Source of the DNA: Lachnospiraceae bacterium
GTDB taxonomy: Bacteria; Bacillota_A; Clostridia; Lachnospirales; Lachnospiraceae
Assembly (NCBI GenBank): GCA_017542725.1
Contig: JAFXWR010000011.1
Location: 1 to 60,751 of the forward strand
Length of the DNA: 60,751 bases
Reading direction: 5' to 3'
Both the position numbers and the translations under genes were made by a program. Below, piece after piece: positions 1 to 60,751 of the stretch. The first letter of the stretch is position 1; each line of letters begins with the position of its first letter. Under the pieces are notes generated by a model that saw only the letters and a program-made list of their open reading frames with translations, made no database searches and had not been told where the DNA came from.

Positions 1-2
1 TA

Positions 3-530
3 AAAGAAGACTTAGGCGTGCTGATAGTTTTAGGTAGTAATAACTGTGGATATAGAGTAGAAAAGGCATTGGAAATAGGTAAAAGCAAACCATATATGAA
101 ATATTTAGTAAGTGGTGGAAATTTACATAAATCAGGAAACATAACCGAAGCAGATTTTATGGCAAATGTATTATCTGATTTGGGAATTAGTAAAGAAAAC
201 ATATATATAGAAAAGAATGCCAAGACAACTATAGAGAATATAATAATGTCAAAAGATATTATTGACAAAATTTTATCTAAAGAACAAACACATAGAGGAA
301 TCGGTATTATTACAGCAGGATTTCATATTAAAAGAACGAAAATAGTTTCGAGGCATGTACTAAGCGAAAAAAAATATGACTTATCATTTTTTTCTGCATA
401 TACTGAAAGAACTTCGCCAGATAATTGGTATAAAAGAGAAGAAGGGAAAAATATAATACTGACAGAATTAAAGAAGAGAGTAACTTATAATTTTGAAGAT
501 TATTTAAGATTTGTTTATGATAACAAATAA
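3..530 (+). CDS. DUF218 (YdcF/SanA-like) protein, 5' truncated by window edge
   Basis: The frame is open from the first bases of the window, so the true start lies upstream; a GTG at 18 is only the first candidate start inside the window. The visible part begins at the core strand LIVLGS and carries the DUF218 hallmarks: a VSGG turn, then TEADFM, then a 'GI..E.IYIEKNAKTTIEN' stretch. DUF218 proteins (YdcF, SanA, ElyC) are linked to envelope functions, but the substrate of this one is unknown. No membrane anchor is visible, though one could be in the missing part. The 3' end overlaps the MATE gene by 20 bp, so the two are probably cotranscribed. Confidence 0.75.
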   Translation, partial: KEDLGVLIVLGSNNCGYRVEKALEIGKSKPYMKYLVSGGNLHKSGNITEADFMANVLSDLGISKENIYIEKNAKTTIENIIMSKDIIDKILSKEQTHRGIGIITAGFHIKRTKIVSRHVLSEKKYDLSFFSAYTERTSPDNWYKREEGKNIILTELKKRVTYNFEDYLRFVYDNK

Positions 531-2241
531 TGTTGAGGGACAAAAATTTAAAAGAAATAAAAGCTTGATAAGGATAAAAATGCTAGAATATGTGCCAACA
601 CTTTTCTTGAGTAACATTTCAACACTTTTAATTCTGACTGTAGATGGACTTGTGGTTGGTAATTTTTTAGGATCTGATGCACTTGCATCTGTAAACATTT
701 TTTATCCAGTAACTGTACTCATGGGTGTGATTGCGGCAATAGTTTCAAATGGAACTGCAACATGTTTATCCACCTACATTGTGAAAAATGATCTTGAGGC
801 ACTTAGTTATAAAAAAAGTGCAATCAAATTTGTAGTACTAATCACAGCCATATTAATAGTTGTTTTGGAAGTACCTATTGTAGAACTTATAATCGCATCA
901 TATAATTTAGAGCCAGCGCTACATGATATGACAATGCAATATTCAGTTGGTATTATGATAGCGATGCCATTTTCACTCATATCGTCTGTTGGACTTTGTC
1001 AACTCCAAATTGTCGGAAAGATGAAAATTTTAGTCATTTTTGCGATGATAGAAGGTGTCATCAATATCGTGCTTGATATACTTTTTGTGGGTGTGTTAAA
1101 AGTAGGTGTAGGTGGAGCAGGATATGGAACAGCTTGCGCCAATATAATTAGAGCCACTTTGACAGTAATATACATGTACACAAAAACAGACATTTATAAG
1201 AATAGTAAAGTAAAATGTAAGATAGATGACATTATAGAAATAATCAGATGTGGATTACCAGAAGCATCAAGTATATTAGTAAAAGCTTTTCAAAGTTATA
1301 TACTTATGAGAATAATACTTCTTGCATTTGGAAAAGAAGGCGGAAGTATAAAAGGCGTCAGTGTATTTTGTTTTACCCTCGCTAATGTATTTATATCAAG
1401 TATTCAGGGCTCTATTAGGCCAATGATAAATCTTCTATATGGTGAAGAAGATAGGATTGGATTAAAAAATACTATGAGGATAGGGTATAGACTGATTACC
1501 ATCTCGTGTGTCGCAATGACTATATTGGTAATATTTAATCCTAGATTTTTCTTTGTCATACATGGTGTGCATGATGCAATGCCAGAAAGTGCATTGCTGG
1601 CTCTTAGGCTTAGTGCTCTGCAATATGTGTTTGCTGGCTACGGCACAATATTTAGAGCATATTTTGCAAATACAAAAAATTATAGTTTTGCAACAAGGGT
1701 TACACTTATAGGTAATTTATCAATGGTGGCGTTTGCCTACTTCCTATATAAGTTCTACCCTGCACCTTTTGTATTTTTGGCTGAGGCTATGACAGCAGCA
1801 TTTGTGGCTATAATTTTGATAGCAAGATACTTCTATAACGACATAAAGAGCAAAAAAGACGAATTGGAAAATAAAAAGAAATTATATCTTACAGTTAAGA
1901 GAGAAGACGCTATTGAGGCATCAAAATATATAAAACAGTATGCAAGTGAAAACTGTGTGTCAGAAGATATAGCATATAAGGTGAGCCTCTGTATGGAAGA
2001 AATGCTAGAATATGCTGAAAAGTCTCAACGAAGATTAAATTTACACACACAAATTATGATAAGTTTTAAAAATGATGGAGCGAAGTTCATAATGCTTGAT
2101 GATGGAAAATGTATAAGCTTAGATGAAAATGACGAGAATAAAAAACTTGTAACAAATAGTTATGAATTGCTCAATAAGATATCTAAATCACATGAGTACA
2201 AATATTTACTAAACCTGAACTGTACAACATTTATTTTTTAG
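511..2241 (+). CDS. MATE family exporter with C-terminal histidine-kinase-like ATPase domain
   Basis: Residues about 25-440 form a multidrug and toxin extrusion (MATE) permease with about 12 hydrophobic segments, including VGNFLGSDALASVNIFYPVT near the N terminus, typical of cation-coupled exporters. Residues about 455-576 are soluble and resemble anti-sigma serine-kinase/HATPase_c_2 domains: a helix with CMEEMLEYA in the N-box position, and MLDDGK in the position of the DxG box. The N-box Asn is not clear, so ATP binding may be lost. The fusion makes it longer than a standard MATE (about 450 aa). An in-frame ATG six bases downstream could also serve as start. It overlaps the DUF218 gene and leads into a DUF1796 and a phosphopantetheinyl transferase gene. 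Confidence 0.85.
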   Translation: MFMITNNVEGQKFKRNKSLIRIKMLEYVPTLFLSNISTLLILTVDGLVVGNFLGSDALASVNIFYPVTVLMGVIAAIVSNGTATCLSTYIVKNDLEALSYKKSAIKFVVLITAILIVVLEVPIVELIIASYNLEPALHDMTMQYSVGIMIAMPFSLISSVGLCQLQIVGKMKILVIFAMIEGVINIVLDILFVGVLKVGVGGAGYGTACANIIRATLTVIYMYTKTDIYKNSKVKCKIDDIIEIIRCGLPEASSILVKAFQSYILMRIILLAFGKEGGSIKGVSVFCFTLANVFISSIQGSIRPMINLLYGEEDRIGLKNTMRIGYRLITISCVAMTILVIFNPRFFFVIHGVHDAMPESALLALRLSALQYVFAGYGTIFRAYFANTKNYSFATRVTLIGNLSMVAFAYFLYKFYPAPFVFLAEAMTAAFVAIILIARYFYNDIKSKKDELENKKKLYLTVKREDAIEASKYIKQYASENCVSEDIAYKVSLCMEEMLEYAEKSQRRLNLHTQIMISFKNDGAKFIMLDDGKCISLDENDENKKLVTNSYELLNKISKSHEYKYLLNLNCTTFIF

Positions 2242-2250
2242 ATTAATGTA

Positions 2251-3219
2251 ATGCATATAGATGATTTTGTAAAAGAACATAAAAAGAAAAAGTATATAGA
2301 TTTTATGCTTTCTATTGGACTAAATTGTAAGCCGGCGATAAATATTATGAGCAATGGTTTTAGATTTTTCTCGTCACCACTCGATTTTGTAGAAGTCAGA
2401 ACTATAGAATCTGTACTGCATCTATTTGAAAGTAAATTTGATAGTTTTTTTAGTAATTATAAAATTGACTTTAGTAAAAAGACAGCAACTGGATGCTACT
2501 GGATAGATGACCTGACGAATGAAATTTATACTATACATTTTATGAAGAAGGGCATGCCCATACTTGAATCATATAGAAAGTTCAAAGAGGCGATGAACCT
2601 TAGGGCAAAAAGATTAGATGATAGATTGAAAAAAGTCAGTAAAATTGTCATTGTGTCACAAAGGCCGGAATCAAAAGAGGAGTTGACTTGGTTTTTAAAT
2701 GAGTTTTCAAATCTTTATCCAAACTTATGTATAGATTTTATCAACATGAGAAATGATATGAAAATGAGTTTTGATGAAATTAAAGTGCTAAATGTTTTTG
2801 ATGATGGTAAGCTCTCTTACACAGAATATTCTTTCAATGACACTAGAAAATGTTTAGTAGTCCCAGAGGGTAATATTGAAATGTGGAGCAAAATACTCTT
2901 ACAATATGAAAATGACAATTTGATGCATTTGAAAAAAGACTGGCAAATATTAGGAGATAGTAACAAACAAATGTTACTATATGGCACAGATAGAAAAGTT
3001 GAGAGAATTGCAAACTGGCTTTCAAATATAGGTATAAATAATGTAAGCGTTGTAAAAAGAATTGACGACATTAATGATAAGACTGACTTGTGTATCATAC
3101 TTTGTATAGTTGATAAAAAAGCTGTTGACAAAGGAAGCGTAGACTATTTAAAAAATATATTATCTGATAGAGGGTATAAAAATATATTGGTTTGCGATGA
3201 CTATTTAAGAGTAAAGTGA
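2251..3219 (+). CDS. DUF1796 family putative papain-like cysteine peptidase
   Basis: The N-terminal region (about residues 19-75) has the DUF1796 signature: 'SIGLNCKPAINIM' with the putative nucleophile Cys followed by 'SSPLDFVEVRTIESVLHLF', the equivalent of the 'PFDW' motif. The C-terminal part (about 125-322) has alternating strand/helix patterns suggesting a Rossmann-like or glycosyltransferase-like extension, which I cannot name. The family is predicted from fold comparison to be papain-like peptidases; activity is not established. The gene lies 9 bp after the MATE gene and 1 bp before the phosphopantetheinyl transferase gene, so all three are almost certainly one transcript. Codon use matches its neighbours. 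Confidence 0.7.
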   Translation: MHIDDFVKEHKKKKYIDFMLSIGLNCKPAINIMSNGFRFFSSPLDFVEVRTIESVLHLFESKFDSFFSNYKIDFSKKTATGCYWIDDLTNEIYTIHFMKKGMPILESYRKFKEAMNLRAKRLDDRLKKVSKIVIVSQRPESKEELTWFLNEFSNLYPNLCIDFINMRNDMKMSFDEIKVLNVFDDGKLSYTEYSFNDTRKCLVVPEGNIEMWSKILLQYENDNLMHLKKDWQILGDSNKQMLLYGTDRKVERIANWLSNIGINNVSVVKRIDDINDKTDLCIILCIVDKKAVDKGSVDYLKNILSDRGYKNILVCDDYLRVK

Positions 3220-3220
3220 T

Positions 3221-3805
3221 ATGAAAATATTTGCTACAATTGATATAAGAAAATTTGAAAATGAAAAACTTTTAAATGGAGCTTTGGCAAATGCCTCTGA
3301 TTTTAGAAAGAAAAAATATGAGGCAATGAACAATCATCAAGGCAAACTTCAAGTGATTGCCAACACATATCTTTTAAATAAATGTTTAGATGAATTAAAT
3401 TTAAATGAAAAAGATATGGAATATATCGTTGAAAAGAACGGCAAGCTTAGATTTACAAATGCACCAAATGTCCATTTTAATTTATCTCACAGTAAAAATA
3501 TGTCACTTGCTGTGGTAAGCAATGTACCTGTAGGCTGTGATATACAATTTGTAGATAAGGTTGATGAAAAATTATACGACCTAGTTCTCTCGGAAAAAGA
3601 GAAAAAGTTGGTTGTAGGGGCGAGTACTACGAGCTCTGCTGAAAAATTCTATGAGTTCTGGGCTATGAAAGAGGCAATTATAAAAAAAGACGGCACAGGT
3701 CTAAGGGATAGATTAACAGATGTACACGATGATAATGTTTATATAGAAAAAAGATTTTTAAAAAGTAATGAAATTGTAGAAGAATACATACTCGCAATTA
3801 TTTAA
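3221..3805 (+). CDS. 4'-phosphopantetheinyl transferase (Sfp type) with repeat-derived insertion
   Basis: Transfers the phosphopantetheine arm of CoA to a carrier-protein serine. Family motifs are present in order: FNLSHS (86-91), GCDIQ (105-109, Mg-binding Asp) and FWAMKEAIIKKDGTGL (146-161, catalytic Glu/Lys). At 194 aa it is slightly short of typical Sfp. Residues 132-139 (VGASTTSS), between the Asp motif and WxxKEA, are encoded by a copy of the dispersed 24-bp repeat and look like an in-frame insertion in a loop. Placement next to a MATE exporter and a cysteine-peptidase-like gene hints at a secondary-metabolite role, but no synthase is in the window; general acyl-carrier activation is also possible. 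Confidence 0.88.
   Translation: MKIFATIDIRKFENEKLLNGALANASDFRKKKYEAMNNHQGKLQVIANTYLLNKCLDELNLNEKDMEYIVEKNGKLRFTNAPNVHFNLSHSKNMSLAVVSNVPVGCDIQFVDKVDEKLYDLVLSEKEKKLVVGASTTSSAEKFYEFWAMKEAIIKKDGTGLRDRLTDVHDDNVYIEKRFLKSNEIVEEYILAII
3613..3636 (+). repeat. 24-bp dispersed repeat inside phosphopantetheinyl transferase gene
   Basis: TGTAGGGGCGAG-TACTA-CGAGCTC is a copy of the family whose consensus is TGTAGGGGCGAG-N4-CGAGCCC. It is read in frame as VGASTTSS, adding eight residues without a frameshift. Confidence 0.85.
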
Positions 3806-3832
3806 TTAAGGACTCGCAAAGGAGGAAAAGTT

Positions 3833-4963
3833 ATGAGTAAGTCAAAAGTTTATTGGACAGATTTTAGGACATCGGCAATGGGGGATGGACTCCCAACAAA
3901 ACTTCAAAAGCTTATTAAAAAAGCTGGCATTGAACAAATTGATATGAAAGATAAATTTGTTGCTATTAAGATGCACTTTGGAGAACATGGAAACATTTCT
4001 TATCTAAGACCAAATTATGCAAGAGCAGTTGTGGACTTAGTTAAGTCACTTGGTGGAAAGCCATTTTTAACTGACTGTAACACCATGTATCCTGGTTCAA
4101 GAAAAAATGCATTAGAGCATCTCGAGTGTGCTTGGGAAAATGGATTCACACCTCTCACAGTAGGATGTCCACTTATAATAGCAGATGGTCTTAAAGGTCA
4201 TGATGAGGAAGAAGTGCCTGTGAATGGTGGTATAGTTACAAAAACTGCAAAAATTGGTAAGGCTATCATGGAAGCAGATGTATTCATTTCGCTCACACAT
4301 TTTAAAGGTCATGAAATGACTGGCTTTGGTGGAGCCATAAAAAATATCGGTATGGGCTCAGGAAGCCGTGCTGGTAAATGTGACCAACACAGCCAAGGTA
4401 AAGCTAATATCAATGAAGATGCGTGCCGCGCTTGCAAGAGATGTCTTAAAGAGTGTGCAAATAATGGATTAAAATTTGACGAAGCAAAAAAGAAAATGAC
4501 AGTAGATCATAATAACTGTGTAGGCTGCGGAAGATGTGTTGGTGCTTGTAATTTTGATGCTATTTATTTTGAAAATGATATCGCATTAAAAGATTTAAAT
4601 GCAAAGATGGCAGAGTACACAAAAGCAGTTGTTGATGGTAGACCTAACTTCCACATTTCTCTCATCATAGATGTATCACCAAACTGCGATTGCCATCCTG
4701 AAAATGATGCACCATTAATTCCAAACATTGGTATGTTCTGTTCATTTGACCCACTTGCACTTGATAGATGTTGCGTAGATATGGCATTAAAGCAAAAACC
4801 ATTTGAAAATACTCAGCTTACGGATGAGATGAGTAAACAAGGAGCCCATGATCACGGAGATATGTTCACAAATTCAAATCCAAACTCTGAGTGGCAGTCA
4901 TGCCTTGAGCATGCAGCAAAAATCGGTCTCGGAAATCTTGAGTACGAATTAATAAAGATGTAA
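3833..4963 (+). CDS. DUF362 domain protein with two [4Fe-4S] ferredoxin motifs
   Basis: Preceded by a strong site (AGGAGG). The protein starts with the DUF362 pattern 'KVYWTDFRTSA' and has 'HFGEHGNISYLRPNYARAVVDLV' and a 'THFKGHEMTGFGGAIKNIGMG' core. Residues about 198-240 hold two ferredoxin motifs, CRACKRCLKEC and CVGCGRCVGAC, predicting two [4Fe-4S] clusters. A Cys-rich 'SPNCDCHPENDAP' follows. Proteins of this kind are common in anaerobes, cytoplasmic, and of unknown reaction; an electron-transfer or reductase role is inferred from the clusters. It is followed by a pair of dispersed repeats in inverted orientation. Confidence 0.85.
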   Translation: MSKSKVYWTDFRTSAMGDGLPTKLQKLIKKAGIEQIDMKDKFVAIKMHFGEHGNISYLRPNYARAVVDLVKSLGGKPFLTDCNTMYPGSRKNALEHLECAWENGFTPLTVGCPLIIADGLKGHDEEEVPVNGGIVTKTAKIGKAIMEADVFISLTHFKGHEMTGFGGAIKNIGMGSGSRAGKCDQHSQGKANINEDACRACKRCLKECANNGLKFDEAKKKMTVDHNNCVGCGRCVGACNFDAIYFENDIALKDLNAKMAEYTKAVVDGRPNFHISLIIDVSPNCDCHPENDAPLIPNIGMFCSFDPLALDRCCVDMALKQKPFENTQLTDEMSKQGAHDHGDMFTNSNPNSEWQSCLEHAAKIGLGNLEYELIKM

Positions 4964-4970
4964 AAGAATG

Positions 4971-5018
4971 GGGCTCGTGAAACTCGCCCGTACATGTAGG
5001 GGCGAGCATTGCGAGCCT
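4971..5018. repeat. Head-to-head pair of the dispersed 24-bp repeat
   Basis: An inverted copy (GGGCTCGTGAAA-CTCGCCCGTACA, 4971-4994) directly abuts a forward copy (TGTAGGGGCGAG-CATTGCGAGCCT, 4995-5018), giving a 48-bp near-palindrome centred on TACA/TGTA. It fills the gap between the DUF362 and phosphodiesterase genes; the latter's Shine-Dalgarno begins at its right end. Confidence 0.9.
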
Positions 5019-5029
5019 GGAGGATAATT

Positions 5030-5575
5030 ATGAAAATGTTGATAGCATCCGACCTTCACGGTTCGACTGCATGTATAAAAAAATTATGGCAACGGTATGA
5101 CGAAGAGAAACCAGATAGGATTATTTTGCTTGGCGACCTTCTTTACCATGGTGCAAGAAATGATTTGCCAGAGGAATATAATACAAAAGAAGCTATAGAT
5201 TTACTAAATAGTAAGTCCGAGATTATAACTTGCGTTCGCGGAAATTGCGATTCAGAAGTTGACTCTATGGTTCTTGACTTTTTTGTAGAAGCACCACATA
5301 TGATTTTATCAGATAGTGGGTTAAACATTTTTATAACACATGGGCATTATTATAATACAGGACATTTGCCACCAATGAATAATATAGATATTATTCTCCA
5401 CGGACATACACATATACCAGTTTGCGAAGAGATAGAAAAAGGAAAATATTATATGAATCCAGGTTCCGTGTCAATTCCAAAAGGTGGATCCGACCATTCT
5501 TATATGATTTACGAGAATAGAAAGTTTGAATGGAAGAACCTTGATGGTAAGACATATATGGAAAAGCAATTATAA
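5030..5575 (+). CDS. YfcE/MJ0936-family metallophosphodiesterase
   Basis: A calcineurin-like phosphoesterase of the small YfcE/MJ0936 group, with all metal-binding motifs: SDLHGS near the N terminus, GDLLYHG, RGNCDSE, THGHYYN, and HGHTHIP close to a 'MNPGSVSIPKGG' end motif. These enzymes are dimanganese phosphodiesterases with broad in vitro activity; the natural substrate is unknown. I chose the ATG at 5030 because GGAGG ends seven bases upstream; an upstream in-frame TTG at 5009 lies inside the dispersed repeat and lacks a binding site. Length (181 aa) is normal. A bidirectional terminator follows. Confidence 0.88.
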   Translation: MKMLIASDLHGSTACIKKLWQRYDEEKPDRIILLGDLLYHGARNDLPEEYNTKEAIDLLNSKSEIITCVRGNCDSEVDSMVLDFFVEAPHMILSDSGLNIFITHGHYYNTGHLPPMNNIDIILHGHTHIPVCEEIEKGKYYMNPGSVSIPKGGSDHSYMIYENRKFEWKNLDGKTYMEKQL

Positions 5576-5583
5576 TTAGAAAT

Positions 5584-5614
5584 AAAAAAACCTGTGTAGC
5601 TCACAGGTTTTTTT
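5584..5614. terminator. Bidirectional intrinsic terminator
   Basis: Stem CCTGTG / CACAGG extended by A-run/T-run pairs, with a TAGCT loop. It separates the convergent phosphodiesterase (+) and MscS (-) genes and can serve both strands. Confidence 0.9.
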
Positions 5615-5623
5615 ATTTAATAA

Positions 5624-6451
5624 TTATTTATTTATCATATGTAAATCAAGTTGTGGATAAGGTATTGAAATGTTGTATTTATCAAATTTTGGTTTAATTC
5701 GCTCTTTTATACTCCAGAGACAATTTAAATAATTAGCATTTTCTGTATATGCTCTTATAGTGAAGTCTATTGAACTTGAAGCATAATCTTTTACAAACAC
5801 AACTATGTCTTCTGTCTTTACTACAAGTGGCTCTTCATTTAACACTTCAAGTAGAGCTTTCTTTACGTCTTCTATATTATTGTCGTAAGACACACCAATT
5901 GTGTATTCAACTCTTCTATATTTTTCATAAGAATAATTTATGATGGTTGCTGTGCCAACTTTATTATTTGGAATATAAACCATTTCATTTTTGTAAGTCC
6001 TCATCTTAGTAAACATAAAACTAATTACAACCACAGTGCCTTCAACACCATCTATGCTTACATAATCGCCAACTTTAAAAGGATGATTTGCAAATATGTT
6101 TATGCCATTTGCAACATTTGACATTAGATTTTGTACAGAGAGCGATATTGCTAAACCAAAGATAGAGAAGGCAGCAATTAACGAAGAAGTATTTATGCCA
6201 AGAGCACTTGCTATAATCATAATAGCAAAGAAGATTATAAGGATGTCAATTATTTTGTTTATCACCTTTGTGATATTATTATCAACTGGCAATTTGCTAA
6301 TATGACTTTTAAATATTTTATTTACAATTTTGTAGACAATATAAAAAACTACTGCGAGAAGAATGGCAAATGGCACTGCTTTAATATTCGCCCCATAAGC
6401 CTCGTTTATAGTATTCATGAAATCTTGAAAATATGATGTTGGATTTGTCAT
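5624..6451 (-). CDS. Small-conductance mechanosensitive channel (MscS family)
   Basis: Releases solutes on hypo-osmotic shock. The 275-aa protein has about three N-terminal transmembrane segments, a pore-lining TM3 with the Ala/Gly pattern 'SSLIAAFSIFGLAISLSVQNLMSNVANGI', and the MscS beta-domain 'IFANHPFKVGDYVSIDGVEGTV' with 'YIPNNKV'. Length fits a minimal MscS. It is the only minus-strand gene in the first 40 kb and faces a shared terminator, so it is a single-gene unit. Confidence 0.93.
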   Translation of the reverse strand: MTNPTSYFQDFMNTINEAYGANIKAVPFAILLAVVFYIVYKIVNKIFKSHISKLPVDNNITKVINKIIDILIIFFAIMIIASALGINTSSLIAAFSIFGLAISLSVQNLMSNVANGINIFANHPFKVGDYVSIDGVEGTVVVISFMFTKMRTYKNEMVYIPNNKVGTATIINYSYEKYRRVEYTIGVSYDNNIEDVKKALLEVLNEEPLVVKTEDIVVFVKDYASSSIDFTIRAYTENANYLNCLWSIKERIKPKFDKYNISIPYPQLDLHMINK

Positions 6452-6521
6452 AACTATCCCCCTATTTGTTATTAATTATAGCAAATTAGCGAATATTTTT
6501 GTAGTCAACAGCGTGTTTTAT

Positions 6522-6551
6522 TTGCAACATTTTTAAAATAAGTGTTATAAT
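6522..6551 (+). promoter_or_regulatory. Promoter for the DUF697 gene
   Basis: TTGCAA (6522-6527) and TATAAT (6546-6551) with 18-bp spacing and a TG one base before the -10; the AGAGG ribosome site and ATG 6568 follow. Confidence 0.7.
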
Positions 6552-6567
6552 ATAAAAAGAGGTAATT

Positions 6568-7938
6568 ATGGATCAAGAGATTTATAAAGAACTTGAATTA
6601 GAAAATCAAAGTGAAAAAGAAATAAAAAATACTATCTATGATTATGAAGAGAGTAGCATAAAGCAGGAAGATAGAAACTCCTTCGGCTATGTCATAAAAT
6701 TAATCATAGTAGTTTTTGGTCTGTTTATAATTTCCCTACTTTTAAATATAAGTGATAGGATAAGAAATTTTAATCAGTTAGCTGGCATTGTGAGCCTTGT
6801 AATATTTGCAGTGCTATTTTTATATTTCTATGTAAGACCAATACTAAATATTTATGGCATGCTTTATTTTGAAAGCAGAAATATGAATAAAAATTCTAAA
6901 ATTGCCAATGCCCATAATATAAAGACAAGGAAGAAGATCGCAGAACACATAATAAGTTTTAATCAAAATGTAAAAGATGCAGATTGGTATGACAGAGAAC
7001 TTGTAAAGGAACTTAAAATTGCAGTAGATGAAAATGATAACAGTAAAATATATTCTATACTTACAAAACTTATGAACGGAAGCATCAAGAAAGCATCAAA
7101 TAGGATGATCGTAACAAGTGCTGTTCAGTCAGGAGTTTACTCTGCGATAGTTCCATCTCAGCAACTAGATGCGCTCCTTGTAGCAGGTGTAAACTTTAAA
7201 ATGATTAGGGACATATTATTCTTATATGGATTTAGACCAACCAATGCGCGTCTTATGAAAATATTTTTAAATTCTATAATTGGTTCACTCGCAGCATATG
7301 GGATAGAGGGAAGTGGTATAGGATCATTTCTTGCAAAACTTGGTTCTCGTGCTATACCGGTAATTAATGAGAGCAGCAGTTTTTTAGTTGATGCAGGTGT
7401 GCAGGCATTTACAAATGGAACACTAACTATGTGGATAGGCTATAAGGCGATTGATTACTTGAAGAAAGAGTACAAACTTCAAGTTGTTCTTGGTGATATA
7501 GATGTGTTAGATGATGACAAAGAGTTTAATGACACAAGAAAAGAAGTTGTTGATGAATTAAAAGACAGGATGCCATTTATTAACAAAACTATATCTAAGA
7601 TGTATAGTGAGAATGATGACAAATCAAAGGCATTAAAGAAACAAGGTAAAGCAAATTCAAAAAATGAAAATACAATAGTTCTTCCTATTGATTCAAAAAA
7701 GTATCATGGTAAGAATTTTATAGATGTTGAGAAACAATTACTTGAACTCGGCTTCTTGCCTGAAAATATAAAATTTGTAAAGATAGAAAGAGGAAGAAAA
7801 GGCTTCTTCCAGCACGAAGGAGAAGTTGTAGAACTGTTGCTTGATGGTATGAGTAATGTTAATAAGGGCTATATATTTGATAAGAATACAAGAGTAGTCA
7901 TAAAGTACGCTGTATATGGTTATTTTTCAGTGAATTAA
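6568..7938 (+). CDS. Membrane protein with DUF697 domain and PASTA-like C-terminal domain
   Basis: After an acidic N terminus two transmembrane segments lie at about 41-63 and 72-92. Residues about 185-310 match the DUF697 (YcjF-like) helical domain seen also C-terminal to some GTPases, with Gly/Ala-rich hydrophobic helices. After a charged linker (about 325-370) the last 80 residues show a beta-rich module ('GKNFIDVEKQLLELGF' ... 'VVIKYAVY') with the spacing of PASTA-type folds; this is a weak structural guess. Function unknown. The gene ends 2 bp before rlmH and is probably cotranscribed with it. Confidence 0.65.
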   Translation: MDQEIYKELELENQSEKEIKNTIYDYEESSIKQEDRNSFGYVIKLIIVVFGLFIISLLLNISDRIRNFNQLAGIVSLVIFAVLFLYFYVRPILNIYGMLYFESRNMNKNSKIANAHNIKTRKKIAEHIISFNQNVKDADWYDRELVKELKIAVDENDNSKIYSILTKLMNGSIKKASNRMIVTSAVQSGVYSAIVPSQQLDALLVAGVNFKMIRDILFLYGFRPTNARLMKIFLNSIIGSLAAYGIEGSGIGSFLAKLGSRAIPVINESSSFLVDAGVQAFTNGTLTMWIGYKAIDYLKKEYKLQVVLGDIDVLDDDKEFNDTRKEVVDELKDRMPFINKTISKMYSENDDKSKALKKQGKANSKNENTIVLPIDSKKYHGKNFIDVEKQLLELGFLPENIKFVKIERGRKGFFQHEGEVVELLLDGMSNVNKGYIFDKNTRVVIKYAVYGYFSVN

Positions 7939-7940
7939 AT

Positions 7941-8414
7941 ATGAAAATTAATATTATAGCTGTTGGTAAAATTAAAGAGAAATATTTGAAAGAAGCAATT
8001 GATGAATATAAAAAAAGATTGTCTAAATTTTGTAATCTAAGCATTATAGAGGTTAATGAATCAGTTGCAAGAGTTGAAAATGATTCAAGTATAAAAAAGT
8101 CGTTAGAAGATGAAGCACAGAATATCATATCAAAGATTAAAAATGAATATGTCATTGTGCTTGATATAGAAGGAAAAGAATATTCTACAGTAGAAATAAG
8201 TGAAAAGATTAAAGAGATAACGTTGAAAGGTGCCTCTGAAATAAGTTTTATTATAGGAGGTTCATATGGACTTGATAATTCTATAAAAAAACATGCTGAC
8301 TTAAGGCTCAGCTTCTCAAGACTTACATTTCCGCATCAATTGTTTAGAGTGATATTGCTTGAGCAAATATATAGAGCATTTAAAATTATTAATAATGAAC
8401 CATATCATAAATGA
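7941..8414 (+). CDS. rlmH: 23S rRNA pseudouridine-1915 N3-methyltransferase RlmH
   Basis: SPOUT-class methyltransferase that methylates pseudouridine 1915 in helix 69 of 23S rRNA on assembled 70S ribosomes. The 157-aa length and sequence are typical: start 'MKINIIAVGKIKEKYLKEAI.EY.KRL', SAM-binding knot 'FIIGGSYGLD', and the C-terminal signature 'FSRLTFPHQLFRVILLEQIYRAFKI.NNEPYHK'. Spacing of 2 bp from the DUF697 gene suggests one transcript. Confidence 0.97.
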   Translation: MKINIIAVGKIKEKYLKEAIDEYKKRLSKFCNLSIIEVNESVARVENDSSIKKSLEDEAQNIISKIKNEYVIVLDIEGKEYSTVEISEKIKEITLKGASEISFIIGGSYGLDNSIKKHADLRLSFSRLTFPHQLFRVILLEQIYRAFKIINNEPYHK

Positions 8415-8457
8415 TAAATTTACCGCTATTTTACCACAGTTTTTACTATATAATAGT

Positions 8458-8486
8458 TTAACATTTTGACAAATATATGCTATAAT
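8458..8486 (+). promoter_or_regulatory. Promoter for cell-wall-binding repeat protein
   Basis: TTAACA (8458-8463), 17-bp spacer ending in TGC, TATAAT (8481-8486); GGAGG and ATG 8515 follow at proper distance. Confidence 0.75.
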
Positions 8487-8514
8487 TATTGTAGATAGAT
8501 GGAGGTTATTTAAT

Positions 8515-9228
8515 ATGAAAAAAGTATTTAAAATAATTTCGTTAATTCTTGCATTTACACTTTCACTTACAATTCTTTCATATTCATATTCACCAATTAT
8601 AGGTGATAATTATCCACAAGTGTATGATTTGTATTGGAATAATAAAACTGCAAAATGGTCAGTAGATGGAAGAGCAAATAAATATGAGATTAGACTTTAT
8701 AGAGATGGAAGAAGAGTTAGTACAAGAACTCAAACTTCAAGAAGTCATAGCTATAGTAGTGAGTTATCAAGAGGAGACCATGAGTATTATTTTGAAGTTC
8801 GCCCTTATAACTCAGTTACTGGATGGGGAAGTTGGGAACAATCTGATGTTATATATATAGAAGACAGAGGACAGCCTATAAATCCTGTTTATCCTGTAAA
8901 CCCTACACCATACGTTCCTGGACCAGGCCCTGGAGAGGGAACTTATGTACCAACACCTCAAATAGTATTTAATCCCGCAGGACAGTGGGTTGCTGCAAAT
9001 GGTTATTGGCATTTCATATATTCAAATGGTGTATATGCATCTAATACTTGGATTCAGTTGGGAAGTAATTGGTACTATATAGATCCAAATTCAAATATGG
9101 CAGTTGGTCTTGTAACTATTAATCAATATACTTATTATTTTAATCCAGATGGTACTATGGTTACAGGAACGATAGTTTATAATGGTATCACTCATTTCTT
9201 TGATGTTAATGGTAGAATGGTATATTAA
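8515..9228 (+). CDS. Secreted protein with fibronectin-III-like and cell-wall-binding repeats
   Basis: Residues 1-28 are a Sec signal peptide (Lys-rich start, hydrophobic core, no lipobox Cys). Residues about 35-120 look like a fibronectin-III-like beta-sandwich ('AKWSVDGRANKYEIRLYRDG' ... 'YYFEVRPYN'). A Pro/Gly-rich linker (about 123-150) leads to at least three aromatic 20-residue cell-wall-binding repeats ('GSNWYYIDPNSNMAVGLVTI', 'QYTYYFNPDGTMVTGTI', 'GITHFFDVNGRMVY'), the choline-binding type. It should attach non-covalently to wall polymers. A promoter lies upstream and a palindromic repeat downstream, so it is probably monocistronic. Confidence 0.85.
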   Translation: MKKVFKIISLILAFTLSLTILSYSYSPIIGDNYPQVYDLYWNNKTAKWSVDGRANKYEIRLYRDGRRVSTRTQTSRSHSYSSELSRGDHEYYFEVRPYNSVTGWGSWEQSDVIYIEDRGQPINPVYPVNPTPYVPGPGPGEGTYVPTPQIVFNPAGQWVAANGYWHFIYSNGVYASNTWIQLGSNWYYIDPNSNMAVGLVTINQYTYYFNPDGTMVTGTIVYNGITHFFDVNGRMVY

Positions 9229-9273
9229 AATGTTGGATTGTTTTGAATTAAATAAATTTTGATAATTATAAAA

Positions 9274-9301
9274 ATAGGGGCGGATAATATCCGCTCCTAT
9301 T
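9274..9301. repeat. Palindromic GGGGCGG-type repeat hairpin
   Basis: AATAGGGGCGGAT-AAT-ATCCGCTCCTATT can fold into a 12-bp stem. It shares the TAGGGGCG core with the 24-bp dispersed repeat. No T-run follows, so it is not a good terminator. Confidence 0.75.
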
Positions 9302-9325
9302 GAGTATTGAGAAAGATTATTAGTT

Positions 9326-10765
9326 ATGATTAGTCAAGGCAAAAAATTAGTTTGTAGTAAATTTATTAAATTTAGATTTTTAAATGTAGTTATTTTATTT
9401 TTAATAACCTTAGCTTTTTCTTTTGCTTTTTCGATTACGTCGTTTGCAGCGCCATATACACTCTGCACTGGTAAAGAGTTTAACCAAAGAGTAAAAGCAT
9501 TTTTAAATGGCAATGACCCAAAAGCAACAATTGTAAATACAATTACTGCATTTAAAAGAGGATATAATCCACCTGATGATCCTAATTACTATGTAGATGT
9601 GTCTGAGGATAGAGATGGTTCAGTTTTGGTTTACATAACTGAGAACGACATAAATGATAGGAGGAAAAAGAATAATACGACTACAGATTATAACTACACA
9701 CTTTATTGGTATTCGGATAGCATAGTAAATATGAATCCAAATGCTGCATTTATGTTTGATAAGTTTGTGAGAATTAGAAATATAGACTTAAGCGATTTTG
9801 TTTATCTAAAAGGATTGACTGACACTAGGTATATGTTTCTTGAATGTAGAAATTTAAAAGACATAAAGTTTAAAAAAGATAGTGGTGGGAAAGAGTTTAT
9901 GCCATCTGAAATGCAGGGGATGTTTTGTGGATGTCAATCACTAATGAATATAGACCTTACTTTATTTGATACAAAGATGGTTGACAATATGACAGAACTT
10001 TTTTACAAGTGCTATAATTTACGAAATATATATGTAAATCCAGCAAGATGGAATGTTGAAAATGTAATGTTGTTCAATAGAATGTTTTCAGAATGCCATA
10101 TGCTTAGAACTAATGATGGCAAAAAGGCAGTTGACATTGCTGAGGATGACTACGGAGATTTTGCAGTTCCTGGCGATGATAAAAAAGAAGGTTTTATCAA
10201 AGACATTAATTATGAATATGATGACTATGGAGAGTATCTTGGCTCTGTGCCAATTGATGGAGCAAATTATTTGATGGCAGAACCTGAGACAACGCAAGCC
10301 TATGCTGATGAACCAGAATATGATGAAGAGACTGGAAAAGGTGTGGGCGATGGAATAACTCCATACATAGGAAATAGTGCTTCAGGATATGGAAGTGTGA
10401 AGGAGACTCAACCACCAGCAAGCATAGTAAGTCCTACAGCCGCTTTAGATGCGGTTAATAGAAGCATAGAGATAACTGAAAACTCAGCAGAGTCAAGTGA
10501 AGTTGTAGTTGAGTCAAGTGCTGATACAGAAGACAATGAATCAGGCGGTAGAAGAATTATAGAACTTGACGAATACCTGAAAGAGCAGAGTCAAGATGGA
10601 GAAGCAGGAAGTGGAGAGTTACTTGGTGGAATATTTAGAGAGTATAAGTTCCTAATTATGGCGCTTGTAATTTCACTAATAGTGATATTACTTCTTGTAG
10701 GAATGGTTGCATATCTCACAAAGTCAAATAGAGAAAATAAGGATGACGAATCGCATAAAATATAA
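9326..10765 (+). CDS. BspA-like (DUF285) repeat surface protein with C-terminal anchor
   Basis: A signal peptide (hydrophobic 18-40, ending near SFAAP) precedes residues about 135-265, which contain degenerate DUF285/BspA repeats: 'LTDTRYMFLECRNLKDIKF', 'MQGMFCGCQSLMNIDLTLFDT', 'NMTELFYKCYNLRNIYV', 'LFNRMFSECHML'. Such proteins mediate adhesion in oral and gut anaerobes. An acidic low-complexity region follows and a single transmembrane helix near residues 443-466 ends in a short charged tail, so the protein is probably membrane-anchored and exposed. It is 15 bp from the next lipoprotein gene. Confidence 0.8.
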   Translation: MISQGKKLVCSKFIKFRFLNVVILFLITLAFSFAFSITSFAAPYTLCTGKEFNQRVKAFLNGNDPKATIVNTITAFKRGYNPPDDPNYYVDVSEDRDGSVLVYITENDINDRRKKNNTTTDYNYTLYWYSDSIVNMNPNAAFMFDKFVRIRNIDLSDFVYLKGLTDTRYMFLECRNLKDIKFKKDSGGKEFMPSEMQGMFCGCQSLMNIDLTLFDTKMVDNMTELFYKCYNLRNIYVNPARWNVENVMLFNRMFSECHMLRTNDGKKAVDIAEDDYGDFAVPGDDKKEGFIKDINYEYDDYGEYLGSVPIDGANYLMAEPETTQAYADEPEYDEETGKGVGDGITPYIGNSASGYGSVKETQPPASIVSPTAALDAVNRSIEITENSAESSEVVVESSADTEDNESGGRRIIELDEYLKEQSQDGEAGSGELLGGIFREYKFLIMALVISLIVILLLVGMVAYLTKSNRENKDDESHKI

Positions 10766-10780
10766 GAGAAGGAGATTTAT

Positions 10781-11992
10781 ATGGCAGCAATTAAAATGAA
10801 TAGGATGAAAAAATCACACAAGTGCCTATCACTATTATTAATAGTAATGCTGGTAAGTTGTAGCGCTAATAATGATGCGGCAGTGAGTAGCGTTAATGAT
10901 GATGCAGCAGCAAGTGTTGCTAAAAAAGAAGAAAACAAACTGCATACTTATTTAAGCAAGCTAAACGCTCAACTTGACAAATCAAAATTAGTAAACTTAC
11001 ATAACAGCGATGAAAGTATTGATAATTGCGAAAGTATTATTTTTGGGAAATATGAGATAGATGGCAATTTATCAAATGGTTTAGAGGATATAGAGTGGGT
11101 ACTGCTTGATTATGATGAGGAAAATAAAAAAGCACTATTAACAAGCAAATATATTTTGGATTGCAAGGCATATTTTGATCATATATATGTGTATCAAAAA
11201 AACTATGATGAAGTAAAAAATATGTTAACTGCTGATGAAATTAATTCATGGGATGCAGATGCTGATGAATTAAGGAACTTGATTTTTAGTAAGTATGGAG
11301 AATATTTAAAAGATTTAACTTGGGAGAATTCTACATTAAGAGAATGGCTCAATAAAGAGTTTTATGAGACTAGCTTTGATAAATATGAAAAAAGTATGAT
11401 TAAGCTTACTGATATAAAAACCGTTTTTAAGAATAACAATGATTTGGTAGAAATTAATACTGAGGATAATGTATTTTGCTTAGATATTGATGAATTAAAG
11501 AAGTATATGCATTACGATACTAATTTAGAAGCAAAGAACTTGCTGGCTGGGACGTCGGCAACTCCATTTGCAAAAAAAGTGACCAATTTTGCAGAAGGTA
11601 TAAGAGTCGAAAAAGATGGTGACTGGTATAATAGAAATAATTGGTATAAAGGAATGAGCAATTATTGGCTTAGAAATAGAAATGAGTATGGTGACCCGTC
11701 AACTGCTAGAGTTGTGCTGCCGGTATCAAACTTTTTGACTTTTGTTGGCTCTGGGAAATATTATGATTATGAGCAAGTAGATAAAAGAAATGTAGGGGTG
11801 AGACCAACAATATATATTGATTTAAGTGATGATAGTGTCATTGAAAGATATAATAATTTGGAAGACAAACCTGAAAACATAATACATTTTGATGAAAGAA
11901 TGTTTAAAAATGAGAAAACAGATAAAATAGCAGAAACTACTATTGCAGAAGAAGATATAGAATATTATTATTCTGGAGGAAAATGGAATTAA
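10781..11992 (+). CDS. DUF6273 lipoprotein
   Basis: The N terminus ends in the lipobox LVSC, predicting lipid anchoring at the outer face of the membrane. One DUF6273 domain is recognised by its run of motifs: 'EWVLLDYDEENKKALLTSKYIL', 'TWENSTLREWLNKEFYETSF', 'YWLRNR', and the terminal 'NVGVRPTIYIDLS'. The family is common in gut Firmicutes and its function is unknown. I kept the ATG at 10781 because AAGGAG lies 8 bp upstream. It is followed within 1 bp by a much larger lipoprotein of the same family, so they form a pair. Confidence 0.8.
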   Translation: MAAIKMNRMKKSHKCLSLLLIVMLVSCSANNDAAVSSVNDDAAASVAKKEENKLHTYLSKLNAQLDKSKLVNLHNSDESIDNCESIIFGKYEIDGNLSNGLEDIEWVLLDYDEENKKALLTSKYILDCKAYFDHIYVYQKNYDEVKNMLTADEINSWDADADELRNLIFSKYGEYLKDLTWENSTLREWLNKEFYETSFDKYEKSMIKLTDIKTVFKNNNDLVEINTEDNVFCLDIDELKKYMHYDTNLEAKNLLAGTSATPFAKKVTNFAEGIRVEKDGDWYNRNNWYKGMSNYWLRNRNEYGDPSTARVVLPVSNFLTFVGSGKYYDYEQVDKRNVGVRPTIYIDLSDDSVIERYNNLEDKPENIIHFDERMFKNEKTDKIAETTIAEEDIEYYYSGGKWN

Positions 11993-11993
11993 A

Positions 11994-14900
11994 ATGATAC
12001 ATAAGTTTCATAAAGTGAGTAACTTTTATAAGACAGCAAAAGTGTTTTTGCTGTTTTTATTTGTTTTTTCTCTATGTTCATGCAAAATGAGTCCCGTTGA
12101 TAGGTATAAAAAATACATGGAAAAAGTAGATAACACAAAATACATAGACGAAGACATTGTTAAAGAAAAAAACGGAAAAGAATATATTGTTGACAAAGAT
12201 GGAAAAGAGCAGGAGATACTTGAAAATATTTTTGATGCTTCTGTAGGAGAGGTTGCCTATTTTGGAAAATTTGGAGGAGCAAAAATCCCTTTTGTGGTGG
12301 TAAGAAGAAGTGGTGAGGTTATGGAAATAATGTCAATTCCTAAGTTTAATCTCATGAGAGAAGAAAGTTCTCTAACGCAAAACAAAATGGCGACTGCAGA
12401 ATCTTTTAGTTTACTTAATACTATTTTTTTAAAAGCTTGTTTTAATGATGATGAAATCAAGAATATTTTACCTTTTGAATATAGAGAAATTAATTTACAG
12501 ATAGAACCGGATAAGAAAATTCTAAAAGATTTTGACATAGTTTATGATCAAAATTATAAAGACAAATATGATAACCCTACTATCTTATCGAAAGTATTGT
12601 TACACGAGCAGTATGTAAATAGATCATATAGCAATAATTATACAAATGACTATGGCTATCCTAATGAAAAGAATATAAAACAAATCACAGATTCAATATC
12701 AAACATGTGGAATGTAAAAATTACTAATAAAGAAAAAGGAATCACATATTTATATGACTATAATGATTTTGTCTATCAGACAGGTATAGATGTATATAAA
12801 TATAATTCAAGAATTGAATTGAGACTAAAGAATATTGAGACTGAAAAATACAACGAAAAAGCCAATGGGTTTAAGCATATAGCGACAGGTAGTGACTTGG
12901 AAGAAAAAGATTATGGATATTATTATCTTAGAGATGGCAATATAGTTAAAAATGAAATTGTTGAAAAAGACGGTACAAAATTCTATTTATCAAATAAAGG
13001 AAAAGCCATAGAACTAAAAAGCTTTTCAATACAAGATTTTAATGGTACTGAAGTTTTAATGTGTGATGACGTGATTATAAGAGATAAGATAATTAACAAA
13101 GATGATATTGCGATAGAAGATAGTAGAAAGGTAAACGCTGAAAAGTATTATGTAGACCTAAATGGTATAGTCCATAATCTTGTAAGCAATCTAAAAGATG
13201 CAGATGTATCTGACACAGTAATGTTTGGTCATAAAAATAATGACCAAAATGAACCTTTATTATGGAGAGTGGTAGAAAATCTTGGTGGAGTTTACACATT
13301 GATTTTAGAAGAAAAAATTACATTTGATATGGTGGAAGGTAACCCTGAAAAACGAGAAGAAGATGCCTATGATGGCAAGGTTTCAAAATTTGACCAAGGG
13401 AAAACTTGGGATGAATCAGACAGAAGGAAGTATCTTAATGAAGTTTTTTATGTAGAATCATTTTCAGATTCTGAAAAAGAGATAATAGTTAGTAATCCTC
13501 TAAGGGCCGAATCATATATAAAAGAAAATAATTTTAGTGGCAGTAAGGGGCAAGACACTTACGATAAAGTATTTGTTTACAATGAAAACACAAAAGAATA
13601 TATGAAAAAATATGTTGAAAGTTTTGAAATGCTTAAAATAAAAAAACCAAGTGTTTATAACGATGAAGATTTGTACTTTAATTTTAGTCTAATAGATAGC
13701 GATTTGACATCTGTTAGACCTTGGGTAGTTGTAAATCTTACAGGTGAAAGTGTACCGGTAGAAAATAGTACCAAGAATTTTATTGATATAAGTAAGGGTG
13801 ATAAAGAAACATATGAAATTCCAAGGATTAAAACTAAGTTGATTAATGGAGTGAAGCTTGGTAAATATTTGCAATATGGGGATAAAGTAACAAATATTTA
13901 TTGGACGCTATATGCGATAGATGGCGACATAGCATATTATAGAGCAAGTCAAGTTTTGGATTTTGAAAAGATAGTGGAAAGTAAAGATAAAGAAATCAAA
14001 TGGAGTAACTCTGAGTTGAGGCAATGGTTAAGTCAGACATTTATGTATAAGATATTTAGCACTGATGAGATTGCGAAACTTGAAAAAATTAAAAAGAAGT
14101 ATCAATATATAGATTCAAGTGGCAATATTAAGGAAGAGGAATGTGAAGACTTTATTACATTGCTAAATTATGATGAGGTGCCAATTTATTTAACTACAGG
14201 AGTTCATTTGAGTAATAAATCATTTGAAAAAATTGATGCAATAGATAGGAAGGGAGCAGCCGCAGTTACTTCGTTATTTGACAATAGAACACATAAGTTT
14301 TATTCTGCCTGTTATAAAGCTGATGATGTAGGAAATAGCCAAGATGGAAGAATTGAGATAAAAACAAATGACACAGCTTATGTTGGCATACTTCCTGTGA
14401 TAGCAATTAACATTGATAAGATAATAGATATAAATAGGAATCAAAAAATCAGAAAGAATCCTGATAAGCAAGAAGAATGGATGAAAGAAGAAATAGCTAA
14501 TAGCCAATTTCTATTTAAAGAAGGTCTTTATGGTGATGTAATAAAGATGGGTAAGTATCAAAGTAAGGATTTGGAATGGGTTGTATTAGATAGAGTACAA
14601 GATTATGCATTAGTGATTGCAAAAGAGTCATTATTCACTGATAGTAATCTTGGAAGATATGGTACAAGTTCATGGGAAACATCAAGTGTAAGGGAAAAGT
14701 TAAATACAGAAATATATGATGAATGTTTTTCTGATGAAGAGAAGAAAAGAATTAAACCAGTGAAGTTATATACAGAGTATACAGAAAGTGAAGTGAGAAG
14801 TGGTCAAGAAGATCCATCAAACATATATTCACTTGATGATGAGACTATAGATTATCTATTTTTACCTGAAGAAAAAGATATTAATATCATTACAAGACCG

Positions 14901-15065
14901 CCACTTAAGATAGCCTTTAAAGAGAGTGAAAAATTATGGCTTAGGAATGGAGATATGTATGGATTTTTCGCAGGGAATTTTAAGGAAGTAGTTGACTTGA
15001 ATATTTCTAGAAAAGGTAAAAAGTATGCTGTGCATCCACTTATGTGGATAAAATATCAAAACTAG
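11994..15065 (+). CDS. Giant lipoprotein with about four DUF6273-like domains
   Basis: A lipobox (LCSC) follows a long positively charged signal peptide. Four DUF6273-like units can be traced, at about residues 80-240 (divergent), 405-590, 610-790 and 845-1020. Each has the pattern of a 'W..V' strand, then 'W..S..R..L...F....F...E', then a 'P...I' end; the last two carry 'WSNSELRQWLSQTFMYKIFS' and 'SWETSSVREKLNTEIYDECFS'. Multiplication of the unit that occurs once in the preceding gene suggests tandem duplication. Role unknown; probably surface exposed. A dispersed repeat lies just after the stop. Confidence 0.75.
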   Translation: MIHKFHKVSNFYKTAKVFLLFLFVFSLCSCKMSPVDRYKKYMEKVDNTKYIDEDIVKEKNGKEYIVDKDGKEQEILENIFDASVGEVAYFGKFGGAKIPFVVVRRSGEVMEIMSIPKFNLMREESSLTQNKMATAESFSLLNTIFLKACFNDDEIKNILPFEYREINLQIEPDKKILKDFDIVYDQNYKDKYDNPTILSKVLLHEQYVNRSYSNNYTNDYGYPNEKNIKQITDSISNMWNVKITNKEKGITYLYDYNDFVYQTGIDVYKYNSRIELRLKNIETEKYNEKANGFKHIATGSDLEEKDYGYYYLRDGNIVKNEIVEKDGTKFYLSNKGKAIELKSFSIQDFNGTEVLMCDDVIIRDKIINKDDIAIEDSRKVNAEKYYVDLNGIVHNLVSNLKDADVSDTVMFGHKNNDQNEPLLWRVVENLGGVYTLILEEKITFDMVEGNPEKREEDAYDGKVSKFDQGKTWDESDRRKYLNEVFYVESFSDSEKEIIVSNPLRAESYIKENNFSGSKGQDTYDKVFVYNENTKEYMKKYVESFEMLKIKKPSVYNDEDLYFNFSLIDSDLTSVRPWVVVNLTGESVPVENSTKNFIDISKGDKETYEIPRIKTKLINGVKLGKYLQYGDKVTNIYWTLYAIDGDIAYYRASQVLDFEKIVESKDKEIKWSNSELRQWLSQTFMYKIFSTDEIAKLEKIKKKYQYIDSSGNIKEEECEDFITLLNYDEVPIYLTTGVHLSNKSFEKIDAIDRKGAAAVTSLFDNRTHKFYSACYKADDVGNSQDGRIEIKTNDTAYVGILPVIAINIDKIIDINRNQKIRKNPDKQEEWMKEEIANSQFLFKEGLYGDVIKMGKYQSKDLEWVVLDRVQDYALVIAKESLFTDSNLGRYGTSSWETSSVREKLNTEIYDECFSDEEKKRIKPVKLYTEYTESEVRSGQEDPSNIYSLDDETIDYLFLPEEKDINIITRPPLKIAFKESEKLWLRNGDMYGFFAGNFKEVVDLNISRKGKKYAVHPLMWIKYQN

Positions 15066-15080
15066 GGTAGGCTCAAATAA

Positions 15081-15104
15081 TGTAGGGGCGAGCATTGCGA
15101 GCCC
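15081..15104 (+). repeat. Dispersed 24-bp repeat, consensus copy
   Basis: TGTAGGGGCGAG-CATTG-CGAGCCC, a near-consensus copy between the DUF6273 gene and the metQ promoter. Confidence 0.9.
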
Positions 15105-15141
15105 GTATTTATATATACTATAACTTGTTGTAAACTAATAT

Positions 15142-15170
15142 TTGACTATTATTTTTATAGATGCTATATT
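15142..15170 (+). promoter_or_regulatory. Promoter of the metQ attenuator transcript
   Basis: TTGACT (15142-15147), 17-bp spacer ending in TGC, and TATATT (15165-15170). Initiation is expected near 15177, about 13 nt before the leader-peptide ATG. Confidence 0.85.
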
Positions 15171-15189
15171 ATATTTATCAGGAGTTCAC

Positions 15190-15264
15190 ATGAAAAATGT
15201 ATTTGTAAAATCTATGATGATGTACATGATGATGAGTAAGTCATTTTTCGTGTGCACAAAATAG
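15190..15264 (+). CDS. Methionine-rich leader peptide of the metQ attenuator (24 codons)
   Basis: A short ORF with its own Shine-Dalgarno (AGGAG, 15180-15184, 5-nt spacing) encodes 24 residues, seven of them Met. Codons 9-11 and 13-15 are two ATG triplets in a row separated by a Tyr codon (MMM-Y-MMM). The stop codon (TAG, 15262-15264) lies just before a terminator hairpin upstream of the methionine-binding lipoprotein gene. The layout is that of a regulatory leader peptide: translation speed over the Met runs would sense charged Met-tRNA. It is too short to be a functional protein of any family I recognise. Base pairing of the leader is described under the antiterminator entry. Confidence 0.85.
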   Translation: MKNVFVKSMMMYMMMSKSFFVCTK

Positions 15265-15304
15265 TTAGTAAATCTTGATTATATAAGTGCTACGGAAAAT
15301 GATT
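15190..15304 (+). promoter_or_regulatory. Protector and antiterminator helices of the metQ attenuator
   Basis: Segment 2 (15239-15257) can pair with segment 3 (15287-15304) through about 18 base pairs with one bulged U (15253) and three G.U pairs, engulfing the whole 5' arm of the terminator (15285-15295). Segment 1 (15190-15199, AUGAAAAAUG) can instead pair with 15242-15251 (CAUUUUUCGU) through 10 pairs, blocking the antiterminator when the leader is not translated. Segment 2 starts right after the Met codons. A ribosome stalled there frees segment 2; a ribosome at the stop codon covers it. Pairings were found by eye. Confidence 0.82.
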
Positions 15305-15322
15305 AGACCGTAGCACTTTTTT
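15285..15322 (+). terminator. Attenuator terminator upstream of metQ
   Basis: AAGTGCTACGG (15285-15295) pairs perfectly with CCGTAGCACTT (15308-15318), 12-nt loop, six T's at 15317-15322. It lies between the leader peptide and metQ. Confidence 0.93.
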
Positions 15323-15405
15323 ATTGTATTTACTAACTTAAAAAAGTGTTGCAAAACACTAGAAAAATCAATATAATTAATACATTGTCTAGGAGGAGTT
15401 TATTT

Positions 15406-16236
15406 ATGAACAAGAAGTTATTAGGTTTAGTTTTATCATTAGCAGTTTTATCATTGGCTGCTTGTGGCAATAAGACTGCACAAGCACCAGCAAATAGTAG
15501 TGAGGCACCAGCTCAAGTAGTAACAGTGGCAGCATCACCTGTCCCACATGCAGAGCTTCTATTACAAGTAATGGATGATATGAAAGAACTCGGTTATGAT
15601 TTAGAAATAAGAGAATTTTCGGACTATGTTCTTCCAAATACAGCTGTAGACGAGGGAGACATCATGGCAAATTTTTTCCAACACAAACCTTATCTTGATG
15701 ATTTTAATGCTGAGAGAGGTACACACATAGTATCAGTTGGAAAAATCCACTATGAGCCATTTGGTGTATATGCAGGATCAAAGAAGACACTTGAACTTGC
15801 AAAAGGCGACAAAGTTGCAGTTCCAAACGATGTAACAAATGAAGCAAGAAGTTTGAATCTTCTTGAGGCTGCAGGTGTTATTAAGCTTAAAGAAGGAGCA
15901 GGACTTACAGCAACCAAACTTGACATTGTTGAGAACCCACTTGAGATTGAAATAGTAGAACTTGAGTCAGCACAGATTCCAAGATCACTTGATTCAGTAG
16001 CAGTTGCATGTATGAATGGAAACTATGCTATGGAAGCAGGATTTAAGGTTAGCGATGCTCTATTCGTAGAGCCACAAAATAGTACAGCTGCTCAAACTTA
16101 TGCAAATATTCTCTGCGTAAAAGAAGGAAATGAAAATGAGAAGTGGGCAAAGGACTTACTCAATTGCTTAAAGAGCCAAAAAGTTAAAGATTATATTGAA
16201 AAAACTTATAACAAATCAGTTATAGCTATTGATTAA
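15406..16236 (+). CDS. metQ: Methionine ABC transporter substrate-binding lipoprotein MetQ (NlpA family)
   Basis: Binds methionine outside the membrane and delivers it to the MetNI importer. The signal peptide ends in LAAC (lipobox); the mature part has the NlpA pattern 'VTVAASPVPHAELL', 'DIMANFFQHKPYLDDF' and 'IHYEPFGVYAGS', ending at normal length (276 aa). I chose the ATG at 15406, preceded by AGGAGGAG; an in-frame start at 15346 would begin inside the leader RNA. metN and metI are not adjacent, so the permease must be elsewhere. Expression is predicted to be controlled by the upstream Met-codon attenuator. A repeat-derived terminator follows. Confidence 0.93.
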   Translation: MNKKLLGLVLSLAVLSLAACGNKTAQAPANSSEAPAQVVTVAASPVPHAELLLQVMDDMKELGYDLEIREFSDYVLPNTAVDEGDIMANFFQHKPYLDDFNAERGTHIVSVGKIHYEPFGVYAGSKKTLELAKGDKVAVPNDVTNEARSLNLLEAAGVIKLKEGAGLTATKLDIVENPLEIEIVELESAQIPRSLDSVAVACMNGNYAMEAGFKVSDALFVEPQNSTAAQTYANILCVKEGNENEKWAKDLLNCLKSQKVKDYIEKTYNKSVIAID

Positions 16237-16245
16237 TCAAAAGAA

Positions 16246-16275
16246 TGCAGGGGCGGCTTTAGCCGCCCTTTTTTC
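16246..16275 (+). terminator. Terminator of metQ built on a GGGCGGC repeat
   Basis: GGGCGGC-TTTA-GCCGCCC followed by six T's. The TGCAGGGGCGG start resembles the dispersed repeat family, suggesting a repeat recruited as terminator. Confidence 0.88.
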
Positions 16276-16390
16276 TTGCATAAAAACACCGATATGTTAT
16301 AATATAAATAACGATACAAATTTAATCGAGAGCATAGCTCGCGGCCCTTTCATAATAGAAAGGATAAAATAATTTTGTAGGAGGAATTAT

Positions 16391-17245
16391 ATGATTAAGA
16401 ATTTTGATTTGACAGGATGGACCTGTTTTAGCGACAGGAGAAATTCAAAAAGCTACATGAGCCCAGATAAAAAATGGATGGTTAAGTTTGGAACTGAGTT
16501 TGCTGAAGCCACATTACCTATACTTGAGCATGAGATGGAAGTGACAAAAAAAGCACTTGAGATAGGTGTTAAGACACCAAAAGTAGATGATATAGTTGAA
16601 CTTCCAGATGGCAAACTTGGACTTGTTTATGAATACATTGAAGGTAAAAAATCTATAGCTCGTGCAGCAGGAGAAGATACTGATAATATAGACTATTACA
16701 TGAAAAGATTTGCACGTATATCAAAAGATTTACATAGTAAAGTTTGCGACCCAAACAAATTTGAATCAGTAGAAGAAAGAGTTAGAGAACAAATCAAAAA
16801 AAGAGACATATTGACAGAGTTACAAAAAGAAAAAGCATATAAGTTGCTTGATAGCATAGAAAAAAAGTATACTTGTATTCATGGAGATTTCCAAACCGGT
16901 AATTTTATAATGGCAGGAGATAATGAGTTTGCTATAGACTTAGGCGCCATTGCTTATGGTAACCCTGACTATGATGTGGCATGTTTCTACTATTTTTGTC
17001 ATTATTTTCCACCTTATGTTACTGATAGAATTTTCCATTGCGACCAAAAATATCTGCCACTTATGTGGAGAAGTTTTATAAAATATTATTATGATACTAC
17101 GGATGAGAAAGTACTCGATGAAATCACTAAGAAAAATGCCAAGTATGCGTTGGTATGTTTCTTTGGGCAACTTAAAAATATAGAGCCAGGTCCAGAACTT
17201 AAAGAAGCTATGGATAAGTACTTTGACAAGGAGTTTAATGATTAA
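16391..17245 (+). CDS. Aminoglycoside-phosphotransferase-like kinase (TIGR02172-type)
   Basis: A small kinase of the APH/choline-kinase fold. The catalytic loop HGDFQTGN (about 160-167) and the metal-binding 'AIDLG' (about 178-182) are intact, and the N-terminal part starts with 'LTGWTCFSDRRNSKSYMS'. Members of this paralogous family have no proven substrate; antibiotic resistance should not be assumed. It has an AGGAGG site, and its stop overlaps the yqeC start by one base, which ties it to the selenium operon. A second copy with the same N-terminal signature (TCFSDR-NSKSY) is at 53061. Confidence 0.8.
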   Translation: MIKNFDLTGWTCFSDRRNSKSYMSPDKKWMVKFGTEFAEATLPILEHEMEVTKKALEIGVKTPKVDDIVELPDGKLGLVYEYIEGKKSIARAAGEDTDNIDYYMKRFARISKDLHSKVCDPNKFESVEERVREQIKKRDILTELQKEKAYKLLDSIEKKYTCIHGDFQTGNFIMAGDNEFAIDLGAIAYGNPDYDVACFYYFCHYFPPYVTDRIFHCDQKYLPLMWRSFIKYYYDTTDEKVLDEITKKNAKYALVCFFGQLKNIEPGPELKEAMDKYFDKEFND

Positions 17246-18639
17246 TGGCTTATGTGATAGCCGTATGCGGTTCAGGTGGTAAGACCACACTTTGTAAAGA
17301 AATCGCCGCACGATATGCAAATGAAAATAAAAAAGTTTGTATAACTACAACCACAAACATGTGGTTTGATAGTGATGTAAGAAATAGTTTTTTTCAGGTG
17401 GAGGAATATGTTGTAGGGGACGAGCCCGGAAAAGTTTATTATGCTGGAAATGTTGACGAAATAAAGAAAAAATTAAAGCCATTAAATGAAGAAGACTATA
17501 AAAAACTTTGCGACATATTTGATTATGTAATTATAGAAGCCGATGGCAGCCGTGCAATGCCAATGAAAATCCCTTATGGCGTAGGGGCGAGCACTGCGAG
17601 CCCAAGTTGTAAGGGCGAGCTATGCGAGCCCATCATACCTAACAATGTAAATGAGATAGTCATAGTAGTTGGCATGGAATCCGTTGGCCGTAAAATCGGC
17701 TATATTTGCCACCGCTTTAATGAGTTTTATGGGAAAGATAAGTTCTTATCAGATAATAAGATAGAACCTGATACCATAGTTACAGAAAAATTAATAGATG
17801 ATTTCGTGAATCATTATTACTACAAGCCACTAAATGAGAAGTTTCCAAATACCAAAATATCTATTTATAAAAACGACTATGCTAAAATTGCTGTAAGAGC
17901 GACCGATAACTCCGTAGGGGCGAGCATTGCGAGCCCGTTCAAACTTTGCATGGCACTTTGTGCATCAGGATTTTCAAAAAGATTTGGAAACGAGAATAAA
18001 CTTTTAGCAAAAATTCCTATTACAAAACTTGTACTGGGTGACAAATACGATGAAAATAAGTTTAGTAAAGATGAAGCCACACAAAAATTTTTAAATAATG
18101 AAATTATGATTTATCAACTAATGATAGAGAAATTACTAGCAACTCAAGATAGTGTGTTGGGTAAATATTCAAAAGAATTAGGTAAAAATCATTTACAAAT
18201 TGATATAGCAGTAGTGACACAGTATGATGAAATCATAAATGATAAAAATTATAGTGACAAAGTTACAATGATTAAAAATGATAAAGCAGAACTTGGATTA
18301 TCATCGTCAATAAAAATTGCTGTTAAAAAATATAAGGACTTTGACGCAATTATGTTTATAAATTCTGATTTACCAAAACTTGATGAAGAAGAGCTCACAA
18401 GGTTTTTGTACTATAGCATTATGAATAATAATAAGATGGCATCGATGTTTACTGATATTCCTAAGAACCCGGCTTATTTCGAAAAAGAGTATTTTAATGA
18501 GATATTAAAGATAGATGGCGACAAGGGACCAAGAGAATTGCTTGATAACAACATAAAAGATCTATATAGATATTACATTGATCCAAATCAGTTATTTGAG
18601 ATTGACACCAAAGAAGATTTAGAAAAACTTAAATCGTAG
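17245..18639 (+). CDS. yqeC: YqeC-MocA fusion: selenium cofactor protein YqeC with NTP-transferase domain
   Basis: Residues 1-220 are YqeC: P-loop CGSGGKTT (8-15), 'VCITTTTNMW', 'DYVIIEADGSRAMPMKIP'. Residues about 233-464 are a MobA/MocA-like nucleotidyltransferase: 'MALCASGFSKRFGNENKLL', 'AELGLSSSIKIAV', 'MFINSDLPKL' (metal-binding Asp) and 'KGPRELL'. The two are usually separate genes of the selenium-dependent molybdenum hydroxylase trait. Dispersed repeats encode residues 113-120 (VGASTASP), 122-129 (CKGELCEP) and 224-231 (VGASIASP); the last lies exactly at the domain junction. The stop codon TAG also comes from a repeat. Predicted role: installing labile Se and modifying the molybdenum cofactor. 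Followed by yqeB. Confidence 0.87.
   Translation: MAYVIAVCGSGGKTTLCKEIAARYANENKKVCITTTTNMWFDSDVRNSFFQVEEYVVGDEPGKVYYAGNVDEIKKKLKPLNEEDYKKLCDIFDYVIIEADGSRAMPMKIPYGVGASTASPSCKGELCEPIIPNNVNEIVIVVGMESVGRKIGYICHRFNEFYGKDKFLSDNKIEPDTIVTEKLIDDFVNHYYYKPLNEKFPNTKISIYKNDYAKIAVRATDNSVGASIASPFKLCMALCASGFSKRFGNENKLLAKIPITKLVLGDKYDENKFSKDEATQKFLNNEIMIYQLMIEKLLATQDSVLGKYSKELGKNHLQIDIAVVTQYDEIINDKNYSDKVTMIKNDKAELGLSSSIKIAVKKYKDFDAIMFINSDLPKLDEEELTRFLYYSIMNNNKMASMFTDIPKNPAYFEKEYFNEILKIDGDKGPRELLDNNIKDLYRYYIDPNQLFEIDTKEDLEKLKS
17412..17428 (+). repeat. Internally deleted repeat copy in yqeC
   Basis: TGTAGGGG-A-CGAGCCCG: both ends of the repeat with the middle missing, read as VGDEPG. Could be chance similarity. 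Confidence 0.45.
17581..17631 (+). repeat. Two tandem dispersed repeats inside yqeC
   Basis: Copies at 17581-17603 and 17608-17631 are in the same orientation but translated in different frames: the first as VGASTASP, the second as CKGELCEP. The combined insertion keeps the yqeC frame. Confidence 0.9.
17914..17936 (+). repeat. Dispersed repeat at the YqeC/MocA domain junction
   Basis: GTAGGGGCGAG-CATTG-CGAGCCC, translated as VGASIASP, sits exactly between the YqeC and nucleotidyltransferase domains. Confidence 0.9.
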
Positions 18640-18660
18640 GGGCGAATGCTTGCGGAGCCC
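18636..18660 (+). repeat. Dispersed repeat supplying the yqeC stop codon
   Basis: GTAGGGGCGAA-TGCTTG-CGGAGCCC; its TAG is the stop codon of yqeC-mocA, and the repeat fills the gap to yqeB. Confidence 0.8.
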
Positions 18661-18673
18661 ATAGGAGAAATTT

Positions 18674-19507
18674 ATGGATTTTAGAAATTTAAAAGTACTA
18701 GTTCGTGGCGCTGGAGACCTTGCATCTGGCATAATATGGAACCTTGCCTATGCTGGGTTTAAAGTTGTGTGTACAGATGTAGAAAATCCATCTTGCATAA
18801 GGACTGAAGTTTCATTTTCAACTGCAATTTATGAAGGGGTTAAAACTCTTGGTGGAGTATCCTGTGTATATGTAAAAGATGAGAGTGATATAGAGAAAGT
18901 TTGGAATGATGGAAATGTTGCACTTCTCATAGACCCAGAGGCGAAAATTCTTGATAAAATGAAATTTGATGTTGTTGTAGATGCGATTCTTGCAAAGAGG
19001 AATCTTGGTACAAAAATAGATATGGCTGATATCGTTATTGGTGTTGGACCTGGGTTTACAGTAAATAAAGACTGTAACTTTGCAATTGAAACTATGAGAG
19101 GTCATACGCTTTCAAAAATTTATGAGAGCGGAAGCCCAATCCCTGATACAGGCACACCAGGTCTTATCGCAGCACACGGAGCAGATAGAGTTATGCATTC
19201 ACCATGTGAAGGAGTATTTCACAATATGCATAAGATTGGTGATGTAGTGAGACAGGATGATGTGTTATCAAGAGTTGAAGAATATGAAAATGGAAAGCCA
19301 AATGGAAAATTTATAATGCTCACAGCAAGTATCAATGGATTACTTCGCGGCATACTTAGAGATGGATATTATGCAAAGAAAGGACTTAAGGCAGCTGATA
19401 TAGATCCAAGACTTACAGAGCACGATAACTGCTTTACAATATCTGACAAAGCGAGATCAATTGGAGCAGCAGTTGTAACGACAATATTACATGCATACAA
19501 CAAATAG
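18674..19507 (+). CDS. yqeB: Selenium-dependent molybdenum hydroxylase accessory protein YqeB
   Basis: A 277-aa member of the EF2563/YqeB family, which co-occurs with selenium-dependent molybdenum hydroxylases. Recognised by 'VLVRGAGDLASGIIWNLAYAGF', 'DVENPSCIRTEVSFSTAIYEG', 'ILAKRNLGT', 'IGVGPGFTVNKDCNFAIETMRGH' and 'DTGTPGLIAAHGADRVMHSP'. An N-terminal Rossmann-like GAGDLASG motif suggests nucleotide binding. The reaction is unknown; maturation of the Se-containing cofactor is the accepted inference from phylogenetic profiles. Flanked on both sides by dispersed repeats, between yqeC and xdhC. Confidence 0.92.
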   Translation: MDFRNLKVLVRGAGDLASGIIWNLAYAGFKVVCTDVENPSCIRTEVSFSTAIYEGVKTLGGVSCVYVKDESDIEKVWNDGNVALLIDPEAKILDKMKFDVVVDAILAKRNLGTKIDMADIVIGVGPGFTVNKDCNFAIETMRGHTLSKIYESGSPIPDTGTPGLIAAHGADRVMHSPCEGVFHNMHKIGDVVRQDDVLSRVEEYENGKPNGKFIMLTASINGLLRGILRDGYYAKKGLKAADIDPRLTEHDNCFTISDKARSIGAAVVTTILHAYNK

Positions 19508-19531
19508 TGTAGGGGCGAACTTTAGGAGCCC
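19508..19531 (+). repeat. Dispersed repeat between yqeB and xdhC
   Basis: TGTAGGGGCGAA-CTTTAGGAGCCC starts directly after the yqeB stop and ends just before the GAAGGAG ribosome site of xdhC. Confidence 0.8.
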
Positions 19532-19543
19532 GAAGGAGACGAA

Positions 19544-20440
19544 ATGTTTGAGGATATAATAGAAAGAGCATTTGAATATTTAGAAGTTAACGAAGATTTG
19601 GAATTAGTTGAGATAGTAGAGTCATCAGCTGTTGGTACTCCAAGAAAGGCTGGAGCATTTATGTTTGTGGACGTAAATGCAGAGAGTTTTGGGACAGTAG
19701 GTGGTGGCAATGTAGAATATCAATCGACATTATATGCAAAAGAACTTCTTACAAAAAAACAAAGTGGTGAAAAAAAATATGAGTTAAGTCAAGCTGCAGC
19801 AGAAAATATAGGCATGGTTTGCGGCGGCGACAATCTTATGAAATTCACATACCTTACTAATGATGAAAAATCTAAAGCGATATTAAATGAATTAAAAGAA
19901 AAAAATAAAAGTAAAAATACAGTATATATTTTTGGCGGTGGACATGTAAGTATAGAACTTGCGAAAACTCTTAAGTATGTAGGCTTTGAATACGTGGTTT
20001 GGGATGATAGAGAAAATTTTGCAAATGTAGAAAGATTTCCAGAAGCCAAAGAAGTAATCTGTGCACCATTTGAAAATATTTTAGAAAGAATTAAAATTAC
20101 AAAAAATGATATGGTTGTAGTGATGACAAGAGGACACGTATACGATTACATGGCAGAGAAACAAGTGCTTAAATCTGAAGCTGCATATATAGGTGTTATA
20201 GGAAGCAGTAGCAAAAATAAAGTTATAAGAGAGAAACTCTTAACAGATGGGTATTCTGAAGAAGAAATAAATAGAGTTTGTGCACCAATTGGTATACCGA
20301 TTGCAGCTGATACTCCTGAAGAAATTGCTATATCAATTGCTGCTGAGATAATTATGTTTAGATCAAAGCTTGAAGGTAGAAGAAAAATAATGGGAGACAA
20401 TCCGTTACTAACTATATATGAGGAAAAGTTGGGCTCGTAG
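19544..20440 (+). CDS. xdhC: XdhC-family molybdenum hydroxylase maturation protein
   Basis: XdhC-type chaperone that binds molybdenum cofactor, helps sulfuration and insertion into xanthine-dehydrogenase-like enzymes. Evidence: N-terminal 'VEIVESSAVGTPRKAGAFMFV', 'GTVGGGNVEYQ' and 'NIGMVCGGDNLMKF' (cofactor-domain Cys), then a Rossmann domain with 'VYIFGGGHVSIELAKTL' and a C-terminal 'YIGVIGSSSK' and 'APIGIPIAADTPEEIAISIAAEI'. 298 aa is normal. The stop codon lies within an inverted dispersed repeat. No hydroxylase structural gene is in the window. Confidence 0.92.
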   Translation: MFEDIIERAFEYLEVNEDLELVEIVESSAVGTPRKAGAFMFVDVNAESFGTVGGGNVEYQSTLYAKELLTKKQSGEKKYELSQAAAENIGMVCGGDNLMKFTYLTNDEKSKAILNELKEKNKSKNTVYIFGGGHVSIELAKTLKYVGFEYVVWDDRENFANVERFPEAKEVICAPFENILERIKITKNDMVVVMTRGHVYDYMAEKQVLKSEAAYIGVIGSSSKNKVIREKLLTDGYSEEEINRVCAPIGIPIAADTPEEIAISIAAEIIMFRSKLEGRRKIMGDNPLLTIYEEKLGS

Positions 20441-20454
20441 AACTCGTTCGTGCA
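20431..20454 (-). repeat. Inverted dispersed repeat spanning the xdhC stop codon
   Basis: GGGCTCGTAG-AACTCGTTCGTGCA, an inverted copy; its TAG (20438-20440) terminates xdhC. Confidence 0.75.
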
Positions 20455-20474
20455 AGTTACAATATGGAGTAGCA

Positions 20475-20840
20475 ATGAATATAGAGAAAAATGTTTATAA
20501 AAAAATAAAACCCTTAGTTAGAGTTTCGTTTGTTGGAAAAGAAAAGTTTTTCGGCAAAGGAATTGCTGAACTTTTACAGTTGGTTGATAAATACGGCACA
20601 ATTCAAAAAGCATGCAAGAGCATGGACATGTCATATTCTAAGGCATGGAAAATTATCAATAGATTAGAAAAAGAACTTGGATTTAAAGTGCTTGAGACAA
20701 AGGCAGGTGGAAAAAAGGGCGGAGAGTCATATCTTACTGAAGATGCAAAAGATTTGTTGAAACGATTTAGTAAAATGATAAAAGAAGTTGAAGATTATTC
20801 TGGAAAGTCATATAAGAAGTATTTTTTGAAAAAATGTTAA
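20475..20840 (+). CDS. ModE-type winged-helix regulator (DNA-binding domain only)
   Basis: A 121-aa protein matching the N-terminal LysR-like HTH of ModE: 'FFGKGIAELLQLVDKYGTIQKACKSMDMSYSKAWKIINRLEKELGFKVLE' and 'GGKKGGESYLTEDAKDLL'. The molybdate-binding Mop/TOBE domains of full ModE are absent; a stand-alone two-Mop protein is encoded at 41565. I prefer the ATG at 20475 (GGAG five bases upstream) to the in-frame ATG at 20418, which would read through the repeat. Likely regulates Mo or Se genes; overlaps the next gene by 7 bp. Confidence 0.85.
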   Translation: MNIEKNVYKKIKPLVRVSFVGKEKFFGKGIAELLQLVDKYGTIQKACKSMDMSYSKAWKIINRLEKELGFKVLETKAGGKKGGESYLTEDAKDLLKRFSKMIKEVEDYSGKSYKKYFLKKC

Positions 20841-21070
20841 AAAAGAAATTGAAATTGATAGTAACATTTTATACCACAAGTGCTGCCATGGCTACTGAGA
20901 AAGCTTGTAAAGAAAATAATATAGACGGAAGTCTTATCTCGGCGCCAAGAGAATTGTCGGCAGACTGCGGCATTGCTTTTGCTACAGGTGTAGAAAATAA
21001 AGAAGTGATGGAAAAACTTTTACAAGATAAAAAAATTGAGTATGAAAAATTGGTCGAGGTCGAAGTTTGA
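20834..21070 (+). CDS. DUF3343 protein, first copy
   Basis: A 78-aa single-domain protein of the DUF3343 family: 'KLIVTFYTTSAAMATEKACKENNI', 'LISAPRELSADCGIAFATG'. The conserved Cys in SADCGIA is retained. The family is found beside yedF/yedE genes and has been suggested to act in Se or S transfer, without biochemical proof. It overlaps the ModE-like gene by 7 bp and the following gene by 4 bp, so translation is coupled. A paralog lies at 42613 after yedF. Confidence 0.88.
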   Translation: MLKKKLKLIVTFYTTSAAMATEKACKENNIDGSLISAPRELSADCGIAFATGVENKEVMEKLLQDKKIEYEKLVEVEV

Positions 21071-21876
21071 TTGTAAAGAAATTAGAAAATATTGATTATA
21101 TAGTATTTGACCCATCAAAAAATATTACAGCCCTTATCATATCTAAAGTTGATCCATCATCTTATATTGACATTTCAAAGAAGATAATGGATAAAGAGCC
21201 ACAGGTTGAGCAAGTTGGATTTTTAACATATGATGGTGGTCTAGACATTTCACTTAGGATGGCAGGCGGAGAGTTTTGTGGAAACGCTACTATGTGTGCT
21301 GCAGTTTATTGTGCTATAAAAAATGATTTATCAAAGGCTAGTGTCAAAGTTAAAGTATTAGGTGTAGATGAAATTATAAATGTAGAAGTTAAAAAGACAA
21401 ATGACAACGAGTGGGAAGGAATAGTAAAGATGCCAAATGCACTTGAGATTAAAAATGTGACGTTCCCAGATGGAAAGATTTTGCCAGTAGTATTTTACTC
21501 AAGAATTGCGCACATTATAATTCAAGATGATGTTGGTATAAAATCCATACATGATAAAGAAAGGGCAGAATTGACTATCAAGAAATATTGCGATTTCTTA
21601 AAAGTACCTGCTCTTGGCATGATGTATTTTAATTCAAAAGACACCAATTTGGTTCCTCTCGTATATGTAAAATCAGTAGATACATTATTTTGGGAGAATT
21701 CTTGCGCAAGTGGTACTACTGCTGTCGGAGCGTGGATTTTTAGTAATAATAATGAAAATAACATAGGAAAAAGCTTGAAAATCAATGTAAACCAGCCAAG
21801 CAAGGCAGTTCTTACTATATATAACGATGATAATGGAAGCATTTACTTGAAGGGTAACGTAAGGATAGACGCTTAG
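21067..21876 (+). CDS. DapF-like (diaminopimelate epimerase fold) protein
   Basis: Two half-domains with the cofactor-independent epimerase motifs: 'MAGGEFCGNATMCAA' (first catalytic Cys) and 'NSCASGTTAVGAW' (second). Both catalytic Cys are present, so racemase or epimerase activity is plausible. Sequence around them differs from canonical DapF (GNDF motif at the start is absent), closer to the histidine-racemase/CntK-type relatives. Starts with TTG, overlapping the DUF3343 gene by 4 bp. Its position in a Se/Mo operon is unexplained; an alternative is a role in a metallophore or Se-amino-acid pathway. Confidence 0.75.
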   Translation: MIVKKLENIDYIVFDPSKNITALIISKVDPSSYIDISKKIMDKEPQVEQVGFLTYDGGLDISLRMAGGEFCGNATMCAAVYCAIKNDLSKASVKVKVLGVDEIINVEVKKTNDNEWEGIVKMPNALEIKNVTFPDGKILPVVFYSRIAHIIIQDDVGIKSIHDKERAELTIKKYCDFLKVPALGMMYFNSKDTNLVPLVYVKSVDTLFWENSCASGTTAVGAWIFSNNNENNIGKSLKINVNQPSKAVLTIYNDDNGSIYLKGNVRIDA

Positions 21877-21890
21877 ACCTTATATTATTG

Positions 21891-21918
21891 TTGATTTTTT
21901 GCTTATTTATGCTATAAT
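21891..21918 (+). promoter_or_regulatory. Promoter of the tRNA-Sec-like RNA / yedE leader
   Basis: TTGATT (21891-21896), 16-bp spacer ending in TGC, TATAAT (21913-21918). Start expected near 21925, 30 nt before the tRNA-like element. Confidence 0.8.
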
Positions 21919-21954
21919 TTATACATAATTGAATAAATGAATTTCATTAGATAG

Positions 21955-22015
21955 GGAATTTTCTTATTCTCTGGTGAGAAAAGTAGTGTTGTGGGTTCGA
22001 TTCCCAAAAATTCCG
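21955..22015 (+). ncRNA. 61-nt tRNA-Sec-like element lacking anticodon and variable arms
   Basis: GGAATTTT (21955-21962) pairs over 8 bp with AAAATTCC (22007-22014), followed by G, as the discriminator of tRNA-Sec, and then ACCA. A D-arm TTCTC-TGGT-GAGAA (21967-21980) resembles the tRNA-Sec D arm (TCTCCGGTGAG in E. coli). A T-arm has TGGG-TTCGATT-CCCA (21992-22006). Only ten bases join D and T arms, so no anticodon is possible. It has its own promoter and a terminator at 22076. Options: decayed selC, or a tRNA mimic in the leader of the selenium gene yedE. Confidence 0.7.
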
Positions 22016-22075
22016 ACCATGTATCTTATGTTAAAGAAGAGAGAAGCAAAGTTATTTGGTTTTCTATTTTTAATG

Positions 22076-22106
22076 AGATTCTTTTCGTGTAGGAAGAATC
22101 TTTTTT
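22076..22106 (+). terminator. Terminator or attenuator between tRNA-like RNA and yedE
   Basis: AGATTCTT (22076-22083) pairs with AAGAATCT (22094-22101) followed by a T-run. yedE starts 94 nt further on; I see no strong second promoter in between, so read-through may drive yedE. The rest of the 320-base gap between 21877 and 22199 holds nothing else I recognise. Confidence 0.8.
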
Positions 22107-22199
22107 ATTTGCAGAAACCATGATAAAGAGACATGATAATGAAATCCATTTATCCAAAAGTGTATAAAGAGCGAAGGCTCAGAAATTTGGAGGATCATT

Positions 22200-23354
22200 A
22201 TGAAAACAAAAGTTAACCCACTAATTATTGTTACAGGACTTTTAATTGGTGTAGCAGCAGTAGTGCTTACAAAATTTGGAAACCCAAAGAACATGGGATT
22301 CTGTATTGCATGTTTTATTAGAGACATCGCAGGAACTACAAAACTTCAAACAGCACCAGTTGTGCAGTATTTAAGACCAGAGATAGTTGGTATCGTTCTT
22401 GGTTCTATGATTATGGCAATTGCTTCAGGTGAGTGGAGAGCAAAAGCAGGATCAAGTCCAGCACTTAGATTCATTCTTGGATTTATGGTAATGGTTGGTG
22501 CACTTATTTTCCTTGGATGCCCACTTCGTATGGTTATCAGAATGGGTGGCGGAGATTTAAATGCATTCGTTGGTCTTGCAGGATTTGCAGTTGGAATTTT
22601 AATAGGTGTTGCATTCCTTAAGAAAGGATTTGGACTTAAGAGAAATTACGATGTTGCAAATCTCGATGGTTTAGTGCTCCCAGTTGTATTAGTTATCTTA
22701 TTTGTATTATTCTTTATGGCATGGCCAGCACTTTCAAAGTATGTTGCTGATGTAAAAGCAGGTGTTGAGGGAGCAAAGAATCCTACATCATTTGCAATTT
22801 CTACATCTGGTCCAGGATCTATGCACGCACCTATCTTCATGGCATTAGTTGCAGGACTTATAGTTGGAGTTCTCGCACAAAAATCACGTATGTGTATGGT
22901 TGGCGGAATCAGAGACATAGTAATGTTTAAGAATTTCAATTTAATTATAGGATTTGTATGCGTATTTGTTGCAGTTATGGTTGGAAATATCGTTTTTGGA
23001 AACTTTAAAGGATTTTCAACGTTATCTCAACCAATAGCACACTCAAGTCAACTTTGGAACTTCCTTGGCATGGTAATAGTTGGATGGGGTTCTTGCCTCC
23101 TTGGTGGATGCCCACTTCGTCAACTTATCCTTGCTGGCGAAGGAAATGGTGACTCAGCAGTAACAGTTATTGGTATGCTTGTTGGTGCAGCATTTGCACA
23201 TAACTTTGCACTTGCAGGTGGTGCTGACCCTGGTATGGTTGATGGAGCATATAAGGTATTCTCACTTAGTAATAATGGTAAGTTTGCAGCAGTATGTTGC
23301 CTTATAGCACTTCTCGTAATTTCGTTTACTAATTTAAACGCAGAGGAAAAATAA
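22200..23354 (+). CDS. yedE: Selenium metabolism membrane protein YedE
   Basis: A YeeE/YedE-family transporter with about ten transmembrane helices and the duplicated signatures 'FLGCPLRMVIRMGGGDLNAFVGLAGFAVGILIGV' and 'LLGGCPLRQLILAGEGNGDSAVTVIGMLVG', plus 'SRMCMVGGIRDIVMF'. Each carries a Cys on the transport path, as in thiosulfate channel YeeE. The 384-aa form belongs to the YedE type that co-occurs with selenium trait genes and is predicted to import a selenium compound. GGAGG lies upstream; the stop overlaps the start of the SirA/TusA gene by one base. Confidence 0.92.
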   Translation: MKTKVNPLIIVTGLLIGVAAVVLTKFGNPKNMGFCIACFIRDIAGTTKLQTAPVVQYLRPEIVGIVLGSMIMAIASGEWRAKAGSSPALRFILGFMVMVGALIFLGCPLRMVIRMGGGDLNAFVGLAGFAVGILIGVAFLKKGFGLKRNYDVANLDGLVLPVVLVILFVLFFMAWPALSKYVADVKAGVEGAKNPTSFAISTSGPGSMHAPIFMALVAGLIVGVLAQKSRMCMVGGIRDIVMFKNFNLIIGFVCVFVAVMVGNIVFGNFKGFSTLSQPIAHSSQLWNFLGMVIVGWGSCLLGGCPLRQLILAGEGNGDSAVTVIGMLVGAAFAHNFALAGGADPGMVDGAYKVFSLSNNGKFAAVCCLIALLVISFTNLNAEEK

Positions 23355-23557
23355 TGGTAGATGCACGAGGATATGCTTGTCCGCGACCAGTAATGATGGT
23401 GGACGAAGAGATAAAGAAAAACAATCCAAGTGAATTGGTTGTATTGGTAGACAACCGCACAGCAGAAAAAAATGTGAGTAATCACGCAGAGTCGCTTGGA
23501 TATAAAGTTACTCACGAAAAAGAAGGTAGAGATTTTAAACTCACTTTAAATAAGTAG
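23354..23557 (+). CDS. TusA/SirA-family sulfur (selenium) carrier protein
   Basis: A 67-aa TusA-like protein: 'DARGYACPRPVMMVDEEI' contains the CPxP motif whose Cys carries persulfide, or here possibly perselenide. Overlap with yedE by one base suggests direct hand-over from channel to carrier, as in YeeE-TusA pairs. The stop codon is supplied by the dispersed repeat that follows. The cysteine desulfurase gene is next. Confidence 0.92.
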   Translation: MVDARGYACPRPVMMVDEEIKKNNPSELVVLVDNRTAEKNVSNHAESLGYKVTHEKEGRDFKLTLNK

Positions 23558-23576
23558 GGGCGAGTTTTACGAGCCC
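23554..23576 (+). repeat. Dispersed repeat supplying the stop codon of the TusA-like gene
   Basis: GTAGGGGCGAG-TTTTA-CGAGCCC; the TAG at 23555 ends the upstream gene. Confidence 0.85.
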
Positions 23577-23586
23577 AATAAATAAT

Positions 23587-24717
23587 ATGATTTACCTAGA
23601 TAACGCAGCGACAACTTTAAAAAAACCAGAACAAGTTATTGATGCTGTTGTAAATGCTATGAGAACGCAGGGCAATGCTTCTCGCGGAGCTCACAATGCC
23701 ACACTTTCGGCATCAAGAGTTGTTTACGATGCAAGAGTGAAAATTGCAAAGTTCTTTAATTTTGATACACCTTCAAATGTTATATTCACGTGTAATTCCA
23801 CTGAAGCACTAAATATAGCAATTAATGGAACAATAAAAGAAGGGTACAAAGTTGTGTCAACTGATATAGAGCATAATTCTGTTTTAAGACCACTTTATCA
23901 TTTGCAAAAGGCAAAAAACATTGATTTGCAATTTGTAAATGCGGATGTAAATGGAGTTTTAGACCTAAATCAGTTTGAAAAAATTTGCGATGATAATACA
24001 AAGGTTGTTGTAGTAAATCATATTTCAAACCTTACTGGAAATGTAAATGACATAAAAACTATTTCAAAAATTGCTCATAATGCGGGAGCAATTTTGATAG
24101 TGGATGGTTCTCAGTCAGCAGGAACTATGTCTGTTGATGTGAAAGATCTAGGTATAGATATATACTGCTTCACAGGACATAAAGGTCTATTTGGTCCTCA
24201 AGGCACCGGCGGACTCCTTGTAAAAGAAGGAGTTGAAGTCGAAGCATTTAAAAGAGGTGGTAGCGGGGTTAAAACTTATGAAGAAGATCAACCAAATGAG
24301 TACCCAACTCGTCTCGAAGCAGGAACACTTAATTCTCATGGTATAGCAGGACTCTCTGCTGCTATAGATTTTATAAATGAAATAGGTGTGGAGAATATTC
24401 ACAAGAAAGAGAGAGAACTCACAGAATATTTTTATAATGAAGTTATAAAAATTGATGGGGTTAAAGTGTATGGCGATTTTTCATCACACGCCGCAATTGT
24501 ATCTTTAAATGTAAAAGATTATGATTCCGGAGAAGTTTCAGATGCTTTATCAAATGATTATGGCATAGCAACGAGACCAGGAGCACATTGTGCACCTCGT
24601 CTTCATATTGCACTTGGTACAAAATATCAGGGGGCAGTTCGTTTTAGTTTTTCTTACTTTACTACAAAAGAAGAACTTGATGCCGCAATCAATGCTTTAA
24701 AGGAGATAGCAAGTTAA
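23587..24717 (+). CDS. Class V aminotransferase, cysteine desulfurase family (EF2568 type)
   Basis: PLP enzyme of the CsdA/NifS-like group; the EF2568 type is linked to selenium hydroxylase genes. Visible: start 'MIYLDNAATTLKKPEQV', 'FTCNSTEALNIAINGTI', PLP-Asp 'LIVDGSQSAG', Schiff-base Lys in 'CFTGHKGLFGPQGTGGLL', and the C-terminal Cys loop 'ATRPGAHCAPRLH'. It should supply persulfide, or selenium from selenocysteine, to the TusA-like and YedF carriers. 376 aa is standard. No clear Shine-Dalgarno is visible: the repeat occupies the space upstream. Confidence 0.9.
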   Translation: MIYLDNAATTLKKPEQVIDAVVNAMRTQGNASRGAHNATLSASRVVYDARVKIAKFFNFDTPSNVIFTCNSTEALNIAINGTIKEGYKVVSTDIEHNSVLRPLYHLQKAKNIDLQFVNADVNGVLDLNQFEKICDDNTKVVVVNHISNLTGNVNDIKTISKIAHNAGAILIVDGSQSAGTMSVDVKDLGIDIYCFTGHKGLFGPQGTGGLLVKEGVEVEAFKRGGSGVKTYEEDQPNEYPTRLEAGTLNSHGIAGLSAAIDFINEIGVENIHKKERELTEYFYNEVIKIDGVKVYGDFSSHAAIVSLNVKDYDSGEVSDALSNDYGIATRPGAHCAPRLHIALGTKYQGAVRFSFSYFTTKEELDAAINALKEIAS

Positions 24718-24744
24718 AGTAGATATAAGTGTCACAAATTGTCA

Positions 24745-24790
24745 GGGCTCGCACAGCTCGCCCGTACGTAGGCGCGAGTTTTACGAGCGC
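24745..24790. repeat. Head-to-head pair of dispersed repeats
   Basis: Inverted copy 24745-24767 (GGGCTCGCACAG-CTCGCCCGTAC) joined to a forward copy 24768-24790 (GTAGGCGCGAG-TTTTACGAGCGC). Same architecture as 4971-5018; the forward unit has G-to-C changes kept on both sides of the stem. Confidence 0.88.
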
Positions 24791-24803
24791 AAATGCTTAA
24801 TTT

Positions 24804-25574
24804 GTGAATAAGTATTTTATAGGAATTGATATTGGATCAACTTCGGCTAAGACAGTAGTTCTTGATGAGAATAAAAATATCATTGAGAGAATATTACTTC
24901 CTACAGGCTGGAGTAGTAAAGAAACTTCTGAAATCATTTTAAGAAAATTAAATGATCTTAATTTTAATGTCGGAAACTCAACCATAGTCGCTACTGGCTA
25001 TGGGAGGGTTTCCGTTTCTTTTGCAAATAAAGCAGTAACAGAGATTACTTGTCACGGAAAAGGAGCAGACTACTTGTTTGGGGGCGAGCCTGCAGACTTA
25101 CTTGTGATTGACATCGGTGGCCAGGATACCAAAATCATCCAAATTAAAGATGGCAATGTAGTTGACTTCTTAATGAATGACAAATGCTCAGCAGGCACAG
25201 GTCGATTCCTTGAAGTAATGAGTAATGCTCTAAATCTAAAAATGGATGAACTTTGTGATATGGCATCTAAAGGCAGTGATACTCATATAAGCTCACTTTG
25301 CACTGTGTTTGCTGAGTCGGAAGTTATTTCACTTATTGGTAGGGGTGAAAAAAGAGAAAACATTGCATTTGCAATAGTTGACTCAATTATAAAAAAAGTT
25401 TGCCAGCAGGCACAGAAACTATATAGGAAGGGAATGAAAGTGTGTCTAACTGGTGGATTATCAGAATTTAAATATATAAGTGACTCATTAGGTAAGGAAT
25501 TAAAAACAAATGTAGAAGCTAAAGAAGATGGTAGATTTGCAGGGGCTATAGGAGCAGCTCTTGCTGGAATGTAG
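24804..25574 (+). CDS. 2-hydroxyacyl-CoA dehydratase-type activase (HgdC/YjiL family)
   Basis: ATP-dependent one-electron activator with an ASKHA fold and a [4Fe-4S] cluster bridging a dimer. Motifs: 'FIGIDIGSTSAKTVVLDE' (phosphate 1), 'ITCHGKGADYLF', 'VIDIGGQDTKIIQI' (phosphate 2), 'NDKCSAGTGRFLEVM' and 'CTVFAESEVISL' (cluster Cys), 'VCLTGGLSE'. Starts with GTG just after an in-frame TAA; no strong ribosome site, since a repeat pair lies upstream. Its reductase partner is probably the double-cubane protein at 31222, as in E. coli YjiL-YjiM. Confidence 0.9.
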   Translation: MNKYFIGIDIGSTSAKTVVLDENKNIIERILLPTGWSSKETSEIILRKLNDLNFNVGNSTIVATGYGRVSVSFANKAVTEITCHGKGADYLFGGEPADLLVIDIGGQDTKIIQIKDGNVVDFLMNDKCSAGTGRFLEVMSNALNLKMDELCDMASKGSDTHISSLCTVFAESEVISLIGRGEKRENIAFAIVDSIIKKVCQQAQKLYRKGMKVCLTGGLSEFKYISDSLGKELKTNVEAKEDGRFAGAIGAALAGM

Positions 25575-25615
25575 ACAATTTGTAAAAAATTATAAAAAAT
25601 AAAGGAGTAAAAAAA

Positions 25616-26146
25616 ATGGATTTTAAACCAAGAGCGACTGAAGTAGATTTACACAAAGTTCAGATGGAAGCTGAACAAGCCTATAGGGACGGTTTTTTCT
25701 GCTGTGAGGCAGTACTTGAAACAATTATGAACAATTTCAATTTAGATGTTCCACACGAATTAATTCGCATGACATCAGCAATGTCAATTGGTGCAGGAAG
25801 ATCAGGATGTCTTTGCGGAGCAGTGAACGGAGGTATCGCTGCACTTGGACTTTTATTTGGAAGAGATGAAAAGAGAGGACCAAAGGACCCAGAAGTTAAT
25901 AAATGTATGGGATTTTCTAAGGAACTTAGAGATTGGTTTGAAGCTAATAATGGTAAAAAAGCAACTTGTTGCAGAGTATTAACAAGAGAGTTTAATATGG
26001 CAGAAGGAGAACACAAAAAACAATGTATTTATTATACTGGCCTTTGTGCTTGGAAAGTTGCAGAGATTGTAGCTAGAGAATTTGGAATTAAGACAGTCAA
26101 TCCAGAAGTAACATTAAAGACAAGGGAGGAGTTATATGCTGCTTAA
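25616..26146 (+). CDS. C_GCAxxG_C_C family redox protein
   Basis: A 176-aa member of the C_GCAxxG_C_C family, named for its Cys pattern: 'FFCCEAVLETI', 'RSGCLCGAVNGGIAALGLLFG', 'KATCCRVLTREF', 'CIYYTGLCAW'. The conserved Cys suggest redox chemistry or metal binding; the family is widespread in anaerobes near electron-transfer genes. GGAG precedes the ATG. It overlaps the TDT transporter gene by 11 bp, so the two are translationally coupled. Confidence 0.85.
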   Translation: MDFKPRATEVDLHKVQMEAEQAYRDGFFCCEAVLETIMNNFNLDVPHELIRMTSAMSIGAGRSGCLCGAVNGGIAALGLLFGRDEKRGPKDPEVNKCMGFSKELRDWFEANNGKKATCCRVLTREFNMAEGEHKKQCIYYTGLCAWKVAEIVAREFGIKTVNPEVTLKTREELYAA

Positions 26147-27068
26147 AAAAACACCACTTCCATTTTGTGGAGTAGCACTTGGACTTGCAGCACTTGGAAA
26201 TTTATTATCAACATACAGTTTTGGTCTAGTTGCTAAAAATATTTGTGGAGCAATATCTGCGATTATACTTATATGGTTATTTATTAAGTTTGTTACTAAT
26301 TTTAACGCATTTGCAGAAGAATTAAAAAACCCGATTATGGGAAGCATTATTGGAACTTATTGTATGGCACTTATGATTCTTGGAGGTTATAAGTGGCCAA
26401 ATGCAGAAGTTGGAAAAGTAATATGGTTTATAGGACTTATTTTACATGTAATTTTAATAATATATTTCACAAAAGAATTTGTATTTAAATTCGGAATCAA
26501 AAAAGTGTTTACAAGCTGGTATATCGTATATGTAGGAATAGTTGCTATGAATATTAACTGCGTTGATTTCGGAATGCAATCAATTGGTAAAATAGTATTT
26601 TGGTTTGGCTTTGCATCTACAATTGTATTACTTGCTTTAGTGACATATAGATATATGATAATAAAAGACTTCGCACCACCTGCTATACCACTTTTCTGTA
26701 TCTATACTGCACCTGTTTCACTTTGTCTTGCAGGATATATGAATACATTTACACCCCCAGAGCCAAGTTTAATTTACTTTATGCTTTTATTGTCATTATT
26801 CATCTATATAGTAGTTATAATAAATCTTCCAAGATTTTTGGCAATGCCATTTTACCCAAGTTATGCTGCATTTACATTCCCTTTTGTTATTAGTGCAGTT
26901 GCTGTAAAGCTTACAACGGCAAAGTTTTTGGCTAGCAGCAATCCAGCACTTGCAAATATAACAAAGATGATATTTACAGCACAGACTTGGATCGCATCAG
27001 TATTAGTAGCATATGCACTTGTTCGATATATTATGTTTATCATGATTACAAGTGATACAAATAAGTAG
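26136..27068 (+). CDS. TDT-family transporter (TehA/SSU1-like)
   Basis: A 310-aa membrane protein with about ten hydrophobic helices starting 'TPLPFCGVALGLAALGNLL', the first-helix signature of the tellurite-resistance/dicarboxylate transporter family, and 'PPAIPLFCIYTAPVSLCLAGY' centrally. TDT members export oxyanions (tellurite resistance TehA, fungal sulfite pump SSU1) or carry dicarboxylates. In a selenium/sulfur neighbourhood, sulfite- or selenite-like anions are reasonable candidates, by inference only. An AGGAGG site lies within the upstream gene. Confidence 0.82.
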   Translation: MLLKKTPLPFCGVALGLAALGNLLSTYSFGLVAKNICGAISAIILIWLFIKFVTNFNAFAEELKNPIMGSIIGTYCMALMILGGYKWPNAEVGKVIWFIGLILHVILIIYFTKEFVFKFGIKKVFTSWYIVYVGIVAMNINCVDFGMQSIGKIVFWFGFASTIVLLALVTYRYMIIKDFAPPAIPLFCIYTAPVSLCLAGYMNTFTPPEPSLIYFMLLLSLFIYIVVIINLPRFLAMPFYPSYAAFTFPFVISAVAVKLTTAKFLASSNPALANITKMIFTAQTWIASVLVAYALVRYIMFIMITSDTNK

Positions 27069-27077
27069 GAGGTGTTT

Positions 27078-27272
27078 ATGAAACCAGTAATTGATAGAAC
27101 ATTTTGTATTGGCTGTGGTCGCTGCGTAAATGTTTGCCCTGAAGTATTTAGATGGGAGCCAGTAATTTTGGCAAAAGCAGAAGTGTATGCCGATGTGACT
27201 GATGCAACTAAGACTAAAGTTGAAAATGCGGTAAAGGTTTGCCAGACACAGGCTATAACTATTGAGTCTTAA
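27078..27272 (+). CDS. Small [4Fe-4S] ferredoxin
   Basis: A 64-aa ferredoxin with 'CIGCGRCVNVCPEVF' near the N terminus and a distant 'VKVCQTQAITI'. One [4Fe-4S] cluster is expected; the second half lacks the other three Cys. I chose the ATG at 27078, five bases after AGGAGG; a GTG at 27072 overlaps that site. Likely feeds electrons to the activase or the double-cubane reductase nearby. Confidence 0.88.
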   Translation: MKPVIDRTFCIGCGRCVNVCPEVFRWEPVILAKAEVYADVTDATKTKVENAVKVCQTQAITIES

Positions 27273-27291
27273 TTATGTAATACATAAAGTG

Positions 27292-28083
27292 ATGAGTGAT
27301 TTTAGATTAGAAAAAGTTTCGTTTTCATATAAGGTTAGTGAGACATTAGTTCTTGATGATATAAGCATCGATGTTGATGCTGGAGAGTTTGTATGCGTAC
27401 TTGGAAAATCAGGATGTGGTAAAAGTACATTGCTTAAACTTCTGGCAGGACTCAATTTTCCTACAAAGGGTACGATATATTTTGAAGATAGTGAAGTAAA
27501 ATCTGCAAGCCTCAACCGCAGTGTAGTTTTCCAGGATTATGGACTTTTTCCTTGGATGACAGCAGGTGAAAATATATTATTGGCACTTAAAGAAAGGTAT
27601 AAGGAAAAAAGTAGGCAAGAATTAAAAAAAACAGCCATTGATTCACTACGAAAAGTTGGGCTTGATGATAAAGTATACAATACTCTTCCAAAGCACTTGT
27701 CTGGTGGGATGCAACAGAGAGTAGCAATAGCTCAAGCAATAAGCGTTGATCCGAAAGTACTTCTTATGGATGAACCATTTGGTGCTCTTGATGCTGTCAC
27801 AAGACTAAAGCTACAGGAGTTATTATTGTTCTTGTGGAAAGAGAGTGAAATCAAGAAGACAGTAATCTTTATCACTCATGATGTTGATGAAGCCATATAT
27901 TTGGCAAATAGAATAATTGTGCTAGGTCAATCACCAAGTAAAATTATTTATGATAAAAAAGTTGACAATAATATAAAAGTTACAAGAGAGAATCAATTTT
28001 CTGATTCTAAAATAATAGAATTACGAAATGAATTGATATCAATAATCAATAATGATGTAAATCAAAAAGCAATAAATAAATAG
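27292..28083 (+). CDS. ABC transporter ATPase, nitrate/sulfonate/taurine type
   Basis: Energises import of a small anion or organosulfur compound. Walker A GKSGCGKST, Q-loop 'VVFQDYGLFPWMT', signature 'LSGGMQQRVAIAQA', Walker B 'VLLMDEPFGALD' and H-loop 'FITHDVDEA' are all present; the 'FPWMTAGENI' Q-loop context is typical of SsuB/TauB-like proteins. I use the ATG at 27292; a TTG at 27262 would overlap the ferredoxin gene and add ten non-conserved residues. No strong ribosome site precedes either. Confidence 0.88.
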   Translation: MSDFRLEKVSFSYKVSETLVLDDISIDVDAGEFVCVLGKSGCGKSTLLKLLAGLNFPTKGTIYFEDSEVKSASLNRSVVFQDYGLFPWMTAGENILLALKERYKEKSRQELKKTAIDSLRKVGLDDKVYNTLPKHLSGGMQQRVAIAQAISVDPKVLLMDEPFGALDAVTRLKLQELLLFLWKESEIKKTVIFITHDVDEAIYLANRIIVLGQSPSKIIYDKKVDNNIKVTRENQFSDSKIIELRNELISIINNDVNQKAINK

Positions 28084-28097
28084 AGGAGCAAATCAAA

Positions 28098-29177
28098 ATG
28101 AAAAAAGTAATTATTGCAGGTGTTGCTATTGCTGTTATTAGCTTAGCAGCTTGCGGACAAAAGACAACTCAAGTAGCAGAAAATACTCAAGCTGCTACAG
28201 AGGCAAAAAAAGAAAACACTGTAGTTCGTTGGAATTATGGTTCAAGCGGAAATGTATTAGTTACTATTGCAGAAGAAAAAGGATACTTTGATGAAGTAGG
28301 TATAACTATTAAGCCTGTATCAGCAACAGCAAATGCAAATGCTATGGCTCTACTTGCTACAGGACAAGTAGATGTAGTTAGTAATTCAGGAACTACTAGC
28401 CCACTTCAACAGATAGCATCTGGAGTGGATTTGACTATTTTTGGCGGGCACATGGTAAATGGAGCTATGCCAGTTGTTGCAAAAAAAGGAACAGAGTGGA
28501 AAGGCATTGAGAGTTTCATCGGTCAAGATGTAGCAGTTAATCCTACATATTTTGCATTCACAGGCGCTGTTATGAATCTTGGATATGATAATCCGCTTGA
28601 AGTTGTAAATTGGAAAGTTTATTCAAATTATGACGAAGCATTGGCTGCAGTTCAAAGAGGTGAAGTAAAATATGCTCTCATGGGAACAGAAAAGAATTAC
28701 CCAATTTCTCAAATGGATGACATAGAGATAGTTTCATGGCACAGCGAAGTTATGCCAAACTATAGTTGCTGCAGAATGGAATGTCAGACAGAATACTTTA
28801 ATAACAATAAAGATGTGATTAAGAATGTTATAAAAGCTCTTTTAAGAGCACAGAGTTATTATGAGACACACAAGGACGAGGCTATAAGCCTTCATGCTAA
28901 GAAAATAAATGCAACTCCAGAGTTTGTTGCAGCATATATGAATAACTCTCATTATCTTGTATCTGTAGACCCACTTAAGAATTCAGTTTTAAGAGCTTGG
29001 GGAATACTTGATAAGACAGGTTACCTTGATGAAAATGCAAAAAACATCAATATTAATGATCATATAAATACTGCACTATATGAGGAAGCACTTGCTGAAG
29101 CAGAAAAAGATTATGGATCAGAGAATCCAGATTTTTACAAAAAGATGAAAGCATTTTTTAACGAAAATGATATATAA
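28098..29177 (+). CDS. ABC substrate-binding lipoprotein (SsuA/NMT1-like)
   Basis: Lipobox LAAC after a 20-residue signal peptide; mature protein shows the NMT1/SsuA pattern: 'IAEEKGYFDEVGITIKPVSATANANAMALLATGQVDVVSNSG', 'FGGHMVNGAMPVVAKKG', then a long helical C terminus. 359 aa. Ligand unknown; family members bind sulfonates, nitrate or pyrimidine precursors. A 'NYSCCRMECQ' stretch with three Cys close together is unusual for an extracytoplasmic binding protein and could bind metal or a chalcogen. Followed by a strong hairpin before the permease gene. Confidence 0.88.
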   Translation: MKKVIIAGVAIAVISLAACGQKTTQVAENTQAATEAKKENTVVRWNYGSSGNVLVTIAEEKGYFDEVGITIKPVSATANANAMALLATGQVDVVSNSGTTSPLQQIASGVDLTIFGGHMVNGAMPVVAKKGTEWKGIESFIGQDVAVNPTYFAFTGAVMNLGYDNPLEVVNWKVYSNYDEALAAVQRGEVKYALMGTEKNYPISQMDDIEIVSWHSEVMPNYSCCRMECQTEYFNNNKDVIKNVIKALLRAQSYYETHKDEAISLHAKKINATPEFVAAYMNNSHYLVSVDPLKNSVLRAWGILDKTGYLDENAKNININDHINTALYEEALAEAEKDYGSENPDFYKKMKAFFNENDI

Positions 29178-29209
29178 TTTTTTCTAATTTCTCCAAAGGT
29201 GTTAGTGAG

Positions 29210-29233
29210 AGGCTTGGAGTAAAATCCAAGCCT
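29210..29233 (+). promoter_or_regulatory. Intercistronic mRNA hairpin between binding protein and permease
   Basis: AGGCTTGGA-GTAAAA-TCCAAGCCT, a perfect 9-bp stem with no T-run. A hairpin here would stabilise the upstream message and give more binding protein than permease, as in malE-malF. Confidence 0.7.
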
Positions 29234-29240
29234 TGAGCTA

Positions 29241-30014
29241 ATGCAATTTATTATTATGAAAAACTTAAAGACAACAATAATTAAATATAGTATTACAGTA
29301 TTAATAGCAATTGCTTTAATTGCTATATATGTATATACGACAGAAAATGGGATAGCAAATCCATACTTTTTTCCTAAAGTTAGCAAGATAAAAAAGGCAT
29401 TTGATGATAGCAAAAGTATGATGTTTTCAAATATGATAGCTTCATTTAAACTTGTGATACCATCAATTGTTTTTTCGCTCGCTATAGGAATTGGTGTAGG
29501 AACTATAATGGGTCTTAATGAGTGGGTAAGGGATAGTTTGCACCCAATTATATATGCATTTTCAGTTATCCCTTCAATTTTACTTTCGCCATTCGTGTTA
29601 TTCTTATCTCCAAATATAGAAATTGCCTCAATAATTCTTATAGTATATAACACTATGTGGGCAACACTCTTTTCGACGATAACCGGAATTATGACTATAG
29701 ATAAGAGATACCTTGATAAAGCAAAAGTGCTAGAATTAAGTGGAACTAAAAAATTATTTAAAGTAATATTGCCAGCCGCAAGCCCTTCTATAATATCCGG
29801 CTTTGTAAACTCTCTTCGAAGCACATTTGTAATGTTGGTATTTGCAGAGATGTATGGTGCTCAAAATGGTATGGGATATTTTGTAAGGGTAAATTCAGAA
29901 TTTGGACTATATGATAAGGTTTGGTGCGGGTTTATATTTTTAGTGATTGTCCTAGTTATAGTTATGCAATTGTTTGAAGTAATTAAAAAAATATTATTGA
30001 GGTGGACAATGTAA
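29241..30014 (+). CDS. ABC transporter permease (SsuC/TauC type)
   Basis: A 257-aa protein with about six helices and the EAA-like loop of BPD transport permeases ('LDKAKVLELSGTKKLFKVILPAASPSIISGFVNSLRSTFVMLVFAEMYGAQNGMGY'), the SsuC/TauC hallmark. An in-frame ATG at 29256 ('MKNLKTT') may be the real start; no strong ribosome site decides. Overlaps the PatB/MalY gene start by one base (TAATG). Confidence 0.87.
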   Translation: MQFIIMKNLKTTIIKYSITVLIAIALIAIYVYTTENGIANPYFFPKVSKIKKAFDDSKSMMFSNMIASFKLVIPSIVFSLAIGIGVGTIMGLNEWVRDSLHPIIYAFSVIPSILLSPFVLFLSPNIEIASIILIVYNTMWATLFSTITGIMTIDKRYLDKAKVLELSGTKKLFKVILPAASPSIISGFVNSLRSTFVMLVFAEMYGAQNGMGYFVRVNSEFGLYDKVWCGFIFLVIVLVIVMQLFEVIKKILLRWTM

Positions 30015-31213
30015 TGAGACATAATTTTGATGAGATAGTTGATAGAAAAAATATTTATTCAAGTAAGTGGGATGACTGCAACAATAGGCTTGGTGTAGAT
30101 AAAAGTGTAGAGATGATACCTATGTGGGTTGCTGACATGGATTTTAATTCACCAAAAGAAGTTGTTGATGAGATAAAAAAGAGGGCAGATGTAGGAAATT
30201 ATGGATATATCGTGACACCAGAAGATTTTTATAATTCAATAATTTCTTGGTTTAAGAAAAGATATGATGTAAATATTAAAACGGATTGGATAGTTTTTTC
30301 GCCTGGGGTTCTTCCTGGGTTAAATGCTGCCATACAGAGCCTTACTAATAAAAATGAAGGCATCATTATTCAAGAGCCTGTCTATTATCCTTTTATGGAT
30401 GGAATAAATAATAATGAGAGAAAGATTGTAAATAATCAGCTTATAAATAATAATGACCACTATGAAATAGATTTTGCTGATTTAGAAAAAAAGTGTAAAG
30501 ATAAAAGTAATAAGTTGATGATAATTAGTAACCCTCATAATCCAGTTGGTAGATCTTGGACTAAATATGAGTTGTTAAAAGTATCAAAGATGTGCTTTGA
30601 AAATGATGTGATTTTAATATCAGATGAAATACATTCTGATCTAACCATGAAAGGACATAAGCATGAAGTTGTTTTAGGTTTGTCAGATGAGATATCGCAA
30701 AACTCAATTGTTATGCATTCGGCAAGTAAGACATTTAATCTTGCAGGGCTTCAGACAGCATATAGCATAATACCAAATGAAAATTTGCGAAATAAGGTTG
30801 TCGAACAGCTTAAAAAAAATAGAATTACCAACATGAATTGGTTTGGTCCTTGCGCGCTTATAGCTGCTTATAACGATTGCGAATATTATGTAGATGAACT
30901 TTGCGAATATGTTTATCAAAATATGCTATACATGAAGGAGTTTATAGATAGAAAACTTCCAAACATAAAGATGAATATTTCTGAAGCGACTTATTTGGTG
31001 TGGGTAGACTTTAGAGGAACTGGTATGAGCAATGAGCAAATTGAGCATTTTATAACACACGAAGCTCATATCGCCGTAGATTATGGAAGGTGGTTTGGAA
31101 ATGGAGGAGAGGGTTTCTTGAGAATTAATCTTGCATGTCCAAGAAAAATTCTAGAGAAGGCTATGGACAATTTGTTAAATGCATTTAAAAAAATTGATGA
31201 TAAAGGAAGGTAG
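30014..31213 (+). CDS. PatB/MalY-type PLP C-S lyase (cystathionine beta-lyase family)
   Basis: Fold-type I PLP enzyme that cleaves C-S (or C-Se) bonds of amino acids such as cystathionine or cysteine. Motifs: 'MIPMWVADMDFNSPKEV', 'SPGVLPGLNAAIQSL', 'ISNPHNPVGRSWTKYEL', PLP-Asp in 'ILISDEIHSDL', Schiff-base Lys in 'HSASKTFNLAGLQTAY', and 'RINLACPR' near the end. I chose the ATG at 30014, with GAGGTGG upstream, over a GTG at 30002. Its operon position after an organosulfur-type importer suggests release of sulfide or selenide from an imported amino acid. Confidence 0.88.
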   Translation: MRHNFDEIVDRKNIYSSKWDDCNNRLGVDKSVEMIPMWVADMDFNSPKEVVDEIKKRADVGNYGYIVTPEDFYNSIISWFKKRYDVNIKTDWIVFSPGVLPGLNAAIQSLTNKNEGIIIQEPVYYPFMDGINNNERKIVNNQLINNNDHYEIDFADLEKKCKDKSNKLMIISNPHNPVGRSWTKYELLKVSKMCFENDVILISDEIHSDLTMKGHKHEVVLGLSDEISQNSIVMHSASKTFNLAGLQTAYSIIPNENLRNKVVEQLKKNRITNMNWFGPCALIAAYNDCEYYVDELCEYVYQNMLYMKEFIDRKLPNIKMNISEATYLVWVDFRGTGMSNEQIEHFITHEAHIAVDYGRWFGNGGEGFLRINLACPRKILEKAMDNLLNAFKKIDDKGR

Positions 31214-31221
31214 ATAAGACT

Positions 31222-32367
31222 ATGGCTAATTATTCTTTGCCAAAAAAATTTGAAGAATTTAATGACGCAAGAAAAAATGGATTTTTGAAAGTAAAGGCAT
31301 TAAAGGAGCAAGGCAAACTCGTTGCTGGAATTTTTTGCACATTTACGCCGCTTGAGATTTTGGATGCTGCCGGCTTTGTATCTGTGAGTCTATGCGGAAT
31401 GAGTGCAGAGACTATACCTGATGCAGAAGTAGATTTGCCAAAAAATTTATGTCCACTTATAAAATCAAGTTATGGTTTTTATGTATCGGATAAATGCCCT
31501 TATACGTATTTTTCTGACTTAATTGTAGGAGAGACTACTTGCGATGGAAAGAAGAAAATGTATGAACTTATGTCTAAAGGCAAAAAAACATTTATACTAC
31601 ACTTACCACAAAGCGAAGAAGAATTTGAAGTAGATGCTTGGGAAAAAGAACTTAACAGATTTAAGGAATATCTTGAAAAAGAATTCGGTGTTGAGATTAC
31701 AGAAGAAAAATTAAGAGAAGCTGCAAAACTTAGAAATATTGAGAGAATTGAAAGAAGAAAACTTATGGAAGTTCAACTTGCAAACCCTGCACCAGCATCT
31801 GGTCTTGATTTATATAAAACATTTGATGGAGTAGGTTTCTTGTTTGATGAACAAGAACGAATTGACAAGTTAAAAGGTCTAAGAGAGGACATCGAAAAAA
31901 ATGGAGATGCAAATACAAATAAAGGCAAAAAGCGAATACTAGTTACTGGATGTCCTATAGGTGGAGTTTTGGATAAGACAGTAGGGGCTATTGAAAAAAG
32001 CAATGGAAATGTAGTGTGTTATGAAAATTGTGCCGGACTTAAAGCATGTCTAAGACTTGTAGATGAAAAATCAGACAATATGATTAGAGCAATTGCGACA
32101 AGATATTTAAGTATTGGTTGTGCAGTAATGACACCCGATACTACAAGGATGAAAAACTTAAAAGAGCTTGTGAAGGAATATCAAATAGATGGAGTGATTA
32201 ATGTGACACTACACGCTTGCACAACTTATGATGTAGAATCAAAAATTGTGGCAGACCTTATGAAGGAAATAGGGATGCCATATATGTCAGTAGAATGTGA
32301 TTATACTGAAGGGGATGAGGGACAATTACTCACTCGTATACAGGCATTTATTGAAATGTTAAAGTAG
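31222..32367 (+). CDS. Double-cubane-cluster reductase, 2-hydroxyacyl-CoA dehydratase D family (YjiM-like)
   Basis: A single-chain HgdB/YjiM-like protein of 381 aa. 'GIFCTFTPLEILDAAGFVSVSLCGMS', 'KCPYTYFSDLIVGETTCDGKKKMYELM', 'TGCPIGG' and 'YENCAGLKACLRLV' hold the conserved Cys that bind the double-cubane [8Fe-9S] or [4Fe-4S] clusters in this family. Such proteins, with an ATP-driven activase (here 24804), catalyse low-potential reductions of small molecules; the natural substrate is unknown. Stop codon again lies within a repeat fragment. Confidence 0.87.
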   Translation: MANYSLPKKFEEFNDARKNGFLKVKALKEQGKLVAGIFCTFTPLEILDAAGFVSVSLCGMSAETIPDAEVDLPKNLCPLIKSSYGFYVSDKCPYTYFSDLIVGETTCDGKKKMYELMSKGKKTFILHLPQSEEEFEVDAWEKELNRFKEYLEKEFGVEITEEKLREAAKLRNIERIERRKLMEVQLANPAPASGLDLYKTFDGVGFLFDEQERIDKLKGLREDIEKNGDANTNKGKKRILVTGCPIGGVLDKTVGAIEKSNGNVVCYENCAGLKACLRLVDEKSDNMIRAIATRYLSIGCAVMTPDTTRMKNLKELVKEYQIDGVINVTLHACTTYDVESKIVADLMKEIGMPYMSVECDYTEGDEGQLLTRIQAFIEMLK

Positions 32368-32420
32368 GGGCTTCTATAACCGCCCATACAAATAAAAGGG
32401 CTCTAAAAACTCTGCCTACA
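32364..32420. repeat. Two degenerate repeat copies in opposite orientation
   Basis: GTAGGGGCTTCT-ATAACCGCCC (32364-32385) supplies the stop of the upstream gene; GGGCTCTAAAAA-CTCTGCCTACA (32398-32420) is an inverted relative. They face away from each other, unlike the head-to-head pairs. Confidence 0.65.
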
Positions 32421-32469
32421 AAAAGAGTTAAGCAAAAAAGGAGGCGTAGAAAATATCTACGAAAACAAA

Positions 32470-34845
32470 ATGAAAAAGTTGACTAAAATTTTAACAGGTA
32501 TTCTTGTTATCGCAACTATAATTGCTGGTTGCGGAACAAAAGCTTCTACAAATGATGTAGAAATGAAAAAAATCAGTGTGGAGGAAGCTCATGGAAAGTT
32601 AGGAGCAAGTGATTGGACTTTTGTTGATACAAGAAAAGCAAGTGACTATGAAGCTTCACACATTGAAAATGCAGTAAGTTTAGACATGGATGTAGTTGTG
32701 ACAGGAAATGATGAAGCAACAGCCAAAGCAAACGCTGCGAAACTCATACCATCACTTAATGGTAACAACTTAATAATTGTTTGCTACAGCGGAAATAGAT
32801 ATGCTAAAGCCGCAACTAAAGCATTAAATGAAAATGGTTACGACATGAGTAAAGTATGGACACTTGATGGCGGTATGAAAGCTTGGGATGCAAAATATGC
32901 AGCACCAGTGACAGAAGCAAGATTTAATGGAAATACAACACAGAGTGGTGTCGTTACTACTGAAGTTGATATGTCAAAATATGAAAAAGGAAAAGTTGTA
33001 AAAGTTTGGATTCCAATAGCACAGTCTAATGACCATCAAGAAGTTGGAGAAGCAATTTATGAAGCTAAAAATGCATCTGATGTAAAGATGACTAAGGATG
33101 GAGAAGGCAACAAAATGCTTTACATAGAGTGGGATGAAAATGTAGAACCATCTGATAGAAAAGCTAGTGTGTCATTCTATGCAAAAAGATACAACATAGT
33201 TAGACCTGAACTTATAGAAAGCGGAAGTATTCCAAATGATGTAAAAAAATATTTGACAGCATCAGGAACTGTTCCTATAACAGGTGATGTAAAAGCAAAG
33301 GCTGAAGAGATTACCGCTGGTAAAACAACTGTGCTTGATAAAGCAAGAGCAATATATGACTGGATAATTGCTAATATGAATAGAGACAATGAAGTTAGAG
33401 GATGTGGACTTGGCGATGTAGAAAGATTATTAACAGTTTTATCTGGGAAATGTACAGATATTAACTCAGTATTTATTGGTTTAACTCGTGCAGTAGGTAT
33501 ACCTTCTCGTGAGATGTTTGGTATAAGAATGAATGCTGAAGATATCACTGGTAATCAACATTGCTGGGCAGAGTTCTATCTTCCAGGAACAGGCTGGGTA
33601 GCTGCAGATCCTGCAGATGTATTAAAAGCTGTTCTTACAAATAACTGGGATAAGTCTCAAAAAGAAACATTAGACTTACAAGAGTTCTATTTTGGAAGCA
33701 ATGACGAAAGCAGAGTTGAGTTATCAGCAGGTAGAGATGTAGACCTAAATCCAAAGCAAGCAAACACCGCACTCAACAATTTTGGATATCCATATGCAGA
33801 AGTTGATAATGAATTAATTGACTGCTGGGCACCAAAAGATTTTGTCTATACAATTAGTTTTAGAGAGGGAGTAAAATCCCTCTCTTTACCTAAAAACAGA
33901 GTATATGTAAATGCAGACTATGTTAAAAGCCTCATAGATGGTGAGCAACCTGAGTCAAAAAATTATGTGATAGCGTATGTAAACTATGGTGCTGAAGCTG
34001 ATGAGCAATATAAAAAAGGACATATACCAGGTGCAATCATAGTAGGTGATGTAGATGTAGAAGATGCAACTGGTTCAGAAGAAGGAGCATACAATTTACT
34101 TCCTGCAGAGGAGATGGAGAAGATTGCATTATCAAGAGGAATTGATAAGGACACAGTAGTAGTTTTATATGGTGATGATGTAAATGGTGTTGCAAGAGTT
34201 GCCTATGGGTACCTTTGGCTTGGTGTTGAAAATGTTAAAATATTAAACGGTGGACTTAAGGCTTGGACAAATGAAGGATTTGCAACTAAAACAGATTCTG
34301 AACATAAGAAAGATGCAAAGACAAGTTTTGGTGTAAAAACTCCTGCTCATCCTGAGTATTGGATGTCACTTGATGAAGCAAGAAATAAAATTGCAACTGA
34401 CCCAAATTTTAAACTTATCAGCATAAGAAGTTATGATGAGTTTGTTGGAAATACAAGTGGATATAATTATATGGATAAGGCTGGCGAGCCACTTGGAGCA
34501 GTATATGCAAAGAGTGCTAAGACAGCTGGTGATGTAGCATATATCTGTAATACAGATGGCACAGTAATGGAATTAGGCGGTATGAAAAAAGTTTGGAAAG
34601 ATGCATCAAGTGATTTTGATTTAGACAAAAATTCTGTAGCATTCTATTGTGGCACAGGTTGGAGAGCATGTCCTCCTTTCCTTGCTATGTATCAAGAAGG
34701 TTACAAGAATATGGCAATATATGATGGCGGCTGGTATGAGTACTTATTCCATGAAGATTTACCTGTGCAAGTTGGAGACCCACAAAAGGGTGAAGTTGAG
34801 CACACAACAGTCGGCAAACTTCCTACAGGAAAAGCTGCGAAGTAA
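32470..34845 (+). CDS. Lipoprotein fusing rhodanese, transglutaminase-like and two further rhodanese domains
   Basis: Lipobox IAGC. Rhodanese 1 (about 36-135) has active-site 'VCYSGNRYAKA'. A transglutaminase-like core (about 285-400) has 'SGKCTDINSVFIGLTRAVGIPSR', 'QHCWAEFYLPGTGWVAADPAD' with the Cys-His-Asp triad. Rhodanese 2 (about 487-610) has Asp where Cys should be (VLYGDDVNGVA), so is inactive. Rhodanese 3 (about 625-760) is active-type, 'FYCGTGWRACPPFLAMY'. The catalytic/non-catalytic tandem resembles E. coli YnjE, and the genes downstream match the ynj operon. Predicted extracytoplasmic sulfur or selenium transfer; the transglutaminase part may be a peptidase or scaffold. Confidence 0.88.
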   Translation: MKKLTKILTGILVIATIIAGCGTKASTNDVEMKKISVEEAHGKLGASDWTFVDTRKASDYEASHIENAVSLDMDVVVTGNDEATAKANAAKLIPSLNGNNLIIVCYSGNRYAKAATKALNENGYDMSKVWTLDGGMKAWDAKYAAPVTEARFNGNTTQSGVVTTEVDMSKYEKGKVVKVWIPIAQSNDHQEVGEAIYEAKNASDVKMTKDGEGNKMLYIEWDENVEPSDRKASVSFYAKRYNIVRPELIESGSIPNDVKKYLTASGTVPITGDVKAKAEEITAGKTTVLDKARAIYDWIIANMNRDNEVRGCGLGDVERLLTVLSGKCTDINSVFIGLTRAVGIPSREMFGIRMNAEDITGNQHCWAEFYLPGTGWVAADPADVLKAVLTNNWDKSQKETLDLQEFYFGSNDESRVELSAGRDVDLNPKQANTALNNFGYPYAEVDNELIDCWAPKDFVYTISFREGVKSLSLPKNRVYVNADYVKSLIDGEQPESKNYVIAYVNYGAEADEQYKKGHIPGAIIVGDVDVEDATGSEEGAYNLLPAEEMEKIALSRGIDKDTVVVLYGDDVNGVARVAYGYLWLGVENVKILNGGLKAWTNEGFATKTDSEHKKDAKTSFGVKTPAHPEYWMSLDEARNKIATDPNFKLISIRSYDEFVGNTSGYNYMDKAGEPLGAVYAKSAKTAGDVAYICNTDGTVMELGGMKKVWKDASSDFDLDKNSVAFYCGTGWRACPPFLAMYQEGYKNMAIYDGGWYEYLFHEDLPVQVGDPQKGEVEHTTVGKLPTGKAAK

Positions 34846-35282
34846 TGAATTTAATTGTTTATATAATTATTAGTATTTTTCAATTAGTATTTGCATATGG
34901 TATACACCTATTGAATTATTTCACCAAGAAAAAACTTGGAATGAATAGATGGGTGGTATACCATAATATGCAAATAAGTAAGATTATTATTGTAGATGTA
35001 TTAAAGTATGTATTTTTAGCTATAACAATTTTTACCACAATAAGACTGGTAAAAGTAAATGTAGCGCGGATGAAATACTCTAATCTATTAAAGCTGGATA
35101 CCGCAATCCTGTTGATAATAAACACTATATTAGCCATTATAATAGTATTCTTTAATTACATATCGCAAAAATTGAATTATTATTATATAATAATACTATT
35201 GCTAATATATGTTTTACAGGTAGTGAAAATTTTATTGATAGGTGATGCGAATGAAAGCGGAACGAAAAATAAAAATAATTAA
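34845..35282 (+). CDS. Small integral membrane protein, unknown
   Basis: A 145-aa protein with four predicted membrane helices (about 3-25, 44-66, 83-105, 112-132) and basic loops; no family recognised. Its start overlaps the rhodanese gene stop (TAATG), so it belongs to the operon. It could be a permease partner or a DoxX-like redox helper, but no motif supports either. Confidence 0.6.
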   Translation: MNLIVYIIISIFQLVFAYGIHLLNYFTKKKLGMNRWVVYHNMQISKIIIVDVLKYVFLAITIFTTIRLVKVNVARMKYSNLLKLDTAILLIINTILAIIIVFFNYISQKLNYYYIIILLLIYVLQVVKILLIGDANESGTKNKNN

Positions 35283-35919
35283 GCTTATTTTAGTCATCGT
35301 AGCAATTATTGCAATTTCTCTAGTTTTAAAATTTAGCAAAGTTTAAAGTGTAAGCGAAATTATAGATTTAATAAGAAATAGTGGTAGAATAGGGATAATT
35401 ACTTATATATTATTATTTACCTTTTTGCCTACATTTTTTATACCGGTTACAGTTTTAGCAATTGCTGCAGGAGCAGTATTTGGTTTTTGGCAAGCAAGTT
35501 TATATACATTTATCGGAGCATTTCTAAATTCTACATTGACATATGTCGTATCAAAGTATTTTGCATATGATTTGATAAATGATTATGCAAATAGTAAATA
35601 TAGTGTAGAATATGAAAAATTAAAAAAGAATACTAATGGTAGAGATGGCTTTATACTTATGCTGGTGCTTAGGTTACTTCCTCTGGCACCATATACATTA
35701 CTTAATTACCTGAGCGGAGTAGTAGGATATGATTACAAAATATTTATTTCATCGACACTTCTTGGCATAATTCCTGGTATGCTCTGCTATGTAAATATTG
35801 GTGCAAACTCTTTAAATGGTTTTTCGCAGCAGCTTGTCATTTCTATATCTATTTTAATAGTTTTTTTGATAGTGACAACAGTAATAGCAAAAAAATATTA
35901 CAATAAAAAAAATGATTAA
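35251..35919 (+). pseudogene. TVP38/TMEM64 (YdjX-like) membrane protein interrupted by an in-frame UAA
   Basis: The frame from ATG 35251 reads MKAERKIKIIKLILVIVAII...SKV, then TAA (35344-35346), then SVSEIIDLIRNSGRIGIITYILLF and the intact TVP38 core 'FFIPVTVLAIAAGAVFGFW', 'LRLLPLAPYTLLNYLSGVVG'. The paralog at 35912 has the same architecture without interruption, so the UAA at codon 32 is a nonsense mutation, or is bypassed. A shortened product starting at the TTG 35425 would lack the first helix. E. coli YdjX and YdjZ are the corresponding pair. Confidence 0.75.
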
Positions 35920-36628
35920 AAAGAATTGGAAAAAAATTTTACTTGCAATTATTTTGGTAGGAATCATAGCAATATATTTTCTAAATCCAGCTGTAAATAA
36001 TTCAGTTAATAATGCAATTGATGTATTAAAGTCAGGAAACATCGATAGAGTTGTAGAGTACATAAGGTCATATGGAAATGTTGCTGCAGTGATATCTTTT
36101 TTACTCATGGTGCTTCAATCTGTACTCGCGCCGATTCCTGCTTTTTTAATTACATTTGCAAATGCTATGATATTTGGCTGGTGGAAAGGAGCCATATTAT
36201 CTTTTGTATCTTCTATGGTAGGGGCAGTGCTTTGTTTCTATATAGCAAGAGTTTTTGGTAGAGATGTAGTAGTGAAATTCACATCAAATAATGCACTTAA
36301 TGAGATAGAAAAATATTTTGAAAAATACGGTAGTAAAACTATATTGATATGTAGACTACTTCCATTTATATCTTTTGACTTGGTAAGCTATTTTGCCGGA
36401 CTTACATCTATGTCATTACCATCTTTTTTATTAGCGACAGGTTTGGGACAGCTACCTGCTACTATTATATATAGTTATGTGGGCGGGATGCTCACAGGAG
36501 GTGCGAAATTATTTGTGACTGCATTATTTTTAATATTTGCACTTTCCGTACTAGTAGTGATAATAAAACAAATATTTAATGAAAGAAATAAAAACAATGA
36601 ACATAAAGAGATTGACAATAAAGATTAA
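35912..36628 (+). CDS. TVP38/TMEM64 family membrane protein (YdjZ-like)
   Basis: A 238-aa DedA/TVP38 fold protein: N-terminal helix, then 'LAPIPAFLITFANAMIFGWWKGAILSFVSSMVGAVLCFYIARVFGRD', and 'CRLLPFISFDLVSYFAGLTSMSLPSFLLATGLGQLPATIIYSY'. The GxxG-containing SNARE-associated core is intact. The family is implicated in lipid scrambling in eukaryotes and in undecaprenyl-phosphate or metal/anion handling in bacteria; this subgroup is uncharacterised. It overlaps its broken paralog upstream by 8 bp. Confidence 0.87.
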   Translation: MIKKNWKKILLAIILVGIIAIYFLNPAVNNSVNNAIDVLKSGNIDRVVEYIRSYGNVAAVISFLLMVLQSVLAPIPAFLITFANAMIFGWWKGAILSFVSSMVGAVLCFYIARVFGRDVVVKFTSNNALNEIEKYFEKYGSKTILICRLLPFISFDLVSYFAGLTSMSLPSFLLATGLGQLPATIIYSYVGGMLTGGAKLFVTALFLIFALSVLVVIIKQIFNERNKNNEHKEIDNKD

Positions 36629-37394
36629 TCAAGATTTTGCATTTTCAAAATTTATGATGAGAGGAAAAAAATCTAAAAGTATATTTTTCCCAGGTTGCTC
36701 ATTTATGAAATTTGGAAATGAGATAATATATAAGACCTTAGATGTATTAAGATTAGAAGATGAAAGTATTGAAGTTTGCTCTTTATGCTGTGCATATCCC
36801 AGCCAAGTGTTAGATAAAGAGTATTATAAGAAGAACAGGGAAAAGATTGTTAGATTTCTTGTAGATAGAAATGTAGAAAGAATATATGTAGCATGTCCTA
36901 ATTGCTACAATATGTTAGAAAAACTTAAAAATGAATATAATTTAAACTTTTCAGTTATAATGCTTTATAAAATTTTAAATGAAAAGTTGTCAACTATAGA
37001 TAGATATTATCCGATAAATGATAAGGTTGTAATTCATGACCCATGTATAATTAGAAATGATGTTACGACTCAAAATACGATTAGAGAGATTTTAGAAAAG
37101 ATAGGGCAGAAGTATGCTGAACCTGCAAATACAAAAGAAAATACTATTTGCTGTGGAAATATTAATATGATCCATATTTTAAATCCAAAACTCGCAAATA
37201 CAATTTGCAAAAAAAGGGTGGACGAATTAAATGAAAAGGCAGAGGTGATAATGAGTTACTGCAATGGCTGCCTATATTCTTTTAGAAAATGTAATGCAAA
37301 AACAATCCATTTGATAGAATTAATTTTTGGAAAACAAGATAGAGATACTTTTTATAATAGAATTAAATTTACTAGAGGACTGGAAAGATGTTAG
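36579..37394 (+). CDS. Fe-S protein with two CCG (HdrB-like) domains
   Basis: Two CCG-type Cys clusters of the heterodisulfide-reductase subunit B/GlpC kind: 'FFPGCSFMKFG', 'CSLCCAYPSQV', 'ACPNCYNML', then 'HDPCIIRND', 'TICCGNINMI', 'MSYCNGCLYSF'. These bind non-cubane or [4Fe-4S] clusters and act on disulfides or persulfides. The ATG at 36579 overlaps the previous gene by 50 bp; ATG 36597 is an alternative start, as the first residues are not conserved. In this context a per-sulfide or per-selenide reductase role is a reasonable inference. Confidence 0.8.
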   Translation: MKEIKTMNIKRLTIKINQDFAFSKFMMRGKKSKSIFFPGCSFMKFGNEIIYKTLDVLRLEDESIEVCSLCCAYPSQVLDKEYYKKNREKIVRFLVDRNVERIYVACPNCYNMLEKLKNEYNLNFSVIMLYKILNEKLSTIDRYYPINDKVVIHDPCIIRNDVTTQNTIREILEKIGQKYAEPANTKENTICCGNINMIHILNPKLANTICKKRVDELNEKAEVIMSYCNGCLYSFRKCNAKTIHLIELIFGKQDRDTFYNRIKFTRGLERC

Positions 37395-37996
37395 ATACAC
37401 ATGCAAGAAAAATATTTAACCCAATTTTTAGTAAGATAGCAAGATTAATGATAGATATTGGCTTATCCGCGAATCAGATAACTTTTATAGCTTTTGTGAT
37501 AGGAATACTAAGTGCAGTGGCACTATACTTTAATAGATATTTATTGTCATTTTTGCTTCTTTGGCTTTCAGGACTTTTTGATGCAGTAGATGGTGAAGTC
37601 GCAAGATTGTCAAATAAAAAAAGCTTGATTGGAGCTCAGTTAGATATAGTAAGTGATAGAATAGTCGAATTAGCATTTATATGGGCAATTGCATTTAAAC
37701 ATAAAGAATTGCTGTATGAATTATTATTTCTCGTATCCATGATACTGATTTCAATGACAGTGTTTCTCACAACTGGAATGATTGCTAAAAACAACACTAA
37801 AAAATCGTTTTATTATCAAAGTGGCTTAATGGAAAGGACAGAAGGATTTATAATGTTTTCCATTATGATAATTTTTAGAGAAAAGATGAGACTAGTTATA
37901 ATCATTTATGCAATATTAATTTTAATTACAATCATCCAAAGACTTGTTGAGACAATAAAAATAAATAGAGAGGTAAGAAGTGAAGAAAATAATTAA
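37388..37996 (+). CDS. CDP-alcohol phosphatidyltransferase family protein (YnjF-like)
   Basis: About six membrane helices, and the family motif DGx2ARx8Gx3Dx3D is complete: 'DGEVARLSNKKSLIGAQLDIVSD'-type run starting near residue 69, with all catalytic Asp present. The substrate alcohol is unknown. In E. coli the corresponding gene ynjF ends the ydjXYZ-ynj operon, supporting homology of the whole block. Overlaps the Fe-S protein gene by 7 bp and the ynjB-like gene by 17 bp. Confidence 0.87.
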   Translation: MLDTHARKIFNPIFSKIARLMIDIGLSANQITFIAFVIGILSAVALYFNRYLLSFLLLWLSGLFDAVDGEVARLSNKKSLIGAQLDIVSDRIVELAFIWAIAFKHKELLYELLFLVSMILISMTVFLTTGMIAKNNTKKSFYYQSGLMERTEGFIMFSIMIIFREKMRLVIIIYAILILITIIQRLVETIKINREVRSEENN

Positions 37997-39230
37997 TGTA
38001 GTAGTAGCAGTTTTATTGATACTAACAACCATATGTGGTTGCTCAAAAAAAGAAAATAATGAAGTTGTTGCAAATAAAACTATTAATTATAGTGATTGGA
38101 ATGAAGTTTTAAAAGCAGCAGAGGGAACCACAGTTAATTTTTATGGCTGGGGCGGAAGTGAGTTAGTAAATAATTGGATAGATGAAAGACTCACTCCATA
38201 TGCAAAAGAGCATTATGGCATCAATGTAAATCGTATACCTATGAATATTGACGAAATATTAAATATTCTTTTGGCTGATAAAGAAAACAACAGCAAGAAT
38301 AGCCAAATTGATTTAATCTGGATAAATGGAGAGAACTTTGCAAATGCAAAAGAAAACAAACTTTTATATGGTCCATTTACAAACTATTTGCCAAACTTTA
38401 AAAAATACATTGATGAGAATGACGAGGAAATAAAATACGACTTTGCAACAGATATTGAAGGTTATGAGTCTCCATATTCTAAAGCGCAGCTTGTGTTTAT
38501 ATATGATTCAGAGAAAATTCAAAACCCACCAAAATCTGCAAATGAGTTACTTGAGTACTTAAAAACAAATGAAGGAAGATTTACCTATGAGGCGTTGCCA
38601 GGTTTTACAGGAAGCGCATTTGTTAGAAATTTGATATATGAAATTGTTGGTTACGAAAAATTAGCTCACTTAAAAAAAGATGTTACAAAAGCACAGGTCA
38701 AAGAAATAATTGAGCCAGCATTAGCTTATATGAGAGAGTTGAATAAATATTTATGGATGAAGGGTGAGACATTTCCGAGCACGAATGAGCAAGCAGAATC
38801 GATGTTTATGGATGGAACAATAGATTTTGCCATTTCATATGACCCATACCATGTGGCGTCAATGATAGAAAATGGTCAATATAAAGACACAGTTAAATCT
38901 TTTGTATTTGATAAAGGAACTATTGGCAATACTAATTATGTTGCCATAGGTGGATTTTCAAATAATATTTCTGGTGCACTTTGCCTTGCCGATGCAATAT
39001 TATCTGTTGAAATGCAAAGTTCAAAAATGTCTCCTAAGATTTGGGGAACTATACCAGTGCTTGATAACAATAAACTCACAAGTGAAGAAAAGAAAATGTT
39101 TAATGATATAGATTTGGGAGTCGGTTCTCTAAGGCAAGATGAATTGTTGTCAAAGAGAAAACCTGAATTACCTGCCTATCTAGTTACAATTATTGAAGAC
39201 ATTTGGAATGAAGAAGTTGTTGGAAAATAG
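37980..39230 (+). CDS. ynjB: ABC substrate-binding lipoprotein (YnjB-like)
   Basis: Starts with GTG, inside the end of the preceding gene; lipobox ICGC. The mature part reads 'VNFYGWGGSELVNNWIDERLTPYAKEHYGINVNRIPMNIDEILNILLADKE', 'IDLIWINGENFANAKENKLLYGPF' and 'PSTNEQAESMFMDGTIDFAISYDPYH', the pattern of family-1/6 extracellular binding proteins and of E. coli YnjB. The ligand is not established; the surrounding rhodanese and selenium genes suggest a sulfur- or selenium-containing solute. 416 aa. Confidence 0.85.
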   Translation: MKKIINVVVAVLLILTTICGCSKKENNEVVANKTINYSDWNEVLKAAEGTTVNFYGWGGSELVNNWIDERLTPYAKEHYGINVNRIPMNIDEILNILLADKENNSKNSQIDLIWINGENFANAKENKLLYGPFTNYLPNFKKYIDENDEEIKYDFATDIEGYESPYSKAQLVFIYDSEKIQNPPKSANELLEYLKTNEGRFTYEALPGFTGSAFVRNLIYEIVGYEKLAHLKKDVTKAQVKEIIEPALAYMRELNKYLWMKGETFPSTNEQAESMFMDGTIDFAISYDPYHVASMIENGQYKDTVKSFVFDKGTIGNTNYVAIGGFSNNISGALCLADAILSVEMQSSKMSPKIWGTIPVLDNNKLTSEEKKMFNDIDLGVGSLRQDELLSKRKPELPAYLVTIIEDIWNEEVVGK

Positions 39231-40086
39231 AAAAGTTATCAGAGTTTTATCAATTATCCCAATAACTATATTATATTTAATTCTATTTTTCGGAATATTT
39301 ATAAGTATAGTTAGAAGTTTTGGGATATATGAAGCCATAGGCTTAAACAAATTTACTTTAAAGTATCTAACAGATATTATATTAAATAAAGAAGTGCAAT
39401 TTGCAATAATTAGAACTTTTGTGGTATCATTTGTAGAAGCACTGATTTCAGTAATTTTGGCAGTATTAATTTCTGTATACTTAATTAAAAATAATATTGC
39501 TAATCATAAAGTTTTATATGTGCCGATTGCAGTGCCTCATATCGTAGTGGCAATGATGATGATTTTGCTATTTGCACAGAATGGTTTTATATCAAGAATG
39601 TTTTATCACTTGGGAATAATTAGTGACTCACAAGAGTTCAACTCTATCTTAAATGATAAATATAACATAGGTGTAATTATTGCTTATGTGTTTAAGGGGA
39701 CAGCATATGTGCTTTCTGTAATATATCTTATAATGAAGAAGAACGACTATAGGTATTTTGAAGTAGCAAAGTTAATGAATGTAAAATACGGAAGATATGT
39801 GAGAGATATATTATTGCCAACAAGCATAGATAGTCTTATAACTTCATTTTTAATTTTATTTTCATTTTCATTTGGTGCCTATGAATTACCATATATGATT
39901 GGAAATACAAGTAACAAACTTTTACCGGTTATCGCATATGAAAAACATCTAAGCCCAAATCTTTATGATAAACCTATATTCTTGAGCATAAACTTAGTGA
40001 TGATAGTTATAGGCGTAATAATTATTGTCATTTATAAAAAAGTGTTAGATAATGGTTACTTTAAAAAACAAAAACATTATATATAA
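39193..40086 (+). CDS. ABC permease, first subunit (N-terminal half of YnjC)
   Basis: Six membrane helices and the EAA-loop region 'VAKLMNVKYGRYVRDILLPTSIDSLITSFLILFSFSFGAYELPYMIG'. E. coli YnjC carries two such modules in one chain; here they are two genes overlapping by 35 bp. Start overlaps ynjB by 38 bp; an ATG at 39208 is an alternative. Confidence 0.85.
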   Translation: MKTFGMKKLLENRKVIRVLSIIPITILYLILFFGIFISIVRSFGIYEAIGLNKFTLKYLTDIILNKEVQFAIIRTFVVSFVEALISVILAVLISVYLIKNNIANHKVLYVPIAVPHIVVAMMMILLFAQNGFISRMFYHLGIISDSQEFNSILNDKYNIGVIIAYVFKGTAYVLSVIYLIMKKNDYRYFEVAKLMNVKYGRYVRDILLPTSIDSLITSFLILFSFSFGAYELPYMIGNTSNKLLPVIAYEKHLSPNLYDKPIFLSINLVMIVIGVIIIVIYKKVLDNGYFKKQKHYI

Positions 40087-40831
40087 AATATTAGTTGTAT
40101 TAGTAGTTATACCTATTTTTGCAATTTTCGTACAATCGGTGATATTAAGATATGATTACAAATCAATTTTACCTGATGTAATCAGTATAGATAATTTTAA
40201 AAAGTTTTTTACAGCAAACTATTTTAAATTATTATTATCATCAATACTTATAAGCATAATATCTGCAATAATAACTATTATTATATCGTTACCTATAGCA
40301 AATATTTTGTCAAATATAAGTATGAATCATAGAACAACATTGTATGTGATTTTTCTCACACCAATTCTTGTTCCGCAGTTTGTATATTTTTATGGAATTC
40401 AAAATGTTTTTACCAAAATAGGTATTATCAATACACATCTTGGTGTTATATTGTCGCACATAATAGTAATGATGCCATATGCTATCATCAACCTTTCAAA
40501 CGACATTGCACTGTATGGAAAAAAGTACGAAGAGGTTGCATTCGTTATGGGAGTAAGCGACTATAAATTATATAAAGATGTGATATTACCTCTTATAAAA
40601 GGGACACTGATAAATACACTTGGACTTTTATTTATAATTTCATTTTCGCAGTATTTTATAACTCTAATGATTGGAGGGGGAGTTGTAAAAACTTATGCAA
40701 CATATATCTTCCCACTTATACTTGGAAATGATAGAAACTTTGCAGCAAAAGCAGCATTTATTTATATGGCAATCAACATTATAATATATATTATTTTTGT
40801 AAATAGCAAAAGAGAAGTGACGAATGAATAG
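40052..40831 (+). CDS. ABC permease, second subunit (C-terminal half of YnjC)
   Basis: A 259-aa six-helix permease with 'EVAFVMGVSDYKLYKDVILPLIKGTLINTLGLLFIISFSQYFITLMIGGG', the EAA loop followed by the conserved last helices. Pairs with the upstream permease to form the channel of the YnjBCD-like importer. Overlaps both neighbours, indicating tight translational coupling. Confidence 0.85.
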   Translation: MVTLKNKNIIYKILVVLVVIPIFAIFVQSVILRYDYKSILPDVISIDNFKKFFTANYFKLLLSSILISIISAIITIIISLPIANILSNISMNHRTTLYVIFLTPILVPQFVYFYGIQNVFTKIGIINTHLGVILSHIIVMMPYAIINLSNDIALYGKKYEEVAFVMGVSDYKLYKDVILPLIKGTLINTLGLLFIISFSQYFITLMIGGGVVKTYATYIFPLILGNDRNFAAKAAFIYMAINIIIYIIFVNSKREVTNE

Positions 40832-41531
40832 TATAGAGATAATTGATGGAAAAATTGGGTATACTAAAAATGCAGTACTATTTGAAAATTTAAATTTGAA
40901 AATACAAGAAAATGAATTTTTAACTATACTCGGGAAAACTGGAGTCGGAAAAAGCACGATATTAAGAGTCATATCAGGGCTTTTGGCATTACAAAGTGGA
41001 ACGTTGAAAGTATCAGGAGAACTGTCGCTTTGCTTTCAAGACTCAAGACTCTTTCCAAATATGACAGTTTATGAAAATATAGCATACCCATTAAAAGTAA
41101 AAGACTATCATAAAGATGATATAAAAAGCATAGTTGACAGCTTAATAAAGGATTTTAGATTAGAAAATATTAAAGATAGAAAGCCAATTAATTTATCAGG
41201 CGGAGAGACAAAAAGAGTGGCGTTAGCGAGATGCATTGCAACAAAACCAAAGATACTTCTACTTGATGAGCCAACTTCAAATCTTGATTTTGAAGTAAAA
41301 ATTGAAGTAAGAGAGCTAATTAAAAACATTCATAATAAGTATAAGTGCACAACAGTGATGGTAACTCATGATATATTTGATAGCTTGTATCTAAGTGACA
41401 ACATACTTATACTGGGCGACAAAAAAATAATAGCATACGTTAGCAATCAAAGTATTAATAAAGATAAGAACGCATTAGAATATTTTAAGCCATTTATAGA
41501 GGAATTAAATATTTTGAAAAACAAATTGTAG
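40824..41531 (+). CDS. ynjD: ABC transporter ATPase (YnjD-like)
   Basis: A 235-aa ATPase with Walker A GKTGVGKST, Q-loop 'LCFQDSRLFPNMTVYENI', signature 'LSGGETKRVALARC', Walker B 'ILLLDEPTSNLD' and 'VTHDIFDSLYL'. It overlaps the permease by 8 bp, completing a ynjBCCD set. No C-terminal TOBE domain is present, unlike molybdate ATPases; a separate two-TOBE protein follows at 41565. Confidence 0.9.
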   Translation: MNSIEIIDGKIGYTKNAVLFENLNLKIQENEFLTILGKTGVGKSTILRVISGLLALQSGTLKVSGELSLCFQDSRLFPNMTVYENIAYPLKVKDYHKDDIKSIVDSLIKDFRLENIKDRKPINLSGGETKRVALARCIATKPKILLLDEPTSNLDFEVKIEVRELIKNIHNKYKCTTVMVTHDIFDSLYLSDNILILGDKKIIAYVSNQSINKDKNALEYFKPFIEELNILKNKL

Positions 41532-41564
41532 TAATAAAAATTTTAAATAAAGGAGAAAAAAGAA

Positions 41565-41978
41565 ATGATAGGAGCAAGAAATGTAATTAAAGGAAAAGTA
41601 AAGGAAATTAAGAAAGGTGCAGTAAACGGAATTGTTAAGGTTGACGTAGGCGAAGGAATAGTAATTTCTTCAAACTGTTCTATGGAGTCAATAGAGCAAC
41701 TTGGCCTTACAGAAGGAAAAGAAGTACAAGTAGTTATTAAGGCTATGGGTGTAATGCTTGCAAATGAAAAGTTAAATATTGGTGCAAGAAATCAAATTGA
41801 AGGAACTGTATTTGAAGTTAAGAAAGGAGCTATTAACTGCATAGTTAAGCTTAAAACAAATGGCGGTTTTGTTGTTACTGCAAATCTTTCACTTGAGTCA
41901 GTAGAAGAACTCGGAATCAAGGAAGGACAAAAAGCAGTTGCTATATTTAAAGCAATGAATGTCCTTTTAATGGTGTAG
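41565..41978 (+). CDS. Molbindin: two TOBE/Mop domains
   Basis: A 137-aa protein made of two Mop repeats beginning 'IGARNVIKGKVKEIKKGAVNGIVKV' and 'IGARNQIEGTVFEVKKGAINCIVKL'. The S/GARN-x-xxG-x-V signature and about 68-residue spacing match stand-alone molbindins that store or sense molybdate, or tungstate. Its ModE DNA-binding counterpart (20475) lacks these domains. Placement between an ABC transporter and yedF links Mo and Se functions. Confidence 0.92.
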   Translation: MIGARNVIKGKVKEIKKGAVNGIVKVDVGEGIVISSNCSMESIEQLGLTEGKEVQVVIKAMGVMLANEKLNIGARNQIEGTVFEVKKGAINCIVKLKTNGGFVVTANLSLESVEELGIKEGQKAVAIFKAMNVLLMV

Positions 41979-41989
41979 GGAGAGAGAAT

Positions 41990-42610
41990 ATGGTAAAAGT
42001 AAACGGAATGGGTAAAACTTGCCCAATACCACTTATTGAGACAAAAAAAGCAGTGAAGGCTCTTACAAGCCCAGATACAGTTGAAGTTATGGTCGATAAC
42101 AATATGGCTGTAAAGAATATTACTAGATATGCAACTGATAGCGGTTTTAGAGTTAGCACTGATAAGATTAGCGACAAAGAGTTTAAGATTACTATTGAAG
42201 TAAAAGAAATTAAATCTGAAGAAGAAAAGAAAATGGCTGAGGGCTGTTGTGCTTGCGGAGCAACCGATAATACTGGAAATATCGTCATAGCAATCGGTTC
42301 TGAAAAGATGGGTTGCGGTGAGGAGAAACTTGGAAAGAATCTCATGAAGGCATTCATCTATTCAGTATCTCAGGGTGAAGTTCAACCAAAGACTATGCTT
42401 TTCTTTAATGGTGGAGCACATCTTACTTGTGAAGGATCACTTTCACTGGAAGATTTAAATAATCTAAAAGAACTTGGAGTATCTATAAAAACTTGCGGAA
42501 CTTGTCTTGACTACTATGGCTTAAAAGATAAATTAAAAGTTGGCGAAGTGACCAATATGTATGACATAGTTACTACTATGGAAGAGGCTAGTCTCGTCAT
42601 CCGCCCATAG
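41990..42610 (+). CDS. yedF: Selenium metabolism protein YedF (TusA-DsrE fusion)
   Basis: The 206-aa protein has a TusA-like N-terminal domain ('GMGKTCPIPLIETKKAVKAL', CPxP Cys) and a DsrE-like C-terminal domain from about residue 95 ('IAIGSEKMGCGEEKLGKNLMKAFIYSVSQ', 'PKTMLFFNGGAHLTCEGS', 'ISIKTCGTCLDYYGLKDKLKVGEVTNMYDIV'). A linker 'EGCCACGA' adds Cys. This is the form that co-occurs with SelD and the labile-selenium trait. Upstream GGGAGAG site; a DUF3343 gene follows 2 bp later. Confidence 0.95.
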   Translation: MVKVNGMGKTCPIPLIETKKAVKALTSPDTVEVMVDNNMAVKNITRYATDSGFRVSTDKISDKEFKITIEVKEIKSEEEKKMAEGCCACGATDNTGNIVIAIGSEKMGCGEEKLGKNLMKAFIYSVSQGEVQPKTMLFFNGGAHLTCEGSLSLEDLNNLKELGVSIKTCGTCLDYYGLKDKLKVGEVTNMYDIVTTMEEASLVIRP

Positions 42611-42612
42611 TT

Positions 42613-42849
42613 ATGATAGAAAAAAAACTAAGCTTGGTAATTTCATTTAATAAAACTGTAGATGCGATGGCGGTAGAAGAGTACTGCCTTAAAAACAACG
42701 TATCTGGTAGGCTAATACCACTTCCAAAAGAAATATCTGCTGGATGTGGGTTGGCGTGGAAATGCGATGTGTCTCAGGCAGATGAAATGAAAAAAGTTTT
42801 TAAAGAATTAAATGTTGAATTCGATAAAATGAGTGAAATCGTAATTTAA
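42613..42849 (+). CDS. DUF3343 protein, second copy
   Basis: A 78-aa paralog of the protein at 20834, with 'SLVISFNKTVDAMAVEEYCLKNNV' and 'LIPLPKEISAGCGLAWKCD'. The conserved Cys (SAGCGLA) is retained plus a second Cys. It directly follows yedF, the usual neighbour of this family, and closes the selenium region before a terminator. Confidence 0.9.
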   Translation: MIEKKLSLVISFNKTVDAMAVEEYCLKNNVSGRLIPLPKEISAGCGLAWKCDVSQADEMKKVFKELNVEFDKMSEIVI

Positions 42850-42862
42850 TATCAAGGAAATA

Positions 42863-42896
42863 AAAAAACAGGGGTGATTGTCATCCCTGTTTTTTA
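42863..42896. terminator. Bidirectional terminator
   Basis: ACAGGGGTGA-TTG-TCATCCCTGT with A-run and T-run flanks; one G.U pair. Ends the selenium operon and serves the convergent lipoprotein gene. Confidence 0.9.
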
Positions 42897-42916
42897 TTTG
42901 TGATAAAAGTTTTAAT

Positions 42917-43333
42917 TTATTGTTGCTCATCATGTAAGTTGAAATATGATTCGAGTTTAGTTAAGTCTTCATCTACAAATTTAAGTTCGTCAGTTCTGCC
43001 ATCCTTATATTTTACAGTATATTCATTCTCATTTTTCATTATGACAGTTGCTTCTGTGTTGTCACCCTCATCTGCCATGTGAAACATTAATTCTGCTTTA
43101 TTTCCTTTAACTTCTAAAATGTCAAATCTGAAAGGAACACCAGTCATTCCATCTTTTACATCTACAGTTCCGCTATTTTCATTCTTGTAGAATGTATAGT
43201 AGTGTGTAAGTTCTCCGTTTGTTCTTGACTCATAGATGCCAGATTTGAAAATATTTTCATTTGTTATTTTTGCACAGGCGAATAGCGAAATAAGACTAAA
43301 TAACATTAAAATTGCTACTAATATTTTTTTCAT
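42917..43333 (-). CDS. Small lipoprotein, unknown
   Basis: A 138-aa protein with lipobox LFAC and a beta-rich mature part ('GIYESRTNGELTHYYTFYKNENSGTV', 'MKNENEYTVKYKDG'). No family recognised; such small lipoproteins often act in envelope homeostasis. AAGGAG precedes the ATG, and a -10 TATAAT with TGC extension lies on the minus strand at 43362-43367, so it is a single-gene unit ending at the shared terminator. Confidence 0.75.
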   Translation of the reverse strand: MKKILVAILMLFSLISLFACAKITNENIFKSGIYESRTNGELTHYYTFYKNENSGTVDVKDGMTGVPFRFDILEVKGNKAELMFHMADEGDNTEATVIMKNENEYTVKYKDGRTDELKFVDEDLTKLESYFNLHDEQQ

Positions 43334-43361
43334 AAAAACTCCTTTTTATTTTATTGTTTAT

Positions 43362-43370
43362 ATTATAGCA
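43362..43370 (-). promoter_or_regulatory. Extended -10 promoter of the small lipoprotein gene
   Basis: On the minus strand TGC-TATAAT, 29 bases upstream of the ATG at 43333; the -35 is weak, as expected of an extended -10. Confidence 0.55.
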
Positions 43371-43468
43371 TATTTTCATGACATTTTAAATAATCCTAGT
43401 GAAATGGTTTGTGAAGATTCTATTAAAATCATTTATTATAGCCTAAATATATAGTATAATAAAGGGAA

Positions 43469-44440
43469 ATGAAATATGAAGTTTTAAAAATTGAAGATAT
43501 CGCCAAAATAATTCCAGACCGAATAAAAGATTCACATAAGGGTACATATGGCAGAGTAGCTCTTCTCGGTGGTGCGGTAGAGTATAGTGGAGCGATACGA
43601 CTTTCTGCTATGGCACTTGCGGCACTTAAGTCAGGTGCAGGACTTTCTACTGTCGCTGTTCCAAAATATTTAGTTCCTATAGTGAGTCAAAATATTCTTG
43701 AAGTGATGATTTATCCAATTGACAGCACTGAAAATGAGATTGTTTTTAATAAAGAAAATATAGATGACTTAATTGATAAAGTAGATGTTTTGACCTGCGG
43801 CATGGGGCTTGGAAAAAGTAAGGCTGCACATGAAATAATTTATTATATAGTTAAAAATTTCTGTGGAAAACTTGTATTAGATGCCGATGCATTAAACATA
43901 TTATCTGAAAATATTGATTTATTAAATGAAGCGAAGTGCAAAATAATTTTAACTCCTCATACGATGGAATTTAAAAGACTTTATGATTCCGCTATTTGTA
44001 TAGGCGAGCAACAATGTAGGGGCGAGCACTGCGAGCCCGACATCAAATATTATGAAGATAACAAAATAGAATTAGCAAAAGAATTCGTCGAAAAATTTAA
44101 TGTCACCCTTTTGTTAAAGGGTCCAACAACCATCGTTGCAAGTTCTAATGTAGGGGCGAGCGTCAATGTAAGGGCGAGTTTTACGAGTCCGCTAATAAAA
44201 TTAATTGACCGCGGTACACCAGGCATGTCAACAGCAGGCAGTGGAGATGTCTTATCTGGAATCATCACTGGACTTCTCGGATACATTGAAAATGAATTTG
44301 ATGCAACATGTGCAGCGGCATTTGTAAATGGTATGGCAGGAGAATTTGCAGCGAGAGATGAAGGAGAGATATCAATGACAGCAAGTGATACTGTGAAACA
44401 TATATCGGAAGCAATTAAAATGATAAAAAATGAGAAATAA
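43469..44440 (+). CDS. nnrD: ADP/ATP-dependent NAD(P)H-hydrate dehydratase with repeat-encoded insertions
   Basis: Repairs hydrated NAD(P)H. Ribokinase-like fold with 'HKGTYGRVALLGGAVEYSGAI', 'CGMGLGKS', 'VLDADALNIL', 'ILTPHTMEFKRL', 'LLKGPTTIVA' and the catalytic 'GTPGMSTAGSGDVLSGIITGLL' near 249-270. It is a stand-alone dehydratase without the epimerase domain. Residues 178-190 (GEQQCRGEHCEPD) and 227-241 (VGASVNVRASFTSPL) are encoded by dispersed repeats in two loops. A -10 TATAAT at 43455-43460 places transcription start within 2-3 nt of the ATG, suggesting a leaderless or nearly leaderless message. Confidence 0.92.
   Translation: MKYEVLKIEDIAKIIPDRIKDSHKGTYGRVALLGGAVEYSGAIRLSAMALAALKSGAGLSTVAVPKYLVPIVSQNILEVMIYPIDSTENEIVFNKENIDDLIDKVDVLTCGMGLGKSKAAHEIIYYIVKNFCGKLVLDADALNILSENIDLLNEAKCKIILTPHTMEFKRLYDSAICIGEQQCRGEHCEPDIKYYEDNKIELAKEFVEKFNVTLLLKGPTTIVASSNVGASVNVRASFTSPLIKLIDRGTPGMSTAGSGDVLSGIITGLLGYIENEFDATCAAAFVNGMAGEFAARDEGEISMTASDTVKHISEAIKMIKNEK
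44015..44038 (+). repeat. Dispersed repeat inside nnrD, first insertion
   Basis: TGTAGGGGCGAG-CACTG-CGAGCCC, read as CRGEHCEP. A degenerate half copy (TGTATAGGCGAGCA, 43997-44010) lies just before it. Confidence 0.9.
44149..44190 (+). repeat. Dispersed repeats inside nnrD, second insertion
   Basis: A truncated unit TGTAGGGGCGAGCG (44149-44162) followed by a fuller one TGTAAGGGCGAG-TTTTACGAGTCC (44167-44190); together in frame as VGASVNVRASFTSP. Confidence 0.85.
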
Positions 44441-44466
44441 AAAAGTCAGGTTACTGCCTGACTTTT
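44441..44466. terminator. Bidirectional terminator between nnrD and the MoaE-like gene
   Basis: AAAAGTCAGG-TTACTG-CCTGACTTTT, perfect 10-bp stem. Confidence 0.9.
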
Positions 44467-44482
44467 ATTTTATGTATACATT

Positions 44483-44878
44483 TTAATATAACTCGTTTTC
44501 AATTACACATTTGTTTTTAATTTCTCCAACAAGTGATTGAAGACAATCTATGACATGGGGTCTTATGTCGCCGCCAACGAGAACTAACATTATATCATCT
44601 CCAAGTTTCAGTTTACCATTATTTAACCATACCTTTACATAGTAGATGCCAGGAAGTTTTATAGCTTTCTTAATAGCAGCATTTACTTTTTTCTTATCAT
44701 AGTCAAATATCATTCCAGTTACTTTTTTTGTGTCCTTTTTGCCTTCGCGAACTTTTTTCTTGGCATCAACTCTTACTGTGCCATTATGGAGTAAAAACAT
44801 ACCGCATTTATTGGCATTTTTTGATGATTTTGCGTCCTTAAACAGTTTTGCGATTGTAGGTTTCTTCATTTTTGACAT
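44483..44878 (-). CDS. MoaE-like protein (divergent molybdopterin synthase large subunit)
   Basis: The 131-aa protein resembles MoaE: 'GMFLLHNGTVRVDAKKKVREGKKDTKKVTGMIFDYDKKKVNAAI' (FVGxVR region), 'VWLNNGKLKLGDDIMLVLVGGDIRPHVIDCLQSL' (HRxG.l..Gd..v.v region). At the end the motif K-x-x-PxWK-x-E of MoaE appears as EIKNKCVIENE, so the second catalytic Lys is replaced. I place the start at 44878 (GGGAG upstream); a longer frame to 44998 adds a non-conserved stretch. An upstream minus-strand TGC-TATAAT box at 44919-44927 supports an own promoter. Could be an inactive or altered MoaE. Confidence 0.65.
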   Translation of the reverse strand: MSKMKKPTIAKLFKDAKSSKNANKCGMFLLHNGTVRVDAKKKVREGKKDTKKVTGMIFDYDKKKVNAAIKKAIKLPGIYYVKVWLNNGKLKLGDDIMLVLVGGDIRPHVIDCLQSLVGEIKNKCVIENELY

Positions 44879-45052
44879 ATTTAGCTCCCTTAAATTAAGC
44901 ATTAATTTTATAAAACTAATTATAGCATACTTTATTAAATGAGAAAATGTATATTTATATATTAAAAATATGATATAATATAGGCAAATTATGCGCAATG
45001 AAAAAGTGTAAGGAAAGACTGATTGTGCGTTTAAATAAAGAAGGTAGAATAA

Positions 45053-45538
45053 ATGGTTAGAGTGTTATTTGTGTGTCATGGTAACATATGCCGTTCGACA
45101 ATGGGCGAGTTCATCATGAAAAACTTAGTAGAAGAAGAGGGATTGGAAGACGAGTTTCATATTGAGTCAGCTGGGAGCAGCGTTTATGACCCAGATAGTC
45201 CGGTGTATCCACTTGCAAAGGATTGCCTCTATAGAAATGGTATCACAAATTCTGATATAAATAAAAAGAAATCAAGAAATGTCGTTAAAAAAGATAAAGA
45301 TAACTTTGATTATATTTTAGTTGCTGAAGATGATAATTTAAATGGTGTACTCAGAGTAATAGGAAATGATGCAAGTGATAAAGTTTTCAAGATTTTAGAT
45401 TTTGCAGAAGACAGTAAGAGAAAGGGCAAAGACATAGACGACCCTTGGTATACAAGAAATTTTGACAAATCATTTGATGATCTAATGATAGGTTGTAAAG
45501 GATTCATAAATTATTTAAAGAAAAATAAATATATTTAA
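45053..45538 (+). CDS. Low-molecular-weight protein tyrosine phosphatase
   Basis: A 161-aa enzyme with the P-loop VCHGNICRST (CX5R) at the N terminus and the general-acid loop 'DDPWYTRNFDKSFDDL' near the C terminus, both characteristic of the family. Dephosphorylates protein tyrosine or arginine phosphates in Firmicutes; target unknown. A promoter-like TATAAT (about 44974) lies 75 bases upstream. It begins a run of same-strand genes with ACT and UPF0210 proteins. Confidence 0.93.
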   Translation: MVRVLFVCHGNICRSTMGEFIMKNLVEEEGLEDEFHIESAGSSVYDPDSPVYPLAKDCLYRNGITNSDINKKKSRNVVKKDKDNFDYILVAEDDNLNGVLRVIGNDASDKVFKILDFAEDSKRKGKDIDDPWYTRNFDKSFDDLMIGCKGFINYLKKNKYI

Positions 45539-45554
45539 ATATTGGGAGGAAAAA

Positions 45555-45824
45555 ATGAAGAAAGCATTGATAGTAGTTTATGGAAAAGATAGAACAGGAA
45601 TTATTTATAATGTGACAAAAATATTGTTTGACAACAACATCAACGTTTTAGACATAAAACAAACAATAGTTGATGGTTACTTTAATATGATGACTATAGC
45701 TGACGTCACCAAATCAAAAACACTTAACAAAGTAAAGAAAGCATTGGAGGAGTATGGCAAAAAAGCTTCTCTTAGTATCAATTTCCAACTTGAAGATGCA
45801 TTTCTTGCGATGCACAATTTGTAA
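45555..45824 (+). CDS. ACT domain protein (UPF0237)
   Basis: An 89-aa stand-alone ACT domain starting 'KKALIVVYGKDRTGIIYNVTKILFDNNINVLDIKQTIVDGYFNMMTI', the UPF0237 pattern. ACT domains bind amino acids. This gene is regularly paired with UPF0210, as here, pointing to a joint amino-acid-related function that remains unknown. GGGAGG precedes the ATG. Confidence 0.93.
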   Translation: MKKALIVVYGKDRTGIIYNVTKILFDNNINVLDIKQTIVDGYFNMMTIADVTKSKTLNKVKKALEEYGKKASLSINFQLEDAFLAMHNL

Positions 45825-45833
45825 GAGGTAAAT

Positions 45834-47204
45834 ATGAATACAATAAGTATAGAACAAGCGATAGAAACTACAGAAATGTTTTCAAAAGAACATTTAGATG
45901 TAAGAACCATCACGATGGGGATAAGTCTTCTTGACACGATGAATTCTGGTGTAGATAAGCTTTGCAAAAATATAGAAAAGAAACTTTTGCACTACGCAAG
46001 CGACCTAGTAAAAGTTGCAAATGAAATTTCAGATGAGTATGGCATACCAATAGTTAATAAGAGAATATCTATAACACCTATGTCAATCATAACAGAGCCT
46101 TGTTGCAAGAAAGAGGAAGATTATGTCAAGATTGCTAAAACTATAGATGCTGTGGCAAAAAAACTAAAAGTTGATTTCATAGGTGGATGGTCAGCTATAG
46201 TAAGTGGTGGCATGACTGAAAATGATAAAAGATTTTTAAGTGCCATACCAAAAGTATTGTCTAAAACAAATGTTCTTTGTAGTTCTGTAGTAGTTGGAAG
46301 TACAAAGGCTGGACTTGATATGGATGCAGTAAAACTTTGTGGTAAGATTATAAAAGACACTGCAAAGCTAACGAAAAATAATTATTCTATCGGCTGCGCA
46401 AAATTTGTAGTATTTGCAAATGCTGTTGAAGATAATCCATTTATGGCAGGAGCATTCCATGGTATAAGTCAGGGAGAGGTAGTGCTAAATGTAGGAGTTT
46501 CAGGACCGGGTGTTGTGAGAAAGGCACTTCTTACAGCAAAGGGTCAAGACTTCACTACACTTTGTGAAACTATAAAGAAGATAGCATTTAAAATAACGAG
46601 AGTGGGACAGTTTGTAGGACTTGAAGCATCGAAGAGATTAAATGTGCCATTTGGAATTATTGATTTGTCACTTGCGCCAACACCTGCTAAGGGCGACTCA
46701 GTTGCAGACATTTTGGAACTTATAGGACTAGAATCAGTAGGAGCACCAGGAACTACATGCGCACTTGCACTTTTAAATGACCAAGTGAAAAAAGGTGGTA
46801 TAATGGCAGCGAGAAATGTCGGCGGACTTAGTGGAGCTTTTATTCCAGTGTCAGAAGATCAAGGAATGATAAATGCAGTTATAAAAAAATAATTAACATT
46901 GGAAAAACTTGAAGCAATGACCTGTGTATGCTCAGTAGGTCTTGATATGATTGCTATACCAGGCGACACAAGTACAGAAACAATCTCTGGAATAATTGCT
47001 GATGAGATGATGATAGGAATTATAAATCAAAAAACAACAGCAGTCAGAATAATTCCAGCATATGGAAAGAAAGCAGGAGATAAGGTTTCATTCGGTGGAC
47101 TTCTTGGATATGCACCAATTATGAAAGTAAATAATTTTTCATGTAAAGAGTTTATAGATAGAGGCGGACATATTCCTGCACCTATACACTCATTTAAAAA
47201 TTAG
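45834..47204 (+). pseudogene. UPF0210 (PFL family) protein split by an in-frame UAA
   Basis: Residues 1-352 carry most of the UPF0210 (DUF711) family sequence, ending '...FIPVSEDQGMINAVIKK', then TAA at 46890-46892. The same frame continues [28 protein letters not shown]... to '[17 protein letters not shown]' at 47204, the normal C terminus. The family's usual length of about 450 residues equals the two parts together. So it is a nonsense mutation, a read-through site, or a gene now expressed as two chains (TTG 46899 as second start). The stop falls between secondary-structure blocks, just before the conserved EKLEAMT motif. Confidence 0.8.
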
Positions 47205-47284
47205 AATATTTAAAAAAATTAACAATGCGAATTACAAAACAAGTGAATATGGTTATAAAGCAAACTAAGTGATATTGATATTTA

Positions 47285-47845
47285 ATGAATAATATAGAAA
47301 AAATTGAGAAAATAATTAGTGAGAGACAGTTGGTCGCCCCAGCGGTCATATCAATTGACGGACCTTGCGGCGGTGGAAAAAGTACGATTGCAGCAGAGAT
47401 TGAAAAGAAACTTGGTTTTAATGTTTTACACATGGATGATTTTTATCTGCCGTTTCAAATGAGAGATAAAAATTGGATGAATATAATTGCTGGCCATATG
47501 GATTTTGAAAGGCTAATAAAAAATGTTTTAAAGCCTTACAAAGAAAAAAGAAAGACTAATTATATTTCTTATGACTGCCATAGCGATAAGTATTTACAGG
47601 AGATACCGATAGACTTAGATAAGATACTTGTGATAGAAGGCTCATATACTTCACATCCAATACTTGATGAGTATGTGGCGCTTAAAATATTCGTAGACAT
47701 AGATAAAGACGAGCAGGTTAAGAGGATCACTAATAGAAACCCTAATGTTGTGGATAAGTTTTTGTCAATGTGGGTGCCATTTGAAAATAGGTATTTTGAA
47801 GAGCTGAAAATAAAAGAAAAAAGTGACTTGGTAGTTTCTGTGTAG
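47285..47845 (+). CDS. Uridine-kinase-like P-loop protein
   Basis: A 186-aa NTPase of the uridine kinase/phosphoribulokinase superfamily: Walker A 'SIDGPCGGGKSTIAAEI', 'LHMDDFYLPF' (substrate/metal Asp pair), and 'LVIEGSYTSHPILDEYVALKIFVDID' (Walker-B-like). The lid 'KRITNRNP' supplies Arg. The substrate cannot be told from sequence. Weak ribosome site; 81 bases from the UPF0210 gene. Confidence 0.85.
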   Translation: MNNIEKIEKIISERQLVAPAVISIDGPCGGGKSTIAAEIEKKLGFNVLHMDDFYLPFQMRDKNWMNIIAGHMDFERLIKNVLKPYKEKRKTNYISYDCHSDKYLQEIPIDLDKILVIEGSYTSHPILDEYVALKIFVDIDKDEQVKRITNRNPNVVDKFLSMWVPFENRYFEELKIKEKSDLVVSV

Positions 47846-47902
47846 GTCTATGATGGAAGAACAAATGTTTATGCGTTTTATATAGTGTGGAGGTAAGGCA
47901 TT

Positions 47903-48928
47903 ATGCTAAATTTTGAAAGTGATTATACTACAGGTGCACACCCTGAAATTTTAAAAAAGTTTAACGAAACTAATTTTGAACCTTTATCAGGATATTGCGT
48001 TGACAAATATTGTAAGACTGCAAAGGAAAAAATCAAGAAGATAATAGGACTTAAGAATGCTGATGTTGAATTTTTAGTGGGTGGCACTCAAACGAATGCA
48101 GTTGTTATATCAACTATGCTTAAAGATTATGAGGGAGTAATAGCAGTAGACTCTGGCCACATAACAACGCATGAGTCTGGCGCTATAGAATACTCAGGTC
48201 ATAAAGTTTTAAGTATTAATGGCAAAGATGGAAAACTTGATGCTAGAGATTTAAAAGATTATTTGAAAACATTTTATGCCGATGAAAACCATGAGCATAT
48301 GGTGTTTCCAGGAATGGTATATATTTCTCATCCAACTGAATTTGGGACACTATATAAGAAGAAAGAACTAAAAAATATACACAAAGTTTGTAAGAGATAT
48401 AAGATACCATTATTTATAGATGGTGCGAGACTTGGCTATGGAATAATGAGTAAAGAATCAGATATGAGCATAAAAGATTTTGCAAAACTTGCAGACGTGT
48501 TTTATATAGGTGGAACTAAGGTTGGAGCTCTTTGCGGTGAGGCGGTGGTATTTACAAACAATAATAAGCCTAAGAATTTTGTGACTTCTATAAAAAAGAG
48601 AGGTGCTCTACTTGCTAAAGGAAGGCTACTTGGAATTCAATTTGATACATTATTTACTGATAATCTGTATTTTAAAATAAGTAAGCATGCCATTGATATG
48701 GCCGAAAAACTTAAAAAGATATTTAAAGAAAAAGGTTTTAAATTTCTTATAGATTCACCAACCAATCAGATATTCTTAATAATGGATAATAATCAAATCA
48801 AAAAATTGCAAAAGAAAGTAGCATTTAGATTTTGGTCAAAGTATGATGATAAGCATACTGTTATGCGATTTGTGACTAGTTGGTCGACTAGTGAAAGTGA
48901 TGTAGAAAAACTTAAAGTTATTTTATAA
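47903..48928 (+). CDS. Low-specificity threonine aldolase / beta-eliminating lyase
   Basis: A 341-aa PLP enzyme splitting L-threonine to glycine and acetaldehyde. Features: 'NFESDYTTGAHPEILKKF', 'EFLVGGTQTNAVVIS', 'GHITTHESGAIEYSGHKV', 'PLFIDGARLGYGI' (PLP Asp) and 'FYIGGTKVGALCGEA' (Schiff-base Lys). Normal length, GGAGG site upstream. Confidence 0.92.
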   Translation: MLNFESDYTTGAHPEILKKFNETNFEPLSGYCVDKYCKTAKEKIKKIIGLKNADVEFLVGGTQTNAVVISTMLKDYEGVIAVDSGHITTHESGAIEYSGHKVLSINGKDGKLDARDLKDYLKTFYADENHEHMVFPGMVYISHPTEFGTLYKKKELKNIHKVCKRYKIPLFIDGARLGYGIMSKESDMSIKDFAKLADVFYIGGTKVGALCGEAVVFTNNNKPKNFVTSIKKRGALLAKGRLLGIQFDTLFTDNLYFKISKHAIDMAEKLKKIFKEKGFKFLIDSPTNQIFLIMDNNQIKKLQKKVAFRFWSKYDDKHTVMRFVTSWSTSESDVEKLKVIL

Positions 48929-48964
48929 TTTGAGGTAATAATTCATGCCAACAGTGGAGGGCTT

Positions 48965-49528
48965 ATGGCGAAATTGTATTTTTATTATGGTGCTATGGGG
49001 TCAAGCAAGACAGCAAATGCACTTATGACAAGGTTTAATTATGAAGAGGTGGGACAGAAGGCATTGCTTTGTAAACCGAGAATTGATGACAGGTTTGGAA
49101 AAAGTGTAGTGCATAGTCGTATTGGTCTTGAGTATGAGTGCATTTTTGTGGAAGACTTACTCAAAATGCCACTAGATGAGATAAAGAAATATGACTGCAT
49201 AATAGTTGACGAAGTTCAGTTTTGCACAAGGGAGCAGATTGATTTTTTGTCTGATATAGTAGATTATCAAGATGTGCCAGTAGTGTGCTATGGTCTTCGC
49301 GCAGATTTTAGAAATGAATTATTTCCAGGGTCAGCAAGACTTCTTGCAATAGCAGATGTGATTACAGAACTAAAAACAGTTTGTTGGTGTGGAAAGAAGG
49401 CAACTTGCAATACAAGATATAACGAAAATGGTATTGTCCGTGAAGGACCGCAGGTTGTCTTGGGTGGAAATGACAGCTATGTTGCACTTTGCAGGAAACA
49501 TTATAAAGAAGGAAAATTAAAAAAATAA
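48965..49528 (+). CDS. tdk: Thymidine kinase
   Basis: Phosphorylates thymidine in the salvage pathway. Walker A 'YYGAMGSSKTANAL', 'IIVDEVQFCT', 'PVVCYGLRADFRNELFPGS', and the zinc-binding Cys pairs 'CWCGKKATCNTRY' and C-terminal 'VALCRKHY' identify the type II TK1-like enzyme. 187 aa is typical; GGAGG precedes the ATG. Confidence 0.97.
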   Translation: MAKLYFYYGAMGSSKTANALMTRFNYEEVGQKALLCKPRIDDRFGKSVVHSRIGLEYECIFVEDLLKMPLDEIKKYDCIIVDEVQFCTREQIDFLSDIVDYQDVPVVCYGLRADFRNELFPGSARLLAIADVITELKTVCWCGKKATCNTRYNENGIVREGPQVVLGGNDSYVALCRKHYKEGKLKK

Positions 49529-49542
49529 TATAAGGGGAATTT

Positions 49543-50031
49543 ATGGAACTAACTCATTTTGATGAAAATGGAAATGCAAGAATGGTAGATGTCGGCGATA
49601 AGGAAGTTACAAAAAGAATTGCTGTCGCAGAAGGAAAAATTTTTGTATGCAAAGAAGTTTATGATGCAATAAAAAATAAAGATGTGAAAAAAGGTGATGT
49701 GCTTACAGTTGCAACAACTGCAGGAATAATGGCATGTAAGAAAAATTTTGAAATAATTCCAATGTGCCATATTCTAAATCTTACAAATGCGAAAATTGAG
49801 TGGGAAATGAATGATAATAAACTTTCAGATGGTAACTATGAAATAAAATGTACTTGCACTGTAAAGTGTGAAGGAAAAACTGGTGTGGAGATGGAAGCAC
49901 TTACTGGAGTTTCAGTTGCACTTCTCACAGTCTATGATATGGTTAAGGCTATAGATAAGAGAATGGTCATAGGAAACATTTACCTAAAAGAGAAAGATGG
50001 GGGCAAATCAGGACATATAGTTAATAAGTAG
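49543..50031 (+). CDS. moaC: Cyclic pyranopterin monophosphate synthase MoaC
   Basis: Second step of molybdenum cofactor synthesis. 'LTHFDENGNARMVDVGDKEVTKRIAVAEG', 'GIMACKKNFEIIPMCHIL' and 'GVEMEALTGVSVALLTVYDMVKAIDKRMVIGNI' with the catalytic Lys region are all intact. The stop codon TAG is part of a GTAGGGGCGAAGC repeat fragment that also forms the junction to moaA. Confidence 0.97.
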   Translation: MELTHFDENGNARMVDVGDKEVTKRIAVAEGKIFVCKEVYDAIKNKDVKKGDVLTVATTAGIMACKKNFEIIPMCHILNLTNAKIEWEMNDNKLSDGNYEIKCTCTVKCEGKTGVEMEALTGVSVALLTVYDMVKAIDKRMVIGNIYLKEKDGGKSGHIVNK

Positions 50032-50043
50032 GGGCGAAGCATG
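50029..50043 (+). repeat. Repeat fragment forming the moaC-moaA junction
   Basis: GTAGGGGCGAAGC-AT: its TAG ends moaC, its GGGG is the only purine-rich stretch upstream of moaA, and the next bases are the moaA ATG. Confidence 0.6.
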
Positions 50044-51033
50044 AGAGACACTTTTAAGAGAGAAATTAAATATTTGAGAATTTCACTAACCGAACTTTGT
50101 AATTTACGCTGCAGATATTGTATGCCAGAAGAAGGCGTATGTAAAAAATCTCACGAGGAAATGATGACTCAAGAAGAAATTATCACTGCGGTTAAAGTCG
50201 CTGCAAAGCTTGGAGTCACTAAAATAAGACTTACAGGTGGTGAGCCACTTGTAAAAAAAGACATAGTCCAGCTTGTGTCTCGAATCAAAGAAGTTAATGG
50301 AATAGAAGAGATTTGTCTAACTACAAATGCATCGCTTCTTCCAAAGTATGCAGCCGACTTAAAGAAAGCAGGGCTTGATAGAATCAACATAAGTCTTGAT
50401 ACTCTTAATCCTGACAAATTCAAATTTATAACAAGAGTTGGGGAGTTGAAGGATACGCTTGCCGGAATAGATGCAGCACTAAACACTGGATTTAAAAAAA
50501 TAAAAATTAATTCTGTGCTAATTAGTGGATTTAATGATGATGAGATCGTCGACCTTGCAAATCTAACATTGAAACAGCCGACGGATGTAAGATTTATAGA
50601 ACTTATGCCTATGTATGATAGTGGAGATTTTGGCAAGGATGCATTTATACCATCTACAGTTGTTATAGAAAAAATTAAAGAAGCGTATAAAGGTAAATTC
50701 GAAAATGATGACGACATAATAAAAGAAGTTGCACATAAACCAGGTGGTGTCGCAAAAATATATAGAATTAATGGCGCGATGGCAGATGTGGGACTAATAA
50801 GTGCAGTAAGCAATCACTTCTGTAGAGAGTGCAACCGTATAAGGCTCACAGCAGATGGAAAACTGAAACCTTGCCTACACTCGAATCAAGAAATATTAAT
50901 AAAAGGACTTGATGAAAAAGCTATGGAAGAAAAGTTTAGAGAAGCAATACTTTCAAAACCAGAAAAACATGATGTACTTTCTTATGAAAGTAGAAGCCAT
51001 GCAGAAAGAAATATGAATCAGATTGGAGGTTAA
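50041..51033 (+). CDS. moaA: GTP 3',8-cyclase MoaA (radical SAM)
   Basis: First step of molybdenum cofactor synthesis, with two [4Fe-4S] clusters. The radical-SAM motif is 'LRISLTELCNLRCRYCMPEEG'; 'IRLTGGEPLVKKDI' and 'INISLDTL' follow; the C-terminal cluster Cys are 'NHFCRECNRIRLTADGKLKPCLHS'. 330 aa. The canonical GG end is present (IGG). Initiates 9 bp after the moaC stop. Confidence 0.97.
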   Translation: MRDTFKREIKYLRISLTELCNLRCRYCMPEEGVCKKSHEEMMTQEEIITAVKVAAKLGVTKIRLTGGEPLVKKDIVQLVSRIKEVNGIEEICLTTNASLLPKYAADLKKAGLDRINISLDTLNPDKFKFITRVGELKDTLAGIDAALNTGFKKIKINSVLISGFNDDEIVDLANLTLKQPTDVRFIELMPMYDSGDFGKDAFIPSTVVIEKIKEAYKGKFENDDDIIKEVAHKPGGVAKIYRINGAMADVGLISAVSNHFCRECNRIRLTADGKLKPCLHSNQEILIKGLDEKAMEEKFREAILSKPEKHDVLSYESRSHAERNMNQIGG

Positions 51034-51034
51034 A

Positions 51035-51523
51035 ATGTATACAGCAGCAGTGATAACGATAAGTACAAAAGGTGCAAAGGGTGAAAGAGTGGACACAAGT
51101 GGTCCAAATCTTGTAAAGATGCTTAAAGAAGAAGGATATGATGTGAAATACACAAATATAGTTCCGGATGACAGGGGACTGATAAAAAAAGAACTTTTAA
51201 AAGCATCTGATGAAGAAATAAACTTGATTTTAACTACAGGTGGGACTGGTTTTTCACAGAGCGATATAACCCCTGAAGCAACACTTGAAGTGGTGGAGAG
51301 ACTTACGCCTGGTATACCTGAGATGATGAGAGTTTTAAACTATAAAAATACTGATAAGAGTTGTTTATCAAGGTCGCAGGCTGGTATAAGAAAAAAATCT
51401 CTGATAATAAACTTACCTGGTTCTGAAAGGGCAGCAAAAGAGAACTTTGAAGTTGTGATGAAGCCAATAAAGCATGGACTTGAAATGCTCATGACTGAGG
51501 GTTCTGCAAATTGTGGTGGGTAG
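51035..51523 (+). CDS. MogA/MoaB-type molybdopterin adenylyltransferase
   Basis: A 162-aa MoaB/MogA protein: 'AAVITISTKGAKGERVDTSGPNLVKML', 'LILTTGGTGFSQSDITPEATLEV' and 'LIINLPGSERAAKENFEVV'. Adenylates molybdopterin before metal insertion. I chose the ATG at 51035 because GGAGG (51025-51029) directly precedes it; a TTG at 51023 would include the ribosome site. With moaC and moaA it forms a compact operon. Confidence 0.93.
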   Translation: MYTAAVITISTKGAKGERVDTSGPNLVKMLKEEGYDVKYTNIVPDDRGLIKKELLKASDEEINLILTTGGTGFSQSDITPEATLEVVERLTPGIPEMMRVLNYKNTDKSCLSRSQAGIRKKSLIINLPGSERAAKENFEVVMKPIKHGLEMLMTEGSANCGG

Positions 51524-51530
51524 GAGTAAA

Positions 51531-52577
51531 ATGATAAAGCAAACAAAAAAATTACTAAGTTTAATAATAGTTTTAATCACCGCATTGACGGTTTTATTTT
51601 CTTGTGTAGGCAAAAGCAATGAGAATTACTTTTCACACTGGAATGATGACTCGAAAGTTGTGTCAGAATTAAAAACTTTTGTTGAAAAAGCAACTGATAA
51701 AAACAATAAAGATTTTATTCCAGTTGATGATAGAATTGCAGTATTTGATATGGATGGCACAATATTTTGTGAGACAGATCCAACATATAATGAATATCTT
51801 ATGATTTTTGATACAATATTAAATACTTATGATAAGAGTAATGAAGAAGATGTAAAACTTGTGAATGAGATTAATGAAGTATTAAGGACTGGCTATGTGA
51901 GTGATGAGTTGGAACTTAAGTTAAGTGAAATAGAGTATAGATATTATCAAAATATGACCATAGAAGAATACACTAGTTACACAAAGACTTATTTAGATAA
52001 AAACACAAATGGGTATAAGAATTTAAAAGTGAAAGATGCACTATATAAGCCAATGCTTCAAGTTATTAAATATCTACAGGCAAATGATTTTACAGTATAT
52101 GTGGTTAGCGGTTCCGAGAGAAATTTTGTAAGAGCAGTAGTGTGTGATGGTGCGGGCATAAAGCCAAATAATGTGATAGGAATGGACTTTACCTTAAAAT
52201 CAACTAAGCAGGGAAATGATAAGAATTCAGTTCATCAGTTTAAGCGAGACGAGGATGTGGTTATAGCAGGTCCGTCTATAGATGTAAATATAAAAACGCA
52301 TAAAGTGCTTTCAATTGTAGAGGAAATAGGGCAGATACCTGTATTGGCATTTGGAAATAGCACTGGTGACTTCAGTATGATGGAATATGTACTAAAAAAT
52401 AATAAGTATAATAGTAAAGGTTTTATGGTCCTCTGCGATGACAATGTGAGAGAAAATGGAAACTTAGAAAAAGCGAGTATGATAAAAAGTGTATCTGATG
52501 AGAATGGATATGGCACTATTTCCATGAAGAATGATTGGAAAACAATCTATGGATATGATGTAGAGAAGCTTAGATAG
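51531..52577 (+). CDS. HAD-superfamily phosphatase lipoprotein
   Basis: The signal peptide ends in LFSC (lipobox). HAD motif I is 'IAVFDMDGTIF', motif II 'VYVVSGSERNFV', and motif IV 'LAFGNSTGDFSM', so a phosphatase facing outside is expected. Relatives act as acid phosphatases or phosphoserine-phosphatase-like enzymes; substrate unknown. ATG 51531 follows TAGGAG; a GTG start at 51513 overlaps the mogA gene and is less likely. 348 aa. Confidence 0.87.
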   Translation: MIKQTKKLLSLIIVLITALTVLFSCVGKSNENYFSHWNDDSKVVSELKTFVEKATDKNNKDFIPVDDRIAVFDMDGTIFCETDPTYNEYLMIFDTILNTYDKSNEEDVKLVNEINEVLRTGYVSDELELKLSEIEYRYYQNMTIEEYTSYTKTYLDKNTNGYKNLKVKDALYKPMLQVIKYLQANDFTVYVVSGSERNFVRAVVCDGAGIKPNNVIGMDFTLKSTKQGNDKNSVHQFKRDEDVVIAGPSIDVNIKTHKVLSIVEEIGQIPVLAFGNSTGDFSMMEYVLKNNKYNSKGFMVLCDDNVRENGNLEKASMIKSVSDENGYGTISMKNDWKTIYGYDVEKLR

Positions 52578-52623
52578 GATAAAATCAATAATCAGTAATA
52601 TAAAATATCATTTGGAGGTAAAT

Positions 52624-53043
52624 ATGGAATACAAAAAATTTGGAGACACATTTATAATGAGGCTTGATGTTGGTGATGAAATTATGGAATCACTTAAGAA
52701 AATAGTTGAAACTGAAAATATAAAACTTGCACAAATTAATGGACTTGGTGGCACATCAGACTTTACAATTGCAGTTAGAAATCATGATACAAAATCTTAT
52801 GACCCAACAGATTACAAGGGTAGATACGAAATAGCAAATATTCATGGAAATGTCACAACATTAGATGGCAAACCTTATCTCCATGTGCATATCGGATGTG
52901 GAAATGAAAAGGGTGAATATCGCGGGGGTCATCTCTTAAGATGTGTAATAGGTGCAACCGCAGAAATATTTATTACTACATATGAAGGAACTGTCGATAG
53001 ACAAGTTGATGAGAAGACAGGACTCAATGTATTTAAGTTTTAG
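52624..53043 (+). CDS. DUF296/PPC domain protein
   Basis: A 139-aa PPC (plants and prokaryotes conserved) domain: 'FIMRLDVGDEIMESLKKIVETENIKLAQINGLGG', 'YEIANIHGNVTTLDGKPYLHVHIG' and 'GGHLLRCVIGATAEIFI'. The two His in HVHIG may bind metal. The bacterial proteins form trimers of unknown function. ATG 52624 follows GGAGG. Confidence 0.92.
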   Translation: MEYKKFGDTFIMRLDVGDEIMESLKKIVETENIKLAQINGLGGTSDFTIAVRNHDTKSYDPTDYKGRYEIANIHGNVTTLDGKPYLHVHIGCGNEKGEYRGGHLLRCVIGATAEIFITTYEGTVDRQVDEKTGLNVFKF

Positions 53044-53060
53044 AATAAAGCAAAAGTATT

Positions 53061-53924
53061 ATGGATAAAGAATTAGAGTTGAAAAGAATTGATTTATCAA
53101 CTTGGACTTGTTTTAGCGATAGGGTGAATTCTAAAAGTTATGTGAGTGCAGACAAAAAGTGGATGGTTAAATTTAATTCTGATACATCTTTGACTGATGA
53201 AATGTCAATGTATCGCGAACAAGATATAGCAAGAAAGGCATTTCGCATAGGAATTAAGACGCCAAGAGTTGGTGATATAGTTATTGATGATGAGGGAAGA
53301 AAGGGGCTTGTTTTTGAATATATAGAAGACAAAAAGTCTATCTCAAGGTTATTTAGTGAAGATTTAGATAATATTGATAAGTACATGAAAAAGTTTGCTG
53401 AAGCGGCAAAGGAATTTCACAGTACAGTTTGCGACACAGAGGATTTTGATTCAATGCATGATAGGGTTGTGACACAAGTAACAACAAGAGATATTCTTTT
53501 TGAAAGTCAGAAAACTAAAGCATTGAAATTTTTAGAAACTATAGAGCAACAGAAGTTTTGTGTGCATGGTGATTTTCAAACTGGAAACGTGATTGTATCT
53601 GGTGACAAAAGCTACTGGATAGATTTGAATTTTATGGGGTATGGTAATCCAGAATTTGATATAGGTATATTTTATACTTTCTGCCACATTTTTCCTAAGC
53701 AGTATACTGATACAGTATTCCACTGCGATAGAAAGTATCTTCCGATAATATGGAATAGTTTCATAAGGCACTACTACGATACTGAAAATGAGAAAATTAT
53801 AGCTGAGAAAACTGAGAGAGCAAGAAAGCTGTCTTCGATTTGTCTATATACCAATTTGCAGTTTGTAATATTTGATGAGACTAAGGCGCCGGTTATGAGA
53901 CAGCTGATTGATGATGCTTTGTAG
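53061..53924 (+). CDS. Aminoglycoside-phosphotransferase-like kinase, paralog of the gene at 16391
   Basis: A 287-aa kinase sharing with its paralog the start 'DLSTWTCFSDRVNSKSYVSADKKWMVKF', the catalytic loop HGDFQTGN and 'WIDLNFMGYGNPEFDIGIFYTFCHIF'. Substrate unknown. It ends at a terminator that marks the border of the accessory region. Confidence 0.82.
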   Translation: MDKELELKRIDLSTWTCFSDRVNSKSYVSADKKWMVKFNSDTSLTDEMSMYREQDIARKAFRIGIKTPRVGDIVIDDEGRKGLVFEYIEDKKSISRLFSEDLDNIDKYMKKFAEAAKEFHSTVCDTEDFDSMHDRVVTQVTTRDILFESQKTKALKFLETIEQQKFCVHGDFQTGNVIVSGDKSYWIDLNFMGYGNPEFDIGIFYTFCHIFPKQYTDTVFHCDRKYLPIIWNSFIRHYYDTENEKIIAEKTERARKLSSICLYTNLQFVIFDETKAPVMRQLIDDAL

Positions 53925-53949
53925 TAAAAGATGTTTTATTATTAAGAAT

Positions 53950-53977
53950 AAAAAAGCCAGTGTTATCACTGGTTTTT
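53950..53977 (+). terminator. Intrinsic terminator
   Basis: AAAAAGCCAGTG-TTAT-CACTGGTTTTT; last feature before the defence-like island. Confidence 0.88.
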
Positions 53978-53990
53978 ATATGATAGATAC

Positions 53991-54037
53991 TATCGGCAAT
54001 AATTTAATATTTTGAAAATATTGATATATTGCCGATA
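53991..54037. promoter_or_regulatory. 47-bp palindromic operator at the Fic promoter
   Basis: TATCGGCAATA (53991-54001) and TATTGCCGATA (54027-54037) are a perfect 11-bp inverted repeat; between them AATATTTT-G-AAAATATT (54006-54022) is a second palindrome on the same centre. The right arm covers the spacer next to the -35. A bound repressor would block RNA polymerase. Confidence 0.8.
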
Positions 54038-54049
54038 AAATGCTATAAT
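54021..54049 (+). promoter_or_regulatory. Promoter of the HTH-Fic gene (leaderless)
   Basis: TTGATA (54021-54026), 17-bp spacer ending TGC, TATAAT (54044-54049). The ATG at 54056 lies where transcription should begin. Confidence 0.8.
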
Positions 54050-54055
54050 AGTAAT

Positions 54056-54958
54056 ATGAAAAACGAATTAAAAAAGTATAAAAATGTATCTTTTTTTGCT
54101 GATAAATGGGGCCTATCTGAGAGAAGTGTCAGAAATTATTGTGCAAATGGCTTAATTAGTGGTGCAAAAATAATAGGAAAAACTTGGTATATTCCTGAAA
54201 GCGCCGACGTGCCACAGATAAGCAGAAAGCTAAACAAGAAAAAAAATTATTTGCTTGATAGGTTATTAAAAGAAAAAAAGAATAAAATAAGCGGCGGCAT
54301 TTATCATCGAGTACAAATTGATTTGACATATAATTCAAATCATATTGAAGGTAGCAAGTTGACTCACGAAGAAACTAGATATATATTTGAAACCAAAATT
54401 ATTGGCGATAGTAAACATAGAAATATCGATGACATTGTTGAAACAGTAAATCATTTTAAATGTATAGATGTATGTTTGGATAATGTTAATTATAAATTAA
54501 GCGAAACTTTCATAAAGAGACTTCATTTGATATTGAAAAATGGCACAAGTGACTCAAGATTATCTTGGTTTAAGGTTGGTGACTATAAAAAACTACCAAA
54601 TGAAGTATCGGGGAAAAGAACAACTGAACCTGATAAAGTTTCTAAAGAAATAAAAAACCTCCTACTTAGATATAATCAAAAACAAAAGCACACTATTGAG
54701 GATTTAATTGATTTTCATTATAAATTTGAAACAATTCATCCTTTTCAAGATGGAAATGGTCGAGTTGGAAGACTTATCTTATTTAAGGAATGCCTAAAGA
54801 ATAATATAGTTCCATTTATTATAACCGAAGAATTAAAGTTTTATTATTATAGAGGATTAGATAAGTGGAAGAAAGAAAGGGGATATTTACTTGATACTTG
54901 CCTTACTGCACAAGATGAATTCAAAAAGCTGCTAGATTATTTTAAAATAAGATACTAA
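54056..54958 (+). CDS. Fic protein with N-terminal helix-turn-helix
   Basis: The N terminus (about 8-50: 'VSFFADKWGLSERSVRNYCANGLISGAKIIGKTWYIP') is a MerR-like helix-turn-helix. Residues about 80-300 are a Fic domain with the full active loop HPFQDGNGRVGR and an N-terminal inhibitory helix motif SNHIEG ([S/T]xxxE[G/N]), so an AMP-transferase kept off by auto-inhibition. With no space for a ribosome site, the ATG at 54056 seems leaderless; an upstream in-frame TTG at 54029 overlaps the promoter. The HTH plus the upstream palindrome suggests autoregulation. Confidence 0.88.
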   Translation: MKNELKKYKNVSFFADKWGLSERSVRNYCANGLISGAKIIGKTWYIPESADVPQISRKLNKKKNYLLDRLLKEKKNKISGGIYHRVQIDLTYNSNHIEGSKLTHEETRYIFETKIIGDSKHRNIDDIVETVNHFKCIDVCLDNVNYKLSETFIKRLHLILKNGTSDSRLSWFKVGDYKKLPNEVSGKRTTEPDKVSKEIKNLLLRYNQKQKHTIEDLIDFHYKFETIHPFQDGNGRVGRLILFKECLKNNIVPFIITEELKFYYYRGLDKWKKERGYLLDTCLTAQDEFKKLLDYFKIRY

Positions 54959-54977
54959 CAATTTATGGATTAATTAC

Positions 54978-55002
54978 TGTAGGGGCGAAGCTTCGCGAGC
55001 CC
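54978..55002 (+). repeat. Dispersed repeat upstream of DUF3795 gene
   Basis: TGTAGGGGCGAA-GCTTCG-CGAGCCC, 25 bp, with the internal GAAGCTTC palindrome; followed by AAGGAGG. Confidence 0.85.
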
Positions 55003-55017
55003 AAGGAGGCAAATATT

Positions 55018-55353
55018 ATGAACAAATACATAGCATATTGTGGACTCAATTGCGAAACTTGCGACGCTCGCATCGCCACAATAAATAACAACAATGAGCT
55101 TAGAACTAAAGTCGCAAAAGAGTGGTCAGAACTCAACAAAGTCACAATCACACCAGAGATGATTAATTGCACTGGCTGTAGGATAGAAGGTGCAAAGACT
55201 CCATTTTGCGAGTCTCTATGTCCTATAAGAAAATGTGCAAAAGAGAAGAATTATGAGACATGCGGGAAATGTGGGGATTTGATGAACTGTGAGAAGATTA
55301 AGATGATTATAGACAATAATGATGCGGCACTTAATAATCTAAAATCGAATTAG
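55018..55353 (+). CDS. DUF3795 Cys-rich protein
   Basis: A 111-aa protein with the DUF3795 layout: 'YIAYCGLNCETCDARIAT', 'INCTGCRIEGAKTPFCESLCPIRKCA' and 'YETCGKCGDLMNCEKI'. Eleven Cys suggest zinc or Fe-S binding. Function unknown. AGGAGG precedes the ATG. Confidence 0.9.
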   Translation: MNKYIAYCGLNCETCDARIATINNNNELRTKVAKEWSELNKVTITPEMINCTGCRIEGAKTPFCESLCPIRKCAKEKNYETCGKCGDLMNCEKIKMIIDNNDAALNNLKSN

Positions 55354-55374
55354 ATATTTATAAGTTGGCAATAA

Positions 55375-55610
55375 TGTACAGAAAAAGCATTAATTTCTAA
55401 TGACGATATAGATTATTCCATATCTATAGTAAAGCATATTAAATTTAGAGACTTTTTAATGATGAATGATTTAGAAGAATAACATAGGGAAGAGTTTTGC
55501 GGCTACTTGTCCTACAAACCTGTGCTAGTATTGGTTTTGTGAGCAAAAGCCGTTAAATATGCCGTTTAACAGTGATTTTTATAAAAAAATATCAAAAACT
55601 CCCCCTTAAC
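55375..55610. other. Non-coding stretch with a possible gene remnant
   Basis: The 293 bases between the DUF3795 and ATPase genes hold no complete gene. A start-less open frame at 55375-55482 (EKALISNDDIDYSISIVKHI...) may be a decayed gene end that I cannot identify. Bases 55493-55575 show several short inverted repeats (CGGCT/AGCCG, GTTAAA/TTTAAC) that could be a structured RNA or a mobile-element scar. Confidence 0.35.
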
Positions 55611-55640
55611 TTGACAATTTGAGCATAAAAATGCTATTAT
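55611..55640 (+). promoter_or_regulatory. Promoter of the AAA/DUF4143 ATPase (leaderless)
   Basis: TTGACA (55611-55616), 18-bp spacer ending TGC, TATTAT (55635-55640). The ATG at 55647 falls at the expected start of transcription. Confidence 0.82.
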
Positions 55641-55646
55641 TTTCAT

Positions 55647-56876
55647 ATGAAACTATACAAAAGAGAAAAATATTTAAGTAAAATAAGGCCATTTTATGAT
55701 TCTACAGATATCATAAAAGTAATTACTGGAGTAAGAAGATGTGGAAAGTCAACACTTATGCAAATGGTGGCAAATGAGCTGAAGGATAAGAAAATTAGCG
55801 ATGCTAATATATGTTTTATTGATTTAGATAAATATGGGTATAAGAATATCAAAACGCCCGAAGCATTAGAAAAAATTATATTTAGTTTAAAACCAAAAAA
55901 AGGGATAGTATATTTGTTCATTGATGAGATACAAAATGTAAAAGGTTTTGAAGAAGTACTAAATGCCTTTAGGCTTATGAATAGATATTCAATATTTATT
56001 ACTGGATCTAATTCATATTTGTTAAGCGGAGAACTTGTAACAAAATTAACAGGACGATATTTAGAATTTGAACTTTTGACATTAGGATTTGATGAATACA
56101 TTAGTATGAAGAGGTTTTATAGAAAAACAATTGATGAAAATAAATTAGTTGAGTTAAACAATTATATTTTAGAAGGGGGATTCCCTCGAACAATATTTTT
56201 AGATGGAATAAAAGAAAAACGAACTTATGTTAAGGGCATAATAAACGAAATTTTTGAAAAAGATATAAAAAGAAATAATAAGATACGAAGTGTCCAATCA
56301 TTTGAAATGGTTAGAAATTATATTATCAATAATTTTGGTGCAACTATTAGTGTAAGTAATATAAAGAAAGAATTTAATAAGAACGATTATAACATAAAAA
56401 GTGAAACAATAAAGAAAAACATTGAAATATTAAAAAATGCAAAACTTATCTATGAGTGTGATAGATTTAATTTAAAATCCAAAAAAATGTTCAAGGGAGA
56501 AAAAAAATACTACTTAGCTGATTTGAGTCTTTATTTCGCATTAAACACAGATAATCGCATAAATTATGGCCCAGTTCTTGAAAATATTATTTATGGATAT
56601 GCAAAAAGTAAGGATTATTCAGTAAGCGTGGGAAGAGTAGGAAAATTGGAATGCGATTTTATCCTAAGAAATGATCAAATGGATTATAGTTATATACAAG
56701 TGTCTTATACAATAAATGGAAGTAAAGTAACTGAAGATAGAGAGTATCGACCACTTGAAATGATAAAAGATAATTATAGTAAATATGTTTTAACGACAGA
56801 TTACTTACTTCAGAAGAGAAATGGTATTATTCATCAGAATTTAATGGGGTTTATTTGTGATGGGAAAGATTTTTAA
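55647..56876 (+). CDS. AAA_14/DUF4143 ATPase
   Basis: A 409-aa protein of the archaeal-type AAA ATPase group: Walker A 'VITGVRRCGKSTLMQMV', Walker B 'VYLFIDEIQNVKGFEEVLNAF', sensor 'FITGSNSYLLSGELVTKLTGRYLEFELLTLGFDEY', then 'LEGGFPRTI' and a C-terminal DUF4143 nuclease-like domain ('KLECDFILRNDQMDYSYIQVSY', matching the D-x-x-V/F..Q core). Common and often horizontally mobile; function unknown, with abortive-infection roles proposed for relatives. The message seems leaderless. Confidence 0.88.
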   Translation: MKLYKREKYLSKIRPFYDSTDIIKVITGVRRCGKSTLMQMVANELKDKKISDANICFIDLDKYGYKNIKTPEALEKIIFSLKPKKGIVYLFIDEIQNVKGFEEVLNAFRLMNRYSIFITGSNSYLLSGELVTKLTGRYLEFELLTLGFDEYISMKRFYRKTIDENKLVELNNYILEGGFPRTIFLDGIKEKRTYVKGIINEIFEKDIKRNNKIRSVQSFEMVRNYIINNFGATISVSNIKKEFNKNDYNIKSETIKKNIEILKNAKLIYECDRFNLKSKKMFKGEKKYYLADLSLYFALNTDNRINYGPVLENIIYGYAKSKDYSVSVGRVGKLECDFILRNDQMDYSYIQVSYTINGSKVTEDREYRPLEMIKDNYSKYVLTTDYLLQKRNGIIHQNLMGFICDGKDF

Positions 56877-56925
56877 TAATTGAATAGTTCTATCAGAAAA
56901 AGTGTAATATTTAAGGAGGTGCAAT

Positions 56926-57360
56926 ATGGAAAAAAATGAAAAATTAAAGATAATTGATTGTAGTGTAGTTGAAGAAGACGGTGAAGTTGTTGTAAAGTTT
57001 TATTTGGGCAAGAATTCTTTAAAAGATTGGTACGGTGATGATTGGAATGATAATGGATGTACAGATGAGGTATATGATAAATTTGTAGAAGACGAAAAAG
57101 AAGTTTGCTTTAGCAATAAAAACGGGGTATACCCAATATTTCCATTTGATTTATATGAATTAGAAGAGCATATAAACAAAGATATGATGAAAGACAAATT
57201 AATACCACTTTTGGTAATTTGTTACAATGTAAACAAGGATGACCCTCCATCATATTGGAGTGGACTACATTATTATAAAGATAAAGTGGTGATTTTTATG
57301 GGTGATAAGTGGGAAGAGGTTGAGAAACAGATTAAAGATATAAAAGGCAAGAAGAAATAA
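56926..57360 (+). CDS. Small acidic protein of unknown family
   Basis: A 144-aa acidic protein with 'LGKNSLKDWYGDDWNDNGCTDEVYDKFVED' and 'YWSGLHYYKDKVVIFMGD'. The YGDDWND motif recurs in small Firmicutes proteins without known function; immunity- or antitoxin-like behaviour is possible given the location but unsupported. AGGAGG precedes the ATG. Confidence 0.65.
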   Translation: MEKNEKLKIIDCSVVEEDGEVVVKFYLGKNSLKDWYGDDWNDNGCTDEVYDKFVEDEKEVCFSNKNGVYPIFPFDLYELEEHINKDMMKDKLIPLLVICYNVNKDDPPSYWSGLHYYKDKVVIFMGDKWEEVEKQIKDIKGKKK

Positions 57361-57383
57361 TATACTGGTCTAGTATAATAATA

Positions 57384-57503
57384 ATTGACATAGCGCATAA
57401 GATTTTTGAGGAGATTGACAAATTAAAAAAGAGCAATAACAATATGAGTGTGACCAGAGACTTGTTACTTCACCGTCTTATGTCAGGGAAATTGAAAGTG
57501 TAG
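57384..57503 (+). pseudogene. 3' remnant of an hsdS gene
   Basis: An open frame of 39 codons without a start reads IDIAHKIFEEIDKLKKSNNN...VTRDLLLHRLMSGKLKV and stops at TAG. Coiled-coil helix followed by RD.LL..LMSG.L.V is the characteristic C terminus of type I restriction specificity subunits, so a former hsdS lost its front part here. Confidence 0.65.
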
Positions 57504-57593
57504 CTGGTAATAAATGATAGGTTATATAATCCACTATGTAAAAAAATAAAGTATACATAAGTATAATTTAAATATTAAATAAAGGAATATTAA

Positions 57594-58673
57594 ATGGAAA
57601 AAAATAACAACAATTGGAAATTTGATCTTAACGAGTACATCAAAGAAGGCGAACCAAATAGAGTTGAAAGGTCAAAATCATGGAAGACTGCTATTGGTTT
57701 GCAAGATGTTGATGGGCTTAAAACATCTTCTTATCTTTTAGGTACTGCAAAAGAGCATATTGAAGGGAAAATTGATATTAAAACTGCTAAAAAAAGAATA
57801 GAGTCTTATTATGAGGAAAGGAAAAATAGAGAGAGGATTGAAGAAGACACAAAAGAGGCAGATATAGTTTCCACTCGTATAGCAGAATTATTAGGAGAGA
57901 GAACTTTTAGTTTTTCACCAATTGAATTAAAAAATATTCATAAGAGATTGTTCGTAGACATTTTTAATCATGCTGGCAAATATAGAGATTATAATATTAC
58001 AAAAAAAGAATGGGTGCTTAATGGTGAAACTGTATTATATGCTTCATATGATAGTATAGCAGAAACTTTAAATTATGATTTTACTCAAGAAAAAAATTAT
58101 TCCTATGATAAGTTATCATCAAGTGATGCTATAAAGCATATTGCTAAATTTACCGCAGATATGTGGCAGATACATCCATTTTGTGAAGGTAATACTAGGA
58201 CTACTGCTGTATTTATCATTAAATACTTAAAAACTTTTGGCTTCAATGTAAACAACGAAATATTTGCTGAAAATTCGTGGTATTTTAGAAATGCATTAGT
58301 AAGGGCAAATTATAATGATTTACAAAATGGTATTACATCTACCAATGAATACTTAGAGTATTTTTTTGAAAATTTGCTTATAAATGCAGAACATGAATTA
58401 AAAAATAGATATTTGCATATTAATTATAAAAATATAACAAATAATGGAACTCAAAGTGCAAATAATAATGATTCAAAGTGCAAAAATTGCACTTTGGAAG
58501 AAATCGCTATAATAAAAGAATTAAAAAATAATCCTTATATTACACAAGAAGAATTAGCAAAAAAAATAGGGAAATCAGTTCGAACTATAAAAAATAGAAC
58601 AGTTGAAATGCAGGATAAAGGCTTGATAAAAAGAAATAACGGCAAAAGAGATGGTAGCTGGCAAGTTTTGTAA
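57594..58673 (+). CDS. Fic family protein with C-terminal winged helix
   Basis: A 359-aa Fic protein: 'LFVDIFNHAGKYRDYNITKKEWVLNGETVLYA' and the active loop HPFCEGNTRTTA, the variant HPFxEGNTRT common in proteins next to restriction genes. Residues about 300-358 form a winged helix-turn-helix ('LEEIAIIKELKNNPYITQEELAKKIGKSVRTIKNRTVEMQDKGLIKR'). An inhibitory helix is not obvious. It lies between remnants of type I restriction genes. Confidence 0.87.
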   Translation: MEKNNNNWKFDLNEYIKEGEPNRVERSKSWKTAIGLQDVDGLKTSSYLLGTAKEHIEGKIDIKTAKKRIESYYEERKNRERIEEDTKEADIVSTRIAELLGERTFSFSPIELKNIHKRLFVDIFNHAGKYRDYNITKKEWVLNGETVLYASYDSIAETLNYDFTQEKNYSYDKLSSSDAIKHIAKFTADMWQIHPFCEGNTRTTAVFIIKYLKTFGFNVNNEIFAENSWYFRNALVRANYNDLQNGITSTNEYLEYFFENLLINAEHELKNRYLHINYKNITNNGTQSANNNDSKCKNCTLEEIAIIKELKNNPYITQEELAKKIGKSVRTIKNRTVEMQDKGLIKRNNGKRDGSWQVL

Positions 58674-58687
58674 GGAGAAGGATAAAA

Positions 58688-58756
58688 ATGTCTAAGTCGT
58701 ATATTACAGAAGATGATATTGACTTATATTTAAACGCTTGCGTAGCCCGCCTTTAA
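58688..58756 (+). pseudogene. Truncated gene start, possibly hsdR
   Basis: With AAGGAG upstream, a 22-codon frame reads MSKSYITEDDIDLYLNA and ends within GCTTGCGTAGCCCGCC, which may be a worn dispersed-repeat copy. The ITEDDI start is like many HsdR N termini, but the match is short. Confidence 0.35.
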
Positions 58757-58828
58757 AGCATTTATGAGAGAATAACATAGATATTTGATGATAGAAATTT
58801 GTCACATCAAAATTTGTAAAATTAAGTT

Positions 58829-59455
58829 ATGTATAAAAATTATGAAGAGAAAAATTCAATAGTGTTATTGTGTAATGAGATAAGAAAAGCTTTAAATAAT
58901 AAAATGTATTTTGCAGCGTTAATAATGTCGCTCGCAGTACCTGATGTGTTAGGAAAGCTAGAGTATAATAGTGATAATATGTATTATGCTAAATGGTATG
59001 ATGAATATGTGAGAGACTGTATGGGGCTAACTTACAATGAGAGAAAACAGCATTTTCATAGAGATAGCAAAGACCCCAATATATTTGATGGAATTCAATG
59101 TTATAATTTAAGATGTTCACTATTTCATAATGCCGGTATGGATCTTGAGAAAAAAACAAGAATAAAAGAATTTGTGATTCAATTGAGCGAAGAACCATTT
59201 GTTAGAGGAACTTATGCCAATATTGATTATGATTATGATAATTTGAAGGTTGGTGAAAATGGCGAAATACTTGAAGAAAGTAAGATTTATCAGTTATATA
59301 TTAGTGCAAATGAAATAGCGACAGGGTTAGTAGATGCAGCTGAATTATATATGAAAAACAATATAGAAAAAATTGAAAAGTTAGACAAAATAAAAATTAA
59401 TCAAAAAGGTGGAATTACACCCAAAAATTTGAATATGAGGTTGAGAGATGAATAA
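58829..59455 (+). CDS. HEPN-like protein overlapping hsdS
   Basis: A 208-aa helical protein with 'MYFAALIMSLAVPDVLGKLEYN' and 'LRCSLFHNAGMDL', giving an R-x4-H motif (RCSLFH) like that of HEPN ribonucleases, at the position expected in the last helix of the core. The rest is unfamiliar. It overlaps hsdS by 8 bp, so it is translationally coupled to a specificity subunit. An RNase that acts when restriction is compromised is one hypothesis; a structural role is another. No good ribosome site at the ATG. Confidence 0.6.
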   Translation: MYKNYEEKNSIVLLCNEIRKALNNKMYFAALIMSLAVPDVLGKLEYNSDNMYYAKWYDEYVRDCMGLTYNERKQHFHRDSKDPNIFDGIQCYNLRCSLFHNAGMDLEKKTRIKEFVIQLSEEPFVRGTYANIDYDYDNLKVGENGEILEESKIYQLYISANEIATGLVDAAELYMKNNIEKIEKLDKIKINQKGGITPKNLNMRLRDE

Positions 59456-60751
59456 AATTGAAAAAATGATAAAAGAGCTGTGCCCGAATGGGGTGGAGTA
59501 TAAAAAGATTTGGGAACTCACTGCATGGGATAAGCTTTTTAATAATATGAACAGAAGTATGCAATCTAAAGTTGTAAAGTATCCATATTTGTTGGCTAAT
59601 GATATGTTTGCATTGGAAGTAGAAAGTGGTAATGTAAAATTATTATCTACTGGAACACGTGAGGGTTGGACAACTGAGGAGTTGGCGGGAGACAACCTAT
59701 GCGAAGGTGAAGTAGTAGCTATGCCGTGGGGTGGCACACCTAACATTAAGTATTACAAAGGCAAATTTGTTACTGCCGATAATAGAATTGCAACTTCTTT
59801 AGATGTAAATGTATTAAGCAATAAGTTTTTATATTATGTAATGCAAAATAGAATAGATGAGATTAGTAGTTTTTATAGAGGATCAGGTATAAAGCATCCA
59901 GATATGTATAAAGTGTTAAATATGGATATTCCAGTTCCGCCCATTGAGATACAAAATGAAATTGTCCGCATTTTGGACAATTTCACTTCCTTGACAGCGG
60001 AGCTTACAGCGGAGCTTACAGCTCGTAATAAACAATATGAATATTATAGAGATAAATTATTAAATGAAGGTGTAGCAGAAACCAGTAGCGCCGATGACAA
60101 AACCCGTAGGGACGATGATAAAACTTGTAGGGGCGAAGCTTCACGAGCCCGCACAATGAAACTTGGTGACATTGGAAAAATTTCAATGTGTAAGAGAATA
60201 ATGAAGAATGAAACTTCAGATAGTGGCGATGTCCCATTTTATAAAATTGGAACCTTTGGCAAAGAGCCAGATGCATATATATCAAAAGAAATATTTGAAA
60301 AGTATAAAAAAGAGTATTCGTTCCCTAAAAAGGGAGATATACTTATATCAGCATCTGGAACCATAGGGAGAACTGTTATTTATGATGGTGCTCCTGCATA
60401 TTTCCAGGATTCAAATATTGTATGGATAGATAATGACGAAAAAATAGTTTTAAATAAATATTTGTTCTATTTTTATCAAACAAATCCGTGGAAAGTATCA
60501 TTGGGAGGAACAATAGCAAGATTATATAATGATAATCTTGCATCTATTGAAATAACACTTCCACCATTGGGAATACAAGATAAAATAATCAATGTCCTCG
60601 ACAACTTTGAATCAATTTGTAAAGACTTAAACATCGGTCTCCCTGCCGAGATTGAAGCGAGAAAGAAACAATATGAATATTACCGTGACTCACTTCTCAA
60701 GTTCGCTGAGACAGGAAACGTTGAATTTGTAGAGAGAGAGAGAGAGAGAGA
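59448..60751 (+). CDS. hsdS: Type I restriction-modification specificity subunit HsdS, open at window end
   Basis: 434 codons are visible without a stop. Target-recognition domain 1 is about residues 13-165, ending in the 'IPVPPIEIQNEIVRILDNF' conserved region and a coiled coil with LTAELTAEL (182-190) and 'RNKQYEYYRDKLL'. A linker (about 206-236) partly encoded by dispersed repeats leads to domain 2 (about 237-380), again closed by 'LPPLGIQDKIINVLDNF' and 'EARKKQYEYYRDSLLKF'. The end reads GNVEFVERERERE from a GA dinucleotide tract. Normal HsdS length is almost reached, so the stop should lie just beyond. hsdM is not in the window. Confidence 0.92.
   Translation, partial: MNKIEKMIKELCPNGVEYKKIWELTAWDKLFNNMNRSMQSKVVKYPYLLANDMFALEVESGNVKLLSTGTREGWTTEELAGDNLCEGEVVAMPWGGTPNIKYYKGKFVTADNRIATSLDVNVLSNKFLYYVMQNRIDEISSFYRGSGIKHPDMYKVLNMDIPVPPIEIQNEIVRILDNFTSLTAELTAELTARNKQYEYYRDKLLNEGVAETSSADDKTRRDDDKTCRGEASRARTMKLGDIGKISMCKRIMKNETSDSGDVPFYKIGTFGKEPDAYISKEIFEKYKKEYSFPKKGDILISASGTIGRTVIYDGAPAYFQDSNIVWIDNDEKIVLNKYLFYFYQTNPWKVSLGGTIARLYNDNLASIEITLPPLGIQDKIINVLDNFESICKDLNIGLPAEIEARKKQYEYYRDSLLKFAETGNVEFVERERER
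59994..60023 (+). repeat. 12-bp TAEL spacer repeat in hsdS
   Basis: ACAGCGGAGCTT occurs twice in tandem plus a half unit, encoding TAEL-TAEL-TA in the central coiled coil. In EcoR124I and its relative, two versus three such TAEL units change the spacing of the recognised DNA halves. Confidence 0.9.
60126..60150 (+). repeat. Dispersed repeat in the hsdS inter-domain linker
   Basis: TGTAGGGGCGAA-GCTTCA-CGAGCCC, read as CRGEASRA. Two related 21-22-bp units (GTAGCGCCGATGACAAAAC, GTAGGGACGATGATAAAAC) precede it at 60085-60125. Confidence 0.85.
60731..60751 (+). repeat. GA dinucleotide tract at the 3' end of hsdS
   Basis: At least ten AG/GA units run to the last base of the window inside the hsdS frame (coding Glu-Arg repeats). 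The full length cannot be seen. Confidence 0.9.

Follow-up and report, generated by a model that had tools for sequence, protein, structure and literature searches.

A predicted methionine-codon leader-peptide attenuator before metQ and its cysteine-codon homologues in one genus of Lachnospiraceae

Positions 15142-15322 of the DNA analyzed here, a 60,751-nucleotide stretch from a Lachnospiraceae bacterium that we call the window, very probably form a ribosome-mediated transcription attenuator of the trp/his type. The attenuator is predicted to allow metQ to be read when charged methionyl-tRNA is scarce, and the leader is homologous to leaders with Met or Cys codon runs elsewhere in the same genus. 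The leader ORF, its codon runs, three competing helices, the homologues and their neighbouring genes were observed directly, and from these we infer that the signal is the charging of elongator tRNA-Met. We also think it likely that copies of one ancestral attenuator, all within one genus of Lachnospiraceae from the ruminant gut, came to sense either Cys or Met through exchange of the sensor run. Modular, codon-addressed switches of this kind would then control sulfur amino-acid genes as one regulon, made up of cysK, metY, metQ and a probable cystine importer.

Architecture of the metQ leader

All features of the leader lie on the forward strand. A promoter-like sequence, P1 (TTGACT-17-TATATT, 15142..15170), assigned by pattern with 10 of 12 consensus matches, is followed by the Shine-Dalgarno sequence AGGAG (15180..15184) and by a leader ORF of 24 codons plus a stop, MKNVFVKSMMMYMMMSKSFFVCTK (15190..15264, stop codon 15262-15264). 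The ORF carries two runs of three Met codons, codons 9-11 (15214..15222) and 13-15 (15226..15234). Segment 1 (15190..15199) is the 5´ strand of a protector helix whose partner is 15242-15251 (10 pairs, one of them G-U). Segment 2 (15239..15257) includes this protector 3´ strand and is the 5´ strand of the antiterminator, both segments being assigned from folding and pair counts. Segment 3 (15285..15304) combines the 5´ arm of the terminator (15285-15295) with the 3´ strand of the antiterminator (15287-15304), which forms 18 pairs with 15239-15257 and leaves one bulged U. The 3´ arm of the terminator is segment 4 (15308..15318); the stem is 11 bp with a loop of 12 bases, and the U-tract of the intrinsic terminator is at 15317..15322.

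A sequence-only reading of this region had proposed P1, the AGGAG, the 24-codon ORF and its Met runs, together with an 11-bp terminator, an antiterminator of about 18 pairs and a 10-pair protector. When the sequence was re-read, all of these were found at the coordinates claimed and confirmed base for base. An automated terminator pattern was silent on the leader region; its loop limit is 8 bases, against the 12 here. An inverted repeat, GTTAGTAAAT/ATTTACTAAC, surrounds the terminator (15264-15273 with 15328-15337). The repeat is imperfect in two metQ loci of relatives (L001 and L002), and the model works without it.

The gene behind the leader (15406..16236) encodes a metQ-like NlpA lipoprotein, the substrate-binding protein of a methionine ABC transporter. 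In a profile search, the product scored above the cut-off for PF03180 and below the curated cut-offs of the MetQ models. In the window, metQ is apart from metN, and other ABC stretches there are only 30-34% identical. A strong hairpin, GGGCGGC-TTTA-GCCGCCC, followed by T's, sits just past the metQ stop (16251-16274), and metQ therefore looks monocistronic. Further downstream (16391-20840) are genes for a TIGR02172-like kinase, a YqeC/MocA-like fusion, YqeB, an XdhC-type protein and a ModE-like regulator, which by sequence are a predicted selenium/molybdenum cofactor maturation cluster. The metQ-kinase neighbourhood recurs in one other locus (L066).

Predicted folding with and without a ribosome

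In the proposed mechanism, a ribosome supplied with ample Met-tRNA would reach the stop codon and cover segment 2, segments 3 and 4 would pair, and transcription would end at the U-tract. When Met-tRNA is scarce, a ribosome stalled on the Met runs would cover segment 1, segment 2 would pair with segment 3, and no terminator would form. Without translation, segments 1 and 2 would pair with each other and termination would be restored.

Folds of the 17 leaders described below were computed with an assumed ribosome footprint of 15 nt from the first base of the A-site codon. With the ribosome at the leader stop, the terminator formed in 17 of 17 folds. The terminator also formed in all 17 with no ribosome, segment 2 then pairing upstream through 10-14 pairs in 16 leaders and through 4 in the cysK leader of genome G003. 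With the first sensor codon occupied by the ribosome and the terminator 3´ arm still unmade, the antiterminator formed in every leader (11-14 segment-2 pairs). Minimum-energy folding of full-length leaders around a stalled ribosome gave the antiterminator in 6 of 17 for a stall at the first codon and in 11 of 17 for a stall at the third. The terminator won at both stall positions in five leaders (G011 metQ, G006 metQ, G011 metY, G010 cysK and G006 cysK), and these, as modelled, would need kinetic folding or trapping. Kinetic trapping is usual for attenuators. A ribosome positioned on the last Met codon partly masked segment 2, and the terminator then won in five of the six metQ leaders. Given this masking, the earlier Met codons should matter most, and in the model the end of the second Met run may fail as a stall site.

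The stability of these structures exceeds that of shuffled sequences. The fold of the untranslated window leader has an energy of -41.8 kcal/mol, compared with -24.4 +/- 3 for shuffles (z -5.8; 0 of 200 as good). The duplex between the leader and the terminator 5´ arm plus loop reaches -22.6, compared with -8.2 +/- 2.1 (0 of 300 as good). The same duplex test applied across the 17 leaders gave 0 of 300 for 15 leaders, 1 for another and 2 for the last.

Conservation of the competing helices

Pair counts were made on an alignment (A6) of 13 of the 17 leaders, which left out G001 metQ, G008, G009 ABC and G011 ABC. For the antiterminator, 96.0% of 224 cells are paired and the covariation score is 0.175, compared with 0.093 +/- 0.015 for shuffles (0 of 500 as high), figures to be read with lenient controls in mind, as the structure was taken from the window and the rows are closely related, such that cells are not independent. 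Four antiterminator pairs are changed on both sides, a number reached by 16 of 500 shuffles, and there are 11 such cells, reached by none of 500; the number of further pair types is not unusual, with 126 of 500 shuffles reaching the same. When the antiterminator was slid out of register, at most 50.3% of cells were paired, no more than three pairs were changed on both sides and the score peaked at 0.057.

In the terminator, pairing holds for 98.6% of 141 cells, and two pairs are changed on both sides (26 of 500 shuffles). Versions slid by +2 and +3 come close (0.103 and 0.100) to its covariation score of 0.117 (0 of 500), and the pairing percentage is thus the better evidence for this helix. 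One column beside the core changes from G-C to A-U in both the terminator and the antiterminator. For the protector, 96.7% of 123 cells are paired and the changes are one-sided and of the G-U type only; among the 13 leaders there were no double changes, and covariation was no better than in shuffles.

Homologous leaders with Met or Cys runs

A covariance model, R1, was built from five metQ leaders with the terminator pairs only; a sixth, in locus L006, was left out of the model since MAFFT misplaces its segment 2. Searched against 12 genomes of the genus with 150 candidates scored per genome, R1 gave 33 rows at E values up to 1, among them 16 at 2e-5 or lower. These 16 comprise four training members, the G002 metQ leader of L006 that had not been used to build the model, and 11 leaders before other genes. 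The 17 weak rows (E 0.011-0.96) were not counted; one was inspected, and two are antisense to known members. A second model, R2, built from 13 leaders with protector and terminator pairs, recovered the identical 16 leaders, all with E values of at most 2.4e-11; no other row from the genus was below 0.09. Both models include the sensor columns and may favour Met or Cys leaders. In the window, R2 gave the metQ leader an E value of 4.8e-18; the two other rows were weak, one at 0.08 that is antisense to the terminator and one at 0.96. The total is 17 leaders, the one in the window and 16 in 10 of the 12 genus genomes; neither model found a leader in G007, which is 55% complete, or in G012.

Clustered Met or Cys codons are present in all 17. 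Seven leaders have Met runs, six before metQ (including the window) and one before metY in G011 (AAMMMGMCY). The other ten have Cys runs, illustrated by NSCCVCCMKA and NTCCCTCQRA. Six of these precede cysK (G010, G011, G003, G005, G006 and G009) and four precede an amino-acid ABC operon (G004, G009, G011 and G008; the G008 contig breaks off after MDYEFIIKFLP, a start shared with the others). The order within the Cys cluster varies (CCVCC, CCRCC, CCCTC, CFVCC) and both Cys codons are used, which fits conservation of the amino acid and not of the precise bases.

Wherever the downstream gene is clear, in 13 leaders (6 metQ, 1 metY, 6 cysK), the sensor codon matches its pathway without exception. 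In profile annotation, which covered one example of most genes, the G011 cysK scored above the TIGR01139 cut-off and metY above that of TIGR01326. For G010, a truncated piece of the gene had cysK as its best model, below the cut-off, and the remaining four cysK genes were recognized from sequence. In the ABC operon, annotated in G011 and through the first permease of G009, no protein reached the cut-off of any model. The best model for the ATPase was L-cystine TcyN at 269 bits, nearly tied with glutamine GlnQ at 265, and the permeases matched ectoine EhuD/EhuC best, a cystine permease model ranking second or third. Judged from these profiles, the operon behind the Cys leaders is possibly a cystine importer.

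With the sensor codons set aside, identity of the window leader is 78.4% to the G010 cysK leader, 77.6% to G011 metQ, 74.8% to G006 metQ and 69.9% to G002 metQ. As identity to a cysK leader is as high as to two of the metQ leaders, we take the leaders to be homologous with an exchanged sensor run. Because homologous Cys-run leaders precede cysK, codon identity can be argued to be the sensor. The core of segment 2, CGTGTGCA, encodes VC in 4 leaders and SCA in 13; translation in two frames indicates that the core is kept as RNA rather than as peptide. Duplication followed by exchange of the sensor codons would have retargeted one attenuator between Cys and Met, in either direction. A tree of the leaders made without sensor codons has weakly supported deep branches and does not fix the direction or the number of Cys-Met exchanges.

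In three leaders (G011 metQ, G006 metQ and G011 metY, at loci L004, L005 and L078), a likely -10 box, located by eye, ends 6-7 nt 5´ of the leader ATG, and no Shine-Dalgarno sequence was seen by eye at the leader start. The closeness of the box and the missing Shine-Dalgarno sequence suggest that these leader peptides may be translated from leaderless transcripts.

metQ loci and the range of the leader

A MetQ match was found in 41 of 60 relatives, G001 being the nearest to the window, and the regions upstream of metQ were scanned in 30 loci (L001-L030). Met-run leaders precede metQ in five of the 30, all in one genus (G001, G005, G011, G006 and G002). The sequence-only reading had named, as evidence against it, relatives that keep the hairpin and lose the Met runs or the alternative pairing. 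In the five related leaders, runs and pairing are kept together, the Met runs being retained in all five while the peptides diverge. Further Met-rich ORFs in eleven of the scanned loci (L001, L003, L007, L008, L011, L013, L014, L016, L017, L020 and L027) were judged by eye to belong to neighbouring genes or to be read out of frame within them, and were discarded. A broader survey covered the best 80 metQ loci of 526 relatives drawn from 84,980 species genomes. A Met-rich ORF, defined as 8-45 codons with at least 4 Met in 7, was found within about 500 nt upstream of the metQ match in 5 of these 80 loci, all in this genus, and was absent upstream in the other 75, including two loci of the genus (L085 and L089).

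Within the genus, metQ directly follows metI in G003, G009 and G004. In six genomes (G001, G002, G005, G006, G010 and G011) metQ is away from metN, in five of these on another contig and in G002 24 kb off, and five of the six have the leader. The sixth, G010, has a metQ that is 80% identical and carries no leader. The covariance models found no Met leader in G003, G004, G009, G008 and G012, where metQ adjoins metN or metI. A Met leader before metN was sought in 12 loci, and none was found in the 11 that gave a result (all except L049 of G003); metN lies behind a prfC-like coding sequence in nine and behind metQ in two. Three Met-rich ORFs near metN (two in L038, one in L046) are out of frame inside upstream genes. 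The prfC-like gene (peptide chain release factor 3) upstream of metN in 9 of the 12 loci (L039, L041-L048) was recognized by eye, and no such attenuator accompanies it.

Searches across the family used stricter filters. R1 was run on 250 genomes, one per genus, with 13 candidates scored per genome, and only G001 matched. R2 on 397 genomes, with 8 candidates per genome, matched five, of which two are in the genus and three are not leaders of this kind. The leader was thus seen in one genus only in the 397-genome search, and more distant relatives may exist beyond the candidates scored. One of the three, L174 in another genus, is a free-standing terminator with a near-identical stem, ATGCTACGG...CCGTAGCAT, and no leader ORF beside it.

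Alternative explanations

A second promoter-like sequence, P2 (TTGCAA-17-TATAAT, 15349..15377), lies between the terminator and metQ and had escaped the sequence-only reading; it is a possible attenuator-independent start, assigned by pattern. If metQ were read from P2 alone, the hairpin could be a constitutive terminator of an upstream transcript, or a decoy. P2 scores equal to P1, at 10 of 12, and G010 has metQ without the leader, as this explanation would allow. Promoter-like sites of P1 and P2 quality also arise by chance, and the pattern is weak evidence for either, with 4 sites found in the region against a mean of 2.8 expected per shuffle. A terminator of this sort would not account for the conservation of the antiterminator and of the codon runs and their order, nor for the same cassette before other sulfur amino-acid genes. 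Inspection by eye showed P2-like sites in L001, L002, L004 and L005 and none in L006, a metQ locus where the leader is present, and we consider this explanation very unlikely. For the attenuator we favour, P2, if real, would give metQ a floor of expression independent of attenuation, and the attenuator may govern only part of metQ transcription.

Two other readings concern what the leader senses. The alternative folds require only a stalled ribosome, and the leader might respond to any slowdown of translation, such as that caused by an antibiotic, with the Met and Cys codons incidental; leader-peptide attenuators of such a kind have been reported for resistance genes of Firmicutes. However, the codon runs track the pathway in all 13 leaders with a clear gene, and there is no resistance gene among the downstream genes read, which makes general sensing highly improbable. 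We judge it extremely unlikely that the leader is a metabolite- or tRNA-binding RNA (a SAM riboswitch, a T-box or an undescribed riboswitch) with a fortuitous ORF. The genus does contain such RNAs. SAM-I matches occur in 6 of the 12 genus genomes, 3 of them above the cut-off, and four of the matches, by reading of the proteins by eye, precede three metK-like genes and one threonine-synthase-like gene. Eight T-box-like matches, none above the cut-off, occur in 6 of the 12 (L184-L191). Seven of the eight precede trpE-like or ABC substrate-binding genes, as read from sequence, and the eighth (G007) is at a contig end; a Met or Cys gene lies behind none of the seven readable matches. The ABC substrate-binding gene behind these matches possibly belongs to a tryptophan transporter. 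In the window, by contrast, a covariance-model search gave no match to Rfam families at gathering scores, and no row for SAM riboswitches or T-boxes (RF00162, RF00230) over 15050-15450 even at E values up to 10, and a SAM-I or T-box identity of the leader, which the sequence-only reading had listed among the findings that would count against its proposal, was accordingly rejected. Moreover, all 17 leaders retain an open ORF and its sensor codons, although the other codons vary. The reading as a four-segment Met-codon attenuator is thus supported by the comparative tests set for it.

Relation to known systems and implications

SAM riboswitches and T-boxes are the textbook route for control of Met genes in Bacillota. 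In T-boxes (RF00230), amino-acid specificity is set by codon identity and can be changed by codon exchange, and the tRNA binds the RNA directly with no ribosome. The leaders described here share with T-boxes a specificity addressed by codon, and differ in the direct tRNA binding of the T-box and in having no T-box match. Ribosome-mediated attenuators of the trp, his and ilv operons of Proteobacteria combine a codon-run leader with helices that share segments. Our leaders are similar in having an ORF with codons of the regulated amino acid and a protector, an antiterminator and a terminator with shared segments. The likeness is one of logic; in contrast to the proteobacterial examples, the sensor here is Met or Cys, and leaders of different specificity are mutually homologous.

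The excerpts of published work cited here document several related systems, beginning with the mechanism of his attenuation in E. coli (PMC9413887). His leader-peptide attenuators have been reported for Firmicutes, in bacilli, Eubacteriales and Erysipelotrichales and in a group with C. difficile (PMC2965389, PMC9413887). They likewise represent leader-peptide attenuation in Gram-positives, but contain His codons and precede his, hisS or hisZ genes, and similar His leaders are described on paralogous genes with the amino acid unchanged (PMC2965389). The ilv-leu leader of S. aureus also combines an amino-acid-codon leader peptide, a terminator and an alternative fold in a member of the Firmicutes, but responds to Ile/Leu, and its antiterminator is described as sparing the terminator stem and pairing with the U tail, whereas segment 3 is shared here (PMC5794164). 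In Streptomyces lividans, a putative Met leader, metL, precedes metNIQ, similarly placing a Met-containing leader before a methionine importer; this actinobacterial leader has 29 residues with 2 separate internal Met codons, and a typical Rho-independent terminator is reported to be missing (PMC8079986). Cys-codon leaders before Cys-related genes are represented by the uORFC-8-2 Cys attenuator of cysS in Rhodobacterales (PMC8632094) and by leader peptides of cys operons in Actinobacteria (PMC1262725). These belong to other phyla and precede other genes, the excerpts describe no Met counterpart (PMC8632094, PMC1262725), and the actinobacterial leaders are reported to have no obvious terminator (PMC1262725).

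The sequence-only reading had been aware of no described Met-codon leader-peptide attenuator for metQ in this phylum. None with Met codons was found for Firmicutes in the open-access full-text literature, as far as its texts were covered, which is weak evidence of absence; leader-peptide attenuators for His and Ile/Leu had already been reported there. Homologous attenuators with different sensor amino acids (Cys and Met) were likewise not found in that literature, again weak evidence of absence. The logic of attenuation is thus already known, Firmicutes included, and what is new, within the open-access literature searched, is the Met version there and the homologues retargeted between Cys and Met.

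The amino-acid attenuator of each operon is usually regarded as an invention of its own. If our interpretation is true, the leaders of this genus would be a leader-peptide counterpart of the specifier-codon swaps of T-boxes, and methionine would be added to the amino acids sensed through leader peptides in Bacillota. Homologous leaders that differ in their sensor codons, with the pathway changing in step, amount to a natural codon-swap experiment. Such leaders argue strongly for codon identity as the sensor, and suggest that an attenuator can be re-addressed by a few mutations.
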